Shown one piece after another: positions 1-64,000 of a stretch of DNA of 64,000 nt. Source of the DNA: a halophilic archaeon SHRA6 (GTDB lineage Archaea > Halobacteriota > Halobacteria > Halobacteriales > Haloferacaceae); contig SOPS01000004.1 in the NCBI GenBank assembly GCA_005239175.1, positions 620,001 to 684,000 of the forward strand. Direction: 5' to 3'. The stretch's first letter is position 1, and every line of letters starts with the position of its first letter. The notes under the pieces are model-generated. The model saw only the letters and a program-made list of their open reading frames with translations. It searched no databases and was not told the origin of the DNA. The position numbers were made by a program, and so were the translations under genes.

Positions 1-162
1 CACGCACGGTTCGAATGTGGGCAATGTGGGGCAACAGCACAGTCGACAGAAGTAGAGTACACACTCCTTGGCTTTCCAATCTGTCCCGAGTGTGAGACAC
101 AAGCGGGCTACGAGACGATGCTTCGAGAGGATCGTGAGTTCGGCTTCGAGTTCACCATCTAA
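1..162 (+). CDS. C-terminal part of a zinc-ribbon protein (5' end outside window)
   Basis: An open frame runs from the first base to a TAA at 160-162, giving 53 visible residues. It contains two CxxC pairs (CGQC near residue 6 and CPEC near residue 30), the spacing of a treble-clef or zinc-ribbon knuckle, and ends in a Phe/Glu-rich tail. Cysteine pairs this regular in a cysteine-poor halophilic proteome argue for a real zinc-binding protein. The family is not recognised, and the N-terminus lies outside the window, so whether the zinc ribbon is the whole protein or a C-terminal domain cannot be decided. Confidence 0.65.
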   Translation, partial: HARFECGQCGATAQSTEVEYTLLGFPICPECETQAGYETMLREDREFGFEFTI

Positions 163-246
163 CAGCCATCGCGTCCACGGGCATCACAAGCCATGTGGCA
201 AACGGTTTCGGGAGCGACCGTTTGTCCCGTAGGCTCATGAGCGGTG

Positions 247-260
247 GCGACAATTGTCGC
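247..260. promoter_or_regulatory. 14-bp perfect palindrome abutting a start codon
   Basis: GCGACAATTGTCGC reads identically on both strands and ends two bases before the ATG at 263. An imperfect hairpin, AAACGGT/ACCGTTT at 200-206 and 217-223, lies just upstream. Position suggests an operator or a 5'-leader structure; no regulator is known. Confidence 0.35.
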
Positions 261-262
261 GT

Positions 263-487
263 ATGGAGTGGAGCGTTCACACAGAGACCGATCGGCTCAC
301 CGAGTGGCAACGCGAGGATGGATACGTCACAATTCGAAAGCGCGAGCGGCCCGACGGCCGTGTTAGTGTCCGCGTAGACAAACTTGAACAGGCCGACGGT
401 GGACGCGCGTACGACCACGCGGTCGTCGATACCGACGCGGCCGCTGCAGAGATTGTGAGCGAGTGGCAACAGACATACCGCAAGTAG
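263..487 (+). CDS. small conserved haloarchaeal protein (DUF7543-like)
   Basis: A 74-residue acidic protein starting MEWSVHTETDRLTEWQ. It has no signal peptide or membrane segment. Alternating charged and hydrophobic residues in the middle (YVTIRKRERPDG, VSVRVDKLEQ) suggest a small beta-rich domain followed by a C-terminal helix ending in EWQQTYRK. From memory this resembles the haloarchaeal family DUF7543, whose function is unknown. The ATG at 263 is preferred over an in-frame TTG at 254 because it begins the conserved-looking sequence and directly follows a palindrome. It is a monocistronic gene facing the antiporter. Confidence 0.7.
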   Translation: MEWSVHTETDRLTEWQREDGYVTIRKRERPDGRVSVRVDKLEQADGGRAYDHAVVDTDAAAAEIVSEWQQTYRK

Positions 488-526
488 GTCTCTCACTACC
501 GTGGCTTGCGGTCTCAATTTTGTCGT

Positions 527-1747
527 TCAGCCGCTCGGTGCGGATCCCTCAACCCGCGAGGCGACAAATGTCTCGAATGGTTCAGCGTACTGCATTAGTG
601 TCGTACCCAGAATCGCCATGATCAACACGTAACCGACGGCAAATGCGTTTATTCGCAGCGCCAACTCGGTCGGGAACGTCCCTGCCTGCGCACCTGCGAG
701 GGCGATCGTCGCGATGATGAGCGAGAACTCCCCGCGGGTCGTCATCCCGAGCCCAACGCGCGTCGATCGCCGGGCGTCGAGTCCGAACGCGCGGCCGCCG
801 AAGTAGCCGCTCACAAGCTTCGTCGGCACGGTGACGACCACCGCAAGCGCGACGATCCCGACGACGCCGGTCAAGAGGAGCGGATCGGTGATGAGTCCGA
901 TCCAAAAGAAAAACACCGCGGCGAACGTGTCCCGGATCGGTTCGAGTAGCTGCTCCATCTGGACGAGGTCGTCGTGTTCGATCGACGAAAACGCCATCCC
1001 GACGAAGAACGCGGCCACGGCTTCGCTGACGCCGAGCGCAAGCGCGGCCCCAGCAATGAGGACGGTGACTCCGAGCGCCCGGAGTACAATGAACTCGTGG
1101 GATCCCGTCGAAACAAGTCGCTGGAACCACGCCGTTCCGACGTAGACGAGCAGCAGTAATCCGAGAATAAACGCCATCGCAATGCCGACGTCCACAGCTG
1201 CGGCTTCGAGGCTCCCGCCGCCGAGAACGACCGCTGTTGTCACCGCGAGATAGATCGCGATGACAAGGTCTTCGAAGACAAGTGTTCCGAGCATCGGTTC
1301 GGCTTCGTCATTTGCAATCCATCCGAGATCGATGAGCGACTTGGTGATCACCGCCGACGAAGAGATGTACACGATCCCTGCAAAGAGAAACATGGGAAGA
1401 AACGATCCAAACAATATCCAGCCGAGGATCATCCCAGCGCCGAAGTTCACCCCGAAATCGATCACGCCCGACAGTCCAATCTCTCGTCGTCGCTCAATGA
1501 GTCGATCGAGGTTAAATTCCATGCCCAGAAAGAACAACAACAGGACGATGCCAAGTTCTGCGCCGAGTTCGATAAACTCCGACTCCGTCACATACGGCAG
1601 TCCCGCGCGGCCGACCACAAATTCACTGAGCGCCATCCCGACGATAATGTAAAACGGAATGACTGACTGGCCGACACGGCTCGCGATCGCGCCGACTGTC
1701 GCGATCGCTGCGAAAACGACACCAACCTCCAACAGTAGCTCAGCCAT
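527..1747 (-). CDS. CPA2-family cation:proton antiporter, membrane subunit (KhtU-like)
   Basis: A 406-residue polytopic membrane protein with about 12 hydrophobic segments, of the CPA2 (KefB/KhtU) family, exchanging K+ or Na+ for protons across the cytoplasmic membrane. The family's core is visible as SSSAVITKSLIDLG followed by FEDLVIAIYLAV, whose Asp is the expected ion-binding acid. It lacks the cytosolic TrkA-N domain of KefB; the regulatory domain is instead a separate gene immediately upstream (1765-2250). This arrangement matches Bacillus KhtT/KhtU. Translation may alternatively begin at a GTG at 1768, which overlaps the upstream stop as GTGA; ATG 1747 is chosen because it starts the typical MAELLLEVG N-terminus. 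The transported ion is inferred, not shown. Confidence 0.85.
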   Translation of the reverse strand: MAELLLEVGVVFAAIATVGAIASRVGQSVIPFYIIVGMALSEFVVGRAGLPYVTESEFIELGAELGIVLLLFFLGMEFNLDRLIERRREIGLSGVIDFGVNFGAGMILGWILFGSFLPMFLFAGIVYISSSAVITKSLIDLGWIANDEAEPMLGTLVFEDLVIAIYLAVTTAVVLGGGSLEAAAVDVGIAMAFILGLLLLVYVGTAWFQRLVSTGSHEFIVLRALGVTVLIAGAALALGVSEAVAAFFVGMAFSSIEHDDLVQMEQLLEPIRDTFAAVFFFWIGLITDPLLLTGVVGIVALAVVVTVPTKLVSGYFGGRAFGLDARRSTRVGLGMTTRGEFSLIIATIALAGAQAGTFPTELALRINAFAVGYVLIMAILGTTLMQYAEPFETFVASRVEGSAPSG

Positions 1748-1764
1748 GTATACGCCCCCGGCGA

Positions 1765-2250
1765 TCACTCACCCGCTAGCATCGCTTCGAAGGCGTCACA
1801 GTTGTCGCGGGTTCCAACGACGATCAGCGTGTCACCCTCCCGAAAATCCGTGTTCGCCCTGGGGCTCGTTATGGTCTCCTCGCCACGCTGAATCGCGATG
1901 ACGGATGCGCCGGTTTTTCGGCCGACATCGGCGCTTTCGAGTGTCTCACCGATGAGATTGGCACCGGGCGGGACCTCGTACCACTCCAAGAGCAACCCAC
2001 CGGGAAGCATCGTCTCGGTCGACTCGGGTTCGACCGGCTGGAAGTACGCGCCCTCGATGATCGACCCAATTTTGCGGGCCAGCGGATCACCAAACTCGAA
2101 CACCCGTTCGGAGTCGCTGTCGGCGTCCGATCGGCGGAACAGCTCTCGCTTGCCGGTGTTGTGGATGACGACGATCATCTCGTCATCGCCGTCAAGATCT
2201 ATTTCGAACTTCTTGCCGACACCCGGCAGGGAAGACTCGGAAATCGTCAT
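1765..2250 (-). CDS. antiporter regulatory subunit with TrkA-C domain (KhtT-like)
   Basis: A 161-residue soluble protein. The N-terminal half (SLPGVGKKFEIDLDGDDEMIVVIHNTGKRELF) matches the small beta domain of KhtT-type subunits. The C-terminal half, from about residue 75, is an RCK_C/TrkA-C domain (LEWYEVPPGANLIGETL, ending GDTLIVVGTRDNCDAFEAML), which in homologues binds a nucleotide ligand and gates the partner antiporter. It is translated just ahead of the membrane subunit and its stop overlaps a possible GTG start of that gene, so the two are probably coupled. Start ATG 2250 is preferred over one eight codons upstream. Confidence 0.85.
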   Translation of the reverse strand: MTISESSLPGVGKKFEIDLDGDDEMIVVIHNTGKRELFRRSDADSDSERVFEFGDPLARKIGSIIEGAYFQPVEPESTETMLPGGLLLEWYEVPPGANLIGETLESADVGRKTGASVIAIQRGEETITSPRANTDFREGDTLIVVGTRDNCDAFEAMLAGE

Positions 2251-2307
2251 ACGAACAGTTCCGCGAAGATCCACATAAATGGGGGTGTCAATCGGGCTGC
2301 TGGCGAA

Positions 2308-3081
2308 CTAGTAGTGTCCAAGGACACCGAGCCGTCGCGCCCGATCGGTCGCGCGCATGAAAACGTAGTAGCCGATTACGAGATATCCGACCGCGACGCC
2401 GACGAGGACGAGGAGATCGACGATCGGAAACTCCCACAGCCGAACACCCTCGCCCATCGCTGCCTGAAGCATCGCGCTTCCCTGGACGACTGGCAACACA
2501 GAAAGCACAGGACTGTCAGCGACCGGCGCAGCGACCAGCCCGAAGATGCCGAACTGTAGCAATCCAATCAACTCGCCGATCCGTTTGTACAGCACTGCGA
2601 TTCCCGCAAGCACGAGTCCAATGCCGGCGATCGACGTGATCGCGAGCACCGCGATCGGTACGACAGTGAGCAGATCGACTCGAAGCGACACATCCACCGT
2701 CACGAGCATCAGCGCGAGAACGCTCACGCCCCATAGGAAGCTGAACAGAACCGTCACAGCGGTTGTGACGATCGTCACGCGGCCGAACCCAAGCGGCGAC
2801 ATGTACAGCTGTTCGAGCGTTCCCCACTGTGATTCACGGGTGATTTTGTTCGTCGTTCCCTGATACGCCGAGATCGACAGCACAACGAGGAAGTACCCCA
2901 CCACGAGCGCCCCCAGCGAGTCGGTGAACGCCTCGCCAGCGACAGCTTCACCCCCAAACGCCGCGAGTGCGAAGAACAGATACGTCGCGACGATCCCAGC
3001 GGCTGTGTTGAGCGGATACCGCTTCAGGAGGATCCACTCCTTGCGAACGATCGCGCGCGACAGAAGCCAGCGGCCGCTCAT
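2308..3081 (-). CDS. ABC-2 type transporter permease
   Basis: A 257-residue membrane protein with about six transmembrane segments and an N-terminal cytosolic helix (RAIVRKEWILLKRYPLNT) typical of ABC-2 exporters. Its ATG overlaps the stop of the upstream ATPase gene (ATGA at 3078-3081), so the two form a translationally coupled half-exporter pair. The motif NKITRESQWGTLEQLYMSPLG resembles the conserved cytoplasmic loop seen in drug, sodium or polysaccharide ABC-2 permeases. The substrate cannot be told. Because only one permease gene is present, a homodimeric membrane part is likely. Confidence 0.85.
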   Translation of the reverse strand: MSGRWLLSRAIVRKEWILLKRYPLNTAAGIVATYLFFALAAFGGEAVAGEAFTDSLGALVVGYFLVVLSISAYQGTTNKITRESQWGTLEQLYMSPLGFGRVTIVTTAVTVLFSFLWGVSVLALMLVTVDVSLRVDLLTVVPIAVLAITSIAGIGLVLAGIAVLYKRIGELIGLLQFGIFGLVAAPVADSPVLSVLPVVQGSAMLQAAMGEGVRLWEFPIVDLLVLVGVAVGYLVIGYYVFMRATDRARRLGVLGHY

Positions 3082-4118
3082 CGCGCTGCCTCTGGTCGAT
3101 CGAGGCGCTCTCCACGCGCTGAATCGTCCCCATCGGTTATCCGGAGGAACGCCTCCGCGAGGCTTGGTTCAGTAGCGCTGACAGAGACGACGTGCCCGCC
3201 AGCGTCGAGCAACCGACCCAAGATTGGGTGCAGTTCATCGCCGCTTCCCACTGTGACGGTGATCCGAACCCGTTCGTCGGTAGTCGGGGTTACGGTGGGG
3301 TTGTGCTCGGCCAGCACGCGGGTAAGGCGATCGGCCGAGAGCCCGTCAATAACGAGCTCGTACTCTTGGGTTCGAAACAGTTCGAGAAGCCCCGAGACCG
3401 AGTCGTCAGCGATGATCGACCCCTCGTCCATCACGAGCACGCGATCGGCCAAGTCGGCAATGACGTCCATGTCGTGACTCGAGAGGACGACCGTGAGCGA
3501 CTCCTTGTCGACGAGCCGACGGAGCTCACGGCGGAGTCCGAGCGAACTCTCAACGTCAAGGCCGAGCGTCGGTTCGTCCAAGAAGACGATCGGAACATCC
3601 CGCGAGAGCGTGCACGCGAGCGAGACTTTCTGTTTCATGCCCTGAGAGAGGTCGTTGACGGCGGTGTCTGCCTTTTCGAGCAGGTCAAATCGCTCGAGGA
3701 GTTCGTCGTGGCGATCGCGGGCGGCAGCCGGCTCGGTGCCTGCGAGACTCGAAAAGAATTCCAGGTTCTCACGAACCGTGAGTCGCCAATACACGTTTCG
3801 TGCGCCCTCAAGCATCGCCCCAACAGATCGGTACGCCCGAGTTGGATCACGCCCAACGTCGACACCCGCAACCGTCGCACGCCCGCTCGTCGGTTCGATC
3901 AACCCGAGCAGACACTTGATCAGGGTTGTCTTGCCCGCGCCGTTTGGTCCCAGTAGTCCGACAACAGTGCCCTGCTCAATCTCGACAGAGATGTCATCGA
4001 CCGCCAACACATCACCGTAGCGCTTCGTGAGCGAGTCGGCAACGATCGCTGGACCCGCCTCGGCGATTGAACCGTTTTCGCGCGATCGGAGAGCACGGTC
4101 GCCTTGTGAGGAACCCAT
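3078..4118 (-). CDS. ABC transporter ATP-binding protein
   Basis: A 346-residue ATPase partner of the downstream permease. Walker A GPNGAGKT is at residues 57-64, the signature LSQGM at 157-161, Walker B IVFLDE at 177-182 and the switch histidine in SSHD near 215. About 100 residues after the nucleotide-binding domain form a C-terminal regulatory extension, as in NatA/CcmA-type exporters. A GTG two codons upstream (4124) could also be used; ATG 4118 is preferred. It drives efflux of an unknown substrate or membrane remodelling. Confidence 0.88.
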   Translation of the reverse strand: MGSSQGDRALRSRENGSIAEAGPAIVADSLTKRYGDVLAVDDISVEIEQGTVVGLLGPNGAGKTTLIKCLLGLIEPTSGRATVAGVDVGRDPTRAYRSVGAMLEGARNVYWRLTVRENLEFFSSLAGTEPAAARDRHDELLERFDLLEKADTAVNDLSQGMKQKVSLACTLSRDVPIVFLDEPTLGLDVESSLGLRRELRRLVDKESLTVVLSSHDMDVIADLADRVLVMDEGSIIADDSVSGLLELFRTQEYELVIDGLSADRLTRVLAEHNPTVTPTTDERVRITVTVGSGDELHPILGRLLDAGGHVVSVSATEPSLAEAFLRITDGDDSARGERLDRPEAAR

Positions 4119-4222
4119 TGACACTGTTAGGCGATCCAGCGGCCTGAATGTTGTCCAGTCTCCGAGATGAGAACGATCTTGCCCTCAAGCGCTACAGATG
4201 AATCAATGACGTGACCGGAACA

Positions 4223-5005
4223 CTACTGTAACCGCTTTGTCCGCTCGATAAGCGGATGTTTTGCGTAGTCGAGAATCTCAATGTCGTCGATCGATGTGAG
4301 GTTTTCTTTCCGGGCGGTTTTGGCCATCCCGAGCTTGATCGGCTCCTGGGTCTTGATGACGTATGCGTCCATCTCCTCAATTCCAAGCTGATCTGCCGCG
4401 AGTACGCGGTGATGACCGTCGGCGAGGTACAACGTCCCGTCGTTGTCGATCACGACGAGTGGTTCGGCGAGCCCGCGGTCGAGTTCGTACTTTCGGCCGT
4501 CGAGTTCGTCGGCGTATACTCGACCCTGTGTCGGGACCAATGCCGTGATATTGATCGTCCGACGTTCTTCGTCCAACTCGACCTCGTGGATCTGCTCGAG
4601 TGTTCGAACGAGTTTGCCGACTTTCCCCGGTGTCGCGCGCTCGATCTGGCTGCGGACAACATCTGTATTCGAAATGATGCCGACAAGGTTACCCGCGTCA
4701 TCGACAACTGGGAGTTTCCTGATGCCCGATCTGAGAATTACCCGTGCCGCATCGGTTACCTTCATGTCTGGATGAGCGACGATGAGGTCCTCGGTCATTA
4801 CCGTAAAAATCGGGGCTTCGTCGTCGGCCAACAGTAGATCACGGGCGGTGACAAATCCCTCCACCTTGCGGCCTTCACACACCGGAAAGCCGTTGTGGCC
4901 GTCACTCTCGACGATCCGTCTGGCGACCGATCGCACCGAATCCATTGGTGCAACCGTTGCGACATCCTTCGTCATATACTCGCCGACGGTCGGCTTGTCA
5001 GTCAT
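4223..5005 (-). CDS. CBS-pair protein fused to a ParB/SerK-like domain
   Basis: A 260-residue soluble protein. Two CBS motifs (about residues 10-60 and 70-120) form an adenine-nucleotide-binding Bateman module. The C-terminal half (about 155-225) has a ParB/sulfiredoxin-like core with YLADGHHRVLAADQLG at about 193-208. That fold includes archaeal SerK, an ADP-dependent free L-serine kinase, as well as chromosome-partitioning ParB. With no DNA-binding helix-turn-helix visible and only one ParB domain, a SerK-like enzyme under CBS control is more plausible than a partitioning protein, but this is inference. It lies downstream of the DHH gene, 101 bases away on the same strand. Confidence 0.75.
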   Translation of the reverse strand: MTDKPTVGEYMTKDVATVAPMDSVRSVARRIVESDGHNGFPVCEGRKVEGFVTARDLLLADDEAPIFTVMTEDLIVAHPDMKVTDAARVILRSGIRKLPVVDDAGNLVGIISNTDVVRSQIERATPGKVGKLVRTLEQIHEVELDEERRTINITALVPTQGRVYADELDGRKYELDRGLAEPLVVIDNDGTLYLADGHHRVLAADQLGIEEMDAYVIKTQEPIKLGMAKTARKENLTSIDDIEILDYAKHPLIERTKRLQ

Positions 5006-5056
5006 TGAACGCGCTACGATACGGCAGGAAAAAAAGCTGCCTGCTGTGGCAGTCTC

Positions 5057-5084
5057 GATCGTGCGATCGTTCGATCGTTCGATC
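5057..5084. repeat. four GATC motifs at exact 8-bp spacing
   Basis: GATC begins at 5057, 5065, 5073 and 5081, embedded in CGATCG words, within the spacer between the DHH gene's stop and the CBS gene's start. Periodicity is exact over four units. It could be a tandem slippage product or a binding array; function unknown. Confidence 0.6.
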
Positions 5085-5106
5085 AGGGCGGTCTCGCCGA
5101 TCGGAC

Positions 5107-6570
5107 TCAGTCTTCAGGAAATCCAGACGGCTGTTCCGTCGTATACGTCGGCACGGTCGGCGCAGATTGAAGTGTCTCGAAAAAGCGTCCCGCGACGATA
5201 TCCCGGACGATCGGATCGAGGTCGTCTGAGGAGCTCGGATCGATATCTTCGAGGATCCCGAGCGAGAGCTGCCCACCTGCCATGTCTGCGTGGCCACCTG
5301 CGTCGCCGATCTGATCAAACGCCTCTCGGAATGTCTCGCCGAGATCGATCGTGCCGCCACGGGCCCGTCCCGACACGTAGACCGTCCCGTCCATATAGCC
5401 GTAGACGACTGTGGTGTCGATTTCTTCCATATTCAAAAGCAGGTCAGCGGCCTGTGAAAGGGTATCTCGATCGCGAAGTGAGCCGACGCCGGTCACGAGC
5501 ACGCCGTCTTTGACCTCGCGATTGCGGATCGCGTTTGCAGTGACAGACAACACGTCTGGGCTCAGGCTCGGCGTTTCGACCTGGTCGAGGACGTCGTGAT
5601 CCGTATACGGGCGGAGAAATGCTGCCGCTTCGAAGTCTGCAGTCGCAACCTCCCGAACAAAGTCGTTGGTATCGGTCCGGATTCCGTAGACGAGTGCGGT
5701 TGCGAGGTTCTCTGTCGGTTCGATCCCGAGTCGGCGGTAGTACTCCGCCAGGATCGTGCTCGTCGAACCAATGTCTGGACGGACATCGACGAATCTCCCC
5801 TCTTCAGAGAGTGGAACACGCGGTGGGTGGTGGTCAATGACGAACGAAACCGCCGTTTCACTGGGCAAAAAATCATTGATCCCGGCCCGAGCGTGATCCA
5901 CAAGTGCGATCCCCCCGAAGTCCGATGGATCAAACGTCGTCGGGTCCGCCCGGGTGATCGACAGCTCCAGGAGGTTCACGAGCGCACGGTTCTCCTGATG
6001 GGAGATCTCTCCACCGTAGTACGCGTCGGCGTGAACGCCAACGTACTCGGCCAAATAAGCCAACGCCAGCGCGCTGGCGATCGCATCGGGATCGGGATTA
6101 TCGTGAGCGATGACTGCAAGCGGCCCGTCAAGTCGACGAAGTCGGGAAAGCAACTCTACGACGGTCTGTCCACCAGATCCCGCTGAGGCGTCGAGAACCC
6201 GCTTTGCGATATACGCCGACAGATCCATTGTCTCGTCGGTGTTGGCGGCCATCGCCGCTCGCTGATCGGAATCCATTTCGGGCGTGATGACACCGAAGAC
6301 AACCGCCGTACCAACAGCATCACGGGCGGCGCGAGCGATCTGAACCGCAAGCTCAGGATCGGTGTCTCCGACAACCACAAAATCAATCGCTGAGGGATAC
6401 CGGCCCGGATCGGTCGGATCTCCTTCGACGGCCGAGATACCGGCGTCTCGGAGGGTCGTTACCCATCCGGTGTTGTCGGTTACGACGTACAGTTCGCCGA
6501 GGTCGTCATCCATCGCCTCGACGAGTTCGGTCCCGATCGGATTCCGACCGAGCACCAACCGACGGAGCAT
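5107..6570 (-). CDS. DHH/RecJ-like phosphoesterase with N-terminal TrkA-N-like domain
   Basis: A 487-residue protein. Residues 1-125 look like a Rossmann TrkA-N/RCK domain (LVLGRNPIGTELVEAM, then LYVVTDN and VVVGDTD). The catalytic DHH core follows, with HDNPDPDAIAS at 156-166, a metal Asp in LVDHARAG near 225, and IDHH at about 245-248. A C-terminal DHHA1 domain ends with the GGH motif (GDAGGHADMAGGQ). Family members hydrolyse short RNAs (NrnA-like) or cyclic dinucleotides using Mn2+; which substrate applies here is unknown. The fusion to a nucleotide-sensing RCK-like domain is a known archaeal arrangement. Confidence 0.85.
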   Translation of the reverse strand: MLRRLVLGRNPIGTELVEAMDDDLGELYVVTDNTGWVTTLRDAGISAVEGDPTDPGRYPSAIDFVVVGDTDPELAVQIARAARDAVGTAVVFGVITPEMDSDQRAAMAANTDETMDLSAYIAKRVLDASAGSGGQTVVELLSRLRRLDGPLAVIAHDNPDPDAIASALALAYLAEYVGVHADAYYGGEISHQENRALVNLLELSITRADPTTFDPSDFGGIALVDHARAGINDFLPSETAVSFVIDHHPPRVPLSEEGRFVDVRPDIGSTSTILAEYYRRLGIEPTENLATALVYGIRTDTNDFVREVATADFEAAAFLRPYTDHDVLDQVETPSLSPDVLSVTANAIRNREVKDGVLVTGVGSLRDRDTLSQAADLLLNMEEIDTTVVYGYMDGTVYVSGRARGGTIDLGETFREAFDQIGDAGGHADMAGGQLSLGILEDIDPSSSDDLDPIVRDIVAGRFFETLQSAPTVPTYTTEQPSGFPED

Positions 6571-6629
6571 ACCAAAAGCTGGGGACGAGTTCGGAAAACG
6601 GTACCGAGTCAGTTCGAAGACTGCCCGTA

Positions 6630-8177
6630 TCAGGCGAACAGGGCGCTCGCGGCAGCCTCAGCCGTTTCGAGCGCGATCGGGAAGCCAGGCAACAACAGCA
6701 CGGTCGCGACCGCCGCGAAGATCACCGCGGCGTATAGCCCAGTCGGTTTCGAGTCGATAGCGTCGAGATTCCCGTTCGGCTGTTCGATCCAGAGCGCCTT
6801 CACGACACGGCTGTAGTAGTACAGCGACAGCGCGCTCGTGATCGCGCCGACTGCAGCAAGCCACCAAAAGCCCGCTGACACCGCGCTGGCGAACAGCGCG
6901 TACTTCGAGAAGAAGCCCCCGAAGACTGGCAGTCCAGCAAGACTGAACATGAACACCGCCATTGCGAGCGACGCGAACGGCGCTTTCGTCGATAGGCCGG
7001 CGTAATCCTCGAACGTCCGGCCGACGCCCCAGTACTCGACCATCGCGATGAACAGGAACGCCCCGGTGTTCATGAAGCCGTAGATCAACAGGTGCGCCAT
7101 TGCTGCGCCCATCACGTCGCCGTTGTGTGGGCCGCCAGCGGTCAGCGCGGCGAGCCCGATCAACGCATAGCCCGCGTGGCCGATCGAGGAGTACGCCAAC
7201 ATTCGTTTGACGTTCTCTTGGGTCGCCGCGGCGAAGTTTCCGAGCACCATCGTCACAACTGCGAGAACCGCGAACGCGAGTGCCCAGTCGATCGCCGGCG
7301 TCGCGTCTAAAAGCGGCATGAACGACGTGGAGAACACCCTGAAGGCGACGACGAACCCTGCGGCCTTCGAAGCACTTGAGAGGAAGGCACTGATCGGTGC
7401 CGGTGCGCCCTCGTAGGCTTCTGGTGCCCAGAAGTGGAACGGCACCGAGGCGGTCTTGTAGGCGAAGCCCCCGGCGATCATCAACACGCCAATGCCGGCG
7501 ACTCCAGCGAAGCCTGCGACGCCGTCGTCGAATCCGGCCGCAACCTCACTCAAGAGGAGCGATCCGGTGACCGCGTACACGAGGCTGATCCCGAAGGCGA
7601 ACACCGCCGACGAGAGCGCTCCAATGAGGAAGTACTTCAGGCTCGATTCGACGCTGCCGCGGTTCTTTTTCAAGAACCCGACGAGCGCGTAGGATGGCAG
7701 CGAAGCCATCTCGAGGCTCACGAACACTGTCGCAAGTGAGTTCGACACCGCCATGAGCGCCATTCCCAGCGTCGCAAACATCAAAAGCGAGTAGTACGAC
7801 GCAGCGTTTTCGTGGCCGGCCAGATAGTCGTGGCTCGCGACAACGACGAGCGCGGCGACGCTCGTGAAGATCGCTGTGAAGAACAGCGCCATCCCGTCGA
7901 CGACGATCGCCTCGCTGAACAACGTGATCGACCCGCCGACCTGGCCGGTCCCCGCAACGAGGTACCAGACAGTCACCGTCAGCGCGGCGAGCGAGCCGAG
8001 CGCAGAGACGAATGCAAACGTCGTGTTTCCGTTTCGGCCGGGCCAGATCGCGTCGATCGTCAACAGCAACAGGCCGGTCAGCGCCAGAATCAATACAGGG
8101 GCGATCGCGGTCCACTCCGGAAGGACGACCTGCAGCGGCGCGGCCGCGGCGGCGTTCACAATCGATACGGCACTCAT
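6630..8177 (-). CDS. nuoN: complex I membrane subunit N
   Basis: A 515-residue antiporter-like proton-pumping subunit of complex I, with about 14 transmembrane segments. The conserved Lys region is visible (FHFWAPEAYEGAPAPISAFLS and QENVKRMLAYSSIGHAGYALIG). It is the last gene of the minus-strand nuo operon; its start codon overlaps the stop of nuoM (ATG at 8175-8177, TGA at 8177-8179), implying coupled translation. In haloarchaea this complex lacks the NADH-oxidising NuoEFG module, so the electron donor is unlikely to be NADH directly. Confidence 0.95.
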   Translation of the reverse strand: MSAVSIVNAAAAAPLQVVLPEWTAIAPVLILALTGLLLLTIDAIWPGRNGNTTFAFVSALGSLAALTVTVWYLVAGTGQVGGSITLFSEAIVVDGMALFFTAIFTSVAALVVVASHDYLAGHENAASYYSLLMFATLGMALMAVSNSLATVFVSLEMASLPSYALVGFLKKNRGSVESSLKYFLIGALSSAVFAFGISLVYAVTGSLLLSEVAAGFDDGVAGFAGVAGIGVLMIAGGFAYKTASVPFHFWAPEAYEGAPAPISAFLSSASKAAGFVVAFRVFSTSFMPLLDATPAIDWALAFAVLAVVTMVLGNFAAATQENVKRMLAYSSIGHAGYALIGLAALTAGGPHNGDVMGAAMAHLLIYGFMNTGAFLFIAMVEYWGVGRTFEDYAGLSTKAPFASLAMAVFMFSLAGLPVFGGFFSKYALFASAVSAGFWWLAAVGAITSALSLYYYSRVVKALWIEQPNGNLDAIDSKPTGLYAAVIFAAVATVLLLPGFPIALETAEAAASALFA

Positions 8178-9709
8178 CAGAGCCCACCTCCATTATCGAG
8201 GATCGGGCCTACCGCGTCGAATATCATCTCAAGGAACACCTCTGGAGCGACACCGAGTGCGATAATCGCGAGCAGGAGCACTGCCATTGGCGCAATCTCG
8301 TGCATCGGTGCCGGCGTAATCTCGTAGTCGGTTTCGAGCCGGAACGGCCCGAACAACGTCCGCTGCATCGCCAACAGGAGGTAGCCCGCGACGATCACGA
8401 TGCCGAACATCGCAAGCGCCGTGAAGATCGGCGCATACGGTAGCAGCGTCGAGTCGAACGAGCCGGCGAAGATGAAGAACTCGCCGGCGAAGCCCGCCAT
8501 GAGCGGCAAGCCCATGTAGGCGAAGGCGCCAGCAACAAGGATTCCCACCGCGACCGGCATCCGATCGGCCATCCCAGACATATCCGAGACGATCCGCGTG
8601 TGCGTCGCGTTGTAGATCACACCGACCGACATGAACATCAGCCCCGAGATCAGCCCGTGGGCGACCATCTGGAACGTCGCGCCCCCGACGCCAAACTCGG
8701 TGAACGCAATCAGCCCGAGGATGACGTATCCCATCGACGAGACCGACGAGTACGCGACGATCCGTTTGAGGTCCGTCTGGGCGAGCGCCAACATCGCGCC
8801 GTAGATGACCGAGACGACCGCAACGATCGCGATCGGAATCGCGAGTAAACTCGCCTGGTCTGGAAGCATCGTGAAGTTGAACCGCAACAGGGCGTAGGTT
8901 CCCATCTTCAACAGCACGCCTGCCAGCATAATCGACACCGGCGTCGGCGCTTCGACGTGAGCGTCCGGCAGCCAGGTGTGGACCGGGACAACCGGAACCT
9001 TCACCGCGAAGCCGACGAACAGCGCGAGGAACGCGATCAGCTTGAGCGTCTCAGGCGCGAGCCCGAACCACGCACTGAGCTGATCGTTCGCGAGTGCCTG
9101 AGTGATTTCGGGCAGCCCGAACGTCGAGGGACCGAGCCCGAAGACCAGCGCCATGAAGCCAATGAACATCGCGAGCGACGCGATGTTCGTGTACACGAAG
9201 AACTTGATCGCGGCGTATTTACGGCGCGGACCGCCCCAGACGCCGATGAGGAAGTACATCGGCACCAACACCGCCTCCCAGAAGATGAACCACAGGAAGA
9301 AATCGAGCGCGGTGAACACGCCCAACAGGTTCGCTTCCATGAACAACATGAGCCCGTAGAACTGGCTCTGTCTGTCGTCGATCGGCGTCCAGGCGCTGAC
9401 GATCGAGAGCGTCGTCAGGAAGGTCGTCAACACGACGAGCGGCAGACTGATTCCGTCGACCCCGACGAACCACTGCACCTGAATTCCGGCGAGTTCAAGC
9501 CACGGTATTACTGTCTCGAAGGCGATATCGCCGCCGGTCAGTGCGTTCCCGCCGGATTCGAACGCCGACCACATGTAGAGACTGCCGGCGATCGGCACCA
9601 GACTGAGTGCGAATGCTGTTTTTCCAGCGTATTTGTTTGGGACGGCGAAGGTGAAAAGCGCCGCCGCGAACGTGAACGCGAGAAGTGCTTCAATAATCAC
9701 AGGAACCAC
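8177..9709 (-). CDS. nuoM: complex I membrane subunit M
   Basis: A 510-residue polytopic subunit, homologous to Mrp antiporters, that forms one of the proton channels of complex I. Typical motifs are the Glu in transmembrane segment 5 (FWEAVLVPMYFLIGVWGG), the channel helix VPVHTWLPDAHVEAPTPVSIMLAGVLLKMG, and LKRIVAYSSVSSMGY. It starts inside the end of nuoL (13-bp overlap) and overlaps nuoN, consistent with one polycistronic message. Length fits the family. Nothing suggests damage. Confidence 0.95.
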   Translation of the reverse strand: MVPVIIEALLAFTFAAALFTFAVPNKYAGKTAFALSLVPIAGSLYMWSAFESGGNALTGGDIAFETVIPWLELAGIQVQWFVGVDGISLPLVVLTTFLTTLSIVSAWTPIDDRQSQFYGLMLFMEANLLGVFTALDFFLWFIFWEAVLVPMYFLIGVWGGPRRKYAAIKFFVYTNIASLAMFIGFMALVFGLGPSTFGLPEITQALANDQLSAWFGLAPETLKLIAFLALFVGFAVKVPVVPVHTWLPDAHVEAPTPVSIMLAGVLLKMGTYALLRFNFTMLPDQASLLAIPIAIVAVVSVIYGAMLALAQTDLKRIVAYSSVSSMGYVILGLIAFTEFGVGGATFQMVAHGLISGLMFMSVGVIYNATHTRIVSDMSGMADRMPVAVGILVAGAFAYMGLPLMAGFAGEFFIFAGSFDSTLLPYAPIFTALAMFGIVIVAGYLLLAMQRTLFGPFRLETDYEITPAPMHEIAPMAVLLLAIIALGVAPEVFLEMIFDAVGPILDNGGGL

Positions 9710-11712
9710 CCCCCGAGCAGTCCGAAGGCAAGCAGTAACGCGGTCAACCCAAGCGTCAGCAGTGCCGCGTAGTTGGTCACGACGCCTGTCTGTATCCGTC
9801 TGACCCGGCTACCGCTGAAGAGGCTCACCGAGGAGACGCCGTTGACGACGCCATCAATTACGCCTTGGTCGAACGTGTCTGCGACCGAGGCGACAGACTG
9901 GGTTCGGTTTGCGATCCATACCTGGAACTCGTCTTGATAGTAGTTGTTGTACAGCACGTCTTTAATCGCGCCGAGCTTGGCGGTGTGTTCGGTCGGTTCG
10001 GCGACGTTGTAGAGATATGTCGCTAACAGGAGACCCGCGAGCGCGAGCCCAAGCGAGACCGCCGCGCCGACCAGCACGGTCGTCGCCTCGCCGCCGATGT
10101 AGCCGCTCGAGTACGGCGACACCTCGGCGTAGTGGTGTGCGGTGAGCGGATCAAAGCTCTGATCCAGCCACTGGTGCAGATAGTCGATCCCTTCGAGACC
10201 GAGCACCTTCTGGACTGGCACCATGTTCACGAGTCCCGCGACCACCGCGAGCACGCCGAGCACCGACAGCGGGAACTTGACGTTCCACCGAACGGGCTCT
10301 GGATTGCGTGCGGTGTCCGTTCGCGGCTCGCCGTGGAACGTGAGGTAGACCATCCGGAACGTGTAAAACGCTGTCACTGGCACTGCGAGCAGTCCCATGG
10401 CGTACGCGCCGAGTAACAGCGGACTGCCGCCAAGACCGTGGATCAGCGCCTCGTAGAGCACCTCGTCTTTCGACCAAAAGCCCGAGAACGGGAAGATACC
10501 TGCCAGCGCGAGCGAGCCAGCGAGGAATGTCCAGTAGGTTACCGGCATTTTGTCCTTGAGTCCGCCCATGTCCCACATGTTCTCGTTGTGGTGCATCGCG
10601 ATGATGACTGAACCCGCACCGAGGAACAATAGCGCCTTGAAGAAGGCGTGGGTCATGAGGTGGAACGTCGCCGCGACGTACCCGCCCGCGCCGAGCGCGA
10701 GCATCATATAGCCGTACTGTGAGATCGTCGAGTATGCCAGCACTTGCTTGATTTCGCGTTTGACGACACCCATCGTCGCCGCGAACAGCGCGGTAAAGCC
10801 GCCGATGAACGCGATTATCGCGAGCGCGGTCGGCGACACCGCGTAGAAGCCGTACATCCGTGCGACGAGATACACACCCGCAGCGACCATCGTCGCCGCG
10901 TGGATGAGCGCTGAGACTGGTGTCGGGCCTTCCATCGCATCAGGCAACCACGTGTGAAGCGGGAACTGCGCGGACTTACCGACCACGCCGCCGAGCACCA
11001 ACAGGCCAACGATCGTGAACCACGTCGTCGGATCAAAGCCGAACGTGTTCACCGTCACGTCGCCCGCAACAGCCTCCTCAGCGAGAACTGGGAACGACTC
11101 CGCGCCGACGAAGGCGGCGGTGCCGAACGTCGAGAAGACTGCGACAACGCCGATGAGGAAGAAGTAGTCACCAAAGCGGGTGACGAGAAACGCCTTCTTC
11201 GCCGCCGACGGCGGGCCGTCTTCGCGGAACCAAAAGCCGATCAGGAGATACGAACAGAGGCCAACCAGCTCGAAGAACATGAACGCCATGAGCAGGTTGT
11301 CCGCGACGACGAACCCGAGCATCGACGCCGTGAACAGCCCGAGCCCGGCGTAGTACCGCGGCAGGCCCGTTTCGCCCTCGTCGTTCATGTAGCCGAGACT
11401 GAAGACGTGGACGAGCGTCGCGATCAGCGTCACGATGACGAGCATCATCGCCGACAGCGGATCGATCAACACACCGAAGGTCAGTTCCCACGGCTGCTCA
11501 CCGAAGCCACTTGCCCACGTGTAGATCGTCTCCTGATACGCGCCCTGTGATCGAACCGTCAGGAACGCCCAGATCGACAACAGGAGCGATCCCGCAGTCG
11601 CCGCGATGCCTGCCAATGCGCCGCCCTTGGGGAGGTATTTGCCTGCAAAGAGCGCGATCACAAATGACAGGAACGGAAGCAACACGATCGCCGGAACGTA
11701 CTCAAATGCCAT
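9697..11712 (-). CDS. nuoL: complex I membrane subunit L
   Basis: A 671-residue distal proton-pumping subunit. It contains FPLHTWLPDAMEGPTPVSALIHAATMVAAG, the signature of the L/M/N and MrpA family, EIKQVLAYSTISQYGYM, and a long C-terminal amphipathic region before a last membrane helix, corresponding to the lateral helix HL of complex I. The gene follows nuoK by 3 bases and overlaps nuoM. It works with M and N to couple quinone reduction to proton translocation. Confidence 0.95.
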   Translation of the reverse strand: MAFEYVPAIVLLPFLSFVIALFAGKYLPKGGALAGIAATAGSLLLSIWAFLTVRSQGAYQETIYTWASGFGEQPWELTFGVLIDPLSAMMLVIVTLIATLVHVFSLGYMNDEGETGLPRYYAGLGLFTASMLGFVVADNLLMAFMFFELVGLCSYLLIGFWFREDGPPSAAKKAFLVTRFGDYFFLIGVVAVFSTFGTAAFVGAESFPVLAEEAVAGDVTVNTFGFDPTTWFTIVGLLVLGGVVGKSAQFPLHTWLPDAMEGPTPVSALIHAATMVAAGVYLVARMYGFYAVSPTALAIIAFIGGFTALFAATMGVVKREIKQVLAYSTISQYGYMMLALGAGGYVAATFHLMTHAFFKALLFLGAGSVIIAMHHNENMWDMGGLKDKMPVTYWTFLAGSLALAGIFPFSGFWSKDEVLYEALIHGLGGSPLLLGAYAMGLLAVPVTAFYTFRMVYLTFHGEPRTDTARNPEPVRWNVKFPLSVLGVLAVVAGLVNMVPVQKVLGLEGIDYLHQWLDQSFDPLTAHHYAEVSPYSSGYIGGEATTVLVGAAVSLGLALAGLLLATYLYNVAEPTEHTAKLGAIKDVLYNNYYQDEFQVWIANRTQSVASVADTFDQGVIDGVVNGVSSVSLFSGSRVRRIQTGVVTNYAALLTLGLTALLLAFGLLGGWFL

Positions 11713-11715
11713 CTG

Positions 11716-12018
11716 TTACCACCTCATTGTCGCTGCGTCGGTCACGGAGACGCTACCGAAGTTACGGTACAGTACGAGGATGATCCCGATTCCGATCGCG
11801 ACCTCGGCGGCCGCAAGCGCAATCACGAACAGCGCGAACGTCTGGCCCGTCAGGTTCCCCCAAAACAGCGAGAACGCGACGAAGTTGATGTTCGCCGCGT
11901 TGAGCATCAACTCGACGGACATCAAGAAGTACAGCGCATTGTCTCGCGTGAGGACCCCAAATAGTCCAATGCAAAAGACGGCCGCAGACAGGAGCAGATA
12001 GTATTGTGCCGGAACCAT
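11716..12018 (-). CDS. nuoK: complex I membrane subunit K
   Basis: A 100-residue, three-helix membrane protein, the usual length for NuoK/MrpC. The conserved acidic residues are in SVELMLNAANINFVAF (helix 2) and ALAAAEVAIGIGIILVLYRN (helix 3), which belong to the E-channel proton path. Its ATG shares its last base region with the stop of the preceding nuoJ2 gene. It sits between J and L as in bacterial nuo operons. Confidence 0.95.
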   Translation of the reverse strand: MVPAQYYLLLSAAVFCIGLFGVLTRDNALYFLMSVELMLNAANINFVAFSLFWGNLTGQTFALFVIALAAAEVAIGIGIILVLYRNFGSVSVTDAATMRW

Positions 12019-12455
12019 CAGCGAGATCCCCCCGTGGTGTCAGTGCTGTCGGGTGTGTCTGTTCCCGTGGATGCCTCCTCGGTCGTGGCCTCTGTGCTGG
12101 CCTCGGCGGTATCGAGGAGCTCTCGACCGCCGTCGGTCAAGAGCGCGACGATCGATCCCTCTTCCTCGCGCTTTGCGAGAAAGAGCGCGCCGTCAACGGC
12201 CACATCAAGCCCGACCGCGATGATCAGGAAGGCCGCCAAAAAGCCCTCCGAGGCGATCGTTCCCATGTCGGCCTGCAGATCGAACATCGCATAGCCGATG
12301 TGGGCCACGATGCTTTCACCCTCGGGGAACGTGACTGCAGTCCCGAACGAGGATTGAACGATTGCGACCGCCATCACGACGAACAAGGCGACCGCCGCGA
12401 GGCCCGGAACCAGGCTCGAACCGGAATTAGAAGTACCGGTCTCGTCGGTTGTCAT
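12018..12455 (-). CDS. nuoJ2: complex I subunit J, C-terminal part (J2)
   Basis: A 145-residue protein with two hydrophobic segments (VPGLAAVALFVVMAVAIVQSSFG and FLAAFLIIAVGLDVAVDGALFLA). In haloarchaea subunit J is encoded as two consecutive genes, and this is the second, corresponding to the C-terminal helices. The ends are rich in Ser/Thr/Asp and probably extramembrane. It overlaps nuoJ1 by 4 bases (ATGA) and nuoK by one. Because the split is shared across haloarchaea, it is not a frameshift. Confidence 0.85.
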   Translation of the reverse strand: MTTDETGTSNSGSSLVPGLAAVALFVVMAVAIVQSSFGTAVTFPEGESIVAHIGYAMFDLQADMGTIASEGFLAAFLIIAVGLDVAVDGALFLAKREEEGSIVALLTDGGRELLDTAEASTEATTEEASTGTDTPDSTDTTGGSR

Positions 12456-12712
12456 ACGCTACTCACCTCCGGATCGGTCCGCGTCAGCATCACGGCGAAC
12501 GTGATAAGGATGAGAACCCCGCCGACGTACACGAGGATCTGCATCGCTGCGATAAACTCCGCTTGCAGCATCACGTAATGCACCGCGACGCTCAACAGCG
12601 CGCCGCCCAAAAGCAACGAGGCGTGGAACACGTCTCGAGCCAGAACGACGCCCAGGCTGCAGCCCAGTGTGATGAGGGCGAACAGCGCGAACGCGATGGT
12701 CTCATAAACCAT
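12452..12712 (-). CDS. nuoJ1: complex I subunit J, N-terminal part (J1)
   Basis: An 86-residue protein with three membrane helices, starting MVYETIAFALFALITLG. It carries the core of NuoJ helix 3 (QAEFIAAMQILVYVGGVLILITFAVML), including the pi-bulge region conserved in the family. A start 17 codons upstream would add charged residues that are foreign to NuoJ, so ATG 12712 is chosen. About 150 bases separate it from nuoI; no gene was recognised in that spacer. Confidence 0.88.
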   Translation of the reverse strand: MVYETIAFALFALITLGCSLGVVLARDVFHASLLLGGALLSVAVHYVMLQAEFIAAMQILVYVGGVLILITFAVMLTRTDPEVSSV

Positions 12713-12862
12713 TGTTTGTCTCTCCAGTAGGAATCCCTTTGAAGATTTCGAGAACGATCGCAAAACAGCCCCAATAGCCGGCCCTAAATGTCACTATTCA
12801 GAGGCTATCCGGAAGCAATCCGGATCGCAGCGGCGATCGGTGCCGCGAGGGCGGCACAGGAG

Positions 12863-13324
12863 TTACTGATAATCGATTTCGCCGTCGCCTTCACCGACCC
12901 ACGCGCTCCGATCGGGGTTCCGCGAGTTGAGCGGGTCGATCCCCTTGTACCACGGCACGTTTTTGAGCTGTTCTTTGTTGTAGACGAATTCGTTTTTCGT
13001 ATCTGCGGTGAACTCGAAGTTCTGCGTCAACAAGATCGCGTCCACCGGGCAGACCTCCTCACAGAGCCGACAGTAGATACACTGTCCGATGTGGAGGTTG
13101 TACTGTTCGCCGTTTCGCATGTCGTCTTGAACGATCTGGATCGTATCGTTCGGACAGACGTTCTCACACTGCCGACACCAGATACAGCGCTCTTGGCTGA
13201 ACTTGTGCACACCGCGGAACCGCGGACTTACCTCGGGTGCCGTTTCTGGGTACTCGACGGTAAACGTCTTGCCGTCGAGCGCGTGTTTCATCGTCGTTGC
13301 CATCGATTTGAGTAGTCCGATCAT
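12863..13324 (-). CDS. nuoI: complex I iron-sulfur subunit I (2 x 4Fe-4S ferredoxin)
   Basis: A 153-residue soluble subunit with two complete CxxCxxCxxxCP motifs, CIWCRQCENVCP and CIYCRLCEEVCP, that bind clusters N6a and N6b. These carry electrons toward NuoB and quinone. In the absence of NuoEFG, NuoI is a probable docking site for a reduced ferredoxin or another donor; that is inference. It begins one base after nuoH ends and ends about 150 bases before nuoJ1. Confidence 0.95.
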   Translation of the reverse strand: MIGLLKSMATTMKHALDGKTFTVEYPETAPEVSPRFRGVHKFSQERCIWCRQCENVCPNDTIQIVQDDMRNGEQYNLHIGQCIYCRLCEEVCPVDAILLTQNFEFTADTKNEFVYNKEQLKNVPWYKGIDPLNSRNPDRSAWVGEGDGEIDYQ

Positions 13325-13325
13325 T

Positions 13326-14411
13326 TTAGAGTAACACCCCCACGATTACCGCCGTGAGAACCAGGTTGGCAAAGGAGAGGACGAGCATCCCCTTCCAGCC
13401 GATCTCGATCAGTTGATCGATCCGCACCCGCGGCAGTGCCGAGCGGCACCACTGGGTGAACAGGAAGAACGCCCACATCTTGATCACGAACCAGACGAAC
13501 CCGGGAACGAACGACAGCGCCGATATCGGCGCGGCCGCCCCGCCGAGGAACACCACGGCCATGATTGCACCGCCGAGGAAGATGTGGATGAACTCCCCGA
13601 GGTAAAACAGCACGAAGTACACTGAAGAGTACTCCGTCTGGTAGCCAGCGACAATCTCTGTCGGCGCTTCCGGAATGTCGAACGGATTGCGGCCGATCTC
13701 GGCCATGTTCGCGACGAGGAACAGAACGAACGCGAACGGATTGACGAACGCGTACCACGCCGGAATTGAAATGCCAGCAATCGTCACAAGCGCGTCAGTC
13801 TGCGCGGCGACGATCTCGCTCATCTGTAGCGTCCCCGCGAAGATCACGACCGACAGCGCGGTAATGATCAGCGGGATCTCGTAGGCGATATTCTGTGCGA
13901 CCGCCCGAAGTCCGCCCATGAGCGAGTACTTGTTATTCGACGAGTAGCCGGCCATAATGAGCGACACCGACGCGATCGAAGCGAACGCGAAGACGATCGC
14001 CAGCCCCGCTTCTGGATCTGCGAGGTGGAAGTTAATCGGGCCGAGATTACCCATCGGAATGACTGCAAATCCCAGCAGCGCCGACGCTGGGAGTACGATC
14101 GGTGCGAGATCCCATGAGGGACGATCGACACCCTCGGGAACGATCAGCTCTTTCGAGAGCAACCGTACCGCGTCAGGGATAATCACGAGGATCCCGAACG
14201 GACCGATCCGGTTCACGGCGATTCGGTCGGTGAACGCCGCAGTGATCTTTCGTTTGGCCCACGGCCCGGCAATTGCTGTCATCGCGAGCATGATATTCGC
14301 GATCAAGAACGCGCCGATCAGGCCACCGACGATCTCGCCGAGCACGCCACTCAGCCCAAAGGCATTGGCGATCTGTTCGGGCAACAACGCCGACTGCAGC
14401 GGTGCCGCCAT
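13326..14411 (-). CDS. nuoH: complex I membrane subunit H
   Basis: A 361-residue membrane subunit with eight or more helices that joins the peripheral and membrane arms and contributes to the quinone-binding site. Diagnostic sequences include RIGPFGILVIIPDAVRLLSKE, the EIPLIITALSVV segment and NMAEIGRNPFDIPEAPTEIVAGYQTEYSS, with the conserved Glu cluster on the cytoplasmic loop. It overlaps the start of the upstream nuoCD stop by one base. Length is normal for the family. Confidence 0.95.
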   Translation of the reverse strand: MAAPLQSALLPEQIANAFGLSGVLGEIVGGLIGAFLIANIMLAMTAIAGPWAKRKITAAFTDRIAVNRIGPFGILVIIPDAVRLLSKELIVPEGVDRPSWDLAPIVLPASALLGFAVIPMGNLGPINFHLADPEAGLAIVFAFASIASVSLIMAGYSSNNKYSLMGGLRAVAQNIAYEIPLIITALSVVIFAGTLQMSEIVAAQTDALVTIAGISIPAWYAFVNPFAFVLFLVANMAEIGRNPFDIPEAPTEIVAGYQTEYSSVYFVLFYLGEFIHIFLGGAIMAVVFLGGAAAPISALSFVPGFVWFVIKMWAFFLFTQWCRSALPRVRIDQLIEIGWKGMLVLSFANLVLTAVIVGVLL

Positions 14412-16075
14412 CAGCGATCCACCTCGCCGAGCACGATGTCGAGGCTGCCGAGCGCGGCGATCATGTCAGGGACAAACTCGCCGTTGGACATCTCCGGCAG
14501 CGTCTGGAGGTTCGAAAAGCACGGGCTGCGAATCTTGAATCGCGCGGGCTTTTCTGTCCCATCCGCACGCATGTAGATACCGAGTTCGCCCTTTGCGCCC
14601 TCGACCGCGCGGTAGATTTCCTTGTCGTCGTCCGGACGGAGCGTCCGTGGGACGTTCGACTGGATGTTCCGCTCGTCTTCTGGCCAATCTTCCAAGAGGT
14701 CGATACACTGTTCGACGATTTTGGCAGACTGCTCAACCTCGAGCATCCGAACGAGCAGCCGGCTGTAGTTGTCACAGCCGTCTTTGACGATCACGTCCCA
14801 GTCGAGTTCGTCGTAGTAGCCGTACGGATCGTCCCGGCGGAGATCGTAGTCGATCCCGGAGCCACGGGCAACCGGTCCGGTCGCGCCGTAGCTTTTTGCA
14901 ACTTCCGGCGGCAAAATGCCGGTGTCGATCGTTCGCATCTGCAGGATCTCGTTGCCCGTTACCAGATCGTGGTACTCCTCGAGGTGTTCGGGCAGCCGAT
15001 CGAGATAATCGCGCGTCATCTCGAAGAACTCTTCGCGGGGCTCCGGCAGGTCCCAGACGACCCCGCCGAGTCGGAAGTAGTTGAACATCAGCCGCTGGCC
15101 GGTCAGATCTTCGAGGATGTTCTGGACTTCCTCGCGATCGCGGACCGCGTACATGAAAATCGCCGTGAAGTCACCGTAGACATCAAGCGCAAACGTGCCG
15201 AGTGCAAGGAAGTGCGCGGCCATCCGACACAGCTCCGCACCCATCGTGCGGATAATCTGTGCGTACTCGGGGACCTCAATGTCATTGAGATCTTCGGCCG
15301 CCCGCGCGTAGGCCCACTCGTTGAGCAGCCCGGCTGAGATGTAGTCCCAGCGATCGGGGTACGGCATGATCTGGTGCCGATACGTCTTTGTCTGACACAT
15401 CTGCTCCTCACAGCGGTGCAGGTAGCCGATGTCGGATTCGACGTCGGCAACTTGCTCGCCGTCCAGCGTCGCCTTGACGTGGAGCACGCCGTGGGTTGCC
15501 GGGTGGTGTGGCCCGATGTTGAGGAACATCGTGTCGCTGTCCGAGTCAGACCGTTGATCCTCTTGGAGCGGATTCGCGTGCTCGCGGAGCGAAACGATCT
15601 GCGGTTGATCCTGGTCGTAATCCATCGAGAGCGGATGACCTTGCCAGGTATCAGGCAGCAGAATCCGACGGAGATCTGGATGCTCTTCGTAGTCAATCCC
15701 GATCAGGTCGTAGGCCTCCCGTTCATGCCAGTCAGCAGTTCGAAACACCGGTTCGGCAGACTGACTAACTGGGTGTTCTTTATCGGCAGGGACGATGACG
15801 TTCGCCTCCTGGGTCGGGTCGTTGTACTTCTTCAGGTGGTAGATCGACTCGTAACGATCCTCGTACTCCTGGGCAGTAACACACGAGAGGTGGTCGAAGC
15901 CAGCGTCGTCGCGGAGACGGCGAAGCGCGTCCTGAACAGTATCCGGACGGATGACGAAACCAGGCGCGTTGACGTGGTCATCTCGGTCGATCACGAGGTC
16001 GCCGAGCAGTTCGGCGAGTTCGTCCGCAGACTGTCCCTCCGCAACGGTTTCCGGGAGTTGCTCTTCGAGGCTCAT
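14411..16075 (-). CDS. nuoCD: complex I fused subunit CD
   Basis: A 554-residue fusion. Residues 1 to about 165 are NuoC-like (YHLKKYNDPTQEANVIVPAD and HEREAYDLIGIDYEEHPDLRRIL). From about 180 the NuoD part follows, with the quinone-site histidine loop GPHHPATHGVLHV and GYLHRCEEQMCQTKTYRHQIMPYPDRWDY. The join is a short acidic linker. Fused CD subunits occur in E. coli and are standard in haloarchaea. Together with NuoB it forms the quinone-reducing module. It overlaps nuoB by 4 bases. Confidence 0.95.
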   Translation of the reverse strand: MSLEEQLPETVAEGQSADELAELLGDLVIDRDDHVNAPGFVIRPDTVQDALRRLRDDAGFDHLSCVTAQEYEDRYESIYHLKKYNDPTQEANVIVPADKEHPVSQSAEPVFRTADWHEREAYDLIGIDYEEHPDLRRILLPDTWQGHPLSMDYDQDQPQIVSLREHANPLQEDQRSDSDSDTMFLNIGPHHPATHGVLHVKATLDGEQVADVESDIGYLHRCEEQMCQTKTYRHQIMPYPDRWDYISAGLLNEWAYARAAEDLNDIEVPEYAQIIRTMGAELCRMAAHFLALGTFALDVYGDFTAIFMYAVRDREEVQNILEDLTGQRLMFNYFRLGGVVWDLPEPREEFFEMTRDYLDRLPEHLEEYHDLVTGNEILQMRTIDTGILPPEVAKSYGATGPVARGSGIDYDLRRDDPYGYYDELDWDVIVKDGCDNYSRLLVRMLEVEQSAKIVEQCIDLLEDWPEDERNIQSNVPRTLRPDDDKEIYRAVEGAKGELGIYMRADGTEKPARFKIRSPCFSNLQTLPEMSNGEFVPDMIAALGSLDIVLGEVDR

Positions 16076-16773
16076 GGTGAGTCACCCCAGTTGTACCGCA
16101 TGACGAGATCGTCGGTGTCGATATCCTCGGCGAGCTGCTCGACGATTTCGTCGCGTTCGAGGTCGCCGAACTGTTCGAGCTCGTAGGGCTTGACCACGAC
16201 CGGCGAGGATTCGCCGTTTGCGATCCGCTCTTGGAGCTTCGCAACCCCGTATACGAGCGCTTCGGGTCGCGGCGGACAGCCAGGGATGTGGATGTCGATC
16301 GGGATGACCTCCTCGGCACCCTTGATGACGTTGTATCCCTCCTGGAACGGACCGCCGGAGATGGTACACGAGCCCATACCGATGACGAACTTGGGCTCTG
16401 GCATCTGGTCGTAGACGCGCTTCATCCGCGGGGCGAACTTCGAAACGATCGTCCCGGGGATGATGATGACATCGGCCTGTCGCGGTGACGCACGAGGGAC
16501 GCCCGCGGCGAAGCGGTCAAGATCGTGTTTGACCGCGTAAGTGTGCATCATCTCGATGCTGCAGCAGGCGATTCCGAACTGCAGCATGAACATCGAGGAG
16601 CCGCGGACCCAGTTCATGAACTTGTCGAACTTCGTGAGGATGAACGGGGTCGAGCCGAACGCCTCGCGCAGCCGCGAGTTGAACCGATCGTCCTGGCCCG
16701 CGAGCCGGGCGTCGCGCGTTTCGGTCAGTACTTTCGAGTCGTCGGTGACAAAGGGGTGTTGTTGGCTGCTCAT
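16072..16773 (-). CDS. nuoB: complex I iron-sulfur subunit B (N2 cluster)
   Basis: A 233-residue subunit holding cluster N2, which passes electrons to quinone. The ligands are visible as the tandem cysteines in GIACCSIEMMHTY, the single cysteine in GSCTISGGPFQEGYNV and the one in PGCPPRPEALVYG. The first 40 residues are an acidic extension. The gene overlaps both neighbours (nuoA and nuoCD) by 4 bases, which fixes the start and indicates translational coupling. Confidence 0.95.
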   Translation of the reverse strand: MSSQQHPFVTDDSKVLTETRDARLAGQDDRFNSRLREAFGSTPFILTKFDKFMNWVRGSSMFMLQFGIACCSIEMMHTYAVKHDLDRFAAGVPRASPRQADVIIIPGTIVSKFAPRMKRVYDQMPEPKFVIGMGSCTISGGPFQEGYNVIKGAEEVIPIDIHIPGCPPRPEALVYGVAKLQERIANGESSPVVVKPYELEQFGDLERDEIVEQLAEDIDTDDLVMRYNWGDSP

Positions 16774-17183
16774 GCGTCTTGTTTTTGTGTCTTACGACGG
16801 GTGGCGCGGGGACTTTTGATCCACTCGACCGCACCGTTCCGCCACGCCCATACGAGACCGATCACGAGGATACCGATGAAAAGCAACATCGGACCGAGTG
16901 CTCGTGTAAGGCCGACCGTGCTCACCGCGTCGTTGTAGATGACGGCCCACGGGAACACGAGGACGGTTTCGATGTCGAACACGACAAACAGCAGCGCAAC
17001 CATGTAGTATTGGATGTTAAACTTGAAGCTGCGTGCTGTGCCGGTCGGTATCTCACCGCTCTCGTACGTAGCGCTTTTACCTTGTTCGGGTACGCTTGGG
17101 CGAAGCAGCGCCGACACGACCATCATCGCGATGGGGATGCCCACGCCGATAAGCGCCAACGCACCGATTGCGATCCATGACAT
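16770..17183 (-). CDS. nuoA: complex I membrane subunit A
   Basis: A 137-residue, three-helix subunit, the first gene of the nuo operon. The conserved loop between helices 1 and 2 is present (KSATYESGEIPTGTARSFKFNIQYYMVALLFVVFDIETVLVFPW); the classical cysteine of that loop is replaced by Ser (YESGE rather than YECG). A basic tail follows helix 3. A TATA-like element lies about 40 bases upstream. Confidence 0.93.
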   Translation of the reverse strand: MSWIAIGALALIGVGIPIAMMVVSALLRPSVPEQGKSATYESGEIPTGTARSFKFNIQYYMVALLFVVFDIETVLVFPWAVIYNDAVSTVGLTRALGPMLLFIGILVIGLVWAWRNGAVEWIKSPRATRRKTQKQDA

Positions 17184-17220
17184 TCCGAATTCTCCGTAAC
17201 GTCTCAGGGTTAGAAACCCA

Positions 17221-17230
17221 CCGGTATAAG
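17221..17230 (-). promoter_or_regulatory. probable TATA box of the nuo operon
   Basis: On the minus strand the element CTTATACCGG lies about 40 bases upstream of the nuoA ATG at 17183, in a spacer otherwise without genes. Placement predicts a leader of roughly 10-20 nucleotides. Confidence 0.5.
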
Positions 17231-17318
17231 CGTTGATTTTTTGCCCCCGCTGTCAACCGAACAATACCTCACGACGATCGACCGATACCGCAAGACAACA
17301 CACCGTAATCAAAAACAG

Positions 17319-17933
17319 TTACTCGTCGAAGCCGTCTCGGCCACGATCGTGCAGCCGCTTCGACACGTCCCCAACGCCGCTTTGCAGCTCTTCGTGGTAG
17401 GCAACGAGCCGATCGCGGAGTTCGACGTGTTCTCGCGAAAGCACCTGTACTGCCGACAGCGCGGCGTTGAACGACTTACCCGCGTCGACGGCGACGATCG
17501 GCGCACCTGTGGGCATCCCGATCACCGAGTCGACGGATTTCTCCTGGACTGGGACGCCGATTACGGGTATTGGGTACGCAATTGAGGCAGTCATATTCGG
17601 CAGATCAGCCGATTTTCCGCCCGCGCCAGCGATAATCACATCGAGACCGCGTTCGGCCGCTGTCTCGCCGTAGGCGTACATCAGTTCGGGCGTTCGGTGT
17701 GCGGAGACGACGTAGCTCTCGAACGTAAATCGACCGGCTGGCGGATTCTCAAAGTCGGTCTGTTCGGCAAAGCCGAGTTCAAAGAGCGCCTCGTACGCGC
17801 CGTCCATCGTTGGCAGGTCCGAGTCCGATCCCATGATGATCCCTATGTCGGGGGTTTCGGCAGGATCGCGGTCATGTTCGGCCTCGGCTTCGAGCCGATC
17901 GATCAGGTCTGAAACGCTTTGTGGTAGTGGCAT
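17319..17933 (-). CDS. purE: N5-carboxyaminoimidazole ribonucleotide mutase
   Basis: A 204-residue purine-biosynthesis enzyme that converts N5-CAIR to CAIR. The signature IGIIMGSDSDLPTMDGA is followed by VVSAHRTPELMYAYGE (catalytic His) and IAGAGGKSADLPNMTAS. Compared with the usual length of about 165, there is an acidic N-terminal extension of some 28 residues. It lies 6 bases downstream of purK, which supplies its substrate, so the two are an operon. The SDSD and AHRTPE motifs indicate the class I, purK-dependent type. Confidence 0.95.
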   Translation of the reverse strand: MPLPQSVSDLIDRLEAEAEHDRDPAETPDIGIIMGSDSDLPTMDGAYEALFELGFAEQTDFENPPAGRFTFESYVVSAHRTPELMYAYGETAAERGLDVIIAGAGGKSADLPNMTASIAYPIPVIGVPVQEKSVDSVIGMPTGAPIVAVDAGKSFNAALSAVQVLSREHVELRDRLVAYHEELQSGVGDVSKRLHDRGRDGFDE

Positions 17934-17939
17934 CTGTGA

Positions 17940-19106
17940 TCACTCGAATGTTAGGTCTGTAGTCAGATTTCTCGCGTCCGACAGGAGTGTTTCGATCTCG
18001 TCCGGGTCAGACGAGTCTGCAGCAGAATCGGTCACGGTCACATGGCCCATCTTCCGCAGCGGCCGAACCTCTCGCTTGCCGTACCAGTGCAAGTTTGCAT
18101 CCGACGATTCGAGGACAGGATCGACCCCAGCGAGGCTCGCGGGCGCAGGCTCGTCGACGTCGCCGAGGATGTTGACACTCACCGTCGGTGCACGGATGTC
18201 TGTCGGCCCCAGTGGCCATCCAAGGACCGCGCGAATGTGGTTTTCGAACTGTGAAGTCCGGGCGCCTTCAATCGTCCAGTGGCCTGAGTTGTGTGGCCGT
18301 GGGGCGATTTCATTGACCAGAATCTCGCCGTTTTGGGTCTCGAAGAGTTCGATTCCGTAGACGCCACGGCCGTCAAGCATCGACAAAACATCCGTGGCAA
18401 CCTCGGTTGCTCGATCGCAGACGTCAGGGTCGGCTCGTGGCGGGGAAACGCTCTCGCGGAGAATTTCGGCCTCGTGGATCGTCTCTGTCACGGGATAGGT
18501 CGCAACGTCGTCGGCTCCCTTGACACCGATCACCGACAGCTCCCGTTCGAACGGGACGAACGCCTCCGCCATCGCATCGCCGCCAACCGCCGACAGGGCG
18601 GCTTCGGCCTCGTCGGGTTCGAGCGCCGGTGCGTTACCGCGACCATCGTAGCCGCCGCGACGGGCCTTCACCATTACCCCATCAAGTTCTTGGATCGTGC
18701 GCACGAGATCACGCTCTCCACCGACGCCAACGAACTCCGGCACTGGGATCCCGGCGTGCGCGAGCGATTCGTTTTGGACTAGTTTGTCCTGGATCGTCCG
18801 AAGCGTGTCCGGATCAGGGTGGACAGGGACATCGTAGGCTTCGCTGACCCGATCGAGCACGTCGGGATCGGCCAGTTCGATCTCGAAGGTGAGCAGATCG
18901 ACTCGCTCGGCAAGTCGCTCGACAGCCTGCTCGTCGTCGAAGTCTCCCACGACCTGTTCGCGCGCGACCAACGACGCAGGACACTCGGGAGTTGGATCAA
19001 GGACCACAAGTTCGACACCGAGCGGGGCTGCCGCCTCTGCGAGCATCCGTCCGAGCTGACCGCCGCCGATCACGCCGATCGTCGGTCCGGGAATTCGTCG
19101 TGTCAC
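17940..19106 (-). CDS. purK: N5-carboxyaminoimidazole ribonucleotide synthase
   Basis: A 388-residue ATP-grasp enzyme that carboxylates AIR to N5-CAIR using ATP and bicarbonate. The N-terminal glycine loop TIGVIGGGQLGRMLAEAA, the ATP-grasp segment VMVKARRGGYDGRGN, and the metal-binding region GRGVYGIELFETQNGEILVNEIAPRPHNSGHWTIEG are present. The chosen start is a GTG at 19106 (VTRRIPGPTIG); an upstream frame start would add 14 residues unlike PurK. It is divergent from ribH and upstream of purE. Confidence 0.95.
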   Translation of the reverse strand: MTRRIPGPTIGVIGGGQLGRMLAEAAAPLGVELVVLDPTPECPASLVAREQVVGDFDDEQAVERLAERVDLLTFEIELADPDVLDRVSEAYDVPVHPDPDTLRTIQDKLVQNESLAHAGIPVPEFVGVGGERDLVRTIQELDGVMVKARRGGYDGRGNAPALEPDEAEAALSAVGGDAMAEAFVPFERELSVIGVKGADDVATYPVTETIHEAEILRESVSPPRADPDVCDRATEVATDVLSMLDGRGVYGIELFETQNGEILVNEIAPRPHNSGHWTIEGARTSQFENHIRAVLGWPLGPTDIRAPTVSVNILGDVDEPAPASLAGVDPVLESSDANLHWYGKREVRPLRKMGHVTVTDSAADSSDPDEIETLLSDARNLTTDLTFE

Positions 19107-19229
19107 GGTCGATCGATTACGGATGATACTGCATAAACGTTCCCACAAAGGGCGGATGAATAGTCACAAACGTGGATACGATCGGCCGCAAACGGTAGTT
19201 CTTTGCGGTGACCACGATATCGGTGAGCT

Positions 19230-19634
19230 ATGGTGAGACTTGGGCTCGTCGTCGCACAGTTCAACTCGTCGGTAACCGGGCCGATGCGCGAGGCCGCAGA
19301 GGCAGCTGCCGCCGAACGAAACGCCGAAATTGTCGAGACGATTGAGGTTCCGGGCGCGTACGACTCGCCGCTGGCAGCTGATCGGCTGGCGCGGCAGTCG
19401 GATGTTGCGGCCGTTGCAGTGCTCGGTGCAATCGTGACCGGTGACACCGAACACGATCGAGTAATCGGTGACGCGACCGCCAAATCGCTCACCGAGGTGA
19501 GTCTCGATCACGATAAACCGGTGACCTTCGGCGTGAGCGGACCGGGAATGAGTGCGGCAGAGGCACGCGAACGGACTGACAAGGGAGCGGAAGCGGTAAA
19601 CGCAGCGATCGACATGGTTGAGGTACTAGCATGA
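19230..19634 (+). CDS. ribH: 6,7-dimethyl-8-ribityllumazine synthase
   Basis: A 134-residue riboflavin-pathway enzyme that condenses the pyrimidinedione with 3,4-dihydroxy-2-butanone 4-phosphate. Visible features are the N-terminal VVAQFNSSVTGPMREAA substrate loop, VPGAYDSPLAADRL, and GAIVTGDTEHDRVIGDATAKSL, which carries the catalytic His. The length is in the short archaeal range. The TGA overlaps the ATG of the aminotransferase gene by 4 bases, so the two are co-translated although they are not in the same pathway. Confidence 0.92.
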   Translation: MVRLGLVVAQFNSSVTGPMREAAEAAAAERNAEIVETIEVPGAYDSPLAADRLARQSDVAAVAVLGAIVTGDTEHDRVIGDATAKSLTEVSLDHDKPVTFGVSGPGMSAAEARERTDKGAEAVNAAIDMVEVLA

Positions 19635-20782
19635 CACTGGACTTTGCGGACCGAGTTGAGCGGGTCGAACCGAGCGCAACGCTCGCGATCAGCAACCTTG
19701 CGAGCGAACTGGAAGCAGAAGGCAAAGACGTGGTCGACCTCTCGGTCGGCGAGCCGGATTTCCCGACGCCCGACAACGTCGTCAAAGCCGGGAAAGCGGC
19801 CCTGGACGCCGGCCACACCGGGTACACGTCCTCGAACGGGATCCGCGAGCTTCGGGAGGCGATCGCCGAGAAACTCCGCGGCAATGGCCTCGAAGCTACT
19901 GCCGACGAGATTATTGTCACGCCCGGCGGCAAGCAGGCACTCTATGAGGTTATCAACACCCTGATCGACGGTGGCGACGAGGTCGTGTTGCTCGATCCCG
20001 CCTGGGTCTCCTACGAGGCGATGGTCAAACTCGCCGGTGGATCGCTCTCGCGGGTCGATCTCTCTCCGTACGAATTCCAGCTTGAGCCAGCCCTCGACGA
20101 TCTGGCCGAGGTTGTCTCCGAGGACACAGAGTTGCTCGTCGTGAACTCCCCGTCGAACCCGACGGGCGCAGTGTACTCCGACGCAGCGCTGGAGGGCGTC
20201 CGCGATCTGGCAGTTGAACACGACATTACCGTCATTTCCGATGAGATCTACGAGCGGATCGTCTACGGCGTCGAGCAGACGTCACTCGGCTCGCTCGACG
20301 GGATGGGCGATCGAACGGTCACGATCAACGGCTTCTCGAAGGCCTTCTCGATGACCGGCTGGCGGCTCGGATATCTCCACGCTCCCGAGGCACTCGTCTC
20401 GCAAGCGAGCAAGCTACACTCTCATTCGGTGTCGTGTGCGGTGAACTTCGTCCAACACGCCGGCGTCGAAGCACTCTCGTCGGCCACCGACGACGCGGTC
20501 GAAGAGATGCGCGCCGCGTTCGCCGAGCGTCGCGATATGCTCGTCGATCTGTTGGCCGACCACGGCGTTGACGTTCCGGTCGGCGACGGCGCGTTCTACA
20601 TGATGTTGCCCGTCGACGACGACGATCAGGCGTGGTGTGAGGGTGCGCTCGAAGACGCGCAGGTTGCGACCGTGCCGGGCACTGCGTTCAACGCACCCGG
20701 CTACGCGCGGATCTCCTACGCCGCCAGCGAGGAACGGCTTCGGGAGGCAGTCGATCGGCTTGCGGAGAACGGCTACCTGTAA
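19631..20782 (+). CDS. pyridoxal-phosphate aminotransferase, class I (aspartate/aromatic type)
   Basis: A 383-residue fold-type I aminotransferase of the AspC subgroup 1-gamma kind. The PLP Schiff-base lysine is K237 in TINGFSKAFSMTGWRLGY. Asn in NSPSNPTGAVYS, Asp204 and Tyr207 in VISDEIYERIVY, and SVGEPDFPTP near the N-terminus are typical. Substrate (aspartate, or an aromatic or branched keto acid) cannot be fixed from sequence. It is coupled to ribH by a 4-base overlap. Confidence 0.9.
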   Translation: MTLDFADRVERVEPSATLAISNLASELEAEGKDVVDLSVGEPDFPTPDNVVKAGKAALDAGHTGYTSSNGIRELREAIAEKLRGNGLEATADEIIVTPGGKQALYEVINTLIDGGDEVVLLDPAWVSYEAMVKLAGGSLSRVDLSPYEFQLEPALDDLAEVVSEDTELLVVNSPSNPTGAVYSDAALEGVRDLAVEHDITVISDEIYERIVYGVEQTSLGSLDGMGDRTVTINGFSKAFSMTGWRLGYLHAPEALVSQASKLHSHSVSCAVNFVQHAGVEALSSATDDAVEEMRAAFAERRDMLVDLLADHGVDVPVGDGAFYMMLPVDDDDQAWCEGALEDAQVATVPGTAFNAPGYARISYAASEERLREAVDRLAENGYL

Positions 20783-20804
20783 ACAACGATTGTTCGATCG
20801 CAGG

Positions 20805-21413
20805 TTACGCAAAAACTGCGACCAAGGTCCCCTCTGTGAGCGGATCGGGCATCTGATCACGTCGCTCTTGTTTTTCGTACTGTGCTGCCTCAGGATAGTC
20901 GACTCGCGCTGCGCCCGTCTCATCAACCGCATACACGACGCCGTCGGTTCCCATCTCTGCAACCCAGTGGGAGCCATCGTCGCTCACACCCTCGCTCGCT
21001 CCACCAGTCACAAGGAGCATGACGATCGAGATCGGTCCAGCACGATCAATGACGGTCGTCTCTCGGACCGAGTACTCCACGCGCAGAATGTGGTCCGACG
21101 ATGTACAAATCGCTCGGTGGTGGACATACGCCCCCTCGAAGTCAGTGACATACTCGACCGCACTGTCGTCTGTAACCGTGCTTGGTGGCTCAGGGTAGGG
21201 AATTGTTCCGACAGTCTGGGCTTTTAGCGATTGTCCGCCCTGGTCGAACTCGATCGTTTTGGGATCGCGGTCGCACTCGGGTCGGTTTGGCTCACCTTCG
21301 AATTGGTCAGCGATCGTCGGATGGGAATCTGAAACATTGTCCGTCTGCAGACATCCAGGGATGGTCATCCCGAATGTGGCAATCAATGATAGAATTTTTC
21401 GGCGATCAATCAT
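20805..21413 (-). CDS. predicted Tat-exported lipoprotein of unknown function
   Basis: A 202-residue protein with an N-terminal twin arginine (MIDRRKILSLIA), a hydrophobic stretch and a lipobox-like TIPGC placing the modified cysteine near residue 21. The mature part is acidic and lacks recognisable domains; it includes two further cysteines (near RPECD and RAICTSSD) and repeated beta-like strands. Haloarchaeal lipoproteins are commonly exported folded through Tat. It stands alone, convergent with the aminotransferase. No function is proposed. Confidence 0.75.
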   Translation of the reverse strand: MIDRRKILSLIATFGMTIPGCLQTDNVSDSHPTIADQFEGEPNRPECDRDPKTIEFDQGGQSLKAQTVGTIPYPEPPSTVTDDSAVEYVTDFEGAYVHHRAICTSSDHILRVEYSVRETTVIDRAGPISIVMLLVTGGASEGVSDDGSHWVAEMGTDGVVYAVDETGAARVDYPEAAQYEKQERRDQMPDPLTEGTLVAVFA

Positions 21414-21514
21414 GGCTGAACATCACCCCGTGCTGATGAAAAATACTCGAAGACACAAACAGGTATTTGTGATATAGCGATCGGTTAGGGGAGGAACATC
21501 ACAGCGATACCGAC

Positions 21515-22378
21515 TTAGCCGCTGTCGACAAACCGAAACCCGTCGTCTGGTTCGTCGCTCGTTTTCAACGCTTCGTCGCCCGGATCGGCGGCTTCGGCGG
21601 CCTCGGCAATCTGCTCTGCCCGGGTGAAATCGCTCACGCCGCCGGTTCCCATCACGTCGCCGCCGTCGTCGTGGGCGAAAATCAGGCTGTCGGCGATCGA
21701 CGAAAACGCCTCTGCTGCGGGTGAGTCAGGGCGATACGTCACGATCGGCTCGCTTCGGTCCTGTGCAGCCGGCACCGCTGGATCGTCTGGCACAGCCCCG
21801 AGTAGTTCGGTCTCGAGAAATGACGCTAACCGCTCCGGTGGCGGCGCGTTGCCGGTCCCGCTACGATTGAAGATCACACCGGCGACGGTGCCATTGACCC
21901 GGTTGGCTAACTCGATCGTCTTTTTTGTGTCTCGGACAGCCGAAACCCGTGGTGTCGAGACGACGATTACCTCGTCTGCGAGCCGCAACGGGTAGATTGT
22001 CTCGGGGCTCACCCCGGCCGCGGTATCAACAAGCACAAAGTCGTATTTCGGTCGCAGCGCCCGGATGACTGGGGCGATCGTCGCGACGTTGACGGCGTTG
22101 AAATCGTCCAGTGAGGTATCTGCGGGGATCACGTCGACACCCGGCGGAACACGTGAGACGGCCTGGGAGACGCTTGCCGTCCCTGAGAGCACGTCGTGGA
22201 TCGTCATCTGCGGGTCAATCTTCAAAAAGTCCACGACGTTCGCCATTGCGAGATCAAGCTCAACAACGGCGACGCGCTCGCCGGCGTTGGCGAGTGCGGC
22301 ACCAAGGTTCAACGCAGTCGTCGTCTTTCCCACCCCGCCTTTCGCGCCGGCGATCGCGATTACAACGCCATCGGCCAT
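21515..22378 (-). CDS. MinD/ParA-family P-loop ATPase
   Basis: A 287-residue protein with the deviant Walker A GAKGGVGKTTTALNLG near the N-terminus, a conserved switch region (VDTAAGVSPETIYPLRLADEVIVVS) and an acidic, Ala/Asp-rich tail of about 60 residues. The family positions cellular structures or plasmids by ATP-dependent dimerisation. The missing MinC/MinE partners and the haloarchaeal abundance of MinD paralogues mean the cargo cannot be inferred. A clear TATA box precedes it. Confidence 0.85.
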   Translation of the reverse strand: MADGVVIAIAGAKGGVGKTTTALNLGAALANAGERVAVVELDLAMANVVDFLKIDPQMTIHDVLSGTASVSQAVSRVPPGVDVIPADTSLDDFNAVNVATIAPVIRALRPKYDFVLVDTAAGVSPETIYPLRLADEVIVVSTPRVSAVRDTKKTIELANRVNGTVAGVIFNRSGTGNAPPPERLASFLETELLGAVPDDPAVPAAQDRSEPIVTYRPDSPAAEAFSSIADSLIFAHDDGGDVMGTGGVSDFTRAEQIAEAAEAADPGDEALKTSDEPDDGFRFVDSG

Positions 22379-22400
22379 GTGCTATGTTCCACACCTCGAT

Positions 22401-22410
22401 CTGATAAATA
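22401..22410 (-). promoter_or_regulatory. TATA box of the MinD-like gene
   Basis: The minus-strand element TATTTATCAG is centred about 27 bases upstream of the ATG at 22378, so transcription probably starts at or within a few bases of the start codon. Confidence 0.55.
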
Positions 22411-22482
22411 CCGTGGTGTTTGCTGGTTCTGATGAATACCGGAGTGGTTGGGCAGACAGAACGCTGCGCATCGGCAGTAGGT

Positions 22483-22881
22483 TCACGATTTTTCTAGTCG
22501 GGCAACGGTCACTGGCCGATCGGCGTTGAGAATAATGTCCTGGGTGACACTGCCGAAAAGTGCCTTGCCAGCCGGCGATCGCTTCCGGCCACCAACGAGA
22601 ATCATGTCCGCATCGACCGCAGCGGTCAGCGATTGAATCGCCTCGCTTGGGTCGCCGCTTTCCTCGTGGACTGTCGCGTTGATTCCCGACTGTTCGAGTG
22701 TTTCGACAAATCGCCGAACAGAGCCAACCTGTGTCGCAGACGCTCCGCTCGGGTTGTCCTCGAATGAGTGGATAACGTGTACATCGTATTCTGCAGGGTC
22801 TCCGGGAAAGGCGGTTACCTGCTCAGCAAGCTGGATTCCGTGCTCCTCAACGTCGTCAACGCCGACTACAATTGTGTACAT
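22483..22881 (-). CDS. universal stress protein, UspA family
   Basis: A 132-residue single-domain Usp. It begins MYTIVVGVDDVEEHGIQLAEQV and ends with the ATP-binding loop GGRKRSPAGKALFGSVTQDIILNADRPVTVAR, matching G-2x-G-9x-G(S/T) in outline. This suggests the nucleotide-binding subclass. The start six codons downstream of another possible start is chosen because it gives the standard Usp N-terminus and sits one promoter spacing from a strong TATA box. It is probably a leaderless monocistronic stress gene. Confidence 0.88.
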   Translation of the reverse strand: MYTIVVGVDDVEEHGIQLAEQVTAFPGDPAEYDVHVIHSFEDNPSGASATQVGSVRRFVETLEQSGINATVHEESGDPSEAIQSLTAAVDADMILVGGRKRSPAGKALFGSVTQDIILNADRPVTVARLEKS

Positions 22882-22900
22882 AAATGGTCGTTCGAACAAG

Positions 22901-22910
22901 AACTATTTAT
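22901..22910 (-). promoter_or_regulatory. TATA box of the uspA-like gene
   Basis: The minus-strand sequence ATAAATAGTT lies 20-29 bases upstream of the ATG at 22881 in an AT-rich spacer, the spacing expected for leaderless haloarchaeal transcripts. Confidence 0.6.
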
Positions 22911-22969
22911 GTTATGTTATTCAGTTTTAGAGGGTGATCTGAGCGGCTGAGCAAGCCAACAGAACGGGC

Positions 22970-23653
22970 TCAGACGTCGAGTCTTTCTGCGAACTCGAAT
23001 AGCGATTTGACCGTGAGATCGGGGTCGGTCCCAAATGTTTCCCACGGGGTTCGCTTTCGATCGAGCCAGACAGCCTGTAGTCCGGCATGACTCGCACCCA
23101 TTACGTCGAACCAGCCCGCAGTCACGTGGGCGATCTCTGCCGTTGGGGAACCGATCCTGTCTGCCGCGTGGCGGTAGAGGCCGGCGGCTGGTTTGAACGT
23201 CTCAATCTCGTCAGCGCTAATTGTATCCACAATGAGGTCGCCGATGTTGGCGTGATCGACCATCGACGTCAACATCTCTGGGTTTCCGTTCGAGACCACA
23301 TAGCAGTCGTAACCGCCCTCTCGGAGGCGTTCGATACCCGTCCGAACGTCGTCGAACACCTCCAGTTCGTGATAAACCGCCAGAATCTCGTCTCGCTCGT
23401 CAGTCGTGACGTCGACGCCGTGGGCATCAAGGGCATACTGGAGGGCGTCGCGGTTGATCTCGTAGAACGGCTGGTACGCGTCGATCTGGTTGGCAACGAA
23501 CGTGTAGGCAAGCGATCGAGAGCGCCAGAGCTTCGAGACAGGTTCAGGGTCTTTGACTCGTGCGTCGAGGGCCTGTTCGGCGGCGTCAACATCGACCAGC
23601 GTGCTGTAGGAATCGAATGTTACGGTCGAAACGCGATCGGGATCGAATGACAT
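22970..23653 (-). CDS. haloacid dehalogenase-type (HAD) hydrolase
   Basis: A 227-residue protein of the haloacid dehalogenase type II subfamily. The nucleophile is Asp14 in VTFDSYSTLVDVD. Further motifs are VVSNGNPEML (motif II Ser/Asn), the Lys in DEIETFKPAAGLYRHAADRIG, and HVTAGWFDVMGASHAGLQAVWLDR (motif IV region). In place of the canonical DD pair, FDVMGA retains one Asp, as in haloacid dehalogenases. Substrate may be a 2-haloacid or a phosphorylated metabolite; this is not decided here. Confidence 0.88.
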   Translation of the reverse strand: MSFDPDRVSTVTFDSYSTLVDVDAAEQALDARVKDPEPVSKLWRSRSLAYTFVANQIDAYQPFYEINRDALQYALDAHGVDVTTDERDEILAVYHELEVFDDVRTGIERLREGGYDCYVVSNGNPEMLTSMVDHANIGDLIVDTISADEIETFKPAAGLYRHAADRIGSPTAEIAHVTAGWFDVMGASHAGLQAVWLDRKRTPWETFGTDPDLTVKSLFEFAERLDV

Positions 23654-23690
23654 GACTCACCAGAGGGTCGCCAAGGTGGTAACCGTTGGC

Positions 23691-23963
23691 TCATTGTGGC
23701 TCTGGTGGCTCAGCGTCGTCAACGTTCTCGGAGACGTACGTGACGAGCCACAGGAAGAAGCCGAGAATAACACCGATCGTGATTGCGCCGTAGACGGCCA
23801 GCCCGATCGAGGTCGGTGGTAACTCAATCAGAAAGAACAATCGCGGCGGCGTGACCGAGGAGACGACCATCGGGAGCAAGTAGCCGGTGACGCCAGCAAA
23901 CGCGACAATCCCGAGATACAAAATGAGAATGATCCGTTTGCCGCTGCGCGATCGGGTAGACAC
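23691..23963 (-). CDS. small two-helix membrane protein (DUF7520-like)
   Basis: A 90-residue protein with two membrane helices (IILILYLGIVAFAGVTGYLLPMVV and IGLAVYGAITIGVILGFFLWLV), a basic N-terminus and an acidic Pro-rich C-terminus. The start is a GTG at 23963. From memory it resembles DUF7520, a haloarchaeal family found near heme-copper oxidase genes; function is unknown. Its place next to the coxA cluster suggests an oxidase assembly or accessory role, which is inference. Confidence 0.65.
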   Translation of the reverse strand: MSTRSRSGKRIILILYLGIVAFAGVTGYLLPMVVSSVTPPRLFFLIELPPTSIGLAVYGAITIGVILGFFLWLVTYVSENVDDAEPPEPQ

Positions 23964-24082
23964 ACACCATGGTATGGGTTGGGCCCCATAGGGGTTTACG
24001 ATTCTGTATGCAATCAGATGGACTCGCCTGCAGCAGTCAACTGGACCGATGTCGCTTTGAGGGACGATCCCGAACGAGTTGT

Positions 24083-24166
24083 ATGGAAGACCGAGACCTA
24101 CTCGGGCTCGTACTCGCAGGAATTGCCGTGATGATGTTTCTCACCGGTATCGTCCTCATCATGTGA
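24083..24166 (+). CDS. putative 27-residue single-helix membrane peptide
   Basis: The frame encodes a charged MEDRD start followed by one continuous hydrophobic helix (LLGLVLAGIAVMMFLTGIVLIM). A longer start at 24008 adds residues with no membrane character. A second short frame (24018-24131, 37 residues) overlaps it in another phase, so only one or neither may be translated. Single-helix peptides of this size occur as oxidase subunits, and this one lies beside a cox cluster; function is unproven. Confidence 0.4.
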   Translation: MEDRDLLGLVLAGIAVMMFLTGIVLIM

Positions 24167-24269
24167 CTGCAGAGCTTGTTGGATGATTTCAAACCTGTAA
24201 AAGGCGTCAGATCGCACAAGTCCGCTGACTTTGAGTCACGCTCGTCCGATTAGCCGCCGATTCAATTGG

Positions 24270-24485
24270 TCAGTTATCACGTCGGTTGTCCTGTAACTCT
24301 TGAGCTTGCTCGTCTATTTTATTGAGCTCTCGCTCAATTTCCGTGTCAGAACCGCCATGTGAGTCCCGTACAGACAAATCTAGGGGGGACGGTACGAAGT
24401 TTTCTCCATCTTTTTTGCCTTCTTCATCTCGCTCTTCGCTCCGTCTGAACAATGAGATAAACACCTCCCAGAGTGTCCGGCTCAT
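24270..24485 (-). CDS. small acidic haloarchaeal protein downstream of coxA
   Basis: A 71-residue hydrophilic protein starting with an amphipathic helix MSRTLWEVFISLFRRSEERD. It contains a central FVPSPLDLSVRDSHGG and a charged helical tail. I recall similar proteins with the FVPSPLDLSVR motif in other haloarchaea, but not their function. It lies 148 bases downstream of coxA on the same strand. Neither signal peptide nor membrane helix is present. Confidence 0.7.
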   Translation of the reverse strand: MSRTLWEVFISLFRRSEERDEEGKKDGENFVPSPLDLSVRDSHGGSDTEIERELNKIDEQAQELQDNRRDN

Positions 24486-24633
24486 AATTCCAGTATCCCC
24501 GGTTCCTTGGTAAGTGTTCGCATTGTTTGTGGGTTACTTGATCTGAGGTGGCTGCGGACTATACGACCCGTTCTACGACACGATCGTGGAAAATGTGTGA
24601 AAAAAAGGACTAACTGCTGCGTCGCAAGCGCGA

Positions 24634-26436
24634 TCAGTTGTCGTCAGATTCCGTACCGCCGTCGGTCCGAACCTCACCGCCGTCGGCGATCGGCTCTTCG
24701 TCGCCACCGTCGGTGAGTGCCGTTTCGATACGGCGATCGAGCCACTGCCATTCGACAGTGTGAACGCCGTCTTCTTTGAGGTTCCACGGGTCACCCGACT
24801 CGATTCGCTTGCCACCGAGCCAGGAGGTCACGAGGTTCCACACGAAGATGATCTGTCCCACGAGGAGGATCATCGCGCCGACCGTCGCGATCGCGTTCAG
24901 GGTAAAGAACTGCGGGAGGTACGTCGCGTACCGACGTGGCATCCCACCGTATCCGAGCAGGATCATCGCGAAGAACGTGATGTTCGTGCCGATGAACGAC
25001 AGCGCGAAGTGCGCCTTTCCGAGCGTCGCTTGGTACATCCGGCGAGTCACGAGCGGGAACCAGTAGTAGATACCCGCAAAGCCGGCGAAGGCGATCGCAC
25101 CCATGACAATGTAGTGGAAGTGTCCGACCACGTAGTAGGTGTCGTGCAGCACGAGGTCAACCGGAATCGACGCGAGGAAGACACCGGTCACGCCACCAAT
25201 GATGAAGTTTGAGACGAAGCCGATACAGAACAACATCGGTGTCGTGAGCCGCAGGCGGCCGTTCCACAGGGTCGTGATCCAGTTGAACGTCTTCACCGCC
25301 GAAGGGATCGCGATCGCAAGCGACACTGCCATGAACGATGCGCGAAGCCGTGGGTCCATACCGGTCGCGAACATGTGGTGGGCCCACACACCGAACGAGA
25401 GGACACCGATCGCGAGCGTGGAGTAGACGACGAACTTGAACCCGAAGAGCTTCCGGCCCGCAAACCGCGGCAGGACGTAGCTAACGATTCCCATCATCGG
25501 CAGCACAAGGATGTACACCTCGGGGTGACCGAAGAACCAAAACAGGTGCTGCCACAGCATGTTCCCACCATCAGTGAGGAAGAACGTAGTGCCGAAGTTT
25601 CGATCGGCGAGCAACATCAACAGCGCACTGCCCAGAAGCGGGAAGGCGAACAGGATGAGCCCAGACTGGGTGAGAATCGTCCACGAGAAGATGTCGAGGT
25701 TTGCCCACGAAACGTTCTCATCGCGCTGGGTGAAGATGGTCGCGATGAAGTTGATCGCGCCCATCGTCGCGGCGACCCCAGAGAGGTGCAGCCCGAGCAG
25801 CATGAGGTCGATGCCAGCGCCGCCGGCAGGGTCGTTACCGACGCCGGCCGAAAGCGGCGTGTACATTGTCCAGGCGGTCTGTGCGGGGCCGAAGCCGAGC
25901 CCGAGCGGTTGGGCGAAAAAGCCCGCCCAGATCATGATCGCCGATGGCGGCAACAGCCAGAACGCGATCGCGTTGATCCGCGGGAACGCCATGTCATCTG
26001 CGCCAATAATAAGCGGAACGAGGTAGTTCGCGAACGCAGCAATAATCGGCGTCCCAAAGAGGAACAACATTGTGATGCCGTGGCTCGTCAAAAGCGAGTT
26101 GTACACGGCGGGTTCGATGAAGGTTGTGTTGGGTGTCGCCAGTTCGATCCGCATCGCGGCCACCATCAATCCGCCGACGGCGAACGCGAACAGCCCGTAG
26201 GCCCCGTATAGAATGCCGATATCCTTGTGATCAACTGTTGTGAGCCACCGCACGATTCCTGCCGGTTTCTCCTGTTCGATGTACTCGGATCGCTCGCCCT
26301 GACTGACGACGCCGCCGGCAGACGCGGAGTACGACCGCCAGTCTTCGATCCGAGTGAGCCACGCGATGACGGCGATGAGGAGGACCCCCATGAACACCGT
26401 CAGCGCGATCTGTGCGTTGATTGCCATGGAGGACAT
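24634..26436 (-). CDS. coxA: heme-copper terminal oxidase subunit I
   Basis: A 600-residue catalytic subunit reducing O2 to water and pumping protons. Heme and CuB ligands are visible: the low-spin heme His in TSHGITMLFLFGTP, the CuB His with cross-linked Tyr in WFFGHPEVYILVLPMMG, the His pair in GVWAHHMFATGMD, and the high-spin and low-spin His in HDTYYVVGHFHYIVMG. The HPEVY tyrosine and GxxH pattern indicate a type A (aa3-like) oxidase. An extra N-terminal helix (ALTVFMGVLLIAVIAWLTR) precedes the core, and the C-terminus is acidic. Starts at 26436 or 26427 are both possible. Subunit II is not in this window. Confidence 0.96.
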   Translation of the reverse strand: MSSMAINAQIALTVFMGVLLIAVIAWLTRIEDWRSYSASAGGVVSQGERSEYIEQEKPAGIVRWLTTVDHKDIGILYGAYGLFAFAVGGLMVAAMRIELATPNTTFIEPAVYNSLLTSHGITMLFLFGTPIIAAFANYLVPLIIGADDMAFPRINAIAFWLLPPSAIMIWAGFFAQPLGLGFGPAQTAWTMYTPLSAGVGNDPAGGAGIDLMLLGLHLSGVAATMGAINFIATIFTQRDENVSWANLDIFSWTILTQSGLILFAFPLLGSALLMLLADRNFGTTFFLTDGGNMLWQHLFWFFGHPEVYILVLPMMGIVSYVLPRFAGRKLFGFKFVVYSTLAIGVLSFGVWAHHMFATGMDPRLRASFMAVSLAIAIPSAVKTFNWITTLWNGRLRLTTPMLFCIGFVSNFIIGGVTGVFLASIPVDLVLHDTYYVVGHFHYIVMGAIAFAGFAGIYYWFPLVTRRMYQATLGKAHFALSFIGTNITFFAMILLGYGGMPRRYATYLPQFFTLNAIATVGAMILLVGQIIFVWNLVTSWLGGKRIESGDPWNLKEDGVHTVEWQWLDRRIETALTDGGDEEPIADGGEVRTDGGTESDDN

Positions 26437-26522
26437 TCAGGCATGGATGGTAAAGAAAGGTTCGGCTTCCCCCTGTGTTGATCGATCGATACGTCAGGAC
26501 AGCGAGACGATTTCCACGCCAA

Positions 26523-27077
26523 TCAGTTGTCGCTCTTAGAAGATTCGTCGTCGTTGTCAGCCGTGGCTTCGTCTTCGTCGTTGTCAGCCGTGGCTTCGTC
26601 GTCACTCACAGCGTCAGTCTCGCTATCGTCTTCAACTGTGTCAGCGTCGACTGCATCATCGTCACCCTCAACGTCACTCTCGGCGTTGTCGGTTTCAACG
26701 TCCGTCTCCTCGTTGTCGGCTCCAGCGTCCGTTTCGCCATCGTCTGTCTCATCCACAGCGTGTTCGTGCTGGTCCACGTCATGGTCAGATTCGTCGTGTT
26801 CGATCGGCTCGGAGTCGTCGAGGAATGCTTGTCCCTGTGAGTAGACCGGTTTGGTTTTCTCATCCCCGGCGATCGCCTTCCCAGAGAGATACGTCAACAC
26901 GCCGAGCGCGATGAACATGATGATCATGATGGCGTACATTATCCCTGAGGAGCGAATGTCAAAGCCCCAGGGACTCACAACCGCGAAAACGACGATGAAG
27001 GTGAGAATGATCCCCAACGGAATGAAGTTCACCGTCAGGTCAAGGAGCGTCTCCTTGTCGAATATCTTCGATTCCAT
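26523..27077 (-). CDS. membrane protein with long acidic tail (DUF6684-like)
   Basis: A 184-residue protein. The first 85 residues hold two membrane helices (FIPLGIILTFIVVFAVVSPWGF and IMYAIMIIMFIALGVLTYLSG). The remaining 100 are a low-complexity Asp/Glu/Ala tail with near-repeats of EDEATADND. From memory the membrane part matches DUF6684, which accompanies haloarchaeal oxidase genes. It is 86 bases upstream of coxA on the same strand, so it may be a small oxidase subunit; unproven. The tail is probably disordered and adapted to high salt. Confidence 0.75.
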   Translation of the reverse strand: MESKIFDKETLLDLTVNFIPLGIILTFIVVFAVVSPWGFDIRSSGIMYAIMIIMFIALGVLTYLSGKAIAGDEKTKPVYSQGQAFLDDSEPIEHDESDHDVDQHEHAVDETDDGETDAGADNEETDVETDNAESDVEGDDDAVDADTVEDDSETDAVSDDEATADNDEDEATADNDDESSKSDN

Positions 27078-27155
27078 ACCTCCCGGTTACCCCCCGATCC
27101 CAAATAGGTTGTTGATTCCTCGTGGCTGTCGTTCAACCACGTAGTGCCTGGTCAA

Positions 27156-27533
27156 TCAGGTAGGGATCCCTCGCTTCGGGACGAACAGCTTCCCAGCGAC
27201 AACTCCAAGCGCCATGACGATCGCAGCGGCAAACGTCGCGTATGCTCGAGTGAGAAGCGTCACATCGGTCGTACCGTCGGCAAAGATAAGCAATCCACCA
27301 AACACCCCGAGTAACCCGCTCATCACGACAAGCGGTTTCCAGACGGTCGAGGCGTACTCCGATTCGAGTAACAGTCCGACGATGCTCCCACAGAAGAGCA
27401 GCAATCCGCCGACGGCGATCGGGAACAGATCGAAGACGAGGCCGATCTCAGAAAGCGGCAGGCCGAGCGCAACAAACACTGGCCAGGGGCTCGCCTTACG
27501 ATACTGATCGCTCAATCCCGGTGATTCGTCCAT
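27156..27533 (-). CDS. four-helix membrane protein (DUF7541-like)
   Basis: A 125-residue protein starting MDESPGLSDQYRKASPWPVFVALG, with four membrane helices and very short loops. It is the first gene of the DUF6684-like/coxA group on the minus strand. The start at 27533 is chosen because the upstream in-frame extension (36 residues) is not membrane-like and carries an unusual cysteine. I recall this as DUF7541, of unknown function in haloarchaeal oxidase neighbourhoods. Assembly or subunit function is inference. Confidence 0.72.
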   Translation of the reverse strand: MDESPGLSDQYRKASPWPVFVALGLPLSEIGLVFDLFPIAVGGLLLFCGSIVGLLLESEYASTVWKPLVVMSGLLGVFGGLLIFADGTTDVTLLTRAYATFAAAIVMALGVVAGKLFVPKRGIPT

Positions 27534-27649
27534 ATCACCATTACGGGAGAGATCGTAGAAAGCCCTTCGGAACGACACATCAACCACACCTCCGAAGCAT
27601 ACAGATACGCTCGACTGGGGCGATCGGTTCAACTCCGACACGCTCCGGT

Positions 27650-27853
27650 TTACGGCAGCGAGACACCGTGGCGAATAAGAAAGTCGTTCACGGCTTTGAT
27701 TTCCACGGGACTCCCGATAATCCGGTAGTGACTGTCGCCGGCTGTACAGACCGTCACCGTGTAGTCGGCTTCGAGTTTCGATCGGATACCGTTGAGTTCG
27801 CCACAGGGTAGGACGATCTGCGTGCTGTCACGCAGCCGCGAGGGATCCGGCAT
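27650..27853 (-). CDS. small conserved haloarchaeal protein (VNG_1110C-like)
   Basis: A 67-residue protein starting MPDPSRLRDSTQIVLPCGELNG and ending IIGSPVEIKAVNDFLIRHGVSLP. The C-terminal GSPVEIKA...FLxRHGV pattern resembles the VNG_1110C family of small haloarchaeal proteins, recalled from memory; function unknown. A longer frame to 28021 runs through a repeat array and is rejected as coding. It is convergent with nothing and sits between the cox group and a GTPase gene facing the other way. Confidence 0.75.
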   Translation of the reverse strand: MPDPSRLRDSTQIVLPCGELNGIRSKLEADYTVTVCTAGDSHYRIIGSPVEIKAVNDFLIRHGVSLP

Positions 27854-27929
27854 TGAGTCTCGAGTAGAGAGTGTCAGTGGCCCAGTATAATAGTGTCGAG
27901 TTCTCCCTGCTAGGTGTCCAGTCGGGGGC

Positions 27930-28057
27930 TGAAAATCGATTTGAACAGTAGGTCCATCCGTGTGATGCCGGTTCAAGCAGTACGTCAATTGGCTGAAGAT
28001 CGATTCAAAGAGCAAGTTCATTGGGTGAAGATCGATTCAAAGAGCAAGTTCATTGGG
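27930..28057. repeat. four-copy direct-repeat array, 32-bp period, upstream of a GTPase gene
   Basis: Units occupy 27930-27961, 27962-27993, 27994-28025 and 28026-28057. The last two are identical. By eye the first matches them at 22 of 32 positions and the second at 18 of 32. A fifth partial unit begins at 28058. The array ends 55 bases before the GTPase start codon. There are no spacers, so this is a tandem array rather than CRISPR. Confidence 0.8.
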
Positions 28058-28112
28058 TGAAGATCGGCCCGAAAGAACACCTTTTTCGACGGCGACGGCG
28101 GACACTCGGCTA

Positions 28113-29222
28113 ATGGGACTGGAGGAAGAGATCGAGGCGATCGAGGACGAGATCGCCGCCACGCCGTACAACAAGGCGACGGAGGCCCACATCGGACGGC
28201 TGAAGGCGAAACTCGCCGAAAAAAAAGAGAAACTCGAAAACCAGTCCTCCGCCGGCGGCGGGACAGGATATGCCGTCGAAAAACACGGTGACGCGACCAT
28301 CGCACTCGTCGGATTTCCGAGCGTCGGCAAGTCGACGCTGATCAACGCGCTCACGAACGCCGACAGCGAGATCGGCGAGTACGAGTTCACGACCCTCGAC
28401 GTCAACCCAGGGATGCTGCAGTACAACGGAGCGAATATCCAGGTACTCGACGTTCCGGGACTCATCGAGGGAGCCGCAAGCGGCCGCGGCGACGGCAAAG
28501 AGGTGCTTTCAGTCGTTCGAACAGCTGATCTCGCGGTGTTCATCCTTTCGGTCTTCGAGATCGAACGGTACGATCGGCTCAAAGAAGAGCTATACAAAAA
28601 CAAGATCCGTCTCGACACCGATCCGCCGAGCCTCCACGTCGCAAAGCGCGGGAAGGGCGGCATCAAAGTAAACAAGACAGATTCCGTCGAACTGGACGAG
28701 GAAACGATCAAGGACGTCCTCAGAGAGTACGGCTACGTCAACGCCGAGGCGACGATCCGCGGCAATCCGTCGATCGATGAGCTGATCGACGCCCTCATGG
28801 ACAATCGGGTGTACATCCCGTCAATCGTGACGGTCAACAAAGCCGATCTCATCGACGAAGATTATCTGCCGACGGTGAACGAGAATCTCAGAGAACACGG
28901 GCTCGATCCCGATGAGGTGACGTTCATCTCTGCCGAGAAAGAGAAAGGGCTCGAGGCGCTCAAAGAGCGGATCTGGGACGCGCTTGGACTCGTGCGCGTC
29001 TACATGGACAAGCCCGGACGCGGCACCGATTACGAGGAACCGCTCGTCATGTTCGAGGGATCGACCGTCGAAGACGCCTGCAAGAAACTCGGCAAGGACT
29101 TCGAGAACCGGTTCAGGTTCGCCCGAGTGTCAGGCCCGAGCGCGAAACACGACGACCAGCAAGTTGGCAAAGGTCACGTACTCGAAGACGAGGATGTCCT
29201 CCGTATCATCGCCCGCCGGTGA
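28113..29222 (+). CDS. DRG/Obg-family GTP-binding protein with TGS domain
   Basis: A 369-residue translation-associated GTPase. The N-terminal 50 residues are a charged helix typical of DRG. G1 is GFPSVGKS at 67-74, G3 is in LDVPGLIEGAASGRGDGKE, and G4 is TVNKADLI. A C-terminal TGS domain (RVYMDKPGRGTDYEEPLVM...GKGHVLEDEDVLRII) contacts RNA in homologues. The start MGLEEEIEAIEDEI is chosen; upstream codons fall in the repeat region. Archaeal and eukaryotic DRG proteins act on ribosomes. Confidence 0.92.
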   Translation: MGLEEEIEAIEDEIAATPYNKATEAHIGRLKAKLAEKKEKLENQSSAGGGTGYAVEKHGDATIALVGFPSVGKSTLINALTNADSEIGEYEFTTLDVNPGMLQYNGANIQVLDVPGLIEGAASGRGDGKEVLSVVRTADLAVFILSVFEIERYDRLKEELYKNKIRLDTDPPSLHVAKRGKGGIKVNKTDSVELDEETIKDVLREYGYVNAEATIRGNPSIDELIDALMDNRVYIPSIVTVNKADLIDEDYLPTVNENLREHGLDPDEVTFISAEKEKGLEALKERIWDALGLVRVYMDKPGRGTDYEEPLVMFEGSTVEDACKKLGKDFENRFRFARVSGPSAKHDDQQVGKGHVLEDEDVLRIIARR

Positions 29223-29261
29223 GGGCCCAGATCGTCGATCGCTACGCTTGGTGAGACCGCG

Positions 29262-29774
29262 ATGACCGATCGTTCGTCGCGGGGAGACACCCAAGCCACC
29301 ACCCCCAAGGAGCGACGCTCTCCGCGAATCGCGGTCGTTGCACTGCTCGTCTGTGGCGTTCTTCCGTGGGTTGCGATCGGAAACGCCCCCGGAGATACGA
29401 CATACGTCATGGGCTTCGGCCTCGTGAATACGAACCCGTTCGTCCTCCTCACTCTCCCCGAGTTCTTCTCGCAGACGCTCGGGTTCGAATCGCTGCCGCG
29501 ATCGCTCCAGGCGTGGCCGGTCGGATTCGTCTGTTACGTGGGTGCGCTCGCGAGTGCGATCGGCGGCGCGGTGTTCGATCGAGAGGATCCGCGCGTAACC
29601 GGCGGGCTTGTGGCGTTAACTGCGGTCGCCGGGCTGTTCGTCTGGTCACGGTTTGCGTTTCAGACGAGTTCACAGGCGATCCCGATCGCTCCGATCGCGT
29701 TCGCAGCCGTCGCATGGTGGTGGTATCTTCCGGCCTTCACAAGCGGGCTCCCAGCGAGCGATCGATCTGAGTGA
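29262..29774 (+). CDS. four-helix membrane protein (TIGR04206-like)
   Basis: A 170-residue membrane protein with an N-terminal charged segment and about four helices. The sequence FGLVNTNPFVLLTLPEFF, then LQAWPVGFVCYVGALASA, DREDPRVTGGLVALTAVAGL and the Trp-rich AVAWWWYLPAF, matches my recollection of the haloarchaeal family TIGR04206, function unknown. It begins 39 bases after the GTPase gene ends and is convergent with the MATE gene. Confidence 0.78.
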   Translation: MTDRSSRGDTQATTPKERRSPRIAVVALLVCGVLPWVAIGNAPGDTTYVMGFGLVNTNPFVLLTLPEFFSQTLGFESLPRSLQAWPVGFVCYVGALASAIGGAVFDREDPRVTGGLVALTAVAGLFVWSRFAFQTSSQAIPIAPIAFAAVAWWWYLPAFTSGLPASDRSE

Positions 29775-29832
29775 GAAAGAACGGCGGCCCGGTGCCTGCG
29801 ATCAGCTGCGACCAGTCTGCGATCAACGGCGA

Positions 29833-31278
29833 TCAGTCGTCTGCAGCAGCCGAGCCAGGTCTGTAGGCCTCGCTAATCCGTTTCCATTTGCCGGTTCGAA
29901 AGCGCCAGTAGTTGATCGTCGCGGGCACACTCGTCTCAGCAATGAACGCGAGGTACAGTCCCCACAATCCCAGCGACGTGGTTGCGCCCAGGTAGGTCAG
30001 CGGGATGGAGCAGCCGAACATTCCGAGTGCTTGGCTGTAAAACGGCCATTTAGTATCGCCGCTGGCATCCAGCGGCCCGGCAGCGCCGCCCGAGACCCCT
30101 TGCAGCGTGACCGCAACACAGGCGGCGTAAACCAGCGACACAGCGATCGGCACCACAGGTGAGTTTGGATCGTCAACGAACGCCCCGACAATCTGGACCG
30201 CAAAGATCGCGACCAGGGCTGCCGAGACGAGATAGGTCGCCACAGCAAACCGGATGATCTCGTGGCCGTAGGATTCGGCGGTGTCCTCGTCGTTTTTCCC
30301 GAGACTCTGCCCGACCAGACTCGACGATGCAAGCCCAAAGCCCCAGCCCGGCGTGTTCATGATCCCCCAGATCCGGCGGGCGATCACGAACGCCGACACC
30401 ACGTCGCGACCGAAGATGTCGAGGATCGATAACATTGGGAACTCCGCGACGGTCCACACGAGGTTACGCCCCATGACCGGCAGTCCGATCGTCACCAGAT
30501 CACGCAGCGTCGCAGGATCGACATACGAGCCGGTGGGATCGATTTGAACGGGGAACGCGCCGATCCCCGGAAGGTGTCCGCGGGTGAGGCCGATCCCAAA
30601 GGCGATGACGACAGCAAGGTTCGACAGGACAGTCCCAATTGCCGCTCCTTCGACACCCATCCCAAGTCCGAAAATCAACACCGCGTTGATGACGATGTTA
30701 GCGATCGCCCCACCCGCACGCAGAACCATTGCGATGTAGGAGTCATCCGCACCAACGAGGACACGGCTTCCGATGAGATTCAACCCCGCAAGTGGGACGC
30801 CGAGGCCGACAAATTTGAGATACGCCGCGCCGAGCGCGATCGCTTCGGCGTCCGAACTCAAAAGCGAAACTAACTCAGCGGGGATCGTCCAGAATATCGC
30901 CGCGACCGGGAGGGTGACAACAACGACCAGCAGCACGCTCGATCGAACCGCCAGCCCGAGATCCTCGTGGGCATCTGCGCCGTAGGACTGCGAGACGAGG
31001 GCGATCGTTCCGCCGGCGACCCCACCACCCAGTGCGAACGCGAGCCCCCAGAATGGACCGGCAAATCCAACCCCAGCGATCGCCGCAGAGCCGACCGCGA
31101 CCCCAACCATCGCCACGTCGACGGCGTTTTTCGACATCCGCGCAACACCGGTGACCACCCGCGGCCACGCGAGATCGGTCGTCCGCTTGGCTCTCTGAGG
31201 GTCAATCAGTCCGAGTCGACCCAGCGCGAGCCCGATGTAGAGGATGACAATCCGGACGGGGTTGGGGATACCGAGCAC
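29833..31278 (-). CDS. MATE-family multidrug/toxin efflux protein
   Basis: A 481-residue, 12-helix transporter expected to export organic cations or other solutes in exchange for Na+ or H+. The two MATE halves are visible: the first begins near VDVAMVGVAVGSAAIAGVGFAG, and the second around LVTIGLPVMGRNLVWTVAEFPMLSILDIFG. Typical loops are GSRVLVGADDSYIAMVLRAGG and VGQSLGKNDEDTAESYGHEI. It is one of two MATE genes in the window (see 60096-61568). Substrate unknown. Confidence 0.9.
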   Translation of the reverse strand: MLGIPNPVRIVILYIGLALGRLGLIDPQRAKRTTDLAWPRVVTGVARMSKNAVDVAMVGVAVGSAAIAGVGFAGPFWGLAFALGGGVAGGTIALVSQSYGADAHEDLGLAVRSSVLLVVVVTLPVAAIFWTIPAELVSLLSSDAEAIALGAAYLKFVGLGVPLAGLNLIGSRVLVGADDSYIAMVLRAGGAIANIVINAVLIFGLGMGVEGAAIGTVLSNLAVVIAFGIGLTRGHLPGIGAFPVQIDPTGSYVDPATLRDLVTIGLPVMGRNLVWTVAEFPMLSILDIFGRDVVSAFVIARRIWGIMNTPGWGFGLASSSLVGQSLGKNDEDTAESYGHEIIRFAVATYLVSAALVAIFAVQIVGAFVDDPNSPVVPIAVSLVYAACVAVTLQGVSGGAAGPLDASGDTKWPFYSQALGMFGCSIPLTYLGATTSLGLWGLYLAFIAETSVPATINYWRFRTGKWKRISEAYRPGSAAADD

Positions 31279-31393
31279 GTCAGCGTCAGTTTATTCGCTG
31301 GTACTAAGGGCCTTCGTCAGTGGGCATGCGTCGCCGGTTTGCGTGCGTTACGTTGACAGCAACCGAGCGATCGATAACCGCTCGGTGCGTGCG

Positions 31394-31849
31394 TCATCCG
31401 CTTTCTTGTCGCCGCAGCGCGGCAGCGATCGACGACGGCGTCGCCCCCTGGCCGTCTCGGACGCGGTGATCCGGGACAAAAAGCGGCACCGGATTCTCTC
31501 GGAGTGCGTCCTGAACCGTCTCGCGGGCACCGTCCTCAGCGGGATCGAGCCCGGCGAAGCTGGCGAGCCGATCGATTGTCACAGTCCGTCCAGAGGGAAT
31601 CTCCCGAAGCATCTCTAACACCCGCCGCTTGTCCGTCGGCATCGTGAGCGCGATGGGAATCTCAGTGAGTCCCTCCCGCTCGCCAGCGAAATAGGCATCG
31701 ACGGCGTCGAGATAGTCGTGTTCAGCGGTGGCATCTTCCGGAATAGCATCGGGAAACGAGACGCTGATGACTTGGCCACCGACAATCCCAAGCTGTACGA
31801 CCCGTCCGATCGACTCTAGCTCTCGAGCGTAGACGCCCGCGTCTTTCAT
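31394..31849 (-). CDS. MGMT/alkyltransferase-like protein lacking the acceptor cysteine
   Basis: A 151-residue protein of the O6-alkylguanine-DNA alkyltransferase superfamily. The C-terminal half has the wHTH-like MLREIPSGRTVTIDRLAS and the RPxPLFVPDHRV-type active-site region. Where active enzymes have PCHR, this one has PDHR, so direct alkyl transfer to cysteine is impossible; it may act like alkyltransferase-like (ATL) proteins that flag lesions for nucleotide excision repair. The start MKDAGVYARELES is preferred over one 24 codons upstream that would include a rare cysteine and overlap the trp operator. Confidence 0.75.
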   Translation of the reverse strand: MKDAGVYARELESIGRVVQLGIVGGQVISVSFPDAIPEDATAEHDYLDAVDAYFAGEREGLTEIPIALTMPTDKRRVLEMLREIPSGRTVTIDRLASFAGLDPAEDGARETVQDALRENPVPLFVPDHRVRDGQGATPSSIAAALRRQESG

Positions 31850-31904
31850 ATCCGGCGTTGGCCGCTCACCGGGCTTGAACCTTCCACCTCGGACGCAAGG
31901 CTTT

Positions 31905-31939
31905 TGTACATATCCGTCCATTAATGTACACTAATGGAC
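31905..31939. promoter_or_regulatory. candidate trp operator: two TGTACA boxes and a near-perfect palindrome
   Basis: TGTACA occurs at 31905-31910 and 31925-31930, exactly 20 bp apart. The second lies in a 24-bp palindrome (31916-31939) with a single mismatched pair that includes the trpC ATG at 31934. TGTACA is the consensus TRP box bound by TrpY in Methanothermobacter. Here the location over the trpC start suggests repression; the regulator is unidentified. Confidence 0.55.
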
Positions 31940-32824
31940 GATACTGAGGAGGCACTCGCACCGGCAGTGCGTGAGATCCTTGACTCCGCACGGACGCGCC
32001 CGGGCGGAGACGAACGACTGTCTGTTGAGCCCAGATCACTTCCCGACGCGTTCGAACGCGCGGAGTCGGACGGACGAGTCCCAATACTCGCGGAGGTCAA
32101 ACCAACGAGTCCCACGACCGACAGGACGAACGACGGCGACCCCGTCGCACTGGCGAAAGCAATGGTCGACGGCGGTGCAGCGGCGCTGTCGGTGCTCACC
32201 GAGCCCGATCACTTCGGGGGATCGATCGACAATCTCGAGCGGATCAGGGCGGCGGTTGACGTGCCGGTCCTGCGGAAGGACTTCATCCTTCGAGAGGAGC
32301 AACTCGACCTCGTTGAGTCCGATGTCGTGTTGCTCATCGTGCGGTTTCTCGATGATAAGACTCTCTCAGCGTTGATCGCAGCCGCCGAGGACCGTGGCTT
32401 CCAAGCGCTTGTCGAGGTACACACCAAAGCCGAGCTGGAACAAGCAATCGACGCAGGCGCGTCCATCATCGGCGTCAACAACCGCGACCTGGCGCGACTG
32501 GAGGTCGATCTGGCGACGTTCGAGTCGATCGCACCGCGAGCCCCAGAGGACGTGTTGTTGATCGCCGAAAGCGGAATCTCGACCCCAACCGATGTCCGTC
32601 GGATGGTCGATGCCGGCGCGGACGGCCTGCTTGTCGGCACCGCGATCATGGACGGCGATCCACGCGAAAACACTCAGCAGCTCGTCGATGCGACGCACGT
32701 CGAAAGCGCGGATCAGGTCACCGAGAGCGTGGATCGAAGCGGAGAGACGGACGGACACGGGGCAACACAATCAAAAGCGCGCGAACCTGAGACAGAGACA
32801 TACGACACCGAGACACAATCATGA
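31934..32824 (+). CDS. trpC: indole-3-glycerol-phosphate synthase
   Basis: A 296-residue TIM-barrel enzyme converting CdRP to indole-3-glycerol phosphate. Key sequences are [11 protein letters not shown] (catalytic Lys in the first strand), [39 protein letters not shown] and [10 protein letters not shown], with the phosphate-binding [14 protein letters not shown] at the end. About 45 residues after the barrel (from HVESADQ) are a hydrophilic Thr/Glu-rich tail, longer than usual. Its stop overlaps the trpB start by 4 bases. The start codon sits inside a palindrome, implying leaderless transcription. Confidence 0.95.
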
Positions 32825-34062
32825 GCACTGACGGAAAATTTGGCGACTACGGCGGGCAGTACGTGCCGGAAGCGTTGATGCCGGCGATCGAAGAACTGAC
32901 CGAGGCGTACGAACAGTACGTCCTCGAAAACAAGGATGGATTCATGGACGAGTTCCGCGAACGACTCGCGGACTTCGGCGGCCGACCGACACCGTTACAG
33001 CGGGCCGATCGGCTCTCAGAGCGCTACGACCTCGATATCTACCTCAAACGAGAGGACCTCTTACATGGTGGCGCGCACAAGCTGAACAACGCGCTCGGGC
33101 AGGTGCTTCTCGCGAAGTACATGGGCAAGGAACGAATCATCGCCGAAACCGGCGCGGGCCAACACGGCACCGCGACCGCGATGGCGGCGGCGCATCTCGA
33201 CATGCCATGTACGATCTACATGGGAGAGCGGGACATCAACCGTCAGCGGCCCAACGTCTTCCGGATGAAGCTCAACGGCTCAGAGGTCAAGCCGGTCACC
33301 ACGGGGCGAGGGACGCTCAAAGAGGCGATCAGCGAAACGATGCGCGACTGGGCGACCACGGTCGAAACAACCCACTACGTCATCGGCTCAGTCGTTGGCC
33401 CACATCCATTCCCGGTAATGGTTCGGGATTTCCAGTCAGTCATCTCCGAGGAGGCCCGCGAGCAGACGATCGAAAAGACCGGCTCGCTGCCGGATTCGGT
33501 GATCGCCTGTGCGGGTGGTGGCTCGAACACAATGGGTTCGTTTGCGAAGTTCGTTGACGACGAGTCGGTTTCGCTCTACGCGGTGGAGGCGGGCGGCTCG
33601 TCGCTGCGCGTGGACGAAGACGCCGGCGTCGCGCCGAACTCCGCGTCGCTGTCAACGGGCAACGAGGGCGTACTCCACGGTGCACGGACCAAGCTCTTAC
33701 AGGACACCGCCGGACAGATCATGGAGTCACACAGCGTCTCCTCAGGACTCGATTACGCCGGCGTCGGACCCGAGCTCGCGTATCTCGTCGACACCGATCG
33801 CGTAACGCCAGTGACGGTCGACGACGACGCGGCGCTTGAGGGATTCCACCGACTCTCACAAACAGAAGGAATTATCCCAGCGCTCGAAACCGCCCACGCG
33901 TTCGGCTACCTCGAAGAGCACCATGAGGAGCTTTCAGGAACTGTTGTCGTCAACGTCTCCGGTCGCGGCGACAAGGACCTGGAGACGGTGATCGAAGAGA
34001 CAGACGCCAGAGACGTGCCGAACGCGCCCGACATGTCGATGTTCTCCGGAGGTGGGATGTGA
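32821..34062 (+). CDS. trpB: tryptophan synthase beta chain
   Basis: A 413-residue PLP enzyme joining indole and serine. The sequence opens with [21 protein letters not shown]. The PLP lysine is in [25 protein letters not shown] forms the carboxylate loop, and the glycine-rich phosphate loop is [13 protein letters not shown]. The C-terminus has [13 protein letters not shown]. These are typical of TrpB1, the form paired with TrpA. The TGA overlaps the trpA start region, so C, B and A are tightly coupled. Confidence 0.97.
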
Positions 34063-34949
34063 TGGCCGGACAGCGCCGCTCTGCTGTCGATCGATCGGCC
34101 AACAGCGACCTCGCAGCCGCCTTCGAAGATGGCTCCGCGTACATTCCGTATCTGGCGGTTGGCGACCCCTCCTACGAGCGCTCAAAGGCGTACGTCGAGG
34201 CACTGGCCCGCGGTGGCGCTGATATCATCGAGCTCGGATTGCCGTTCTCGGAGCCGATCGCCGAGGGCCCAACGATCCAGAATGCGATCGTTCGGGCACT
34301 CGAAGGGGGTATGAGCCCCGAATTGTTTTTCCAGTTCGTCGAGGAGCTTGACGTCGACGTCCCGCTGGTCTGTATGACCTACTACAATCTCATCTACCAG
34401 TACGGCCGGACGGCCGGCGACGGTCCCGGCCCAGAGGCGTTCGTCGAGAAGGCGGCGTCCGCTGGGATCTCGGGGTTCGTGGTTCCGGACCTACCCGCCG
34501 AAGAAGCTGATCCGCTTCGCGCTGCCTGCGACGAGCACGGTCTCGATCTGATCTTTATTGTCGCACCGACGACCGAGGGCGATCGCCTCGAGCGGATGAT
34601 GCAGCGCGTCTCGGGCTATGTGTACGTGCAAGCGCGGCTTGGAACGACCGGGGCGCGATCGGACGTCTCCGATCAGACGACTGCGAGTCTCGATCGGCTC
34701 GCCGACTACGACCTTCCAAAGGCGGTTGGCTTTGGGATCTCCGGCGGAAAACAGGCCGAACGGATCGTCGCCAACGGCGCGGACGGGATCATCGTCGGCT
34801 CAGCGCTCGTCGACATCGTCGCAGACGGGGTCGAAAACGACGAACCAACTGAGGCCGTCGCCGATCGCCTCGAAACCCTCTCACGCGAGCTCAAAGCCGG
34901 CGCACAGCGAGGCTACGAGGCGCGACAGGCGAACGTCGACGCGAAGTAG
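34062..34949 (+). CDS. trpA: tryptophan synthase alpha chain
   Basis: A 295-residue TIM-barrel subunit that cleaves indole-3-glycerol phosphate and passes indole to TrpB. The active-site Glu (Salmonella Glu49) is in [11 protein letters not shown]. In the loop that carries Asp60 in Salmonella TrpA (PFSDPxADGPTIQ), this protein reads [13 protein letters not shown], so both aspartates are glutamate. Phosphate-binding GFGISGGKQ and [13 protein letters not shown] are present. The ATG shares its A with the TGA of trpB; a GTG one codon earlier is also possible. Confidence 0.95.
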
Positions 34950-35004
34950 CGTCACCTTCGGACGCGGATGTGGATCGTCCCCATACGCGCCGCATTCGCA
35001 AGGT

Positions 35005-35012
35005 ACATAAAA
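35005..35012 (+). promoter_or_regulatory. TATA box of the hept-6-ulosonate synthase gene
   Basis: ACATAAAA lies 29-36 bases before the ATG at 35041, in the spacer after trpA. This predicts a very short leader and suggests the aro pair is transcribed separately from trpCBA. Confidence 0.5.
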
Positions 35013-35040
35013 CCGACTGACAGAAGTTCCCATACTACCG

Positions 35041-35835
35041 ATGACAGCAGGACACGCGACACGACTCACACGGATTTCGACAGACGGCAACTACCTCATT
35101 GTCCCGATGGACCACGGGATTACGATGGGCGCAGTGAAAGGATTGAAAGACATCGAATCGACGATCGACGGCGTTACTCGCGGCGGTGCAGACGCGGTAT
35201 TGACGCAGAGAGGAATCGCGCCTCGAGTCCATCCGAATAAAAACGACGCAGGCTACATCGTGCATCTGAACGCGTCGACGACGATCGGCCCGGACGAGAA
35301 CGACAAGCGCCTGACTGGGACAATCAAAGAGGCAATCCGCGCGGGTGCAGATGCGGTCTCGTTTCACATCAACGTCGGCTCGAACTACGAACCACAGCAG
35401 ATCGAGGAGCTCGCGTCGCTCACCGCTGACGCCGCTGATTACGGCATTCCGGTGTTGGCAATGGCGTACGCGCGCGGGCCAGGGATCGAAGGCGACGAGC
35501 CAGAAAAGCTCGGACACGCGGTGCGACTCGCTGAGGAACTCGGCGCGGACATCGTCAAGACCGGCTACAGCGGCGATGGCGAGAGCTTCGAACACGTCTG
35601 CGCCTCCACGCGACTGCCGGTCGTAATCGCCGGCGGCTCGAAGGGCAGCGATCGCGAGACGATCGAGATGGTCCGTGGCGCGATGGACGGCGGCGCGGCT
35701 GGCGTCTCGATGGGTCGATCGATATTCCAACACGACGACCCCGAAGCGATCACGACGGCCGTCTCCGCGGTTGTCCACGAGGACCGCGACGTGTCCGACG
35801 CTCTCGAGGCGGCTGGATTGGCGATCGAAGCGTAG
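35041..35835 (+). CDS. 2-amino-3,7-dideoxy-D-threo-hept-6-ulosonate synthase (ADH synthase)
   Basis: A 264-residue FBA-like class I aldolase. It performs the first step of the archaeal route to 3-dehydroquinate, condensing L-aspartate semialdehyde with a 6-deoxy-5-ketofructose-1-phosphate-derived unit. Diagnostic are YLIVPMDHGITMGAVKGLKDIE at the N-terminus, ADAVSFHINVGSNYEPQQIEEL, the Schiff-base lysine region GADIVKTGYSGDGESF, and IAGGSKGSDRETIEMV. The assignment over plain fructose-bisphosphate aldolase rests on the neighbouring 3-dehydroquinate synthase II gene, which uses its product. Confidence 0.92.
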   Translation: MTAGHATRLTRISTDGNYLIVPMDHGITMGAVKGLKDIESTIDGVTRGGADAVLTQRGIAPRVHPNKNDAGYIVHLNASTTIGPDENDKRLTGTIKEAIRAGADAVSFHINVGSNYEPQQIEELASLTADAADYGIPVLAMAYARGPGIEGDEPEKLGHAVRLAEELGADIVKTGYSGDGESFEHVCASTRLPVVIAGGSKGSDRETIEMVRGAMDGGAAGVSMGRSIFQHDDPEAITTAVSAVVHEDRDVSDALEAAGLAIEA

Positions 35836-35907
35836 GGTGGGTTGAAGTTTGTTGGTTGAATTGAGTAATCCAACACGTTCAAGCGGTCGGGCACAGAGAT
35901 CCAAGCA

Positions 35908-37083
35908 ATGACACGAAGCGTCTGGATCAAAGCCGACGATAGCGTTGGCGGCTGGGAGACACGTAAGCGGCGAATTACAACGGCGATCGAAGCCGGCGCG
36001 GACTGGGTGCTCGTCGACGAGGCCGACGTGTCGCGCGTTCGGGAACTCGGCGACATCAAGGTGGCTGCATTCCGTTCGGACGCCGATCTGGTTGACAGCG
36101 TTGAGACGGAAACCGCTCGCGCTGACGCGTACCTCGTTGGCAAAGATGGCGAAGGCGACGGCACGGTCGAACTTCCAAACGATTTCTCCGGCTCTGCGGA
36201 TCTCTCAACACTCCGACGGTCGGACAACCGTGCCCAGGGTGCGTACATCCGCATCTTCGACGAAGACTACGAGGCGTTCGCCGAGGAGGCGGCCTACGAC
36301 GCCGAGCACACGATCGTCATCGGCGAGGACTGGTCGATCATTCCGCTCGAGAATCTCATTGCACGAATCGGCGATGAGACCGATCTTATCGCGGGCGTCA
36401 CAACCGCAGAGGAGGCGCGGACCGCGTTTGAAACACTCGAGCTCGGCGCAGATGGAGTCTTACTTGATACCGATAATCCTGATGAGATCCGAGCGACTGT
36501 CGAGGCCCGTGCGGCGAGCGAGCGCGAGGACCTCTCACTTCAGTACGCAACAGTGACCGCCGTCGACAGCACTGGCATGGCCGATCGCGTCTGCGTCGAC
36601 ACCGCGAGCCTCATGGACCACGACGAGGGAATGTTGGTCGGCTCGCTGGGCCGGGGGCTGTTTTTTGTCCACGCTGAAACCGCCGAGTCACCGTACGTTG
36701 CCTCTCGGCCCTTCCGCGTGAACGCCGGGGCGGTCCACGCCTACGCTCGCACGCCCGAGGGCGGGACAGTGTATCTCTCTGAGCTCCAAAGCGGCGACGA
36801 GGTTCAACTCGTCGACACCGGGGGCAACACCCGCGAGGCAGTCGTCGGTCGGGTCAAGATCGAGAAACGGCCGATGTTCCGGGTACAAGCGGAGGTCGAA
36901 ACCGACGACGGAGTCGATCGGATCGAAACGCTGTTACAAAACGCTGAGACGATCAAGGTGGCAACACGCGACGGACGAACCGCGGTGACTGATCTCGAAG
37001 TCGGCGACGAACTCCTTGTCTACTACGAGGCTGTGGCTCGACACTTCGGAGAGGCTGTCGAAGAGAGCATCATCGAGAAGTAG
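35908..37083 (+). CDS. 3-dehydroquinate synthase II
   Basis: A 391-residue enzyme of the archaeal shikimate pathway (AroB' type), which oxidatively deaminates and cyclises the ADH product to 3-dehydroquinate with NAD+. The family pattern is visible as SVWIKADDSVGGWETRKRRITTAIEAGADWVLVDE at the N-terminus and VDTASLMDHDEGMLVGSLGRGLFFVHAE, followed by PFRVNAGAVHAYA and a C-terminal beta region. It lies 72 bases after its pathway partner. With aroD nearby (37671-38384) it completes the early steps to dehydroshikimate. Confidence 0.94.
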   Translation: MTRSVWIKADDSVGGWETRKRRITTAIEAGADWVLVDEADVSRVRELGDIKVAAFRSDADLVDSVETETARADAYLVGKDGEGDGTVELPNDFSGSADLSTLRRSDNRAQGAYIRIFDEDYEAFAEEAAYDAEHTIVIGEDWSIIPLENLIARIGDETDLIAGVTTAEEARTAFETLELGADGVLLDTDNPDEIRATVEARAASEREDLSLQYATVTAVDSTGMADRVCVDTASLMDHDEGMLVGSLGRGLFFVHAETAESPYVASRPFRVNAGAVHAYARTPEGGTVYLSELQSGDEVQLVDTGGNTREAVVGRVKIEKRPMFRVQAEVETDDGVDRIETLLQNAETIKVATRDGRTAVTDLEVGDELLVYYEAVARHFGEAVEESIIEK

Positions 37084-37122
37084 TCTTCAGGAAGGATCTC
37101 TGAGTTTGCTGGCTGAAACCCG

Positions 37123-37599
37123 TTAGCGGTGCCGATCGTCCACTGGCTCCTCCTCGGGCGGACGCTCGAACTCGGTCGTACACCACGGACAAAAGTCCAA
37201 CTCGGGGTCAACCTCCTTGCCGCAGTTCGGACAGGTTGGCAACTGCGCGGCCATTTCTGGGTCCACGCCAGCATCCACGCGGGCGTCTTGTTCGGCCTGC
37301 TCTTTGCTTAACGAGATCGACATAAATACCGCATCAAGCACGCTCAGTGTGATGATGACCAACAGTGGGATTGTGACCTCGGTAGGAACGGCGGCAGGAT
37401 CGGCAATGTCGATCGCTGCGGGGTCCTCAACGTGATAAAACAAGAGTGCAATCGCCGATCCGAGGCCCAACAGGAACCACACGAGCGACCGTCGCCACTG
37501 TCTGAGGTACGCGTGGCCGACGCCAGCGAAGCCGAGATAGCCCGGGATCGCGGCGACGACGAACGTGATAAGCGCTCGGCGGCGTGTGTCGTCCATCAT
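37123..37599 (-). CDS. membrane protein with C-terminal zinc ribbon (DUF7575-like)
   Basis: A 158-residue protein with three membrane helices and a C-terminal zinc ribbon, CPNCGKEVDPELDFCPWC, followed by an acidic Pro-rich tail. The N-terminal part resembles TM2-like proteins (FAGVGHAYLRQWRRSLVWFLLGLG). A start five codons upstream (37614) is possible. It is downstream of the DHQ synthase gene in convergent orientation. The zinc ribbon points to a scaffold or binding role in the cytoplasm; no specific function is proposed. Confidence 0.78.
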   Translation of the reverse strand: MMDDTRRRALITFVVAAIPGYLGFAGVGHAYLRQWRRSLVWFLLGLGSAIALLFYHVEDPAAIDIADPAAVPTEVTIPLLVIITLSVLDAVFMSISLSKEQAEQDARVDAGVDPEMAAQLPTCPNCGKEVDPELDFCPWCTTEFERPPEEEPVDDRHR

Positions 37600-37670
37600 C
37601 TGCCGTTCGAGCACGGCCTTGTTAAATCCACGTTTTCGTGACGATCCTCGCCGGCGCTCTGACCGGATCC

Positions 37671-38384
37671 CTACGACAAACGGTGATCGAGCGCCCCGAC
37701 GAGCGATCGCAGCGTCGCCAGATCGTACTGCCCGGGCGCGGTGGCCCGCTCGGGGGCAACAGGCGCGTACCCGATTCGTGATCCATATAGCGGCGCAACC
37801 GCTCGGGTGTGACGTCCGTCTTCGCCCATTCCCATCGTCGCGACCGTTCGACCCGCCTGGGTCGCCTCGTGGGTCGCTGTCAAAAGCGCAAGCGCGTCGG
37901 CTCGGTCGTGGGCGGTCGTCGCGAGTTTACCAACGTCGCCTTCGGCAGCCGCACTAGCGAGCAACTCAGTGAGCCGCTCTACTCGGGGCGTTCGATCGAA
38001 GTCGTGAACGGATGCGACAACCGAAACGTCTGCGGAACGGGCCAGCGATCGGACCTCACGGGCACGATCGGCTGCGGCCGCTGCCGTCTCACCAGTCAAT
38101 GCACGGAGTTCGATATCAATAGCCCCAACCTGCTCGTATTCGATCGCACTCGCGAGTTCGTCGAATCGATCGGCCTCCGAGGTTGCGTTTCCACCCTCCC
38201 ACGTCGGTCGGTTCGTCACGAGCAGGGGCAACTCCCCGTCGTAGGCTGCAAGCGCGTCCAGCGGATCGGTAGCCAGATCGAGGCGAAATTCGATTGCGTC
38301 CGCGTGCTCGCGAGCGGCCGGCTCCTCGGAGAGCGCAGCCGTGCTCGCGGTGAGAACGAACGAATCGAACGAGAGCGTCGTCAT
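37671..38384 (-). CDS. aroD: 3-dehydroquinate dehydratase, type I
   Basis: A 237-residue type I enzyme converting 3-dehydroquinate to 3-dehydroshikimate via a Schiff base. The N-terminal EFRLDLATDPL carries the substrate-binding Glu/Arg, VVASVHDFDRTP has the catalytic His, and GDVGKLATTAHDRADAL contains the Lys. The C-terminal substrate loop is AVAPLYGSRIGYAPVAPERATAPGQ. The start MTTLSFDSFVLTAS is chosen over one nine codons upstream. It follows the ADH synthase and DHQ synthase genes in pathway order but is on the opposite strand. Confidence 0.93.
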   Translation of the reverse strand: MTTLSFDSFVLTASTAALSEEPAAREHADAIEFRLDLATDPLDALAAYDGELPLLVTNRPTWEGGNATSEADRFDELASAIEYEQVGAIDIELRALTGETAAAAADRAREVRSLARSADVSVVASVHDFDRTPRVERLTELLASAAAEGDVGKLATTAHDRADALALLTATHEATQAGRTVATMGMGEDGRHTRAVAPLYGSRIGYAPVAPERATAPGQYDLATLRSLVGALDHRLS

Positions 38385-38453
38385 AGTGGGCCCAACGGGG
38401 ACGATTGACAAGCGTGTTCCGGGATCAAAAGACGAACAAAAGCACCGGACGAC

Positions 38454-39434
38454 TCAGGCGAGCAGTTCTTCTTCAGCTTCGAGCAGTTCGTGGTAGCGGT
38501 TTCGAATCGTCACTTCCGAGATGTCGGCGACCTCCGACACTGCCGCCTGGGTGGTCTTTTCGTTGGTCAGAAGCGCAGCGGCGTACACCGCGGCGGCCGC
38601 GAGGCCGACGGGTGATTTCCCGCTGTGGACGCCTTTTTCTTTCGCGTTTCGCAGGAGTTGTTTCGCACGCATTTCTGATTCCTCGCTGAGTTCGAGCGAG
38701 GAGGCAAACCGCGGCACGTACTGTTCGGGATCGGCCGGTTTGACCTCAAGAGAGAGCTCACGGACGACGTAGCGGTACGTCCGGGCAATCTCGCTTTTCT
38801 CCACGCGGGAGACCTCCGAAATCTCATCGAGGCTGCGGGGAACGCCGGCCATCCGGGCAGCGGCGTACACGCAGGACGTCGAGACGCCTTCGATCGATCG
38901 ACCGGGGAGGAGATCCTCTTCGAGGGCGCGACGGTAGATCACCGACGCGGTCTCGCGAACGTTGTCCGGCAGGCCGAGCGCCGACGCCATCCGATCGATC
39001 TCGCCGAGCGCCTGTTTGAGGTTGCGCTCTTTGGAGTCGCGGGTGCGGAACCGCTCGTTCCATTTGCGGAGCCGTTGCATCTTCTGGCGCTGACGCGCGC
39101 CGAGCGATCGGCCGTAGGCATCTTTGTTCCGCCAGTCGATGTTGGTCGACAGGCCCTTGTCGTGCATTGTGTTGGTCGTCGGAGCACCGACACGGCTCTT
39201 TTGATCTTTCTCGCGGGAGTCGAACGCTCGCCACTCTGGGCCGCGATCGACCGAATCTTCAGTGATGACGAGTCCGCAATCAGAGCAGACGGTCTCGCCG
39301 TGGCCTTCGTCGGTGATAACGTGGCCACTGCACTCCGGACAGCGGAGCCCTTCTGACTCCGCCGCAGTTGTTTCGTCCTCTTCGGTGCGCGCCGTCCGTC
39401 GCTGTCGGGTGGTTGTGTGCGTATGTTCGCTCAT
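38454..39434 (-). CDS. tfb: transcription initiation factor IIB (TFB)
   Basis: A 326-residue archaeal TFIIB homologue that recruits RNA polymerase to TBP on TATA promoters. The N-terminal zinc ribbon has RCPECSG (Cys 32, 35) and VCSDCGLVI (Cys 50, 53). The B-reader/linker follows, then two cyclin-like repeats (IDRMASALGLPDNVRETASVIYRRALEE and FASSLELSEESEMRAKQLLRNAKEKG), with a second-repeat recognition helix TTQAAVSEVADISEVTIRNRYHELL. The acidic N-terminal 30 residues are dispensable-looking. Haloarchaea carry several tfb paralogues; which one this is cannot be told here. Confidence 0.96.
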   Translation of the reverse strand: MSEHTHTTTRQRRTARTEEDETTAAESEGLRCPECSGHVITDEGHGETVCSDCGLVITEDSVDRGPEWRAFDSREKDQKSRVGAPTTNTMHDKGLSTNIDWRNKDAYGRSLGARQRQKMQRLRKWNERFRTRDSKERNLKQALGEIDRMASALGLPDNVRETASVIYRRALEEDLLPGRSIEGVSTSCVYAAARMAGVPRSLDEISEVSRVEKSEIARTYRYVVRELSLEVKPADPEQYVPRFASSLELSEESEMRAKQLLRNAKEKGVHSGKSPVGLAAAAVYAAALLTNEKTTQAAVSEVADISEVTIRNRYHELLEAEEELLA

Positions 39435-39510
39435 GCTGTATGAGGGTGTGGGCTCCCGGTGAGCGGGATAAAACCCGGGAAGCAATCCTTGCCTAAACGA
39501 CGCAGGAAAA

Positions 39511-39520
39511 CTACTTAAAT
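39511..39520 (-). promoter_or_regulatory. probable TATA box of tfb
   Basis: The minus-strand element ATTTAAGTAG is about 77 bases upstream of the tfb ATG at 39434, predicting a leader of roughly 50 nucleotides, longer than most genes in this window. Confidence 0.45.
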
Positions 39521-39585
39521 CCGCTGGTGTCCACCGAGTAGACGGCTAATTCAGGCCGAATAACCGGGATATTTCCACACCAAAC

Positions 39586-39604
39586 CATGGTATTATATAC
39601 CATG
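39586..39604. promoter_or_regulatory. 19-bp palindrome overlapping a TATA-like sequence
   Basis: CATGGTATTATATACCATG has perfect 8-bp arms around a 3-bp centre and contains TATATA. It lies between the divergent tfb and cobalamin-binding-protein genes, 93 bases before the latter's start. The layout fits an operator placed over a core promoter. Confidence 0.5.
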
Positions 39605-39696
39605 TGACAGGTGAAAAAGATTTGACTGCCTGATCGATCACATTTCGGATGGTCCGACGCGGAGGGTTTTCAACCGTTCGAACGAAACAACGATCG

Positions 39697-40467
39697 ATGG
39701 CATCTGACCGGATCGTCTCGTTAGCCCCGAGCGCAACTGCAACAATCGCAGCGATGGGTGGTGCGGATCGCCTTGTCGGCGCCACCACACACTGCGAACT
39801 CGAAGACCGCGATGTCGAGACAATCGGCGGGTGGTTGAATCCCAACTACGATCGGCTCTCGGCGGTCGATCCAGATCTCGTCTGTACGAGCGACGCGCTT
39901 CAACGAGACGTCACAGAAGCACTCCGCGAGCGCGGCTACGAGGTGTTTCACCAAGAACCAGCCCGCCTCTCGGCGGTGATTGAGGGCTTTGCGGACCTGG
40001 GCGCGGCGATCGGCGATCCAGCCGCCGGTGACCGGCTTGCGGCTCAGTCGCGTGAACGCCTCACTGCAGTCCGCTCGGCGGTCGAAGGGCGCGATCGACC
40101 CGTCGTCTACTGCGAAGAATGGTCGGACCCGCCGATGGCTGCGGGCAACTGGGTTCCGGATGCTGTCGAGGCCGCCGGTGGTCAATATCCATTTGTCCAG
40201 GCAGGTGAGCGATCGGCCGAGGTTTCTCAGGCGGCGATCGAGTCAGCCGATCCCGACCACGCGGTGTTGCACGTCTGTGGATTCGGCGATCGCGTCTCGC
40301 CCGAGCGGATTACCGCAAGAGAGTGGGCGATCGACGCCAAAGTTCACGTCTTCGATGATTCACTGTTGAACCAGCCCAGCCCCCGACTGCTCGACGGAAT
40401 CGAACAGTTGGCCAGACGGCTCCATCCTGAAGCATTTGTGGACGCTACTGGCGAGTCAGAACGCTAA
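39697..40467 (+). CDS. cobalamin/metal-chelate-binding protein (BtuF-like)
   Basis: A 256-residue helical-backbone periplasmic-binding-fold protein of the BtuF/FepB superfamily. It starts RIVSLAPSATATIAAMGGADRLVG, followed by DPDLVCTSDALQRDVTEALRERGYEV and VVYCEEWSDPPMAAGNWVPDAVEAAGG, all usual for cobalamin-binding members. No signal peptide or lipobox is present, so it may be cytoplasmic or leaderless rather than an ABC import receptor. No BtuCD genes are adjacent. A 5' start at 39649 would add residues without a signal peptide. A 32-bp overlap with the next ORF frame is avoided by the start chosen for that gene. Confidence 0.8.
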   Translation: MASDRIVSLAPSATATIAAMGGADRLVGATTHCELEDRDVETIGGWLNPNYDRLSAVDPDLVCTSDALQRDVTEALRERGYEVFHQEPARLSAVIEGFADLGAAIGDPAAGDRLAAQSRERLTAVRSAVEGRDRPVVYCEEWSDPPMAAGNWVPDAVEAAGGQYPFVQAGERSAEVSQAAIESADPDHAVLHVCGFGDRVSPERITAREWAIDAKVHVFDDSLLNQPSPRLLDGIEQLARRLHPEAFVDATGESER

Positions 40468-40492
40468 ACCCACTGCCTCCGGTAGAGCCGGT

Positions 40493-41038
40493 ATGCGAAT
40501 TGGCGTCGGCAGCACTAATCCGGTCAAGCGTGCGGCAGTACAGCAGGTAATTACGAGTGACGAAGACGGGTTCGCAAAGGGAGCATCCGTTGAGGCCGTG
40601 TCGGTTCCCTCTGGGGTTTCTGAACAACCAACCGGCCACGAGGAGACCAGACGCGGCGCAATTACGCGAGCGACTCGAGTGCTCGAAGCCAGTGAGTACG
40701 ATCTCGGTGTCGGAATCGAAGGCGGCGTCGCACAGTTTCCCGGCGGCGACGACCTGTTTCTCGTGATGTGGGCGAGCGTCACAGACGGCGATCGAACGAC
40801 AGTCGCAAGCGGTCCCAGTCTCCCGCTGCCGGCGTCGATCGCCAATCGGATCGACGCTGGTGAGGAGTTGGGGCCAGTGATGGACGATGTGCTTGGGACG
40901 AATGAAATCGCAAAGGCACAGGGCGCAGCCGGCGCGTTCACGAACGGCCGGATCGATCGGACAGAAGCGCTCGCGCACGCGGTCGCCGGGGCGATCGGAC
41001 CATTTGTCTGTTCGCTGTACGATCAACCGACGCAGTAG
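40493..41038 (+). CDS. DUF84 inosine/xanthosine triphosphatase (YjjX-like)
   Basis: A 181-residue NTP-cleaning enzyme that hydrolyses ITP/XTP to keep deaminated purines out of nucleic acids. Recognisable are MRIGVGSTNPVKRAAVQQV, VPSGVSEQPTGHEETRRGAITRA and DLGVGIEGGVA (metal and substrate acids), then LFLVMWASV. The C-terminal region has GTNEIAKAQGAAGAFTNGRIDRTEAL. It begins 25 bases after the BtuF-like gene's stop. Confidence 0.88.
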   Translation: MRIGVGSTNPVKRAAVQQVITSDEDGFAKGASVEAVSVPSGVSEQPTGHEETRRGAITRATRVLEASEYDLGVGIEGGVAQFPGGDDLFLVMWASVTDGDRTTVASGPSLPLPASIANRIDAGEELGPVMDDVLGTNEIAKAQGAAGAFTNGRIDRTEALAHAVAGAIGPFVCSLYDQPTQ

Positions 41039-41193
41039 GTTCGGTGGACGAGCGAGCGACCTGTTATCCTCGTTGGATGATCAGTTGACGCGTTAGGCGA
41101 CCGTACCGCAATCGATACGTAGGCTATTCACACGGGCTGGTAAATTGAACAAAATCAACAGACTGCGGCGTGTTAGGGCGCTCTACCAAAGGG

Positions 41194-41201
41194 GGTTTTA
41201 G
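41194..41201 (+). promoter_or_regulatory. TATA-like element of the small winged-helix gene
   Basis: GGTTTTAG is 23-30 bases before the ATG at 41224, consistent with a leaderless transcript. Confidence 0.45.
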
Positions 41202-41223
41202 CTTGACTGGCATACGAGCAGGT

Positions 41224-41481
41224 ATGAGCACCGCCATCACAGAAGCTGTCACCGCGGAACCGATCGCCTCCCTCTCGGAGAAACAACAGCGAATCTACCG
41301 CTATCTCGAAGACCACGCCGACGAGCAGACGTACTTTAAGTCGCGGTTAATCGCCGAAGACCTCGGCCTGAGCGCAAAGGAAGTCGGCGCGAACATGCGG
41401 GCGGTGCAAAACGCCGATACGCGGCTGACGATCGAAAAGTGGGGCTACTCGTCGGGGACGACGTGGATGGTTACCGCGTGA
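41224..41481 (+). CDS. small winged-helix protein (DUF7123-like)
   Basis: An 85-residue protein. After a short N-terminus the sequence SLSEKQQRIYRYLEDHADEQTYFKSRLIAEDLGLSAKEVGANMRAVQ has the three-helix pattern of a winged helix, ending in KWGYSSGTTWMVT as the wing. From memory it matches haloarchaeal DUF7123. It probably binds DNA as a dimer; target unknown. It is followed by a tandem-repeat array and is convergent with another regulator. Confidence 0.8.
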   Translation: MSTAITEAVTAEPIASLSEKQQRIYRYLEDHADEQTYFKSRLIAEDLGLSAKEVGANMRAVQNADTRLTIEKWGYSSGTTWMVTA

Positions 41482-41506
41482 GTTGGTAATAGCGTTCGAT
41501 CGAATC

Positions 41507-41602
41507 GTGCACAAAAAGAGGCTTCCGGCAGGCTAACCGTGCACAAAAAGAGGCTCCCGGCAGGCTAACCGTACACAACAAGAGCCTCCGACGTGCAGGC
41601 TA
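41507..41602. repeat. three-copy direct-repeat array, 32-bp period, between convergent genes
   Basis: Units at 41507-41538, 41539-41570 and 41571-41602. The first two differ at a single base (TTCCGG versus TCCCGG); the third is degenerate but keeps GTxCACAAxAAGAG and the distal GCAGGCTA in phase. No spacers. It fills the gap between the 3' ends of a DUF7123-like gene and a wHTH gene and could contribute to termination. Confidence 0.8.
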
Positions 41603-41643
41603 GACGATCGTGTGAGAAACTAGACAACGACGCGACCACACCG

Positions 41644-42267
41644 TTACCGTGGATCGTAGTGGATGTATTTCGCAGCCTCGTTCGCAAAGGCAACCGCATT
41701 AGGACCGAACGAGTCTGCATAGCGGACAATAAGCGCGATCAAGAGTTCAGGCTCGGTAAGCACATACCCATCACTTCGATCGAGGAGTCCAGCCTCACTC
41801 AAATCCGCAGCCGCGGCGCTGATTGTCGGCCGCGAGACGCCAACCTGTTCGGCGATCGCTGCGCCCGTCCGATCAGGCGCTTCTAACAGGGCGAGAATTA
41901 TGCCGCGAGTCGTCGATCGACGGAGGTAGCCGATCGCGCGAATCTCCAGCGGGGAAAACCGATCGGCGACGAAGTACCGCCGGTAGTCGCCGTCTTTGAC
42001 TGAGTCGATTCGTCCGCGCTCTTCGAGTCGGCGGAGGTGGTACTGCGCCTCACCAGTTCCTAGCCGGAGATCGTCACGGAGTTTCGAAAAGTGCGCTCCG
42101 GGCGTCGTGTCGACGTAGCCACGGATCGCCTCGCGGGTTTCGTTGTCGTCGACGGGCTCGTCTGTGTCCGACTGGCCCGCCGCGGTGCCGACAAACGGTG
42201 TCGCCGCTCCGATCGCCGCAAAGCGACGTAGCGTCTCTCGTTTCCGTTTGTCGACCGGTCCGCTCAT
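41644..42267 (-). CDS. regulator with two winged-helix segments and a Tat-like N-terminus
   Basis: A 207-residue protein. Residues 40-100 form one wHTH (TREAIRGYVDTTPGAHFSKLRDDLRLGTGEAQYHLRRLEERGRI) and 105-170 a second (RGIILALLEAPDRTGAAIAEQVGVSRPTISAAAADLSEAGLL). The C-terminal 40 residues are helical. Oddly, the N-terminus (KRKRETLRRFAAIGAATPFVGTAAG) looks like a Tat signal or a short membrane anchor, which suggests a membrane-linked regulator. It is not adjacent to an obvious target. Confidence 0.75.
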   Translation of the reverse strand: MSGPVDKRKRETLRRFAAIGAATPFVGTAAGQSDTDEPVDDNETREAIRGYVDTTPGAHFSKLRDDLRLGTGEAQYHLRRLEERGRIDSVKDGDYRRYFVADRFSPLEIRAIGYLRRSTTRGIILALLEAPDRTGAAIAEQVGVSRPTISAAAADLSEAGLLDRSDGYVLTEPELLIALIVRYADSFGPNAVAFANEAAKYIHYDPR

Positions 42268-42340
42268 TCGTGTTGGTGATGCACAGCAGCGGATATAAGT
42301 ACTTCGTCAGTACCGGGGCGGATCAAGTGGACGGCGGCAG

Positions 42341-43507
42341 TTATTTTTCGGTTTCGAGCTCCGCTTGGCCGCCGTCAGCAGACGGCTCCGTTTCGACTTC
42401 CTCGATCGGCTCCTCGTCGACGTCGTCGATTACCTCATCGGCCGCCCGGATGTCTGCTCCCGCATCGCCTGATTTGACCTTTTCAGCCTCCTGTTCGAGC
42501 TGTTCGATGTCGAGTTCGGCTGCCTGGTCGATCTGTCCGAGGATCTCTTCGATGTTATCTAACCCAAGCATCTCGCGGGTCTCATCGTCGAATTCGAGCC
42601 CTTCGAGGGCCTCTCCCTCCTGGACATCGCTGCCGGAGAGCTGTTTGCCGTACCGGCCAACGAGCGAGGTGAGCTCCTGTGGGAGGACGAACGTCGTGGA
42701 CTCGCCCTGCCCGATCGATTCGAGCGTTTCCATGCCGCGTTCGATGATCGCACGCTCACCCATGGATTCGGCGGACTTCGCCCGCAGCACGGTCGAAATT
42801 GCGTCACCCTGCGCCTCGAGGATCTGGCTCTGTTTTTCACCCTGTGCGCGAATGATGTTCGACTGTTTGTCACCCTCGGCCTTCTCGACGGCACTGCGGC
42901 GTTCACCCTGGGCTTCGAGGATCATCGCACGGCGACGGCGCTCAGCGGAGGTCTGTTGCTCCATCGCCTGTTGGACGTCTTTCGAGGGGTTGACCTCCCG
43001 CACTTCGACGCTTTCGACGCGGATTCCCCACTCGTCGGTGGGTTCGTCGAGTTCTTTGCGGATCTTCGCGTTGATCTCCTGGCGCTTGTTGAGTGTGTCG
43101 TCAAGTTCCATGTCGCCGAGCACTGCTCGGAGCGTGGTCTGAGCGAGGTTCGAGACTGCCTTCTTGTAGTCGTCGACCTCAAGGAATGCCTTCTTTGCGT
43201 CCATCACCTTGATGTAGACGACCGCGTCGGCGGTCACCGGCGAGTTGTCGCGGGTGATCGCCTCCTGGCGCGGGACGTCAAGCGTCTGGGTCCGCATATC
43301 GAACGCATACGTTCGTGAAACGAACGGCGGGATGAAATTGATCCCGGGTTCGAGGAGCTTTCGGTACTCACCGAAGACAGTCAGTGCCTTCTTTTCGTAC
43401 GCGTCGACGATCTCGAATGCCTGCCAGATCGTTACCACGACCAAGAAGATGAACAACAGCCCGACAATGCTCAATCCTGGAATGATCTGTAGTGTAACGG
43501 GGTCCAT
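42341..43507 (-). CDS. SPFH/stomatin-family membrane protein
   Basis: A 388-residue protein with one N-terminal membrane helix (GLSIVGLLFIFLVVVTIWQAFEIV), an SPFH domain (YEKKALTVFGEYRKLLEPGINFIPPFVSRTYAFDMRTQTLDVPRQEAITRDNSPVTADAVVYIKV), then a long Glu/Arg/Ala-rich coiled coil with repeated EGxxQSxILxAQG. An acidic C-terminal 80 residues follows. Stomatins form membrane scaffolds and typically pair with NfeD proteins, here encoded directly upstream (43581-44219). Confidence 0.92.
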   Translation of the reverse strand: MDPVTLQIIPGLSIVGLLFIFLVVVTIWQAFEIVDAYEKKALTVFGEYRKLLEPGINFIPPFVSRTYAFDMRTQTLDVPRQEAITRDNSPVTADAVVYIKVMDAKKAFLEVDDYKKAVSNLAQTTLRAVLGDMELDDTLNKRQEINAKIRKELDEPTDEWGIRVESVEVREVNPSKDVQQAMEQQTSAERRRRAMILEAQGERRSAVEKAEGDKQSNIIRAQGEKQSQILEAQGDAISTVLRAKSAESMGERAIIERGMETLESIGQGESTTFVLPQELTSLVGRYGKQLSGSDVQEGEALEGLEFDDETREMLGLDNIEEILGQIDQAAELDIEQLEQEAEKVKSGDAGADIRAADEVIDDVDEEPIEEVETEPSADGGQAELETEK

Positions 43508-43580
43508 ACCTCTGTCTTAGTGCGTGTGACTGATAAGAATTGGCCCCCGTTTCTCGGGACGAGACCGAACAAAACAGCAG

Positions 43581-44219
43581 TCAGCGCTCGAATTCTGGTT
43601 CTCGCTCACGATTGGCTTCCTCGCGATCGGTCTCGGGAGTCGTATCGTCAGCTCCCCCATCGGCGGACTCATTTCGGCGTTGTTCAGCGTTAGCTCGTCG
43701 AGCGGCTTTGAGCTCTCGGTCGATGTCGTCGCCTTCGATCGCGTCTAACGATTCGACGGTGACGACATTGCCGCCACCCGGATCGACGACCATGACCTCA
43801 GTGCCTTTGGGGATTTCGCCGTCCATCGATCGAGCGGAGTAAAATGGATTGAATCCGCCACCGCGCAGCTTGATCTGGCCTTCCGAGGGGGTGACCCGCT
43901 CTGTGACCCGTCCAGTCTTCCCGCGGAGGGATTTCGAGTCTTTGGTCTGTGGCTGGCCTTTGCCGCCGTAGAGGTCCAACTCGTGGTAGCCGTAGAAGGC
44001 GATCGCCCCAAAGAGCAACACAAAAATCCCGAGGATAAACGGACTTGCGAGCGGACCAAGCGCAAGTCCAACGAGTCCAGCGCCGAGGAGTGCGATTCCG
44101 ACGACAATGAAGTTTGCCCCCGGAGCGATCGCCTCCGCCAGCGAAATGAGTAACCCCGCTGTGATTAATAAAAGCGGGATGGAGTCCGTGAAGGCGTTAA
44201 TCAAAAGCGGGCTGACCAT
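43581..44219 (-). CDS. NfeD-family membrane protein
   Basis: A 212-residue protein with about four N-terminal membrane helices (LLITAGLLISLAEAI, then VVGIALLGAGLVGLALGPLASPFILGIFVLLFGAIAFYGY) and a C-terminal OB-like NfeD domain (SLRGKTGRVTERVTPSEGQIKLRGGGFNPFYSARSMDGEIPKGTEVMVVDPGGGNVVTVESL). An acidic tail ends the protein. It lies 73 bases upstream of the stomatin gene and is expected to bind it. It lacks the ClpP-like protease domain of long NfeD. Confidence 0.88.
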   Translation of the reverse strand: MVSPLLINAFTDSIPLLLITAGLLISLAEAIAPGANFIVVGIALLGAGLVGLALGPLASPFILGIFVLLFGAIAFYGYHELDLYGGKGQPQTKDSKSLRGKTGRVTERVTPSEGQIKLRGGGFNPFYSARSMDGEIPKGTEVMVVDPGGGNVVTVESLDAIEGDDIDRELKAARRANAEQRRNESADGGADDTTPETDREEANREREPEFER

Positions 44220-44280
44220 AGTTAACCTACGTGACGAGTACGAATAACAGTTGTTGGTGACGCCAGCCGAAGCCGACCAC

Positions 44281-44682
44281 TTAGACCGCCGTGAGGATAA
44301 CGACGACAGTCAACGCGACCCCGAGCACAACAAACGCCGCGTTCTCCAGAGAGATCTGCTCGGGAACGATCGGCATCGCTTCTGGAGCATCGAGAGCGTC
44401 CTCGTCGGTTGGTGGTTCATCAGCAGGGCTCACGCTCTTTTCGAAGCTCACATCGTCCCCGTCGTCGAACCTCGCGTTGTCCCCGTCGTCGAACCTCGCG
44501 TTGTCCCCGTCGTCGAACCTCGCGTTGTCCCCGTCGCCGAGCCTCGCGTTGTCCCCGTCGTCGAACCTCGCGTTGTCCGCTTCGGTGGCTCTCACGTCGT
44601 CCACTTGATTGAACGGCACGTCGTTTTCGTCTTCAATCGCAGTGGAGTGATCGTCCGGACGATCGCGATCGGATTCTCGCAT
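44281..44682 (-). CDS. acidic repeat protein with C-terminal membrane anchor (DUF7312-like)
   Basis: A 133-residue protein. Residues 36-75 are five 8-residue repeats, DNARFDDG with one DNARLGDG variant, followed by a Pro/Asp-rich linker and a single C-terminal helix (ISLENAAFVVLGVALTVVVILTAV). The tail-anchored layout and its place directly upstream of NfeD and stomatin suggest a membrane scaffold partner. The helix region recalls haloarchaeal DUF7312 from memory. Extension upstream of ATG 44682 is rejected as its composition is not halophilic (Cys, Lys, Trp). Confidence 0.7.
   Translation of the reverse strand: MRESDRDRPDDHSTAIEDENDVPFNQVDDVRATEADNARFDDGDNARLGDGDNARFDDGDNARFDDGDNARFDDGDDVSFEKSVSPADEPPTDEDALDAPEAMPIVPEQISLENAAFVVLGVALTVVVILTAV
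44458..44577. repeat. five-copy in-frame 24-bp minisatellite
   Basis: Five exact-length 24-bp units occupy 120 bases and encode the octapeptide repeat. Four units are identical or near-identical in DNA; the second from the 5' end of the gene carries changes giving LG. Copy number is likely to vary between strains. Confidence 0.9.
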
Positions 44683-44758
44683 TACCCAATATACGGGGTG
44701 AAGCCGCAAATGCGTGTCGACGGCACAGCGCAGACAAATTTGTGGTACAGCCGTCTCA

Positions 44759-46513
44759 CTATCGATGCCGTGCGCCGGGAGTGACGTTGCCTTCGTAGAC
44801 GACGCCCCGTTCAGCGTCGAGGGTAATTGTCGTACCGTCGGCAACTTCCTCGGGGATCGATGCGCCGCTGACCATCGGAATGCCCAGTTCCCGGGCAACG
44901 ACCGCCGGATAGCCTGTCATTCCTCCGCGGGCATCGACAATGCCAGCGAGCTTCGACACGTCGCCGCTGAATTCGCCGTCGAACTCGGCTGGCAGGACCA
45001 GAATATCGCCCTCCTCGATCCCGCTCATATCGCCGTCTGTGCTGCGTGCGATCTGTCCAGAGATACGGCCGCCGGTAACCTGTTTGCCCGTGGCGATCGT
45101 CTCGGCGGCAACGTGGACTTTCAGCATGTTCGTCGCGTTCGAGCCCTCTAACTCGGTCATCATGCCTGAAAGGACGACGATCGTGTCGCCGCTTTCGGCG
45201 GCACCCGAAGAAAGCGCGGCCGCAACACCGTCGTCGAGAATGTCATCGAGCGTTTCGCTGTACTGAGAGAGTTTCGGGTGAACGCCCCACGATAGCGCGA
45301 GTTGTCGGCGAACCCGATCGTCTGGCGTGGTTGCGATGATCGGCACGCCTGGACGGAATTTCGCGGTGCGACGAGCCGTGTATCCCGATTCGGAGGCGGC
45401 GACGACCGCTGAGGCACTGATGTCGCGAGCAAGATAGCGCGCCGATCGCGCCAGCGCCTCTGTGCGGGACTGCTCGCTGGCGGCTGGGACGCGCTGTTCG
45501 ACCGTTTCGTCGTATTCCGCGCTGGATTCGACCTGCCGAACGATATTCGCCATGGTCTCGACGACCCGCACAGGGTGTGTGCCGATCGCAGTCTCTCCGG
45601 AAAGCATCACCGCGTCCGTCCCGTCCAACACAGCATTGGCTACGTCGGATGCCTCAGCACGCGTTGGTCGACGCGATCGAACCATAGAGTCGAGCATCTC
45701 CGTGGCCGTGATAACCGGCACCCCATCGGCGACACATTTGTTGATAATTCGTTTCTGGATGATCGGCACGTCTTCGAGCGGACACTCGACGCCGAGATCC
45801 CCGCGAGCGACCATCACGCCATCCGCCGCATCGATGATTTCGTCAAGGTTTTCAACCGCACCCGCGCGCTCAATCTTCGCTACGACCGGGATGTCCGCGC
45901 CAAATTCTTCCAGCTGATCGGCGATCGCGTACAAGTCCTCAGCGTCGCGGACAAAACTGGCAGCGACGAAATCCGCATTTTTTTCCGCAGCAAGTTCGAG
46001 TTCGGCGAGATCCTCATCGGTAATAAGCTCAATGTCGAGATCGACACCAGGGACATTCACGCCTTTTCGGCTCGAGAGCTGTCCGCCAGAGTCGATCTCC
46101 GCGAACACTGACTCGCCCTCGACTCGGGTGACAGCCGCTTCGATACGGCCGTCGTCGAGTAAGATTGTATCGCCGGGCTCGGCTGAGGCGATCGAAATCG
46201 TCAATCCGACCCGCTTTGGAGTTGCGTTCTCACCGACGAGGAACTCAACAACGGTACCTGGTTCGAGCTGGATCGGCTCGTCGATCTCGGCGGTTCTGAC
46301 TTCCGGTCCCTTCAGATCAACCATGACCGCAAGCGGCTCTTCAATCGCCGCATCGACCGCCCGCGCACGATCGATCACGTCGGCTCTGTGCGCCGTCGTT
46401 CCGTGGCTCGCGTTGAGCCGAACCACAGACATCCCCGCGTCGGCCAGCCTCCTGATCGTGGCCCGATCGTCGGAAGCAGGACCGATCGTACAGACGATTT
46501 TCGCATTGCGCAT
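44759..46513 (-). CDS. pyk: pyruvate kinase with C-terminal PEP-utiliser-like domain
   Basis: A 584-residue glycolytic enzyme (PEP + ADP to pyruvate + ATP). The start MRNAKIVCTIGPAS is typical; KIERAGAVENLDEIIDAADGVMVARGDLGVE has the catalytic Lys and Mg ligands, and MLDSMVRSRRPTRAEASDVANAVLDGTDAVMLSGETAIG follows. After the allosteric domain an extra 100 residues form a swivelling PEP-utiliser-type domain (GDILVLPAEFDGEF...GGMTGYPAVVARELGIPMV), in which the usual His is Tyr. An upstream start (12 codons) is rejected. A 29-bp repeat array lies 62 bases upstream. Confidence 0.95.
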   Translation of the reverse strand: MRNAKIVCTIGPASDDRATIRRLADAGMSVVRLNASHGTTAHRADVIDRARAVDAAIEEPLAVMVDLKGPEVRTAEIDEPIQLEPGTVVEFLVGENATPKRVGLTISIASAEPGDTILLDDGRIEAAVTRVEGESVFAEIDSGGQLSSRKGVNVPGVDLDIELITDEDLAELELAAEKNADFVAASFVRDAEDLYAIADQLEEFGADIPVVAKIERAGAVENLDEIIDAADGVMVARGDLGVECPLEDVPIIQKRIINKCVADGVPVITATEMLDSMVRSRRPTRAEASDVANAVLDGTDAVMLSGETAIGTHPVRVVETMANIVRQVESSAEYDETVEQRVPAASEQSRTEALARSARYLARDISASAVVAASESGYTARRTAKFRPGVPIIATTPDDRVRRQLALSWGVHPKLSQYSETLDDILDDGVAAALSSGAAESGDTIVVLSGMMTELEGSNATNMLKVHVAAETIATGKQVTGGRISGQIARSTDGDMSGIEEGDILVLPAEFDGEFSGDVSKLAGIVDARGGMTGYPAVVARELGIPMVSGASIPEEVADGTTITLDAERGVVYEGNVTPGARHR

Positions 46514-46574
46514 GCTCGCGCTTGGACGGACTGACGCAAAAAGCCCCACGATAGACTCGAAACCGCGTAAACGT

Positions 46575-46661
46575 TCGTTCGGGATTGGATGCGCGCATCA
46601 TCAAGAGATGAGCGTGGATGCACGAATCCCTGAGAGATGAGCGTGGATGCACGAATCCCTG
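46575..46661. repeat. three-copy direct-repeat array, 29-bp period, upstream of pyk
   Basis: Units 46604-46632 and 46633-46661 are identical. A degenerate unit at 46575-46603 keeps GGATGC in phase at 46587 (versus 46616 and 46645). The array lies between the 3' end of the DoxX gene and the start of pyk on the same strand and contains no spacer. Confidence 0.75.
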
Positions 46662-46725
46662 AGAATTGTCTCAAAAGGTCTGTCTATCACAATAAAATAG
46701 TGGTCGAAAACAGAGACAGAACGGC

Positions 46726-47307
46726 CTATCCCATGAAGAAGCGCAGCCACGGGTTGTTCCGAACAATTTCGCTCTCTTCGAGGATCCCATCCAGACCGAG
46801 AATCCGCCCAGCACCCCACGCGCCGAGGCCGAACAGCAATAGCAGGTACACGAACGAGCTGTCAACGAAGTAGCCGTGGGCAACCGGGAATCCCGCGGCC
46901 AGCCCACCCTGCCAGGCAGCCGTCCAGAAGAACAGCATCATGAGGCCACCCATCATGGCAGCAAATCGGAAGAACACGCCGAACAGCAGCGCAAGTCCGA
47001 TCAGGATCTGCCCGAAGACGACAAGTGGATCAATGATTCCAGGGAACTGTCCGAAGAATAAGAACAGTTCTCTGAGCGGGTTCGCCTCGGCAATGGCGTT
47101 GTTCAGGAAGCCTACCGAAGACCACGCAAGTGGATCGCCGAAGCCGCCCTCAGAGAGCTTTTCGAGCCCTGCCTGCAAGAACACCCACGCCATCACGATC
47201 CGTAATCCGACCATCGAGTACGCGACCCAGGTCTCAGAGTAGTTGAACTCGACCTCGCGGCCGAACAGTTCCGATCGAAGGGTTTGTTCGCTTGGTTGTG
47301 TCGACAT
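46726..47307 (-). CDS. DoxX-family membrane protein
   Basis: A 193-residue protein with four membrane helices of the DoxX/DoxD fold. The characteristic first helix is VGLRIVMAWVFLQAGLEKL; a later segment is FGQILIGLALLFGVFFRFAAMMGGLMMLFFW. Characterised relatives are quinone-linked thiosulfate oxidoreductase parts or act in redox stress. No DoxA or sulfur genes are adjacent. The start MSTQPSEQTLRSELFG is chosen over one nine codons earlier. Confidence 0.85.
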   Translation of the reverse strand: MSTQPSEQTLRSELFGREVEFNYSETWVAYSMVGLRIVMAWVFLQAGLEKLSEGGFGDPLAWSSVGFLNNAIAEANPLRELFLFFGQFPGIIDPLVVFGQILIGLALLFGVFFRFAAMMGGLMMLFFWTAAWQGGLAAGFPVAHGYFVDSSFVYLLLLFGLGAWGAGRILGLDGILEESEIVRNNPWLRFFMG

Positions 47308-47348
47308 GATTGAATTTTTCCTCCACATGCCCAATCACAACCAAAATT

Positions 47349-47359
47349 CTTATATATGT
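47349..47359 (-). promoter_or_regulatory. TATA box of the DoxX gene
   Basis: The minus-strand element ACATATATAAG is 42-52 bases upstream of the ATG at 47307, in an AT-rich stretch. It is the closest match to a full consensus TATA box seen here. Confidence 0.6.
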
Positions 47360-47402
47360 CGTAGGGTTCTCGGGGTTTTAGAATCGTCCTAGTCGGCCGT
47401 TA

Positions 47403-49532
47403 CTACCGGATCTTTGTGCCAGGAGCCGCATCGCCGTGGGTGGTGAGGATGTCTGCCTCCTCACCCGCCGCCAGCAGCATGCCGTTGGACTCCACGCCGA
47501 AGAGCTCGGCCTTTTCGAGATTGGTGACGATCACCACCCGCGTACCCTGTAGTGATTCGAGGTCGTGTAGCTGCTTGATCCCGGCGACGATCTGTCTGGT
47601 CTCGAGACCGATATCGACCTCGAGTTTCGCGAGTTTGTCTGCGCCCTCGATCCCCGCTGCAGATACGATTTCCCCGACTCGAATGTCGAGGTCCTGGAAT
47701 TCTTCGAAGCTAATGCGATCTGTGGTCAGTGGTTCAATGTCGTCCATATCTGTCGCGCCTGTGGTCTCAGTCTCTTCGTCCTGTGCATCGGCTGTGTCGT
47801 CAGTCGTGTCGTCGGTTGCTTCCGCAACGCGTGCCTCGAGCTTCTCGTTGAGTTCTTCGACGCGTTCGTCGGGGATCTTCTCGAAGAGTTCCTCGGGCTC
47901 GTCGAACGATCGGGCCGGCGGATCCAACGCTTCGTCGACGGTCACGTCATGAACCGAGCCGTCTTCGCCGAGCTGCGCCCACAGCGCCGCACACCGATCG
48001 GGTGCGATGGGCACAAAGAGGATGGCGATCGCCTTTGCGATCTGGACGCAATCAAAGATCACCTGCGCGGCCTGTGCTGGATCGTCGTCGGTGAGCTTCC
48101 AGGGCTCGTTGCGCTGGATGTACTCATTGCCGAAGCTCGCAAGCCGAACCGCCGCGTTGCCCGCATCGCGGATCGAGTAGTCGTTGACCCCTGCGGTGAA
48201 CGCCTCGATCGCCTCCTCGATGCGCGATTCGACCTCTGGGGAGACCGACGCGTCGGGCGTGCCGCCGTAGTTCCGGTGGGCGAAAAGCAGCGATCGGTAC
48301 AGGAAGTTCCCAACCGTCCCGACGAGTTCATTGTTCACGCGATCGCGGAACTTCTCCCAGGAGAAGTCGACGTCCTGTTGGAAGCCGCCGTTCGTGGCGA
48401 GATAATACCGTAGGAGGTCCGGATGAAAGCCCTCGTCGAGGTACTCTTCGGCCCACACCGCGCGGTTGCGGCTCGTCGAAAAGCCCTTGCCACCGAGCGT
48501 CACGAACCCCGACGCCATCACGGCGCGTGGTTCAGTGTAGCCCGCGCCACGCAACATCGCGGGCCAGAAGATCGTGTGGTGTTGGATGATGTCGCGGCCG
48601 ATGACGTGGACAATCTCGCCGTCGCCGCGCCAGGTCTCCTCCCAGTCGTAGACGTCTGGACCAACCCGATCGGTGTACTGTTTCGTCGAGGAAATGTACT
48701 CGATCGGGGCATCAACCCACACGTAGAGCACGAGGTCGCTCGATTCGTCGCTCGCACCGTCAGGAGATGATTCATCCCCAACCTCTGCGCCAGGGTAGTC
48801 AATCCCCCAGTCCATGTCCCGGGTGATACACCAGTCTTTGAGCCCTGACTCGATCCACTCTCGCGGCTGGTTTCGGGCGTTCGAGGTTCCTTCGAGCCCG
48901 TCAAGGAAGTCGCTGAGATAGTCTGAAAACGCTGAGACTTCGAAGAACTTGTGGGTTCGCTCGCGGTATTCGGCGGGGTTACCCGAGATCGCCGAGACCG
49001 GATCCTCGATCTCGCCAGGTTCGAGGTGACGTTGACACCCCTCGTCGCACTCGTCTCCGCGGGCGTGTTCTCCACAGTACGGACAGGTCCCCTCGACGTA
49101 CCGATCGGGGAGGTACTGGTCATCGATCGGATCGTAGGCGACCATGATCTGTTTTTCGTAGACGTAGCCCTCTTTTTCGAGGGCTCGGACGATCGATCGA
49201 GTGATCGCCGTGTTTGTCTCGTCGTGGGTGTGGCCGTAGTTGTCAAACTCGACGTTGAACTTCGGGAACGTCTCTTTGTAGATCTCGTGCCACTCCAGTG
49301 CGAACGATTCGGGGGAGACGCCTTCGGATTCGGCGTTGACCGCGACCGGCGTCCCGTGCATGTCCGAACCGGAGACGAAGGCGGTTTGTTGCCCGAGCGT
49401 TTCGAGCGCTCGCGAAAAGACATCGCCGCCGACGTACGTCCGGAGGTGGCCGACATGCAGGTCGCCGTTTGCGTAGGGCAACCCACAGGTCACCACTGCA
49501 GGCGCGTCGGTTGGAAATTCCTCGTGGCTCAT
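47403..49532 (-). CDS. metG: methionyl-tRNA synthetase with C-terminal tRNA-binding domain
   Basis: A 709-residue class I synthetase. The HIGH-like motif is GDLHVGHLRTY; the KMSKS equivalent is GKGFSTSRNR. A zinc knuckle CPYCGEHARGDECDEGC lies in the CP region. The anticodon-binding helical domain follows. After an acidic linker the last 110 residues (ISFEEFQDLDIRVGEIVSAAG...ETRQIVAGIKQLHD) form a Trbp111/EMAP-II-like OB fold. The start MSHEEFPTDAPAVVTCGLPYANG agrees with the family; 58 upstream codons in frame are rejected. Confidence 0.96.
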   Translation of the reverse strand: MSHEEFPTDAPAVVTCGLPYANGDLHVGHLRTYVGGDVFSRALETLGQQTAFVSGSDMHGTPVAVNAESEGVSPESFALEWHEIYKETFPKFNVEFDNYGHTHDETNTAITRSIVRALEKEGYVYEKQIMVAYDPIDDQYLPDRYVEGTCPYCGEHARGDECDEGCQRHLEPGEIEDPVSAISGNPAEYRERTHKFFEVSAFSDYLSDFLDGLEGTSNARNQPREWIESGLKDWCITRDMDWGIDYPGAEVGDESSPDGASDESSDLVLYVWVDAPIEYISSTKQYTDRVGPDVYDWEETWRGDGEIVHVIGRDIIQHHTIFWPAMLRGAGYTEPRAVMASGFVTLGGKGFSTSRNRAVWAEEYLDEGFHPDLLRYYLATNGGFQQDVDFSWEKFRDRVNNELVGTVGNFLYRSLLFAHRNYGGTPDASVSPEVESRIEEAIEAFTAGVNDYSIRDAGNAAVRLASFGNEYIQRNEPWKLTDDDPAQAAQVIFDCVQIAKAIAILFVPIAPDRCAALWAQLGEDGSVHDVTVDEALDPPARSFDEPEELFEKIPDERVEELNEKLEARVAEATDDTTDDTADAQDEETETTGATDMDDIEPLTTDRISFEEFQDLDIRVGEIVSAAGIEGADKLAKLEVDIGLETRQIVAGIKQLHDLESLQGTRVVIVTNLEKAELFGVESNGMLLAAGEEADILTTHGDAAPGTKIR

Positions 49533-49558
49533 CTGTCCTAAGCTACGCCACGAGGAGC

Positions 49559-49567
49559 ATCTAAAAC
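49559..49567 (-). promoter_or_regulatory. TATA-like element of metG
   Basis: The minus-strand sequence GTTTTAGAT lies 27-35 bases upstream of the metG ATG at 49532 and back to back with the promoter of the divergent histidine kinase gene. Confidence 0.45.
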
Positions 49568-49592
49568 CCGCGGATTCGATCGCAGAGCAGGA

Positions 49593-49599
49593 TTTAATA
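49593..49599 (+). promoter_or_regulatory. TATA box of the histidine kinase gene
   Basis: TTTAATA lies 24-30 bases before the ATG at 49623, so the kinase mRNA is probably leaderless. Confidence 0.55.
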
Positions 49600-49622
49600 C
49601 GCACAGTTTGGTACTTGAGGTA

Positions 49623-51545
49623 ATGTCGGATCGCGAACTGAAAGATCAGTCGCCGCCCGATCCCCACAACAATACACCCGAGATCGACGGCGCATTCTTC
49701 ACCCACTCGCCAGATCCGGCCGTTCGGTATATTTTCAGCAACGGTGAGCCGATCGTCAGCGCGGTGAACCCGGCGTTCGAGTCAGTATTTGGGATAGCCG
49801 CAGATACGATCATCGGGCAATCGCTCAACGAGCGGGTCGTCTCGGCGGATGGTGAGGATCCGACAGCAGCACGCAAAACGCAGATTCGAGCGGGCGAGTC
49901 GATCGACACAACAGTCAGCCGACAAACCACAGACGGCGATCAATATTTCCGGCTTCGGACGTTCGAACTGCCCGGAACAGATCCGACGCAGTGGTGTGCA
50001 GTGTATACCGAAACGACCCAGGAGACTGCCCGAGAGCGTCGGCTCAAGCGCTACGAGCAGCTCGTAGAGTCTGTCGGGGACCCGATGTACGTGCTCTCAG
50101 CGGAGGGCGTAATCGAACGGGTAAATCGTGCGATGGTCGAGTCTCTTGGGATCGATCGCGCTGAAATCGTCGGGAAGCGACCGGAAGCGTTCCTCACTGA
50201 CGACAGCGTCGAGCGCGCCGTCGAGACGCTCCGAGAAATCGAAGCAGATCCAGAACGCAAACACGGCCGCTTCGAGATGACTGTCGAACACGACGGAGAG
50301 ATGGTCATCATCGGCGAAGCAAACGTGACTGTGCTCACAGACGAAAGAGGCGAGTCGATCGGGTCAGTTGGCGTGGTTCGGGATATCACCGATCGATCGC
50401 GGTACGAACAGACCTTCGAGACGCTCCAGCGGACGACCCGATCGCTTTTGGCGTCAAAGACGACCGAACAGACGGTCCAGACCGTTGTCGAGGCAACCGA
50501 ATCGGTACTCGAGTCGGCATTTGTTACGCTACTGTCGTACGACGAAGCGGCTGAGCGACTCGAACCGATCGCGCTGTCGACAGAGCTGACAGAACTCTAT
50601 GAGATGACCGAATCGCGGCTGAGCTTCGACGCCGGTGAGGGACTCACTGGAGCGGCGTTTGTGGCAGGCGAGCCGCGGTACTACCCCGACATCACTGTGG
50701 AACCACAGCTGTCGAGAGAGAACCCAAAGCTACGGAGTGTACTCTTGCATCCGCTCGGAACCCACGGCCTCTTGCTGATCGGATCCGAGACCGTCGACGC
50801 CTTCGATCAGATCGATCGCGACTTCGCCGAGATCCTCGCTGCGACGACTGAGGCGGCGCTCGACGGCGCCGCCCACCACGACGCGCTCAAAGAGCGAGAA
50901 CAAGAGCTTCAGCGACAAAACGATCGGCTCGAAACCTTTGCCAGTGTTGTCTCCCACGATCTGCGGAATCCGATTAACGTCGCACAGGGGTACATTGATC
51001 TCTTGGAGACGGAGATTGACGATGATGACGCGCTCGGGTATCTCCACCGAACGACAGACGCACTCGATCGGATGGAGACGCTGATTAAAAATCTCCTCTC
51101 GCTGGCACGAGAGGGAACGGCTGTCGAAAATCCGGTCCCGATCGCGATCGATTCGGTCGCTGCTGATGCGTGGGCCAACACTGCTCCCGAAACGGCAACC
51201 GTGAACACTGATGTCGACCTGATCGTCGATGGCGAGCGTAGCCGGCTCCAACAGCTGTTCGAGAATCTGTTTTCGAACGCCGTCGAACACGCCGGCGAAA
51301 GTGTCACTGTTACTGTTGGGCCAATTGCCGACGGAGACGAACAGGGATTTTATGTCGAAGACGACGGCCCGGGTGTCGATCCAGACATTGCCGAGTCAGT
51401 GTTCGAATGGGGCGTAACGAGCGACGCCGACGGAACCGGGCTCGGACTTGCGATCGTCGCCGAGATTGCCGACGCTCACGGGTGGGAAGTCAGCCTCAAG
51501 CCCGACGGCGGTGCCCGATTCGAGTTCCGCTGGTCGGCTCCGTAG
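49623..51545 (+). CDS. PAS-PAS-GAF sensor histidine kinase
   Basis: A 640-residue kinase without clear membrane segments. Residues 30-130 and 145-265 are PAS domains (second: LVESVGDPMYVLSAEGVIERVNRAM, ending SIGSVGVVRDITDR). A GAF domain follows at about 290-410. The H-box is FASVVSHDLRNPINVAQGYIDLLE, and the ATPase has ENLFSNAVEHAG (N box), VEDDGPGVDPD (G1) and GTGLGLAIVAEIADAHGWEV (G2). No response regulator gene is adjacent, as is common in haloarchaea. The signal is presumably intracellular (light, redox or a small molecule); this is inference. Confidence 0.93.
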   Translation: MSDRELKDQSPPDPHNNTPEIDGAFFTHSPDPAVRYIFSNGEPIVSAVNPAFESVFGIAADTIIGQSLNERVVSADGEDPTAARKTQIRAGESIDTTVSRQTTDGDQYFRLRTFELPGTDPTQWCAVYTETTQETARERRLKRYEQLVESVGDPMYVLSAEGVIERVNRAMVESLGIDRAEIVGKRPEAFLTDDSVERAVETLREIEADPERKHGRFEMTVEHDGEMVIIGEANVTVLTDERGESIGSVGVVRDITDRSRYEQTFETLQRTTRSLLASKTTEQTVQTVVEATESVLESAFVTLLSYDEAAERLEPIALSTELTELYEMTESRLSFDAGEGLTGAAFVAGEPRYYPDITVEPQLSRENPKLRSVLLHPLGTHGLLLIGSETVDAFDQIDRDFAEILAATTEAALDGAAHHDALKEREQELQRQNDRLETFASVVSHDLRNPINVAQGYIDLLETEIDDDDALGYLHRTTDALDRMETLIKNLLSLAREGTAVENPVPIAIDSVAADAWANTAPETATVNTDVDLIVDGERSRLQQLFENLFSNAVEHAGESVTVTVGPIADGDEQGFYVEDDGPGVDPDIAESVFEWGVTSDADGTGLGLAIVAEIADAHGWEVSLKPDGGARFEFRWSAP

Positions 51546-51586
51546 CCGGAGGGACGGCCGACGATCGTCGCTTTGTACCCCAGCAC

Positions 51587-52645
51587 TCACCGAAGCCGAT
51601 CGAGATCCGTGAGGAACGCGTCGATCGTCTCCTGGGTGACGTGGGGCATACAGACGATACGAAGGTCTCCTGTCGCCGTCGTTGCGATCCGCCAGCCAGT
51701 CTCCCGCAGCGACAAAAAGAGCGATCGCGGAATCGATGCAGTGACGAGCGGCAGATGCGGCTCGACTGTGTCGAAGCCGCGATCCTCAAGCGCGCAGGCG
51801 AGCCGTTCGGCGATCGCCATCGTCCGCTCGTACGTCTCGCGGTAGCCTTCGGACCACAGCGCCTCCATCGCCGCAACCGCACTCGCGACCCCTGCACCGC
51901 TTCGGGTTCCGGTGAGAGACGCCTGCGTGGTTGACTCGAGATATGGCGTTTCGGTCGCAAGCGCGTCCAACAACGAGCGATCGCGGACGAGCAACCCACC
52001 CGCAGGCACGACTGCCTGCCCGAACTTGTGGGGGTCGATCGTCATCGAGTCGATCGGCGCGTCGGCAAAGCTCCACGCAAAGGGGGCAAACGGCAACACG
52101 AATCCGCCCCAGGCGGCATCGACGTGCATGCGTGCCCCCGCATCGTGGGCGAGCTCGCAGAGTTCGACAATAGGATCCACCCTGCCGTGCTCAGTTGTGC
52201 CAGCAATACCGACGACGAGCGCAGTGTTTGTATCGATCGCCGCGGCGGTTGCGCCGATATCTGCCCGGTACGTCTCGTCGACCGGCACTGTCCGAAGTTC
52301 GACAGCAAGCACCTCTGCTGCTTTGGTGAAGCTGAAGTGTGCCGTTTCGGGGACGACGACGTTGGGGGTGGTCGAGGAGTGGCTGTTTCGGGCTGCCCGA
52401 ACTGCCTGAATGTTCGATTCGGTGCCGCCACTCGTGATGTAGCCGTCGACTGATTGGTCTCCGACCACGCTTCCGAGCAGCGAGACAGCTTGTTCTTCCA
52501 GTTTGGCGATCGACTGATACGTCTCAGGGTCGCCGGGATTGCTCGCATAGAAGTCGGCAGCAGCCGCCCGCGCGGCCGGGTGCGGTTGGGTGCACATCGA
52601 CGAGAGCACTCGATCGAACGATTGCGGACGCGGCTGCCGGTGCAT
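51587..52645 (-). CDS. mfnA: PLP-dependent L-aspartate/L-tyrosine decarboxylase
   Basis: A 352-residue group II decarboxylase. The PLP Lys is in [32 protein letters not shown] contains the Asp that contacts the pyridine nitrogen, and [22 protein letters not shown] the stacking His. In methanogens MfnA makes tyramine for methanofuran; haloarchaea lack that cofactor and the enzyme is thought to make beta-alanine from aspartate for CoA. Hence aspartate decarboxylase is the more likely role here. Confidence 0.92.
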
Positions 52646-52752
52646 CGCTCGTCGCTACGCCAACGGCTGGTATAGCCATTCCGTTATAGTGTGAATCGAT
52701 CCGAGGAGGAACGAATTTTGTGCGGCCCACGTCGACTGGTTCGTCGATATCC

Positions 52753-55098
52753 TCAGCGAACCGAATCGAGAAGCAGCTTCTGTTCGAACCGCTTGACCTC
52801 GTGTTGGACGTCTCGAACCGCGTCGATGTTTGCCGACAGCGAACTAATCCCCTGCTTGACGAGGAACCGGACCATCTCGGGTTTCGAGGCGGCCTGTCCG
52901 CAGATGCTCGTGTCGATATCGAGCGCTCGGCAGGTTTCGATCGTCCCGGCGATTAGCTCTTTGACCGCCGGATGGAGTTCGTCGAAGCGATCGGCGACGT
53001 TCTCGTTGTTCCGGTCGACCGCGAGCGTATACTGGGTCAGATCGTTTGTCCCAAACGAGGCAAAGTCGATGCCGGTTTTGGCGATCTCCTCGATCGCCAG
53101 CGCACTGGCGGGCGTTTCGATCATCACGCCCCAGCGGCGCTTTTCGGGATCAATCCCTGCTTTCTCCATGTGCGCTTTCGCGCGGACGACATCCTCGGCG
53201 TCGTTGACGAGTGGTAACATGAGCTCAACGTTGTCGTAGCCCATGTCGTATAGCCGGCGATACGCCGCAAGCTCCTGTGCAAAGACGTCCGGCTTGTCGA
53301 GACTTCGGCGGATGCCACGGTAGCCGAGCATCGGGTTGTGCTCGCGCGGTTCGTTCTCACCGCCGTCGAGCTGTCGGAACTCGTCGGTTGGCGCGTCCAT
53401 CGTCCGTGCGCGAACCGGTCGGGGATAGAACGCGTCGGCGACGTTTCTGATCCCTTTGATGAGTTCGTCCTGATATGCACGCTCGCCGTGGTCCATGATG
53501 TACTGTTCTGGCGTCTTCCCCAGCGACAACACCATGTGCTCCATCCGAAGCAGCCCGACGCCGTCAGCGCCCGTCGCGGCTGCCCGCTCGGCGGCTTCGG
53601 GAATCGACACGTTGACCTTCACCTCCGTCGCGGTCATGGGTTTGACCGGCGTCTGTGGGCGAACTTCGTCGACAGACTCAGGAGAGAATGGTTCCTCATC
53701 GACCCCGGAGTCGGACTCTTTCTCGTCGGTTAAATCACCCGCAAGGACCGTCCCCTTCGAACCGTCAAGTGTGACCATCTGCCCGTTCGAAAGCGTTCGG
53801 GTCGCATCGCCCGTCCCGACGACTGCGGGCACGCCGAGTTCTCGAGAGATAATCGCCGCGTGGCTCGTCATTCCTCCCTCGTCAGTGATGATGCCGACCG
53901 CGCGCTTCATTGCGGGCACCATGTCTGGCATCGTCATCTCGGTGACGATGATGTCACCCTCGGCGACCTGATCGAGATGATCGAGTTTGGTGACAATCCG
54001 AACCGCACCCGACACTATCCCTGGTGCGGAGCCGAGCCCGCTGACGAGTACCTCGCCTTCATCCTCGTCTTCGTCCGTCCCACCGTTTGCGGCGTTCTCG
54101 CTCTCGGCGTTCTCGTGGCTATTTGCGGCGCTTTCGATGTTGTTCTGTTCGGCGATCGTTGTGATCGGCCGCGACTGCAGCATGTAGACGTCGCCCTCGT
54201 AAATGGCCCACTCGACATCCTGGGGACTGTCGTAGTGATCTTCGACGATCTCGCCGAGTTCGACGAGTGACTCGATCTCCTCATCTGTCAACACCCGAGC
54301 GTCGCGTTTGTCCTCGGGGACGTCCTCTTCGATCGTCTCGCCCGTCTCGGGGTCTTTGACCATCTGAATGTTCTTGGTTGCGACAGTCACCTCCTCCGCT
54401 GTCGCGGTCTCGCGATCGACAATGTAGTTGTCCGGAGACACCGTTCCAGAGACGACCGCCTCTCCGAGCCCCCATGCGGCCTCGATGATGATTTCTGGCT
54501 CACCCGTCGAGGGATGGCTAGTGAACATAACCCCCGATTTCTCGGCGTCGACCATCCGCTGGACGACAACCGCGATGTCGACCTTGTCGTGGGGGAACCC
54601 CTGGCGGTTGCGGTAGTAGATCGCCCGCTGGGAGAACAGCGAGGCCCAGCACTCTTTGACGCGATCGAGGAGTTTCGCTTCACGGACGTTGAGGAACGTC
54701 TCCTGTTGGCCCGCAAACGATGCGTCCGGCAGGTCCTCTGCAGTCGCCGACGATCGAACCGCGACGAACGCCTCTGTTTCATCCTCGCCGAGCGATCGGT
54801 ACGCCTCGAGGATTTCCTCGCGGACCGACTCGGGGAACGGCGTCTCGAGGATTAACTCGTAGGCCGTCTCCTCGGCGGCCGCGAGCGCGCTTGAATCCTC
54901 GGTGTCGATCTCCATTGCCGCAAAGAGTTCCTCGTCGATGCCGGCGGCTTCGATGAACTTGCGGTAGGTCCCCGCGGTCACGACAAAACCAGTCGGGACC
55001 GGTAGCTCCGCGCCAATCAGTTCGCCGAGCGACGCAGCCTTCCCGCCGACGGTATCAATATCGTCGGCGCGTACGTCTTCCAGCCAAAGTACAGCCAT
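52753..55098 (-). CDS. ppsA: phosphoenolpyruvate synthase
   Basis: A 781-residue enzyme converting pyruvate, ATP and water to PEP, AMP and phosphate for gluconeogenesis. The N-terminal ATP-grasp domain includes GGKAASLGELIGAELPVPTGFVVTAG and VRSSATAEDLPDASFAGQQETFLNV. The phosphohistidine is in EGGMTSHAAIISRELGVPAVVGTG. An Asp/Glu/Asn-rich insertion separates the two. The C-terminal TIM barrel ends with the catalytic Cys in DTSICGQAASKPEM. Its presence with pyk in the window gives both directions of the PEP-pyruvate step. Confidence 0.96.
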   Translation of the reverse strand: MAVLWLEDVRADDIDTVGGKAASLGELIGAELPVPTGFVVTAGTYRKFIEAAGIDEELFAAMEIDTEDSSALAAAEETAYELILETPFPESVREEILEAYRSLGEDETEAFVAVRSSATAEDLPDASFAGQQETFLNVREAKLLDRVKECWASLFSQRAIYYRNRQGFPHDKVDIAVVVQRMVDAEKSGVMFTSHPSTGEPEIIIEAAWGLGEAVVSGTVSPDNYIVDRETATAEEVTVATKNIQMVKDPETGETIEEDVPEDKRDARVLTDEEIESLVELGEIVEDHYDSPQDVEWAIYEGDVYMLQSRPITTIAEQNNIESAANSHENAESENAANGGTDEDEDEGEVLVSGLGSAPGIVSGAVRIVTKLDHLDQVAEGDIIVTEMTMPDMVPAMKRAVGIITDEGGMTSHAAIISRELGVPAVVGTGDATRTLSNGQMVTLDGSKGTVLAGDLTDEKESDSGVDEEPFSPESVDEVRPQTPVKPMTATEVKVNVSIPEAAERAAATGADGVGLLRMEHMVLSLGKTPEQYIMDHGERAYQDELIKGIRNVADAFYPRPVRARTMDAPTDEFRQLDGGENEPREHNPMLGYRGIRRSLDKPDVFAQELAAYRRLYDMGYDNVELMLPLVNDAEDVVRAKAHMEKAGIDPEKRRWGVMIETPASALAIEEIAKTGIDFASFGTNDLTQYTLAVDRNNENVADRFDELHPAVKELIAGTIETCRALDIDTSICGQAASKPEMVRFLVKQGISSLSANIDAVRDVQHEVKRFEQKLLLDSVR

Positions 55099-55225
55099 TT
55101 CCTATTCGTGTGATCCACCAGGTGCCTAAAGAACTTTCCGGAGAGTGCAACCATGGAAAAAAGGTACTCGGCTGCGAGTGATCGCTGGCTGAGCGAGGCC
55201 GATCGGAGAGGCGATTACGGAACGT

Positions 55226-56146
55226 TCAAACCTCGATTATCTCATCCGCATCAAGCGGTGGGATCGCGATCGATCCATCGAGCGCCGTCACCGCGCGCCC
55301 GCCAACCCGAACCGTCGTGCCGCCGGTTGTGTCGTCAGTTCCGATCTGCACCCTGACTCGGCCGGGACGATCGACAAAGTGGCCTTGCTCGAACTGCAGA
55401 TCCTCCGCGAAGCTATCGAGCGCGCCGAACCGTTCAAGATATGCCCCGCACGCGCCGCTGGCGGTGCCGGTAACGGGATCCTCTGGGATACCCGAGCCAG
55501 GGGCAAATGCCCGGCCGTGTAGTGTCGAATCCGCCCGGAGCGTGTCGAAGGTAAACGCGTAGATGCCAGCGACATCGAGCCGGTCTGAGAGCGCTTCGAT
55601 CGCGTCCATGTCCGGCGTCGCCGCCCCAAGCGGCGAAAGGAACGCAACTGGCACCATCAAGAACGGAAGCCCAGTGCTCGAACGGGCTACCGGCAGCTCC
55701 TCGCCGATCTCCTCTAACGCATCGCGATCGATGCCGAGCGCCGCCGAAAGCTCTTCAGAGTCGATGTCGACGGTCTCGATCGACGGCTCGCGTTGGGTCA
55801 TCCACACGATACCGTCTGCAACAGTCTCGATATCGAGGACACCAACATTCGTTTCGAGCGAATGCGTTCCGGGATCGACGAGGCCAGCTTCAAGCAGGTG
55901 TGCGTGACTCGCGACGGTCGCGTGTCCGCACAGATCGACCTCCTGGGTCGGGGTGAAATATCGGATGCAGCGATCGGCCTGATCGCTCGAGAAAATGAAC
56001 GCGGTCTCGCTGACCGAAAGCTCGCGAGCGATCGCCTGCATCTGAGCCTCGGTGAGGCCATCGGCGTCCGGGACGACTCCAGCAGCGTTTCCTGACAGCG
56101 GTTCGTCGGTGAACGCGTCGACGAGCAGACAGCGGCGGGTATCCAT
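55226..56146 (-). CDS. PhzF-family isomerase/epimerase
   Basis: A 306-residue diaminopimelate-epimerase-fold protein. MDTRRCLLVDAFTDEPLSGNAAGVVPDADGLTEAQMQAIARELSVSETAFIF includes the catalytic Glu in SETAF, CGHATVASHAHLL follows, and the second half has AFAPGSGIPEDPVTGTASGACGAYL, all diagnostic. No phenazine genes accompany it; most archaeal members are uncharacterised, so only isomerase-type chemistry is inferred. It is a lone gene between ppsA and a DedA-like gene on the same strand. Confidence 0.9.
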   Translation of the reverse strand: MDTRRCLLVDAFTDEPLSGNAAGVVPDADGLTEAQMQAIARELSVSETAFIFSSDQADRCIRYFTPTQEVDLCGHATVASHAHLLEAGLVDPGTHSLETNVGVLDIETVADGIVWMTQREPSIETVDIDSEELSAALGIDRDALEEIGEELPVARSSTGLPFLMVPVAFLSPLGAATPDMDAIEALSDRLDVAGIYAFTFDTLRADSTLHGRAFAPGSGIPEDPVTGTASGACGAYLERFGALDSFAEDLQFEQGHFVDRPGRVRVQIGTDDTTGGTTVRVGGRAVTALDGSIAIPPLDADEIIEV

Positions 56147-56197
56147 ACGAGTGATGACTGTGGCTGTCGGAATAAAACGACGGTTTCTCGCAACCGG

Positions 56198-56824
56198 CTA
56201 TTGGACGAATATCGCGATGTCGACGATTCCCTCAGCGACGGCGGTCAAGAACACGAGGTAGACGACGTTTCCGATCGTCGAGAATACGAGAAACCGAGTT
56301 CTGCTGTATCTGCTCATCCCCGCCGGGATGCTCATCAGCGATCGGATGAGCGGAATGGTGTTCGTGAGCGCGAGGGCGAGCCCGCCAAACCGCTCGAACA
56401 GCCGAGTAACGACCTGCATTCGCTTATCGCCAACGCGCCGGCGGATGATCCACGGGAGGCGATCGGCGTACGGGACCGCTCTCCGAATGCCAATGAACTC
56501 CGGGCTTTCGGAGTTGAACCCGCGGTAGAGTGTAAACTGCCCGAGCGAAGAGGCGATCACCGACATGATCGCAACGACAACGAGTGTTGACGTGCCCGGT
56601 GAGACAAAGGCGACGTACGCGATGTAGAACGCAGCCGGTGGGGTTACCTTACCGAGTACCATCCCGTCAAGATAAAAAAACAGCAAGATGACTGGAACTG
56701 CGAGCGCTTCGAGAATGACAACGGTCGAAGCGGGGTCCGACACCAGCGGCGTTATGCCGTGCGGAACCGCCGGTACAGCGGCCGACACGATCGACAGGGT
56801 CACAACGGGCCAACAGCAGATCAT
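56198..56824 (-). CDS. DedA/VTT-like membrane protein
   Basis: A 208-residue membrane protein with four to five hydrophobic segments. The signature region FERFGGLALALTNTIPLIRSLMSIPAGMSRYSRTRFLVFSTIGNVVYL matches the DedA (SNARE-associated/VTT) family's conserved F..(E)R(F)...R...PAG.....F loop. DedA proteins flip lipids (undecaprenyl or archaeal lipid carriers) and need the proton motive force. The N-terminal Cys-containing MICCWP start is uncertain. Confidence 0.82.
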   Translation of the reverse strand: MICCWPVVTLSIVSAAVPAVPHGITPLVSDPASTVVILEALAVPVILLFFYLDGMVLGKVTPPAAFYIAYVAFVSPGTSTLVVVAIMSVIASSLGQFTLYRGFNSESPEFIGIRRAVPYADRLPWIIRRRVGDKRMQVVTRLFERFGGLALALTNTIPLIRSLMSIPAGMSRYSRTRFLVFSTIGNVVYLVFLTAVAEGIVDIAIFVQ

Positions 56825-56879
56825 GCGAGCGGAATGAGTGGTGGTTTGTGAGCGGCGACGGCGAGTACTCGAGACACGG

Positions 56880-57338
56880 CTACCAGAAGGCCTCGTGGAC
56901 TGCCCGGCCTTCCTCGTTCAGCACCGGTCCTACGACATCGGTGACACCTGCGAGTATCGCCGCCGATCGGACCGGGAACGGCTCGCTACCGGTGAACTCG
57001 ACGATCTCGTTGCTGCCGACGCTGTAGACGACCCGATCGAAGCCCGCATAGCGCATCCCGCCAGCGCACATGGGGCACGGCTCTGTGCTCGTGTACATGA
57101 CAGTTTCCGAGCGCTCGTCTTCGTCCAACTCTCGGGTCGCTTCCATTGCGAGGTGGAGTTCAGGGTGTCGACGGATGTCGTTTTCGGTGACGACGGCGTT
57201 TTTGTCCTCCATGATAATCTCGTCTTCGTGGACGAGTACGGTCCCAAACGGGTGGTTGCCGCGCTCGGCAGCCTCGCGGGCGAGTTCGATTGCCCGTCGC
57301 ATGTGTGTTTTGTGATCGAACGCGTCGGGAGCTGACAT
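56880..57338 (-). CDS. nucleoside/guanine deaminase of the CMP/dCMP deaminase fold
   Basis: A 152-residue zinc deaminase. The zinc and catalytic motif is HPELHLAMEA (HPE in place of the usual HAE), and the second half is STEPCPMCAGGMRYAGFDRVVYSVG (PCxxC). That HPE version is found in a subgroup of guanine/cytosine deaminase-like proteins. Substrate is not fixed. A much longer in-frame extension to 58142 is antisense to the phosphoribosyltransferase gene and is rejected. It is divergent from that gene with about 96 bases between, perhaps sharing purine salvage. Confidence 0.85.
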   Translation of the reverse strand: MSAPDAFDHKTHMRRAIELAREAAERGNHPFGTVLVHEDEIIMEDKNAVVTENDIRRHPELHLAMEATRELDEDERSETVMYTSTEPCPMCAGGMRYAGFDRVVYSVGSNEIVEFTGSEPFPVRSAAILAGVTDVVGPVLNEEGRAVHEAFW

Positions 57339-57434
57339 GGTCGATGTGACGGACGGGGTGTACCTGTAGTTTCCGGCGAGCGCGTCGCCGAAACTGTAAC
57401 TCTTATACGCCGATGGCGACGATGCACAGACGAC

Positions 57435-58139
57435 ATGAGCGATCTCCCGGACACGTTCAACTGTACCATCACGAACTGGGAGTACATCTACGGCCGCTGC
57501 CGCGACGTGAGTACGCAGGTCAAAGCCGCCGAGTTCGAACCCGACGTAATTGTCGCGCTCGCGCGCGGCGGCTGGTTCGCCGGCCGGTGTATCTGTGACT
57601 TCCTCGGGCTGAACGACCTCACGAGCCTGAAGATGGAACATTACGTTGGAACTGCCGAAAAGAGCGACGGGCCACAGATCCGTTACCCGATGCCGGAGGG
57701 CTCCGTCGAGGGCAAAGACGTGCTGATCATCGATGACATCGCCGACACCGGCGGATCGATCAAGCGCGCCCAGGAGTACGTCGAAAAGCGAAACGCCGGT
57801 GAGATCAGGACCGCGACGCTGCAGTTGCTCCAGACCAGCGAGTTCGAGCCGGATTTCGTTGGTGAACAGCTCGAAGAGTGGACATGGGTCGTCTACCCGT
57901 GGAACTTCATCGAAGACATGATCGACCTTATCTCTGGGGTGATGGCGAAGGCCGATCAGGAGGCGTTCACCACCGAAGACATCCGCCACTACCTCACCGA
58001 GTATCACAACATCGATCGCATCGAGATGGAAATCGCCCAGCCGAACCGCCTCGATGAGGTACTTGCAGAGATGGTGCGCCGTGAGGTCGCGGTAACAGTT
58101 TCCGAAACCGAGTGGGCGCTCGTCGCCGATCGCGAGTAA
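57435..58139 (+). CDS. purine-type phosphoribosyltransferase family protein
   Basis: A 234-residue type I PRTase. The PRPP loop is VLIIDDIADTGGSIKRAQEYVE; the pyrophosphate loop is VIVALARGGWFAGRCICDFLG. Residues 150-234 form a C-terminal domain (EWTWVVYPWNFIEDMIDLISGVM and onward) that may read nucleobase or oligomerise. It resembles COG2236 members that act on hypoxanthine or xanthine. Next to the deaminase gene, it suggests purine salvage; the base is inferred. Confidence 0.9.
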   Translation: MSDLPDTFNCTITNWEYIYGRCRDVSTQVKAAEFEPDVIVALARGGWFAGRCICDFLGLNDLTSLKMEHYVGTAEKSDGPQIRYPMPEGSVEGKDVLIIDDIADTGGSIKRAQEYVEKRNAGEIRTATLQLLQTSEFEPDFVGEQLEEWTWVVYPWNFIEDMIDLISGVMAKADQEAFTTEDIRHYLTEYHNIDRIEMEIAQPNRLDEVLAEMVRREVAVTVSETEWALVADRE

Positions 58140-58145
58140 CAAGCC

Positions 58146-58793
58146 GTGACAGACGACGAACTCGACGCGCTGTGTCGAGCGTACGGACTGAAAGACGAAT
58201 CGCGAACTGGCTGGCAGCTCCGCGGAATCACCGATCCCGAATCAGTCGCCGCGCACACCTGGGGAGTGGCGTTTCTGTGTCTAGTGTACGGCGATCGGCT
58301 GGCCACGGAATTCGCCACGGACGATCGCTTCGAGGACCGAGCGGAACCGCTGGATATCGATCGTGCGATCCGCCTAGCAATCCTCCACGACCTCGCCGAG
58401 GCTGAGACAGGAGATCTCCCAACACGGGCGGATCCGGCCGCAGAGACGATCGCTCCAGACGAGAAAGCGACACTGGAGCGGTCAGCGATCGACGAGTTGA
58501 CAGACCCGCTACAGACAGATGATCTCGAAGCTGCGTGGAACGAATACGAGGAGCGAAACTCGCCAGAGGCGATCGCCGTCAAGGAGATGGACCTGATCGA
58601 CATGTGCCTGCAGGCGCTCGTCTACGAGCGCGAGCGACGCTACGATCCCGACGCAGATACCGCGGCCTTCGAGGCGTACGACGATCTGGACGAGTTCTTC
58701 GCAACCGCGGAGCCGCGGCTGCAAACCGACCTCGGGCGATCGCTCTTTTCAGCGATTCGGGCGCGATACCGCGAGGAGGTCGCCTCGCGATGA
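58146..58793 (+). CDS. HD-domain phosphohydrolase (YfbR-like 5'-deoxynucleotidase)
   Basis: A 215-residue HD protein. The metal sites are His in SVAAHTWGVAFLC, HD in LAILHDLAEAETGDLPTR, and the Asp in EMDLIDMCLQALVYERER. These correspond to His33, His68-Asp69 and Asp137 of YfbR. Dephosphorylation of dNMPs is likely. Start is a GTG at 58146. It follows the PRTase gene by 6 bases and its stop overlaps the AEC transporter start (ATGA), giving a three-gene operon. Confidence 0.88.
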   Translation: MTDDELDALCRAYGLKDESRTGWQLRGITDPESVAAHTWGVAFLCLVYGDRLATEFATDDRFEDRAEPLDIDRAIRLAILHDLAEAETGDLPTRADPAAETIAPDEKATLERSAIDELTDPLQTDDLEAAWNEYEERNSPEAIAVKEMDLIDMCLQALVYERERRYDPDADTAAFEAYDDLDEFFATAEPRLQTDLGRSLFSAIRARYREEVASR

Positions 58794-59749
58794 CCGGCCT
58801 CATCGGAATTTTTGGCGAAGCGATCTTGCCGATCGTCGCGATCGCTGCGGCAGGGTTTATTCTCGGCCGCAGAAAGGAGATTGATCCCGGCGCTCTGAAC
58901 ACTGCCGTCGTGTACGTCCTCGCGCCCGCACTCGTGTTTCATAGCCTCGCAGTGACCGAGCTCGACGGTGGAACCTTGCTCCGCATCGCTGGTGGGGTAT
59001 TGGCGTTCACGGTTGTGATGATCGCGATCGGTGAGGCGGTCGGCCGGCTGACCGGCGAGCGCGAACCGCTTTTCAGCGCGTTAATCCTCGTGATCGCGTT
59101 CACGAACTCGGGAAACTACGGGATCCCCGTCTCTGATTTCGCGTTTGGGTCGATCGGCAGACAGACTGCAGTCGTCTTTCTCACCGCTCAGGCGGTGCTC
59201 GTGTACACCGTTGGCGTCTACATCGCCTCTCGGAGCAGCGGGGCCAGCGGCCTGTCGGGAGTCAAGCGCGTCGCGAAGATTCCACTCGTCTACGCGGTGA
59301 TCGCCGCGCTCGGGCTCCGGGCGTTTGATCTCGTCCCACCGGCGGAGACCGCTGCAATGGAGGCTGTCGGGCTCGTCGGAGACTCGTCTATTCCAGTGAT
59401 GCTACTCATTCTTGGAATCCAGCTCGCGGAAACGAACTACGAGGCAGCACTCTCGCGGGCAACGAAGCCGACAATTTTGAAGATGGTGGTCGCGCCGTTT
59501 GTTGGCCTTGCGATCGCGATCGTGCTCGGGTTTTCGAACCCAACAGTCGCGCGGGTGTTCGTGCTCGAAACGGCGATGCCGGCGGCGGTGACGCCGCTGG
59601 TATTGATCGTTGAGTTCGCAGGCGAAGAAACGATCGGCGAACTCACCGTCGCCGAGTACGTGAGCACGGTCGTCCTCGTGACGACCCTCGTCAGCGTCCC
59701 GGCGCTGACCGTCGCGATCGCAATCTTGCAGTCCGGCGCCATTATGTAA
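58790..59749 (+). CDS. AEC-family transporter
   Basis: A 319-residue auxin-efflux-carrier-type protein with about ten membrane segments. The sequence includes ILPIVAIAAAGFILGRRKEIDPGALNTAVVYVLAPALVFHSLA and the NSGNYGIPVSDFAFG crossover motif characteristic of the family. Substrates of microbial members include malate and malonate, but none can be assigned. It is the third gene of the PRTase-HD-AEC operon. The ATG is fixed by the 4-base overlap with the HD gene. Confidence 0.9.
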   Translation: MTGLIGIFGEAILPIVAIAAAGFILGRRKEIDPGALNTAVVYVLAPALVFHSLAVTELDGGTLLRIAGGVLAFTVVMIAIGEAVGRLTGEREPLFSALILVIAFTNSGNYGIPVSDFAFGSIGRQTAVVFLTAQAVLVYTVGVYIASRSSGASGLSGVKRVAKIPLVYAVIAALGLRAFDLVPPAETAAMEAVGLVGDSSIPVMLLILGIQLAETNYEAALSRATKPTILKMVVAPFVGLAIAIVLGFSNPTVARVFVLETAMPAAVTPLVLIVEFAGEETIGELTVAEYVSTVVLVTTLVSVPALTVAIAILQSGAIM

Positions 59750-59800
59750 CACGCACACAACGGCGAACGAATTATCACCGTGCCCGACGGACGTGCGCGT

Positions 59801-60070
59801 ATGAGCAAAGGACACCTCAACGATGCGAGCGAGACGCTCAAAACGGCTGCCGACGCGGCTGATGGCGAGATCGAAACCCGGCTGCGGGCGCAGGCAGAAA
59901 CACTCGCGGACCTTGCCGATCGGCAGTTCGGGGCCGATCACGGCCGACTGGCGCGGATCGAACACGCCCTTAGAGAGATCGCAGCGGACGCTGAAGAGCC
60001 GATCGCCGAGCAGATCGACGAGGCTATGGCAGCGATCACCGCGTTCCGTGGGACGATCGAGGGCGTCTGA
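59801..60070 (+). CDS. small helical haloarchaeal protein (DUF7553-like)
   Basis: An 89-residue all-helical acidic protein starting MSKGHLNDASETLKTAADAA. It has heptad-like spacing across both helices, DRQFGADHGRLARIEHALREIA in the turn, and a C-terminal EAMAAITAFRGTIEGV. From memory it resembles DUF7553. It is probably cytosolic; function unknown. Start MSKGHLN is preferred over one seven codons upstream. Confidence 0.75.
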   Translation: MSKGHLNDASETLKTAADAADGEIETRLRAQAETLADLADRQFGADHGRLARIEHALREIAADAEEPIAEQIDEAMAAITAFRGTIEGV

Positions 60071-60095
60071 CGGCGCCGCCCATTGAGAATGTGGA

Positions 60096-61568
60096 CTAGT
60101 CTGTCACAGAGGAGTCGGTCGCTGCATCGGTAGCTGCGTCTCGATCGGTCTCTCCACCAGCATCGCTGTCCGAGCCGGGGCCGTCGTCGATGATTTTCGT
60201 CGCCCAGGTTCCACGCAGATACCACACAAGCGCGGCGAAGAAGCCGACGATATCGCCGAGGAGGACTGCGTACCAGATGCCAGTCTCCGCCCAACCGAGG
60301 ACGAACACGAAGACGTACGTGAGCGGCACGCGCGCGACCCACAGCGTGACCATTGAAAACGCCATTGCTGTCTTCGTATTGCCCGCCCCGCGGAACGTCC
60401 CGAGCATGATCTGTAGCGAGCCCATGAACACGAACATGAACGCCGCGATCTGCATGTAGTCGACGGCGTAGCCGATCGTCGTCGCCGCCCCCGGCGTGTC
60501 CGCCGAGAGGAACACCCGAACGATCGGCTCGGGGAACGCGTACAGGATCGCCGTCAGGACGGCCATCACGAGCGCAGTCATGCCCATCGCGAGCCGCGAG
60601 CCACGTTTTGCGCGATCGGCCCTGTCGGCCCCGAGGTTCTGACCAACGACCGTATCGATCGCCTGAGACAGCCCCATTGCTGGCAGGAACACGAGCGAAA
60701 TGAGTCGGTTGCCGAGCCCGTAGGCAGCGACGATCTCCGGGGAGAACGTCACCACCATCGCCGTGAGGACGATGAACGCCAGCGAGGAGGAGGACTGTTC
60801 GATCGCGCTCGGAACGCCCAGCGAGACGATCTCTCGGATCTGGCTCACGTCGGGGACGAGGTACGCCACCTCGATGTCCGGCCCCGCGTCAGTCCGAAAG
60901 AGGATGTACAGCCCGAGGGCAGTCGCGATCGCACGGGAGCTCACTGTCGCCAACGCCGCGCCTTCGATCTCCAACCGTGGGATCGGCCCGAGGCCGAAGA
61001 TGAGCACCGCGTCTAAGACAACGTTGACCAGCACGCTGACGAACATGATCCGCATCGGCGTCCGGGTGTCACCGTAGCCGCGCATGATTGACACGAAGAT
61101 GAAGAACCCGAACAGAAACGGCATCCCAAGGAAGAAGATCCGCATGTAGTCCGCCGCAAGCGGGACAATTCGGGCCTGTGTCTCTGCGTCTGCCGGCAAC
61201 AGCGCCAGCATTGGCTCGGTCGCCAGAAAGCCGACGATCCCGATCGCCACCGCAAGAATGGTGACGAACGACAGCGTCTGGCCGGCGATCTCGTCTGCTG
61301 AGCCGCCGCTTTTCGCCCCGGTGTATTGGGCGACCAAGATCGCACCTGCTGCGGTGAAGCCCCCGCCGACCGAGATCAAAAAGAAGATCAGCGGAAACGC
61401 GAGGCTCAGCGCGCCGACAGCGTCCTCAGAAATCGCGCCGAGAAACGCCGTGTCGGCAACGTTGTACGCCACCTGCAGCAGTTGAATCACAACCATCGGC
61501 CACGCCAGCGCGATCATCGGTCGGACCAGATCGCCGTGGGTGAGCCTGTTCGTCTCGGTCTGTGACAC
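60096..61568 (-). CDS. MATE-family efflux protein
   Basis: A 490-residue, 12-helix MATE transporter, the second in this window. It opens THGDLVRPMIALAWPMVVIQLLQVAYNVADTAFLGAISEDAVGALSLAFPL, and has GGFTAAGAILVAQYTGAKSG and LPAMGLSQAIDTVVGQNLGADRADRAKRG, both typical. The C-terminus is hydrophilic (Asp/Thr/Ser rich). The chosen start is a GTG (61568) because the upstream 22 codons have many Arg/Trp/Ser residues unlike this family. A TATA-like TTCAAATACC lies about 25-35 bases upstream. Confidence 0.9.
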   Translation of the reverse strand: MSQTETNRLTHGDLVRPMIALAWPMVVIQLLQVAYNVADTAFLGAISEDAVGALSLAFPLIFFLISVGGGFTAAGAILVAQYTGAKSGGSADEIAGQTLSFVTILAVAIGIVGFLATEPMLALLPADAETQARIVPLAADYMRIFFLGMPFLFGFFIFVSIMRGYGDTRTPMRIMFVSVLVNVVLDAVLIFGLGPIPRLEIEGAALATVSSRAIATALGLYILFRTDAGPDIEVAYLVPDVSQIREIVSLGVPSAIEQSSSSLAFIVLTAMVVTFSPEIVAAYGLGNRLISLVFLPAMGLSQAIDTVVGQNLGADRADRAKRGSRLAMGMTALVMAVLTAILYAFPEPIVRVFLSADTPGAATTIGYAVDYMQIAAFMFVFMGSLQIMLGTFRGAGNTKTAMAFSMVTLWVARVPLTYVFVFVLGWAETGIWYAVLLGDIVGFFAALVWYLRGTWATKIIDDGPGSDSDAGGETDRDAATDAATDSSVTD

Positions 61569-61680
61569 TACGTTCCGAAACACGCGTGAGGTATTTGAAC
61601 GCTTCCAAGGACTGGTAGCGTGCCACAAGCCCACATAGCCATGTCAGCACGGTTTTGTGGAACGCGCACCGATCACGGGT

Positions 61681-62541
61681 ATGAGCACAATCGGCTTTAT
61701 TGGCGGCAGCGGAATCTACGAGGCACTCCCACTCGAAGACGTCCGCGAGGAATCGATCGACACCCCCTACGGCGAGCCAAGCGCCCCGGTCACGATCGGC
61801 GAATTCGGTGATACCGGCCGAGAGGTCGCATTCTTACCGCGACACGGTTCTGATCACGGCCGATCGCCGACAAACCTCCCGTACCGGGCGAACATCTACG
61901 CGCTCAAATCTGTCGGCGTCACCCACATCTTCGCCTCGAACGCGGTTGGCTCGCTTCGTGAGGAGCTGTCACCGGGGACGCTCGTGATCCCCGACCAGAT
62001 CTTCGATCGGACCCGAAACCGCGAGCTGACGTTCTTCGGGGATGGGATCGTCGTCCATCAGCCCTTCACCGAGCCGTACAGTCCAGAGCTGGTCAATCAC
62101 CTCGCGACTGCCGCAGAAGACGCAACCGACGCTGATGTCGTCAACGGCGGGACGTACGTCTGTATCGAAGGGCCGCAGTACTCGACGCGGGCCGAAAGTG
62201 AGTTCTTCCGATCGCAGGGCTGGGATCTCGTCGGGATGACCGCAATCCCCGAGGCGAAACTCGCCCGCGAGGCCGAGATGGCATACGCGACGATCGCCGG
62301 CGTCACCGACTACGACGTGTGGAAAGCGGACAACGAGGTCACGCTCGAGGAGGTGCTCGAAAACGCCGAAAAGAACCAGACAGCGATCAAAGCGACCGTC
62401 GAAGCGGCGATCGAATCACTCCCGGCAGACCACGAGTGTCCGGCCCATACCTCCCTCGAAGGGACGATCAACACCCCAACGGAGGCGATTCCAGACGAGA
62501 CCCGCGATCGGGTCGAACTGCTCGTTGGGGAGTACCTTTAG
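61681..62541 (+). CDS. 5'-methylthioadenosine phosphorylase (PNP family)
   Basis: A 286-residue purine nucleoside phosphorylase family II enzyme that cleaves MTA to adenine and MTR-1-phosphate, in polyamine or methionine salvage. Typical motifs are IGFIGGSGIYEALPL, FLPRHGSDHGRSPTNLPYRANIYAL, HIFASNAVGSL, GGTYVCIEGPQYSTRAESEFFRSQGWDLVGMT and TDYDVW. The Asn/Asp position that separates adenine from hypoxanthine specificity could not be called, so MTI or guanosine phosphorylase remains possible. Confidence 0.9.
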   Translation: MSTIGFIGGSGIYEALPLEDVREESIDTPYGEPSAPVTIGEFGDTGREVAFLPRHGSDHGRSPTNLPYRANIYALKSVGVTHIFASNAVGSLREELSPGTLVIPDQIFDRTRNRELTFFGDGIVVHQPFTEPYSPELVNHLATAAEDATDADVVNGGTYVCIEGPQYSTRAESEFFRSQGWDLVGMTAIPEAKLAREAEMAYATIAGVTDYDVWKADNEVTLEEVLENAEKNQTAIKATVEAAIESLPADHECPAHTSLEGTINTPTEAIPDETRDRVELLVGEYL

Positions 62542-62645
62542 GCGCTACTGGCGACCGACGGCAGGATGAGTGATTAGGTCGGCAGGTAGCCCTTGGTGAT
62601 CGACGAGGTCGATTGTGAAAGTGGCACCGATCGAGATAACGACAA

Positions 62646-62654
62646 TTCATATAG
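62646..62654 (+). promoter_or_regulatory. TATA box of the CDF transporter gene
   Basis: TTCATATAG lies 23-31 bases before the ATG at 62677, predicting a leaderless transcript. Confidence 0.55.
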
Positions 62655-62676
62655 GTACGCGACATCCAGAAGTGGT

Positions 62677-63585
62677 ATGGCCGACCAATCGGACCGCGAT
62701 CGCTTTGCCCGCGCGACGTGGGCGAACGTGGTCGGCAACGTGATCAAGATCGTCGTCGAGGGGGCGGCGGGACTCGCGTTCAACAGCGTCGCGCTCATCG
62801 CCGACGCGGCCCACTCGGTCGCCGACCTCGTCGCGAGCATCGTGGTGCTCGTCTGGGGGGACAGTAGCTTCGACGAGCCGGATACCCACCACCCCCACGG
62901 GCACACCCGAATCGAGCCGCTGACCGCGCTGTTCGTCGGGGCGGTGATCGTGTTGCTCGGCGGAAACCTCCTGTACGAATCCGCGCGCGGGCTGTTCTTT
63001 GGCGCTGACGTCACGTTTAGCTGGATACTGCTCGCCGCACTCGGGTTTGCGATCGTCGACATGTACCTCGTCTACCGATACACCGCGAGTATCAACGAGT
63101 CGATAAACTCGACGGCCCTTGCGGCGCTGGCGGCGGACTGTCTCAACGACATTTACACGTCGATCGCCGCGATCGTGGGTGTGATCGGCGTCTTCTTCGG
63201 CTTTCCGCTGCTCGATCCCCTCGCTGGGGGACTCGTGAGCCTGCTCGTCGTGTATCAGGGCGTCGAAATCGCCCGCGAGAACGTCAACTACCTCGTCGGC
63301 GCCGCGCCCACAGAAGCCGAGCGCGAGGCGATCGCTGCCCGGCTCCACGAGCACCCGGCTGTCGAGGGGATCCACGATCTAACGGTGTTTTACGAAGGGA
63401 CGGTCCTCGAAGTGGAAGTCCACGTCGAAGTCGACGGAACGCTCACGCTACAGGAAGCGCACGCGATCGAGACCGAACTCGTCGAGACGCTGCGGTCGGA
63501 AGAACACGTTGGCGACGTTCACGTCCACCTCGATCCCTCGGGGATCGGTGAGTGGAAAGACGCTGCAGATCTAGAATTGAGCTGA
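62677..63585 (+). CDS. cation diffusion facilitator (CDF) metal transporter
   Basis: A 302-residue metal exporter with six membrane helices and a C-terminal ferredoxin-like domain. The transport-site motif of helix 2 is HSVAD (IADAAHSVADLVA), the usual HxxxD. In helix 5 the sequence is ADCLNDIYTSIAAIVG, so DxxxD replaces HxxxD. A His-rich loop DTHHPHGHTR follows helix 2 or 3. The C-terminal domain has GTVLEVEVHVEVDGTLTLQEAHAIETELVETL. Zn, Fe or Mn export is possible. Confidence 0.9.
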   Translation: MADQSDRDRFARATWANVVGNVIKIVVEGAAGLAFNSVALIADAAHSVADLVASIVVLVWGDSSFDEPDTHHPHGHTRIEPLTALFVGAVIVLLGGNLLYESARGLFFGADVTFSWILLAALGFAIVDMYLVYRYTASINESINSTALAALAADCLNDIYTSIAAIVGVIGVFFGFPLLDPLAGGLVSLLVVYQGVEIARENVNYLVGAAPTEAEREAIAARLHEHPAVEGIHDLTVFYEGTVLEVEVHVEVDGTLTLQEAHAIETELVETLRSEEHVGDVHVHLDPSGIGEWKDAADLELS

Positions 63586-63612
63586 TCGAAGCCGTGTGAG
63601 TAGCCGACCCGA

Positions 63613-64000
63613 TCACTGGTCTTCAGAGTGATCGTCCGAGGCCGCCGCACCGGGCGGTTCGATCCACAGATCGCCGAAGAAGTCGTCCTGACGAAGGGTG
63701 AGCTGTCCGCGATGCGCCAAGAACAAAAGCGACAGATACGTCATAAACGTCCGCCCACCAACTGATTCGATTTCGGCGAACAACAGCGCGTCCCGACCAC
63801 GATCGAACCGATCATCGATTTCGCCGATGACGTCTGCGATCACTGACTCGATGTCTTCGGTGTGGGTCGTCCCCGTGACATCGTCTTCGGTCGGTTCGCC
63901 TTCGTGACGAATGTCGTCGGCTGCGCGGTAATCCAGCGTCTGTCGACCGCGATCGAATCCCCGCGGCGAGTCGGTAGTGTCGTACTCACGGCGGCGTTTC
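63613..64000 (-). CDS. scpA: segregation and condensation protein A, C-terminal part (5' end outside window)
   Basis: The reverse-strand frame is open from the window's right edge to a stop at 63613-63615, giving about 128 visible residues. The tail VGGRTFMTYLSLLFLAHRGQLTLRQDDFFGDLWI is the winged-helix C-terminus of kleisin ScpA that contacts SMC. It includes VTGTTHTEDIESVIADVIGEIDDRFDRGRDALLFAEIESV upstream. Function is as part of the SMC-kleisin chromosome-organising complex. A shorter version starting at 63843 would miss conserved residues and is rejected. Confidence 0.85.
   Translation of the reverse strand, partial: KRRREYDTTDSPRGFDRGRQTLDYRAADDIRHEGEPTEDDVTGTTHTEDIESVIADVIGEIDDRFDRGRDALLFAEIESVGGRTFMTYLSLLFLAHRGQLTLRQDDFFGDLWIEPPGAAASDDHSEDQ

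Follow-up and report, generated by a model that had tools for sequence, protein, structure and literature searches.

A 32-bp tandem array between divergent promoters upstream of a DRG-type GTPase gene in Halalkalirubrum and its likely nature as an intergenic minisatellite

The array described here lies in a 64,000-nucleotide stretch of DNA, referred to throughout as the window, from a 3.36 Mb haloarchaeal genome whose species falls within Halalkalirubrum. It fills the spacer between two conserved, divergently oriented putative promoters, one serving a small gene on the minus strand and the other a GTPase gene on the plus strand, the core promoter block of the latter being conserved beyond the genus. 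The features of the locus are as follows, with identities between units given relative to the unit at 27992 in the register that begins at 27928.

27650-27853, minus strand: small divergent gene, VNG_1110C-like protein (PF24397), 67 aa
27886-27898, minus strand: putative core promoter serving the small divergent gene, reading CGACACTATTATA on that strand (block TATAATAGTGTCG), conserved among relatives
27928-27959, plus strand: unit 1, degenerate, matching unit 3 at 23/32 and its ortholog in Halalkalirubrum salinum at 26/32
27960-27991, plus strand: unit 2, the most degenerate, 18/32 to unit 3 and 19/32 to its H. salinum ortholog
27992-28023, plus strand: unit 3 (32/32, self), with a single mismatch to unit 4 and identical to it in an alternative register
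28024-28055, plus strand: unit 4 (31/32), the apparently recently gained copy (the duplicate being unit 3 or unit 4), without H. salinum counterpart
28056 to about 28079, plus strand: partial fifth unit, its 5' half resembling the array units, extending into the GTPase promoter at its BRE
28071-28089, plus strand: GTPase core promoter, GAAAGAACACC-TTTTTCGA (block GAAAGAACACCTTTTTCGA), 30 bp before the ATG, predicted from position and conservation
About 28113-29222, plus strand: DRG-type GTPase, 369 aa, with MMR_HSR1, MMR_HSR1_Xtn and TGS domains, a content that fits the DRG family

Next to the two genes flanking the array come genes for DUF7541 and DUF6684 proteins. The DUF6684 gene carries 27-bp in-frame repeats of its own in the acidic C-terminal part (window 26548-26719), and this stretch gives a poor, gapped alignment with H. 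salinum.

The tandem array upstream of the GTPase gene is real. A first-pass annotation made from the sequence alone had described four full 32-bp units and a partial fifth, the full units being placed here at 27928-28055, and Tandem Repeats Finder (TRF) reports a period of 32, 2.5 copies and a 97% match at 27988-28066. The identities of 22/32 and 18/32 estimated by eye for the two degenerate units were about right, the values being 23/32 and 18/32 in the register used here and 24/32 and 17/32 in the alternative one; the other two units, reported as identical, are exactly so in the alternative register and match at 31/32 in the 27928 register. The graded decay that was also reported does not strictly hold, with the most distal unit being nearer to the consensus than the second. 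For the degenerate copies the annotation had named shuffled sequence as the critical comparison, and both exceed within-unit shuffles (p<1e-5 for the 23/32 unit, p=2e-4 for the 18/32 unit), as does the partial unit over its first 26 bases (p=3e-3). Outside the array, chance matches to the unit within the 64-kb window reach 19/32 at most, and a search of the genome allowing up to three mismatches returned no other occurrence. The units of the array follow one another head to tail in non-coding DNA and match one another better than chance. It was placed directly upstream of the GTPase start, and it does lie upstream, but it ends in the BRE/TATA region about 30 bp short of the ATG and does not touch the start codon.

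A mechanically called minus-strand ORF (27650-28021) runs into the array, which would be in keeping with the array forming an RNA element or belonging to a coding sequence, a reading that is considered extremely improbable. The start of the small gene at 27853 is conserved, lies inside a conserved block and has its own putative promoter, and the longer ORF was rejected as the gene start; the unit length of 32 is also not a multiple of 3. The homologous array in H. salinum (L002:1348-1459) was predicted to fold more stably than all 200 shuffles (z=-3.1), but for the array in the window neither strand gave a more stable fold than its shuffles (z=+0.3 and +1.4), and the stability in H. salinum probably arose by chance, in a spacer for which transcription is unlikely. 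An Rfam search of the array gave nothing above threshold, with one sub-threshold match falling outside the full units.

The closest relative compared was H. salinum, placed in the same genus by the search and with a GTPase protein 97% identical, followed by Natronocalculus amylovorans (88% identical); the comparison covers one congener and one genome per species, with a crude gene map and sampled genome stretches. The homologous array in H. salinum is exactly 32 bp shorter, the first unit and the promoter spanning 111 bp there as compared with 143 bp in the window, and the 32-bp period is kept without indels in both species. All H. salinum units are degenerate and no near-identical pair is present. 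The orthologous units match at 26/32, 19/32 and 25/32, as compared with 31/32 between units 3 and 4, which suggests that the gain of one unit was recent, and as the near-identical pair is missing from H. salinum, the gain would have occurred in the lineage of the window's species after the two species separated. Homogenization of two older copies is a possible alternative, which would need more steps. The alignment of the homologous region that the first-pass annotation had proposed does reveal a change in copy number, and its suggestion of an old array still being renewed agrees with an array common to both species that has an extra near-identical unit in one of them. Both promoters are present in Natronocalculus, with no array, and among the relatives examined the array upstream of the GTPase gene was seen only in Halalkalirubrum. 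Relatives with both promoter motifs recognized at the usual place have promoter-to-promoter spacers of 51–185 bp.

Of the 96 positions compared between orthologous units of the two species, 26 have changed (73% identity), which is about the identity at fourfold-degenerate sites of the GTPase gene (71%), whereas 60-bp segments at the two flanking promoters are 95–100% identical. The conservation of units for which the annotation had also proposed to look is thus not seen. Column by column, the changes are evenly spread with no conserved binding core, and 13 unit columns are unchanged between the species where about 12.4 would be expected for 26 random changes. Judged from these alignments, the units appear to drift at the synonymous, neutral rate without sign of a protected core, although this describes the average unit and may be compatible with a single short site in use.

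These rates bear on the possibility that the array is a multi-site upstream operator, in which a regulator bound to every 32-bp unit would occupy the same helical face throughout and the number of units would tune expression. The array does lie directly upstream of the BRE, with units 3 and 4 about 60–120 bp before the ATG; its period is close to integral in helical terms (32/10.5 = 3.05 turns), and it is common to two species. Against this, the units change as fast as synonymous sites and none of their columns is constrained, the longest mismatch-free dyad within the unit is 4+4 bp, and the unit has no other copies in the genome. The array is also unseen outside the genus, in relatives whose spacer length appears free, and the dozens of unrelated arrays elsewhere in the genome, described below, have no helical preference. 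As for an iteron array of a replication origin, no initiator gene (orc1/cdc6 or rep) adjoins the array, the neighbors being the GTPase, VNG_1110C-like, DUF7541 and DUF6684 genes. The operator or iteron option of the first-pass annotation is therefore unsupported, and regulation through the units is unlikely.

The fifth, partial unit blends into the BRE, which raises the question of whether the GTPase core promoter (BRE and TATA) was itself copied in tandem and the copies then degenerated into the units, which would provide several weak starts. The 5' flank of the BRE matches the units in both species (p 0–0.012), with the exception of the most degenerate unit, but the 3' halves of the units match the core promoter no better than shuffles do (p 0.09–1.0), and so no recognizable TATA-like element is present in the Halalkalirubrum units. 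In this shuffle comparison the 3' halves lend no support to a copying of the entire core promoter, and this origin is regarded as very unlikely. Since the flank is unit-like and the 3' halves are not TATA-like, the array probably started from the sequence immediately preceding the GTPase promoter. A promoter triplication does exist in Natribaculum breve (L071 about 2895-2975; G099:C1:3010821-3010888), where the DRG core promoter is present as three tandem copies repeating every 26 bp (GGAAATGGTTTTTCGG, GGAAATGGGTTTCCGG and GGAAAGGGTTTTTCGG), and where the motif has no occurrence elsewhere in the genome. This represents a natural tandem (predicted) core promoter before the same DRG gene.

Tandem arrays of this kind are common in the host genome. 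With TRF and a crude ORF map, 25 non-coding arrays with periods of 18–60 were found in 464 kb around the window, and a further 800 kb from another contig brought this to 54 in 1.264 Mb, or about one per 23 kb in the sampled genome, as compared with four in 800 kb of third-order Markov sequence. Examples include the following.

Window 41506-41589: non-coding array
Window 46586-46664: non-coding array
G000:C3:470843: non-coding array

The units of these arrays are mutually unrelated as judged by eye. The periods of coding arrays are nearly all multiples of 3, whereas those of the non-coding arrays are not. Within the window, a stretch called coding holds a 24-bp repeat of 5.8 copies (44441-44578), which probably encodes a peptide repeat, given that its length is a multiple of 3. 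There is no preference for a 10.5-bp helical phase among the 54 non-coding periods (Rayleigh p=0.23); the commonest is 32, with 32–33 bp together accounting for 12 of the 54. Array density is 3.6–5.4 per 100 kb in the host genome, 1.4–2.9 in H. salinum and 0.5–3.5 in control stretches of other haloarchaea, and the host genome is thus array-rich though not unique. A second 32-bp array (G000:C3:549026) is likewise exactly one unit shorter in H. salinum. The array at G000:C3:724030 is essentially missing from that species, and neither the one at 470843 nor the one at 806164 could be aligned cleanly with it.

The array is very likely an ordinary intergenic minisatellite (variable-number tandem repeat, VNTR) between divergent promoters, with its copies arising through slippage or unequal recombination, and the simple slippage that the first-pass annotation had offered as its second option fits best. 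The indel-free persistence of the 32-bp period in both species and the predominance of 32–33 bp among the non-coding periods sit less easily with this reading. A short stretch beside the GTPase promoter would have been duplicated in tandem in the Halalkalirubrum lineage, and the copies would then have diverged through point mutation at the neutral rate. Copy number would shift in single-unit steps, through replication slippage or unequal recombination between copies, with the latest step being the gain of one unit in the window's species. If slippage supplies variation of this kind, the number of units could be a tuning knob, slow in its evolution, on the GTPase promoter or the divergent neighbor, and the recent gain would then have changed expression, but this is judged very unlikely. 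A tidy array before a gene is common background in this genome and, taken alone, does not point to regulation. The two Halalkalirubrum species offer a convenient pair in which to follow the birth, one-unit growth and decay of small haloarchaeal tandem arrays.

Prokaryotic satellites have already been surveyed (PMC6749651), and no paper was found on such arrays in Halalkalirubrum. The array shares with iterons and multi-site operators its tandem units of a few tens of bp beside a functional site, but differs from them in its neutral drift, in having neither a conserved unit core nor a clear dyad, and in coming without a recognized replication gene or cognate binding protein. Among haloarchaea, differences between strains in the copy number of short tandem repeats have been described for Haloquadratum walsbyi and for Halobacterium NRC-1 and R1, as has a 133-bp rRNA promoter deletion through a 27-bp direct repeat (PMC3119063). 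Those indels come from comparisons of strains and are mostly deletions, whereas the array in the window points to a gain between species. With prokaryotic intergenic minisatellites and VNTRs generally, it has in common short head-to-tail non-coding units, a unit sequence that is specific to the locus, and differences of whole units between close relatives; it departs from them in being of few copies (about 4.5) and partly decayed, and in being compared between species, of which there are two.
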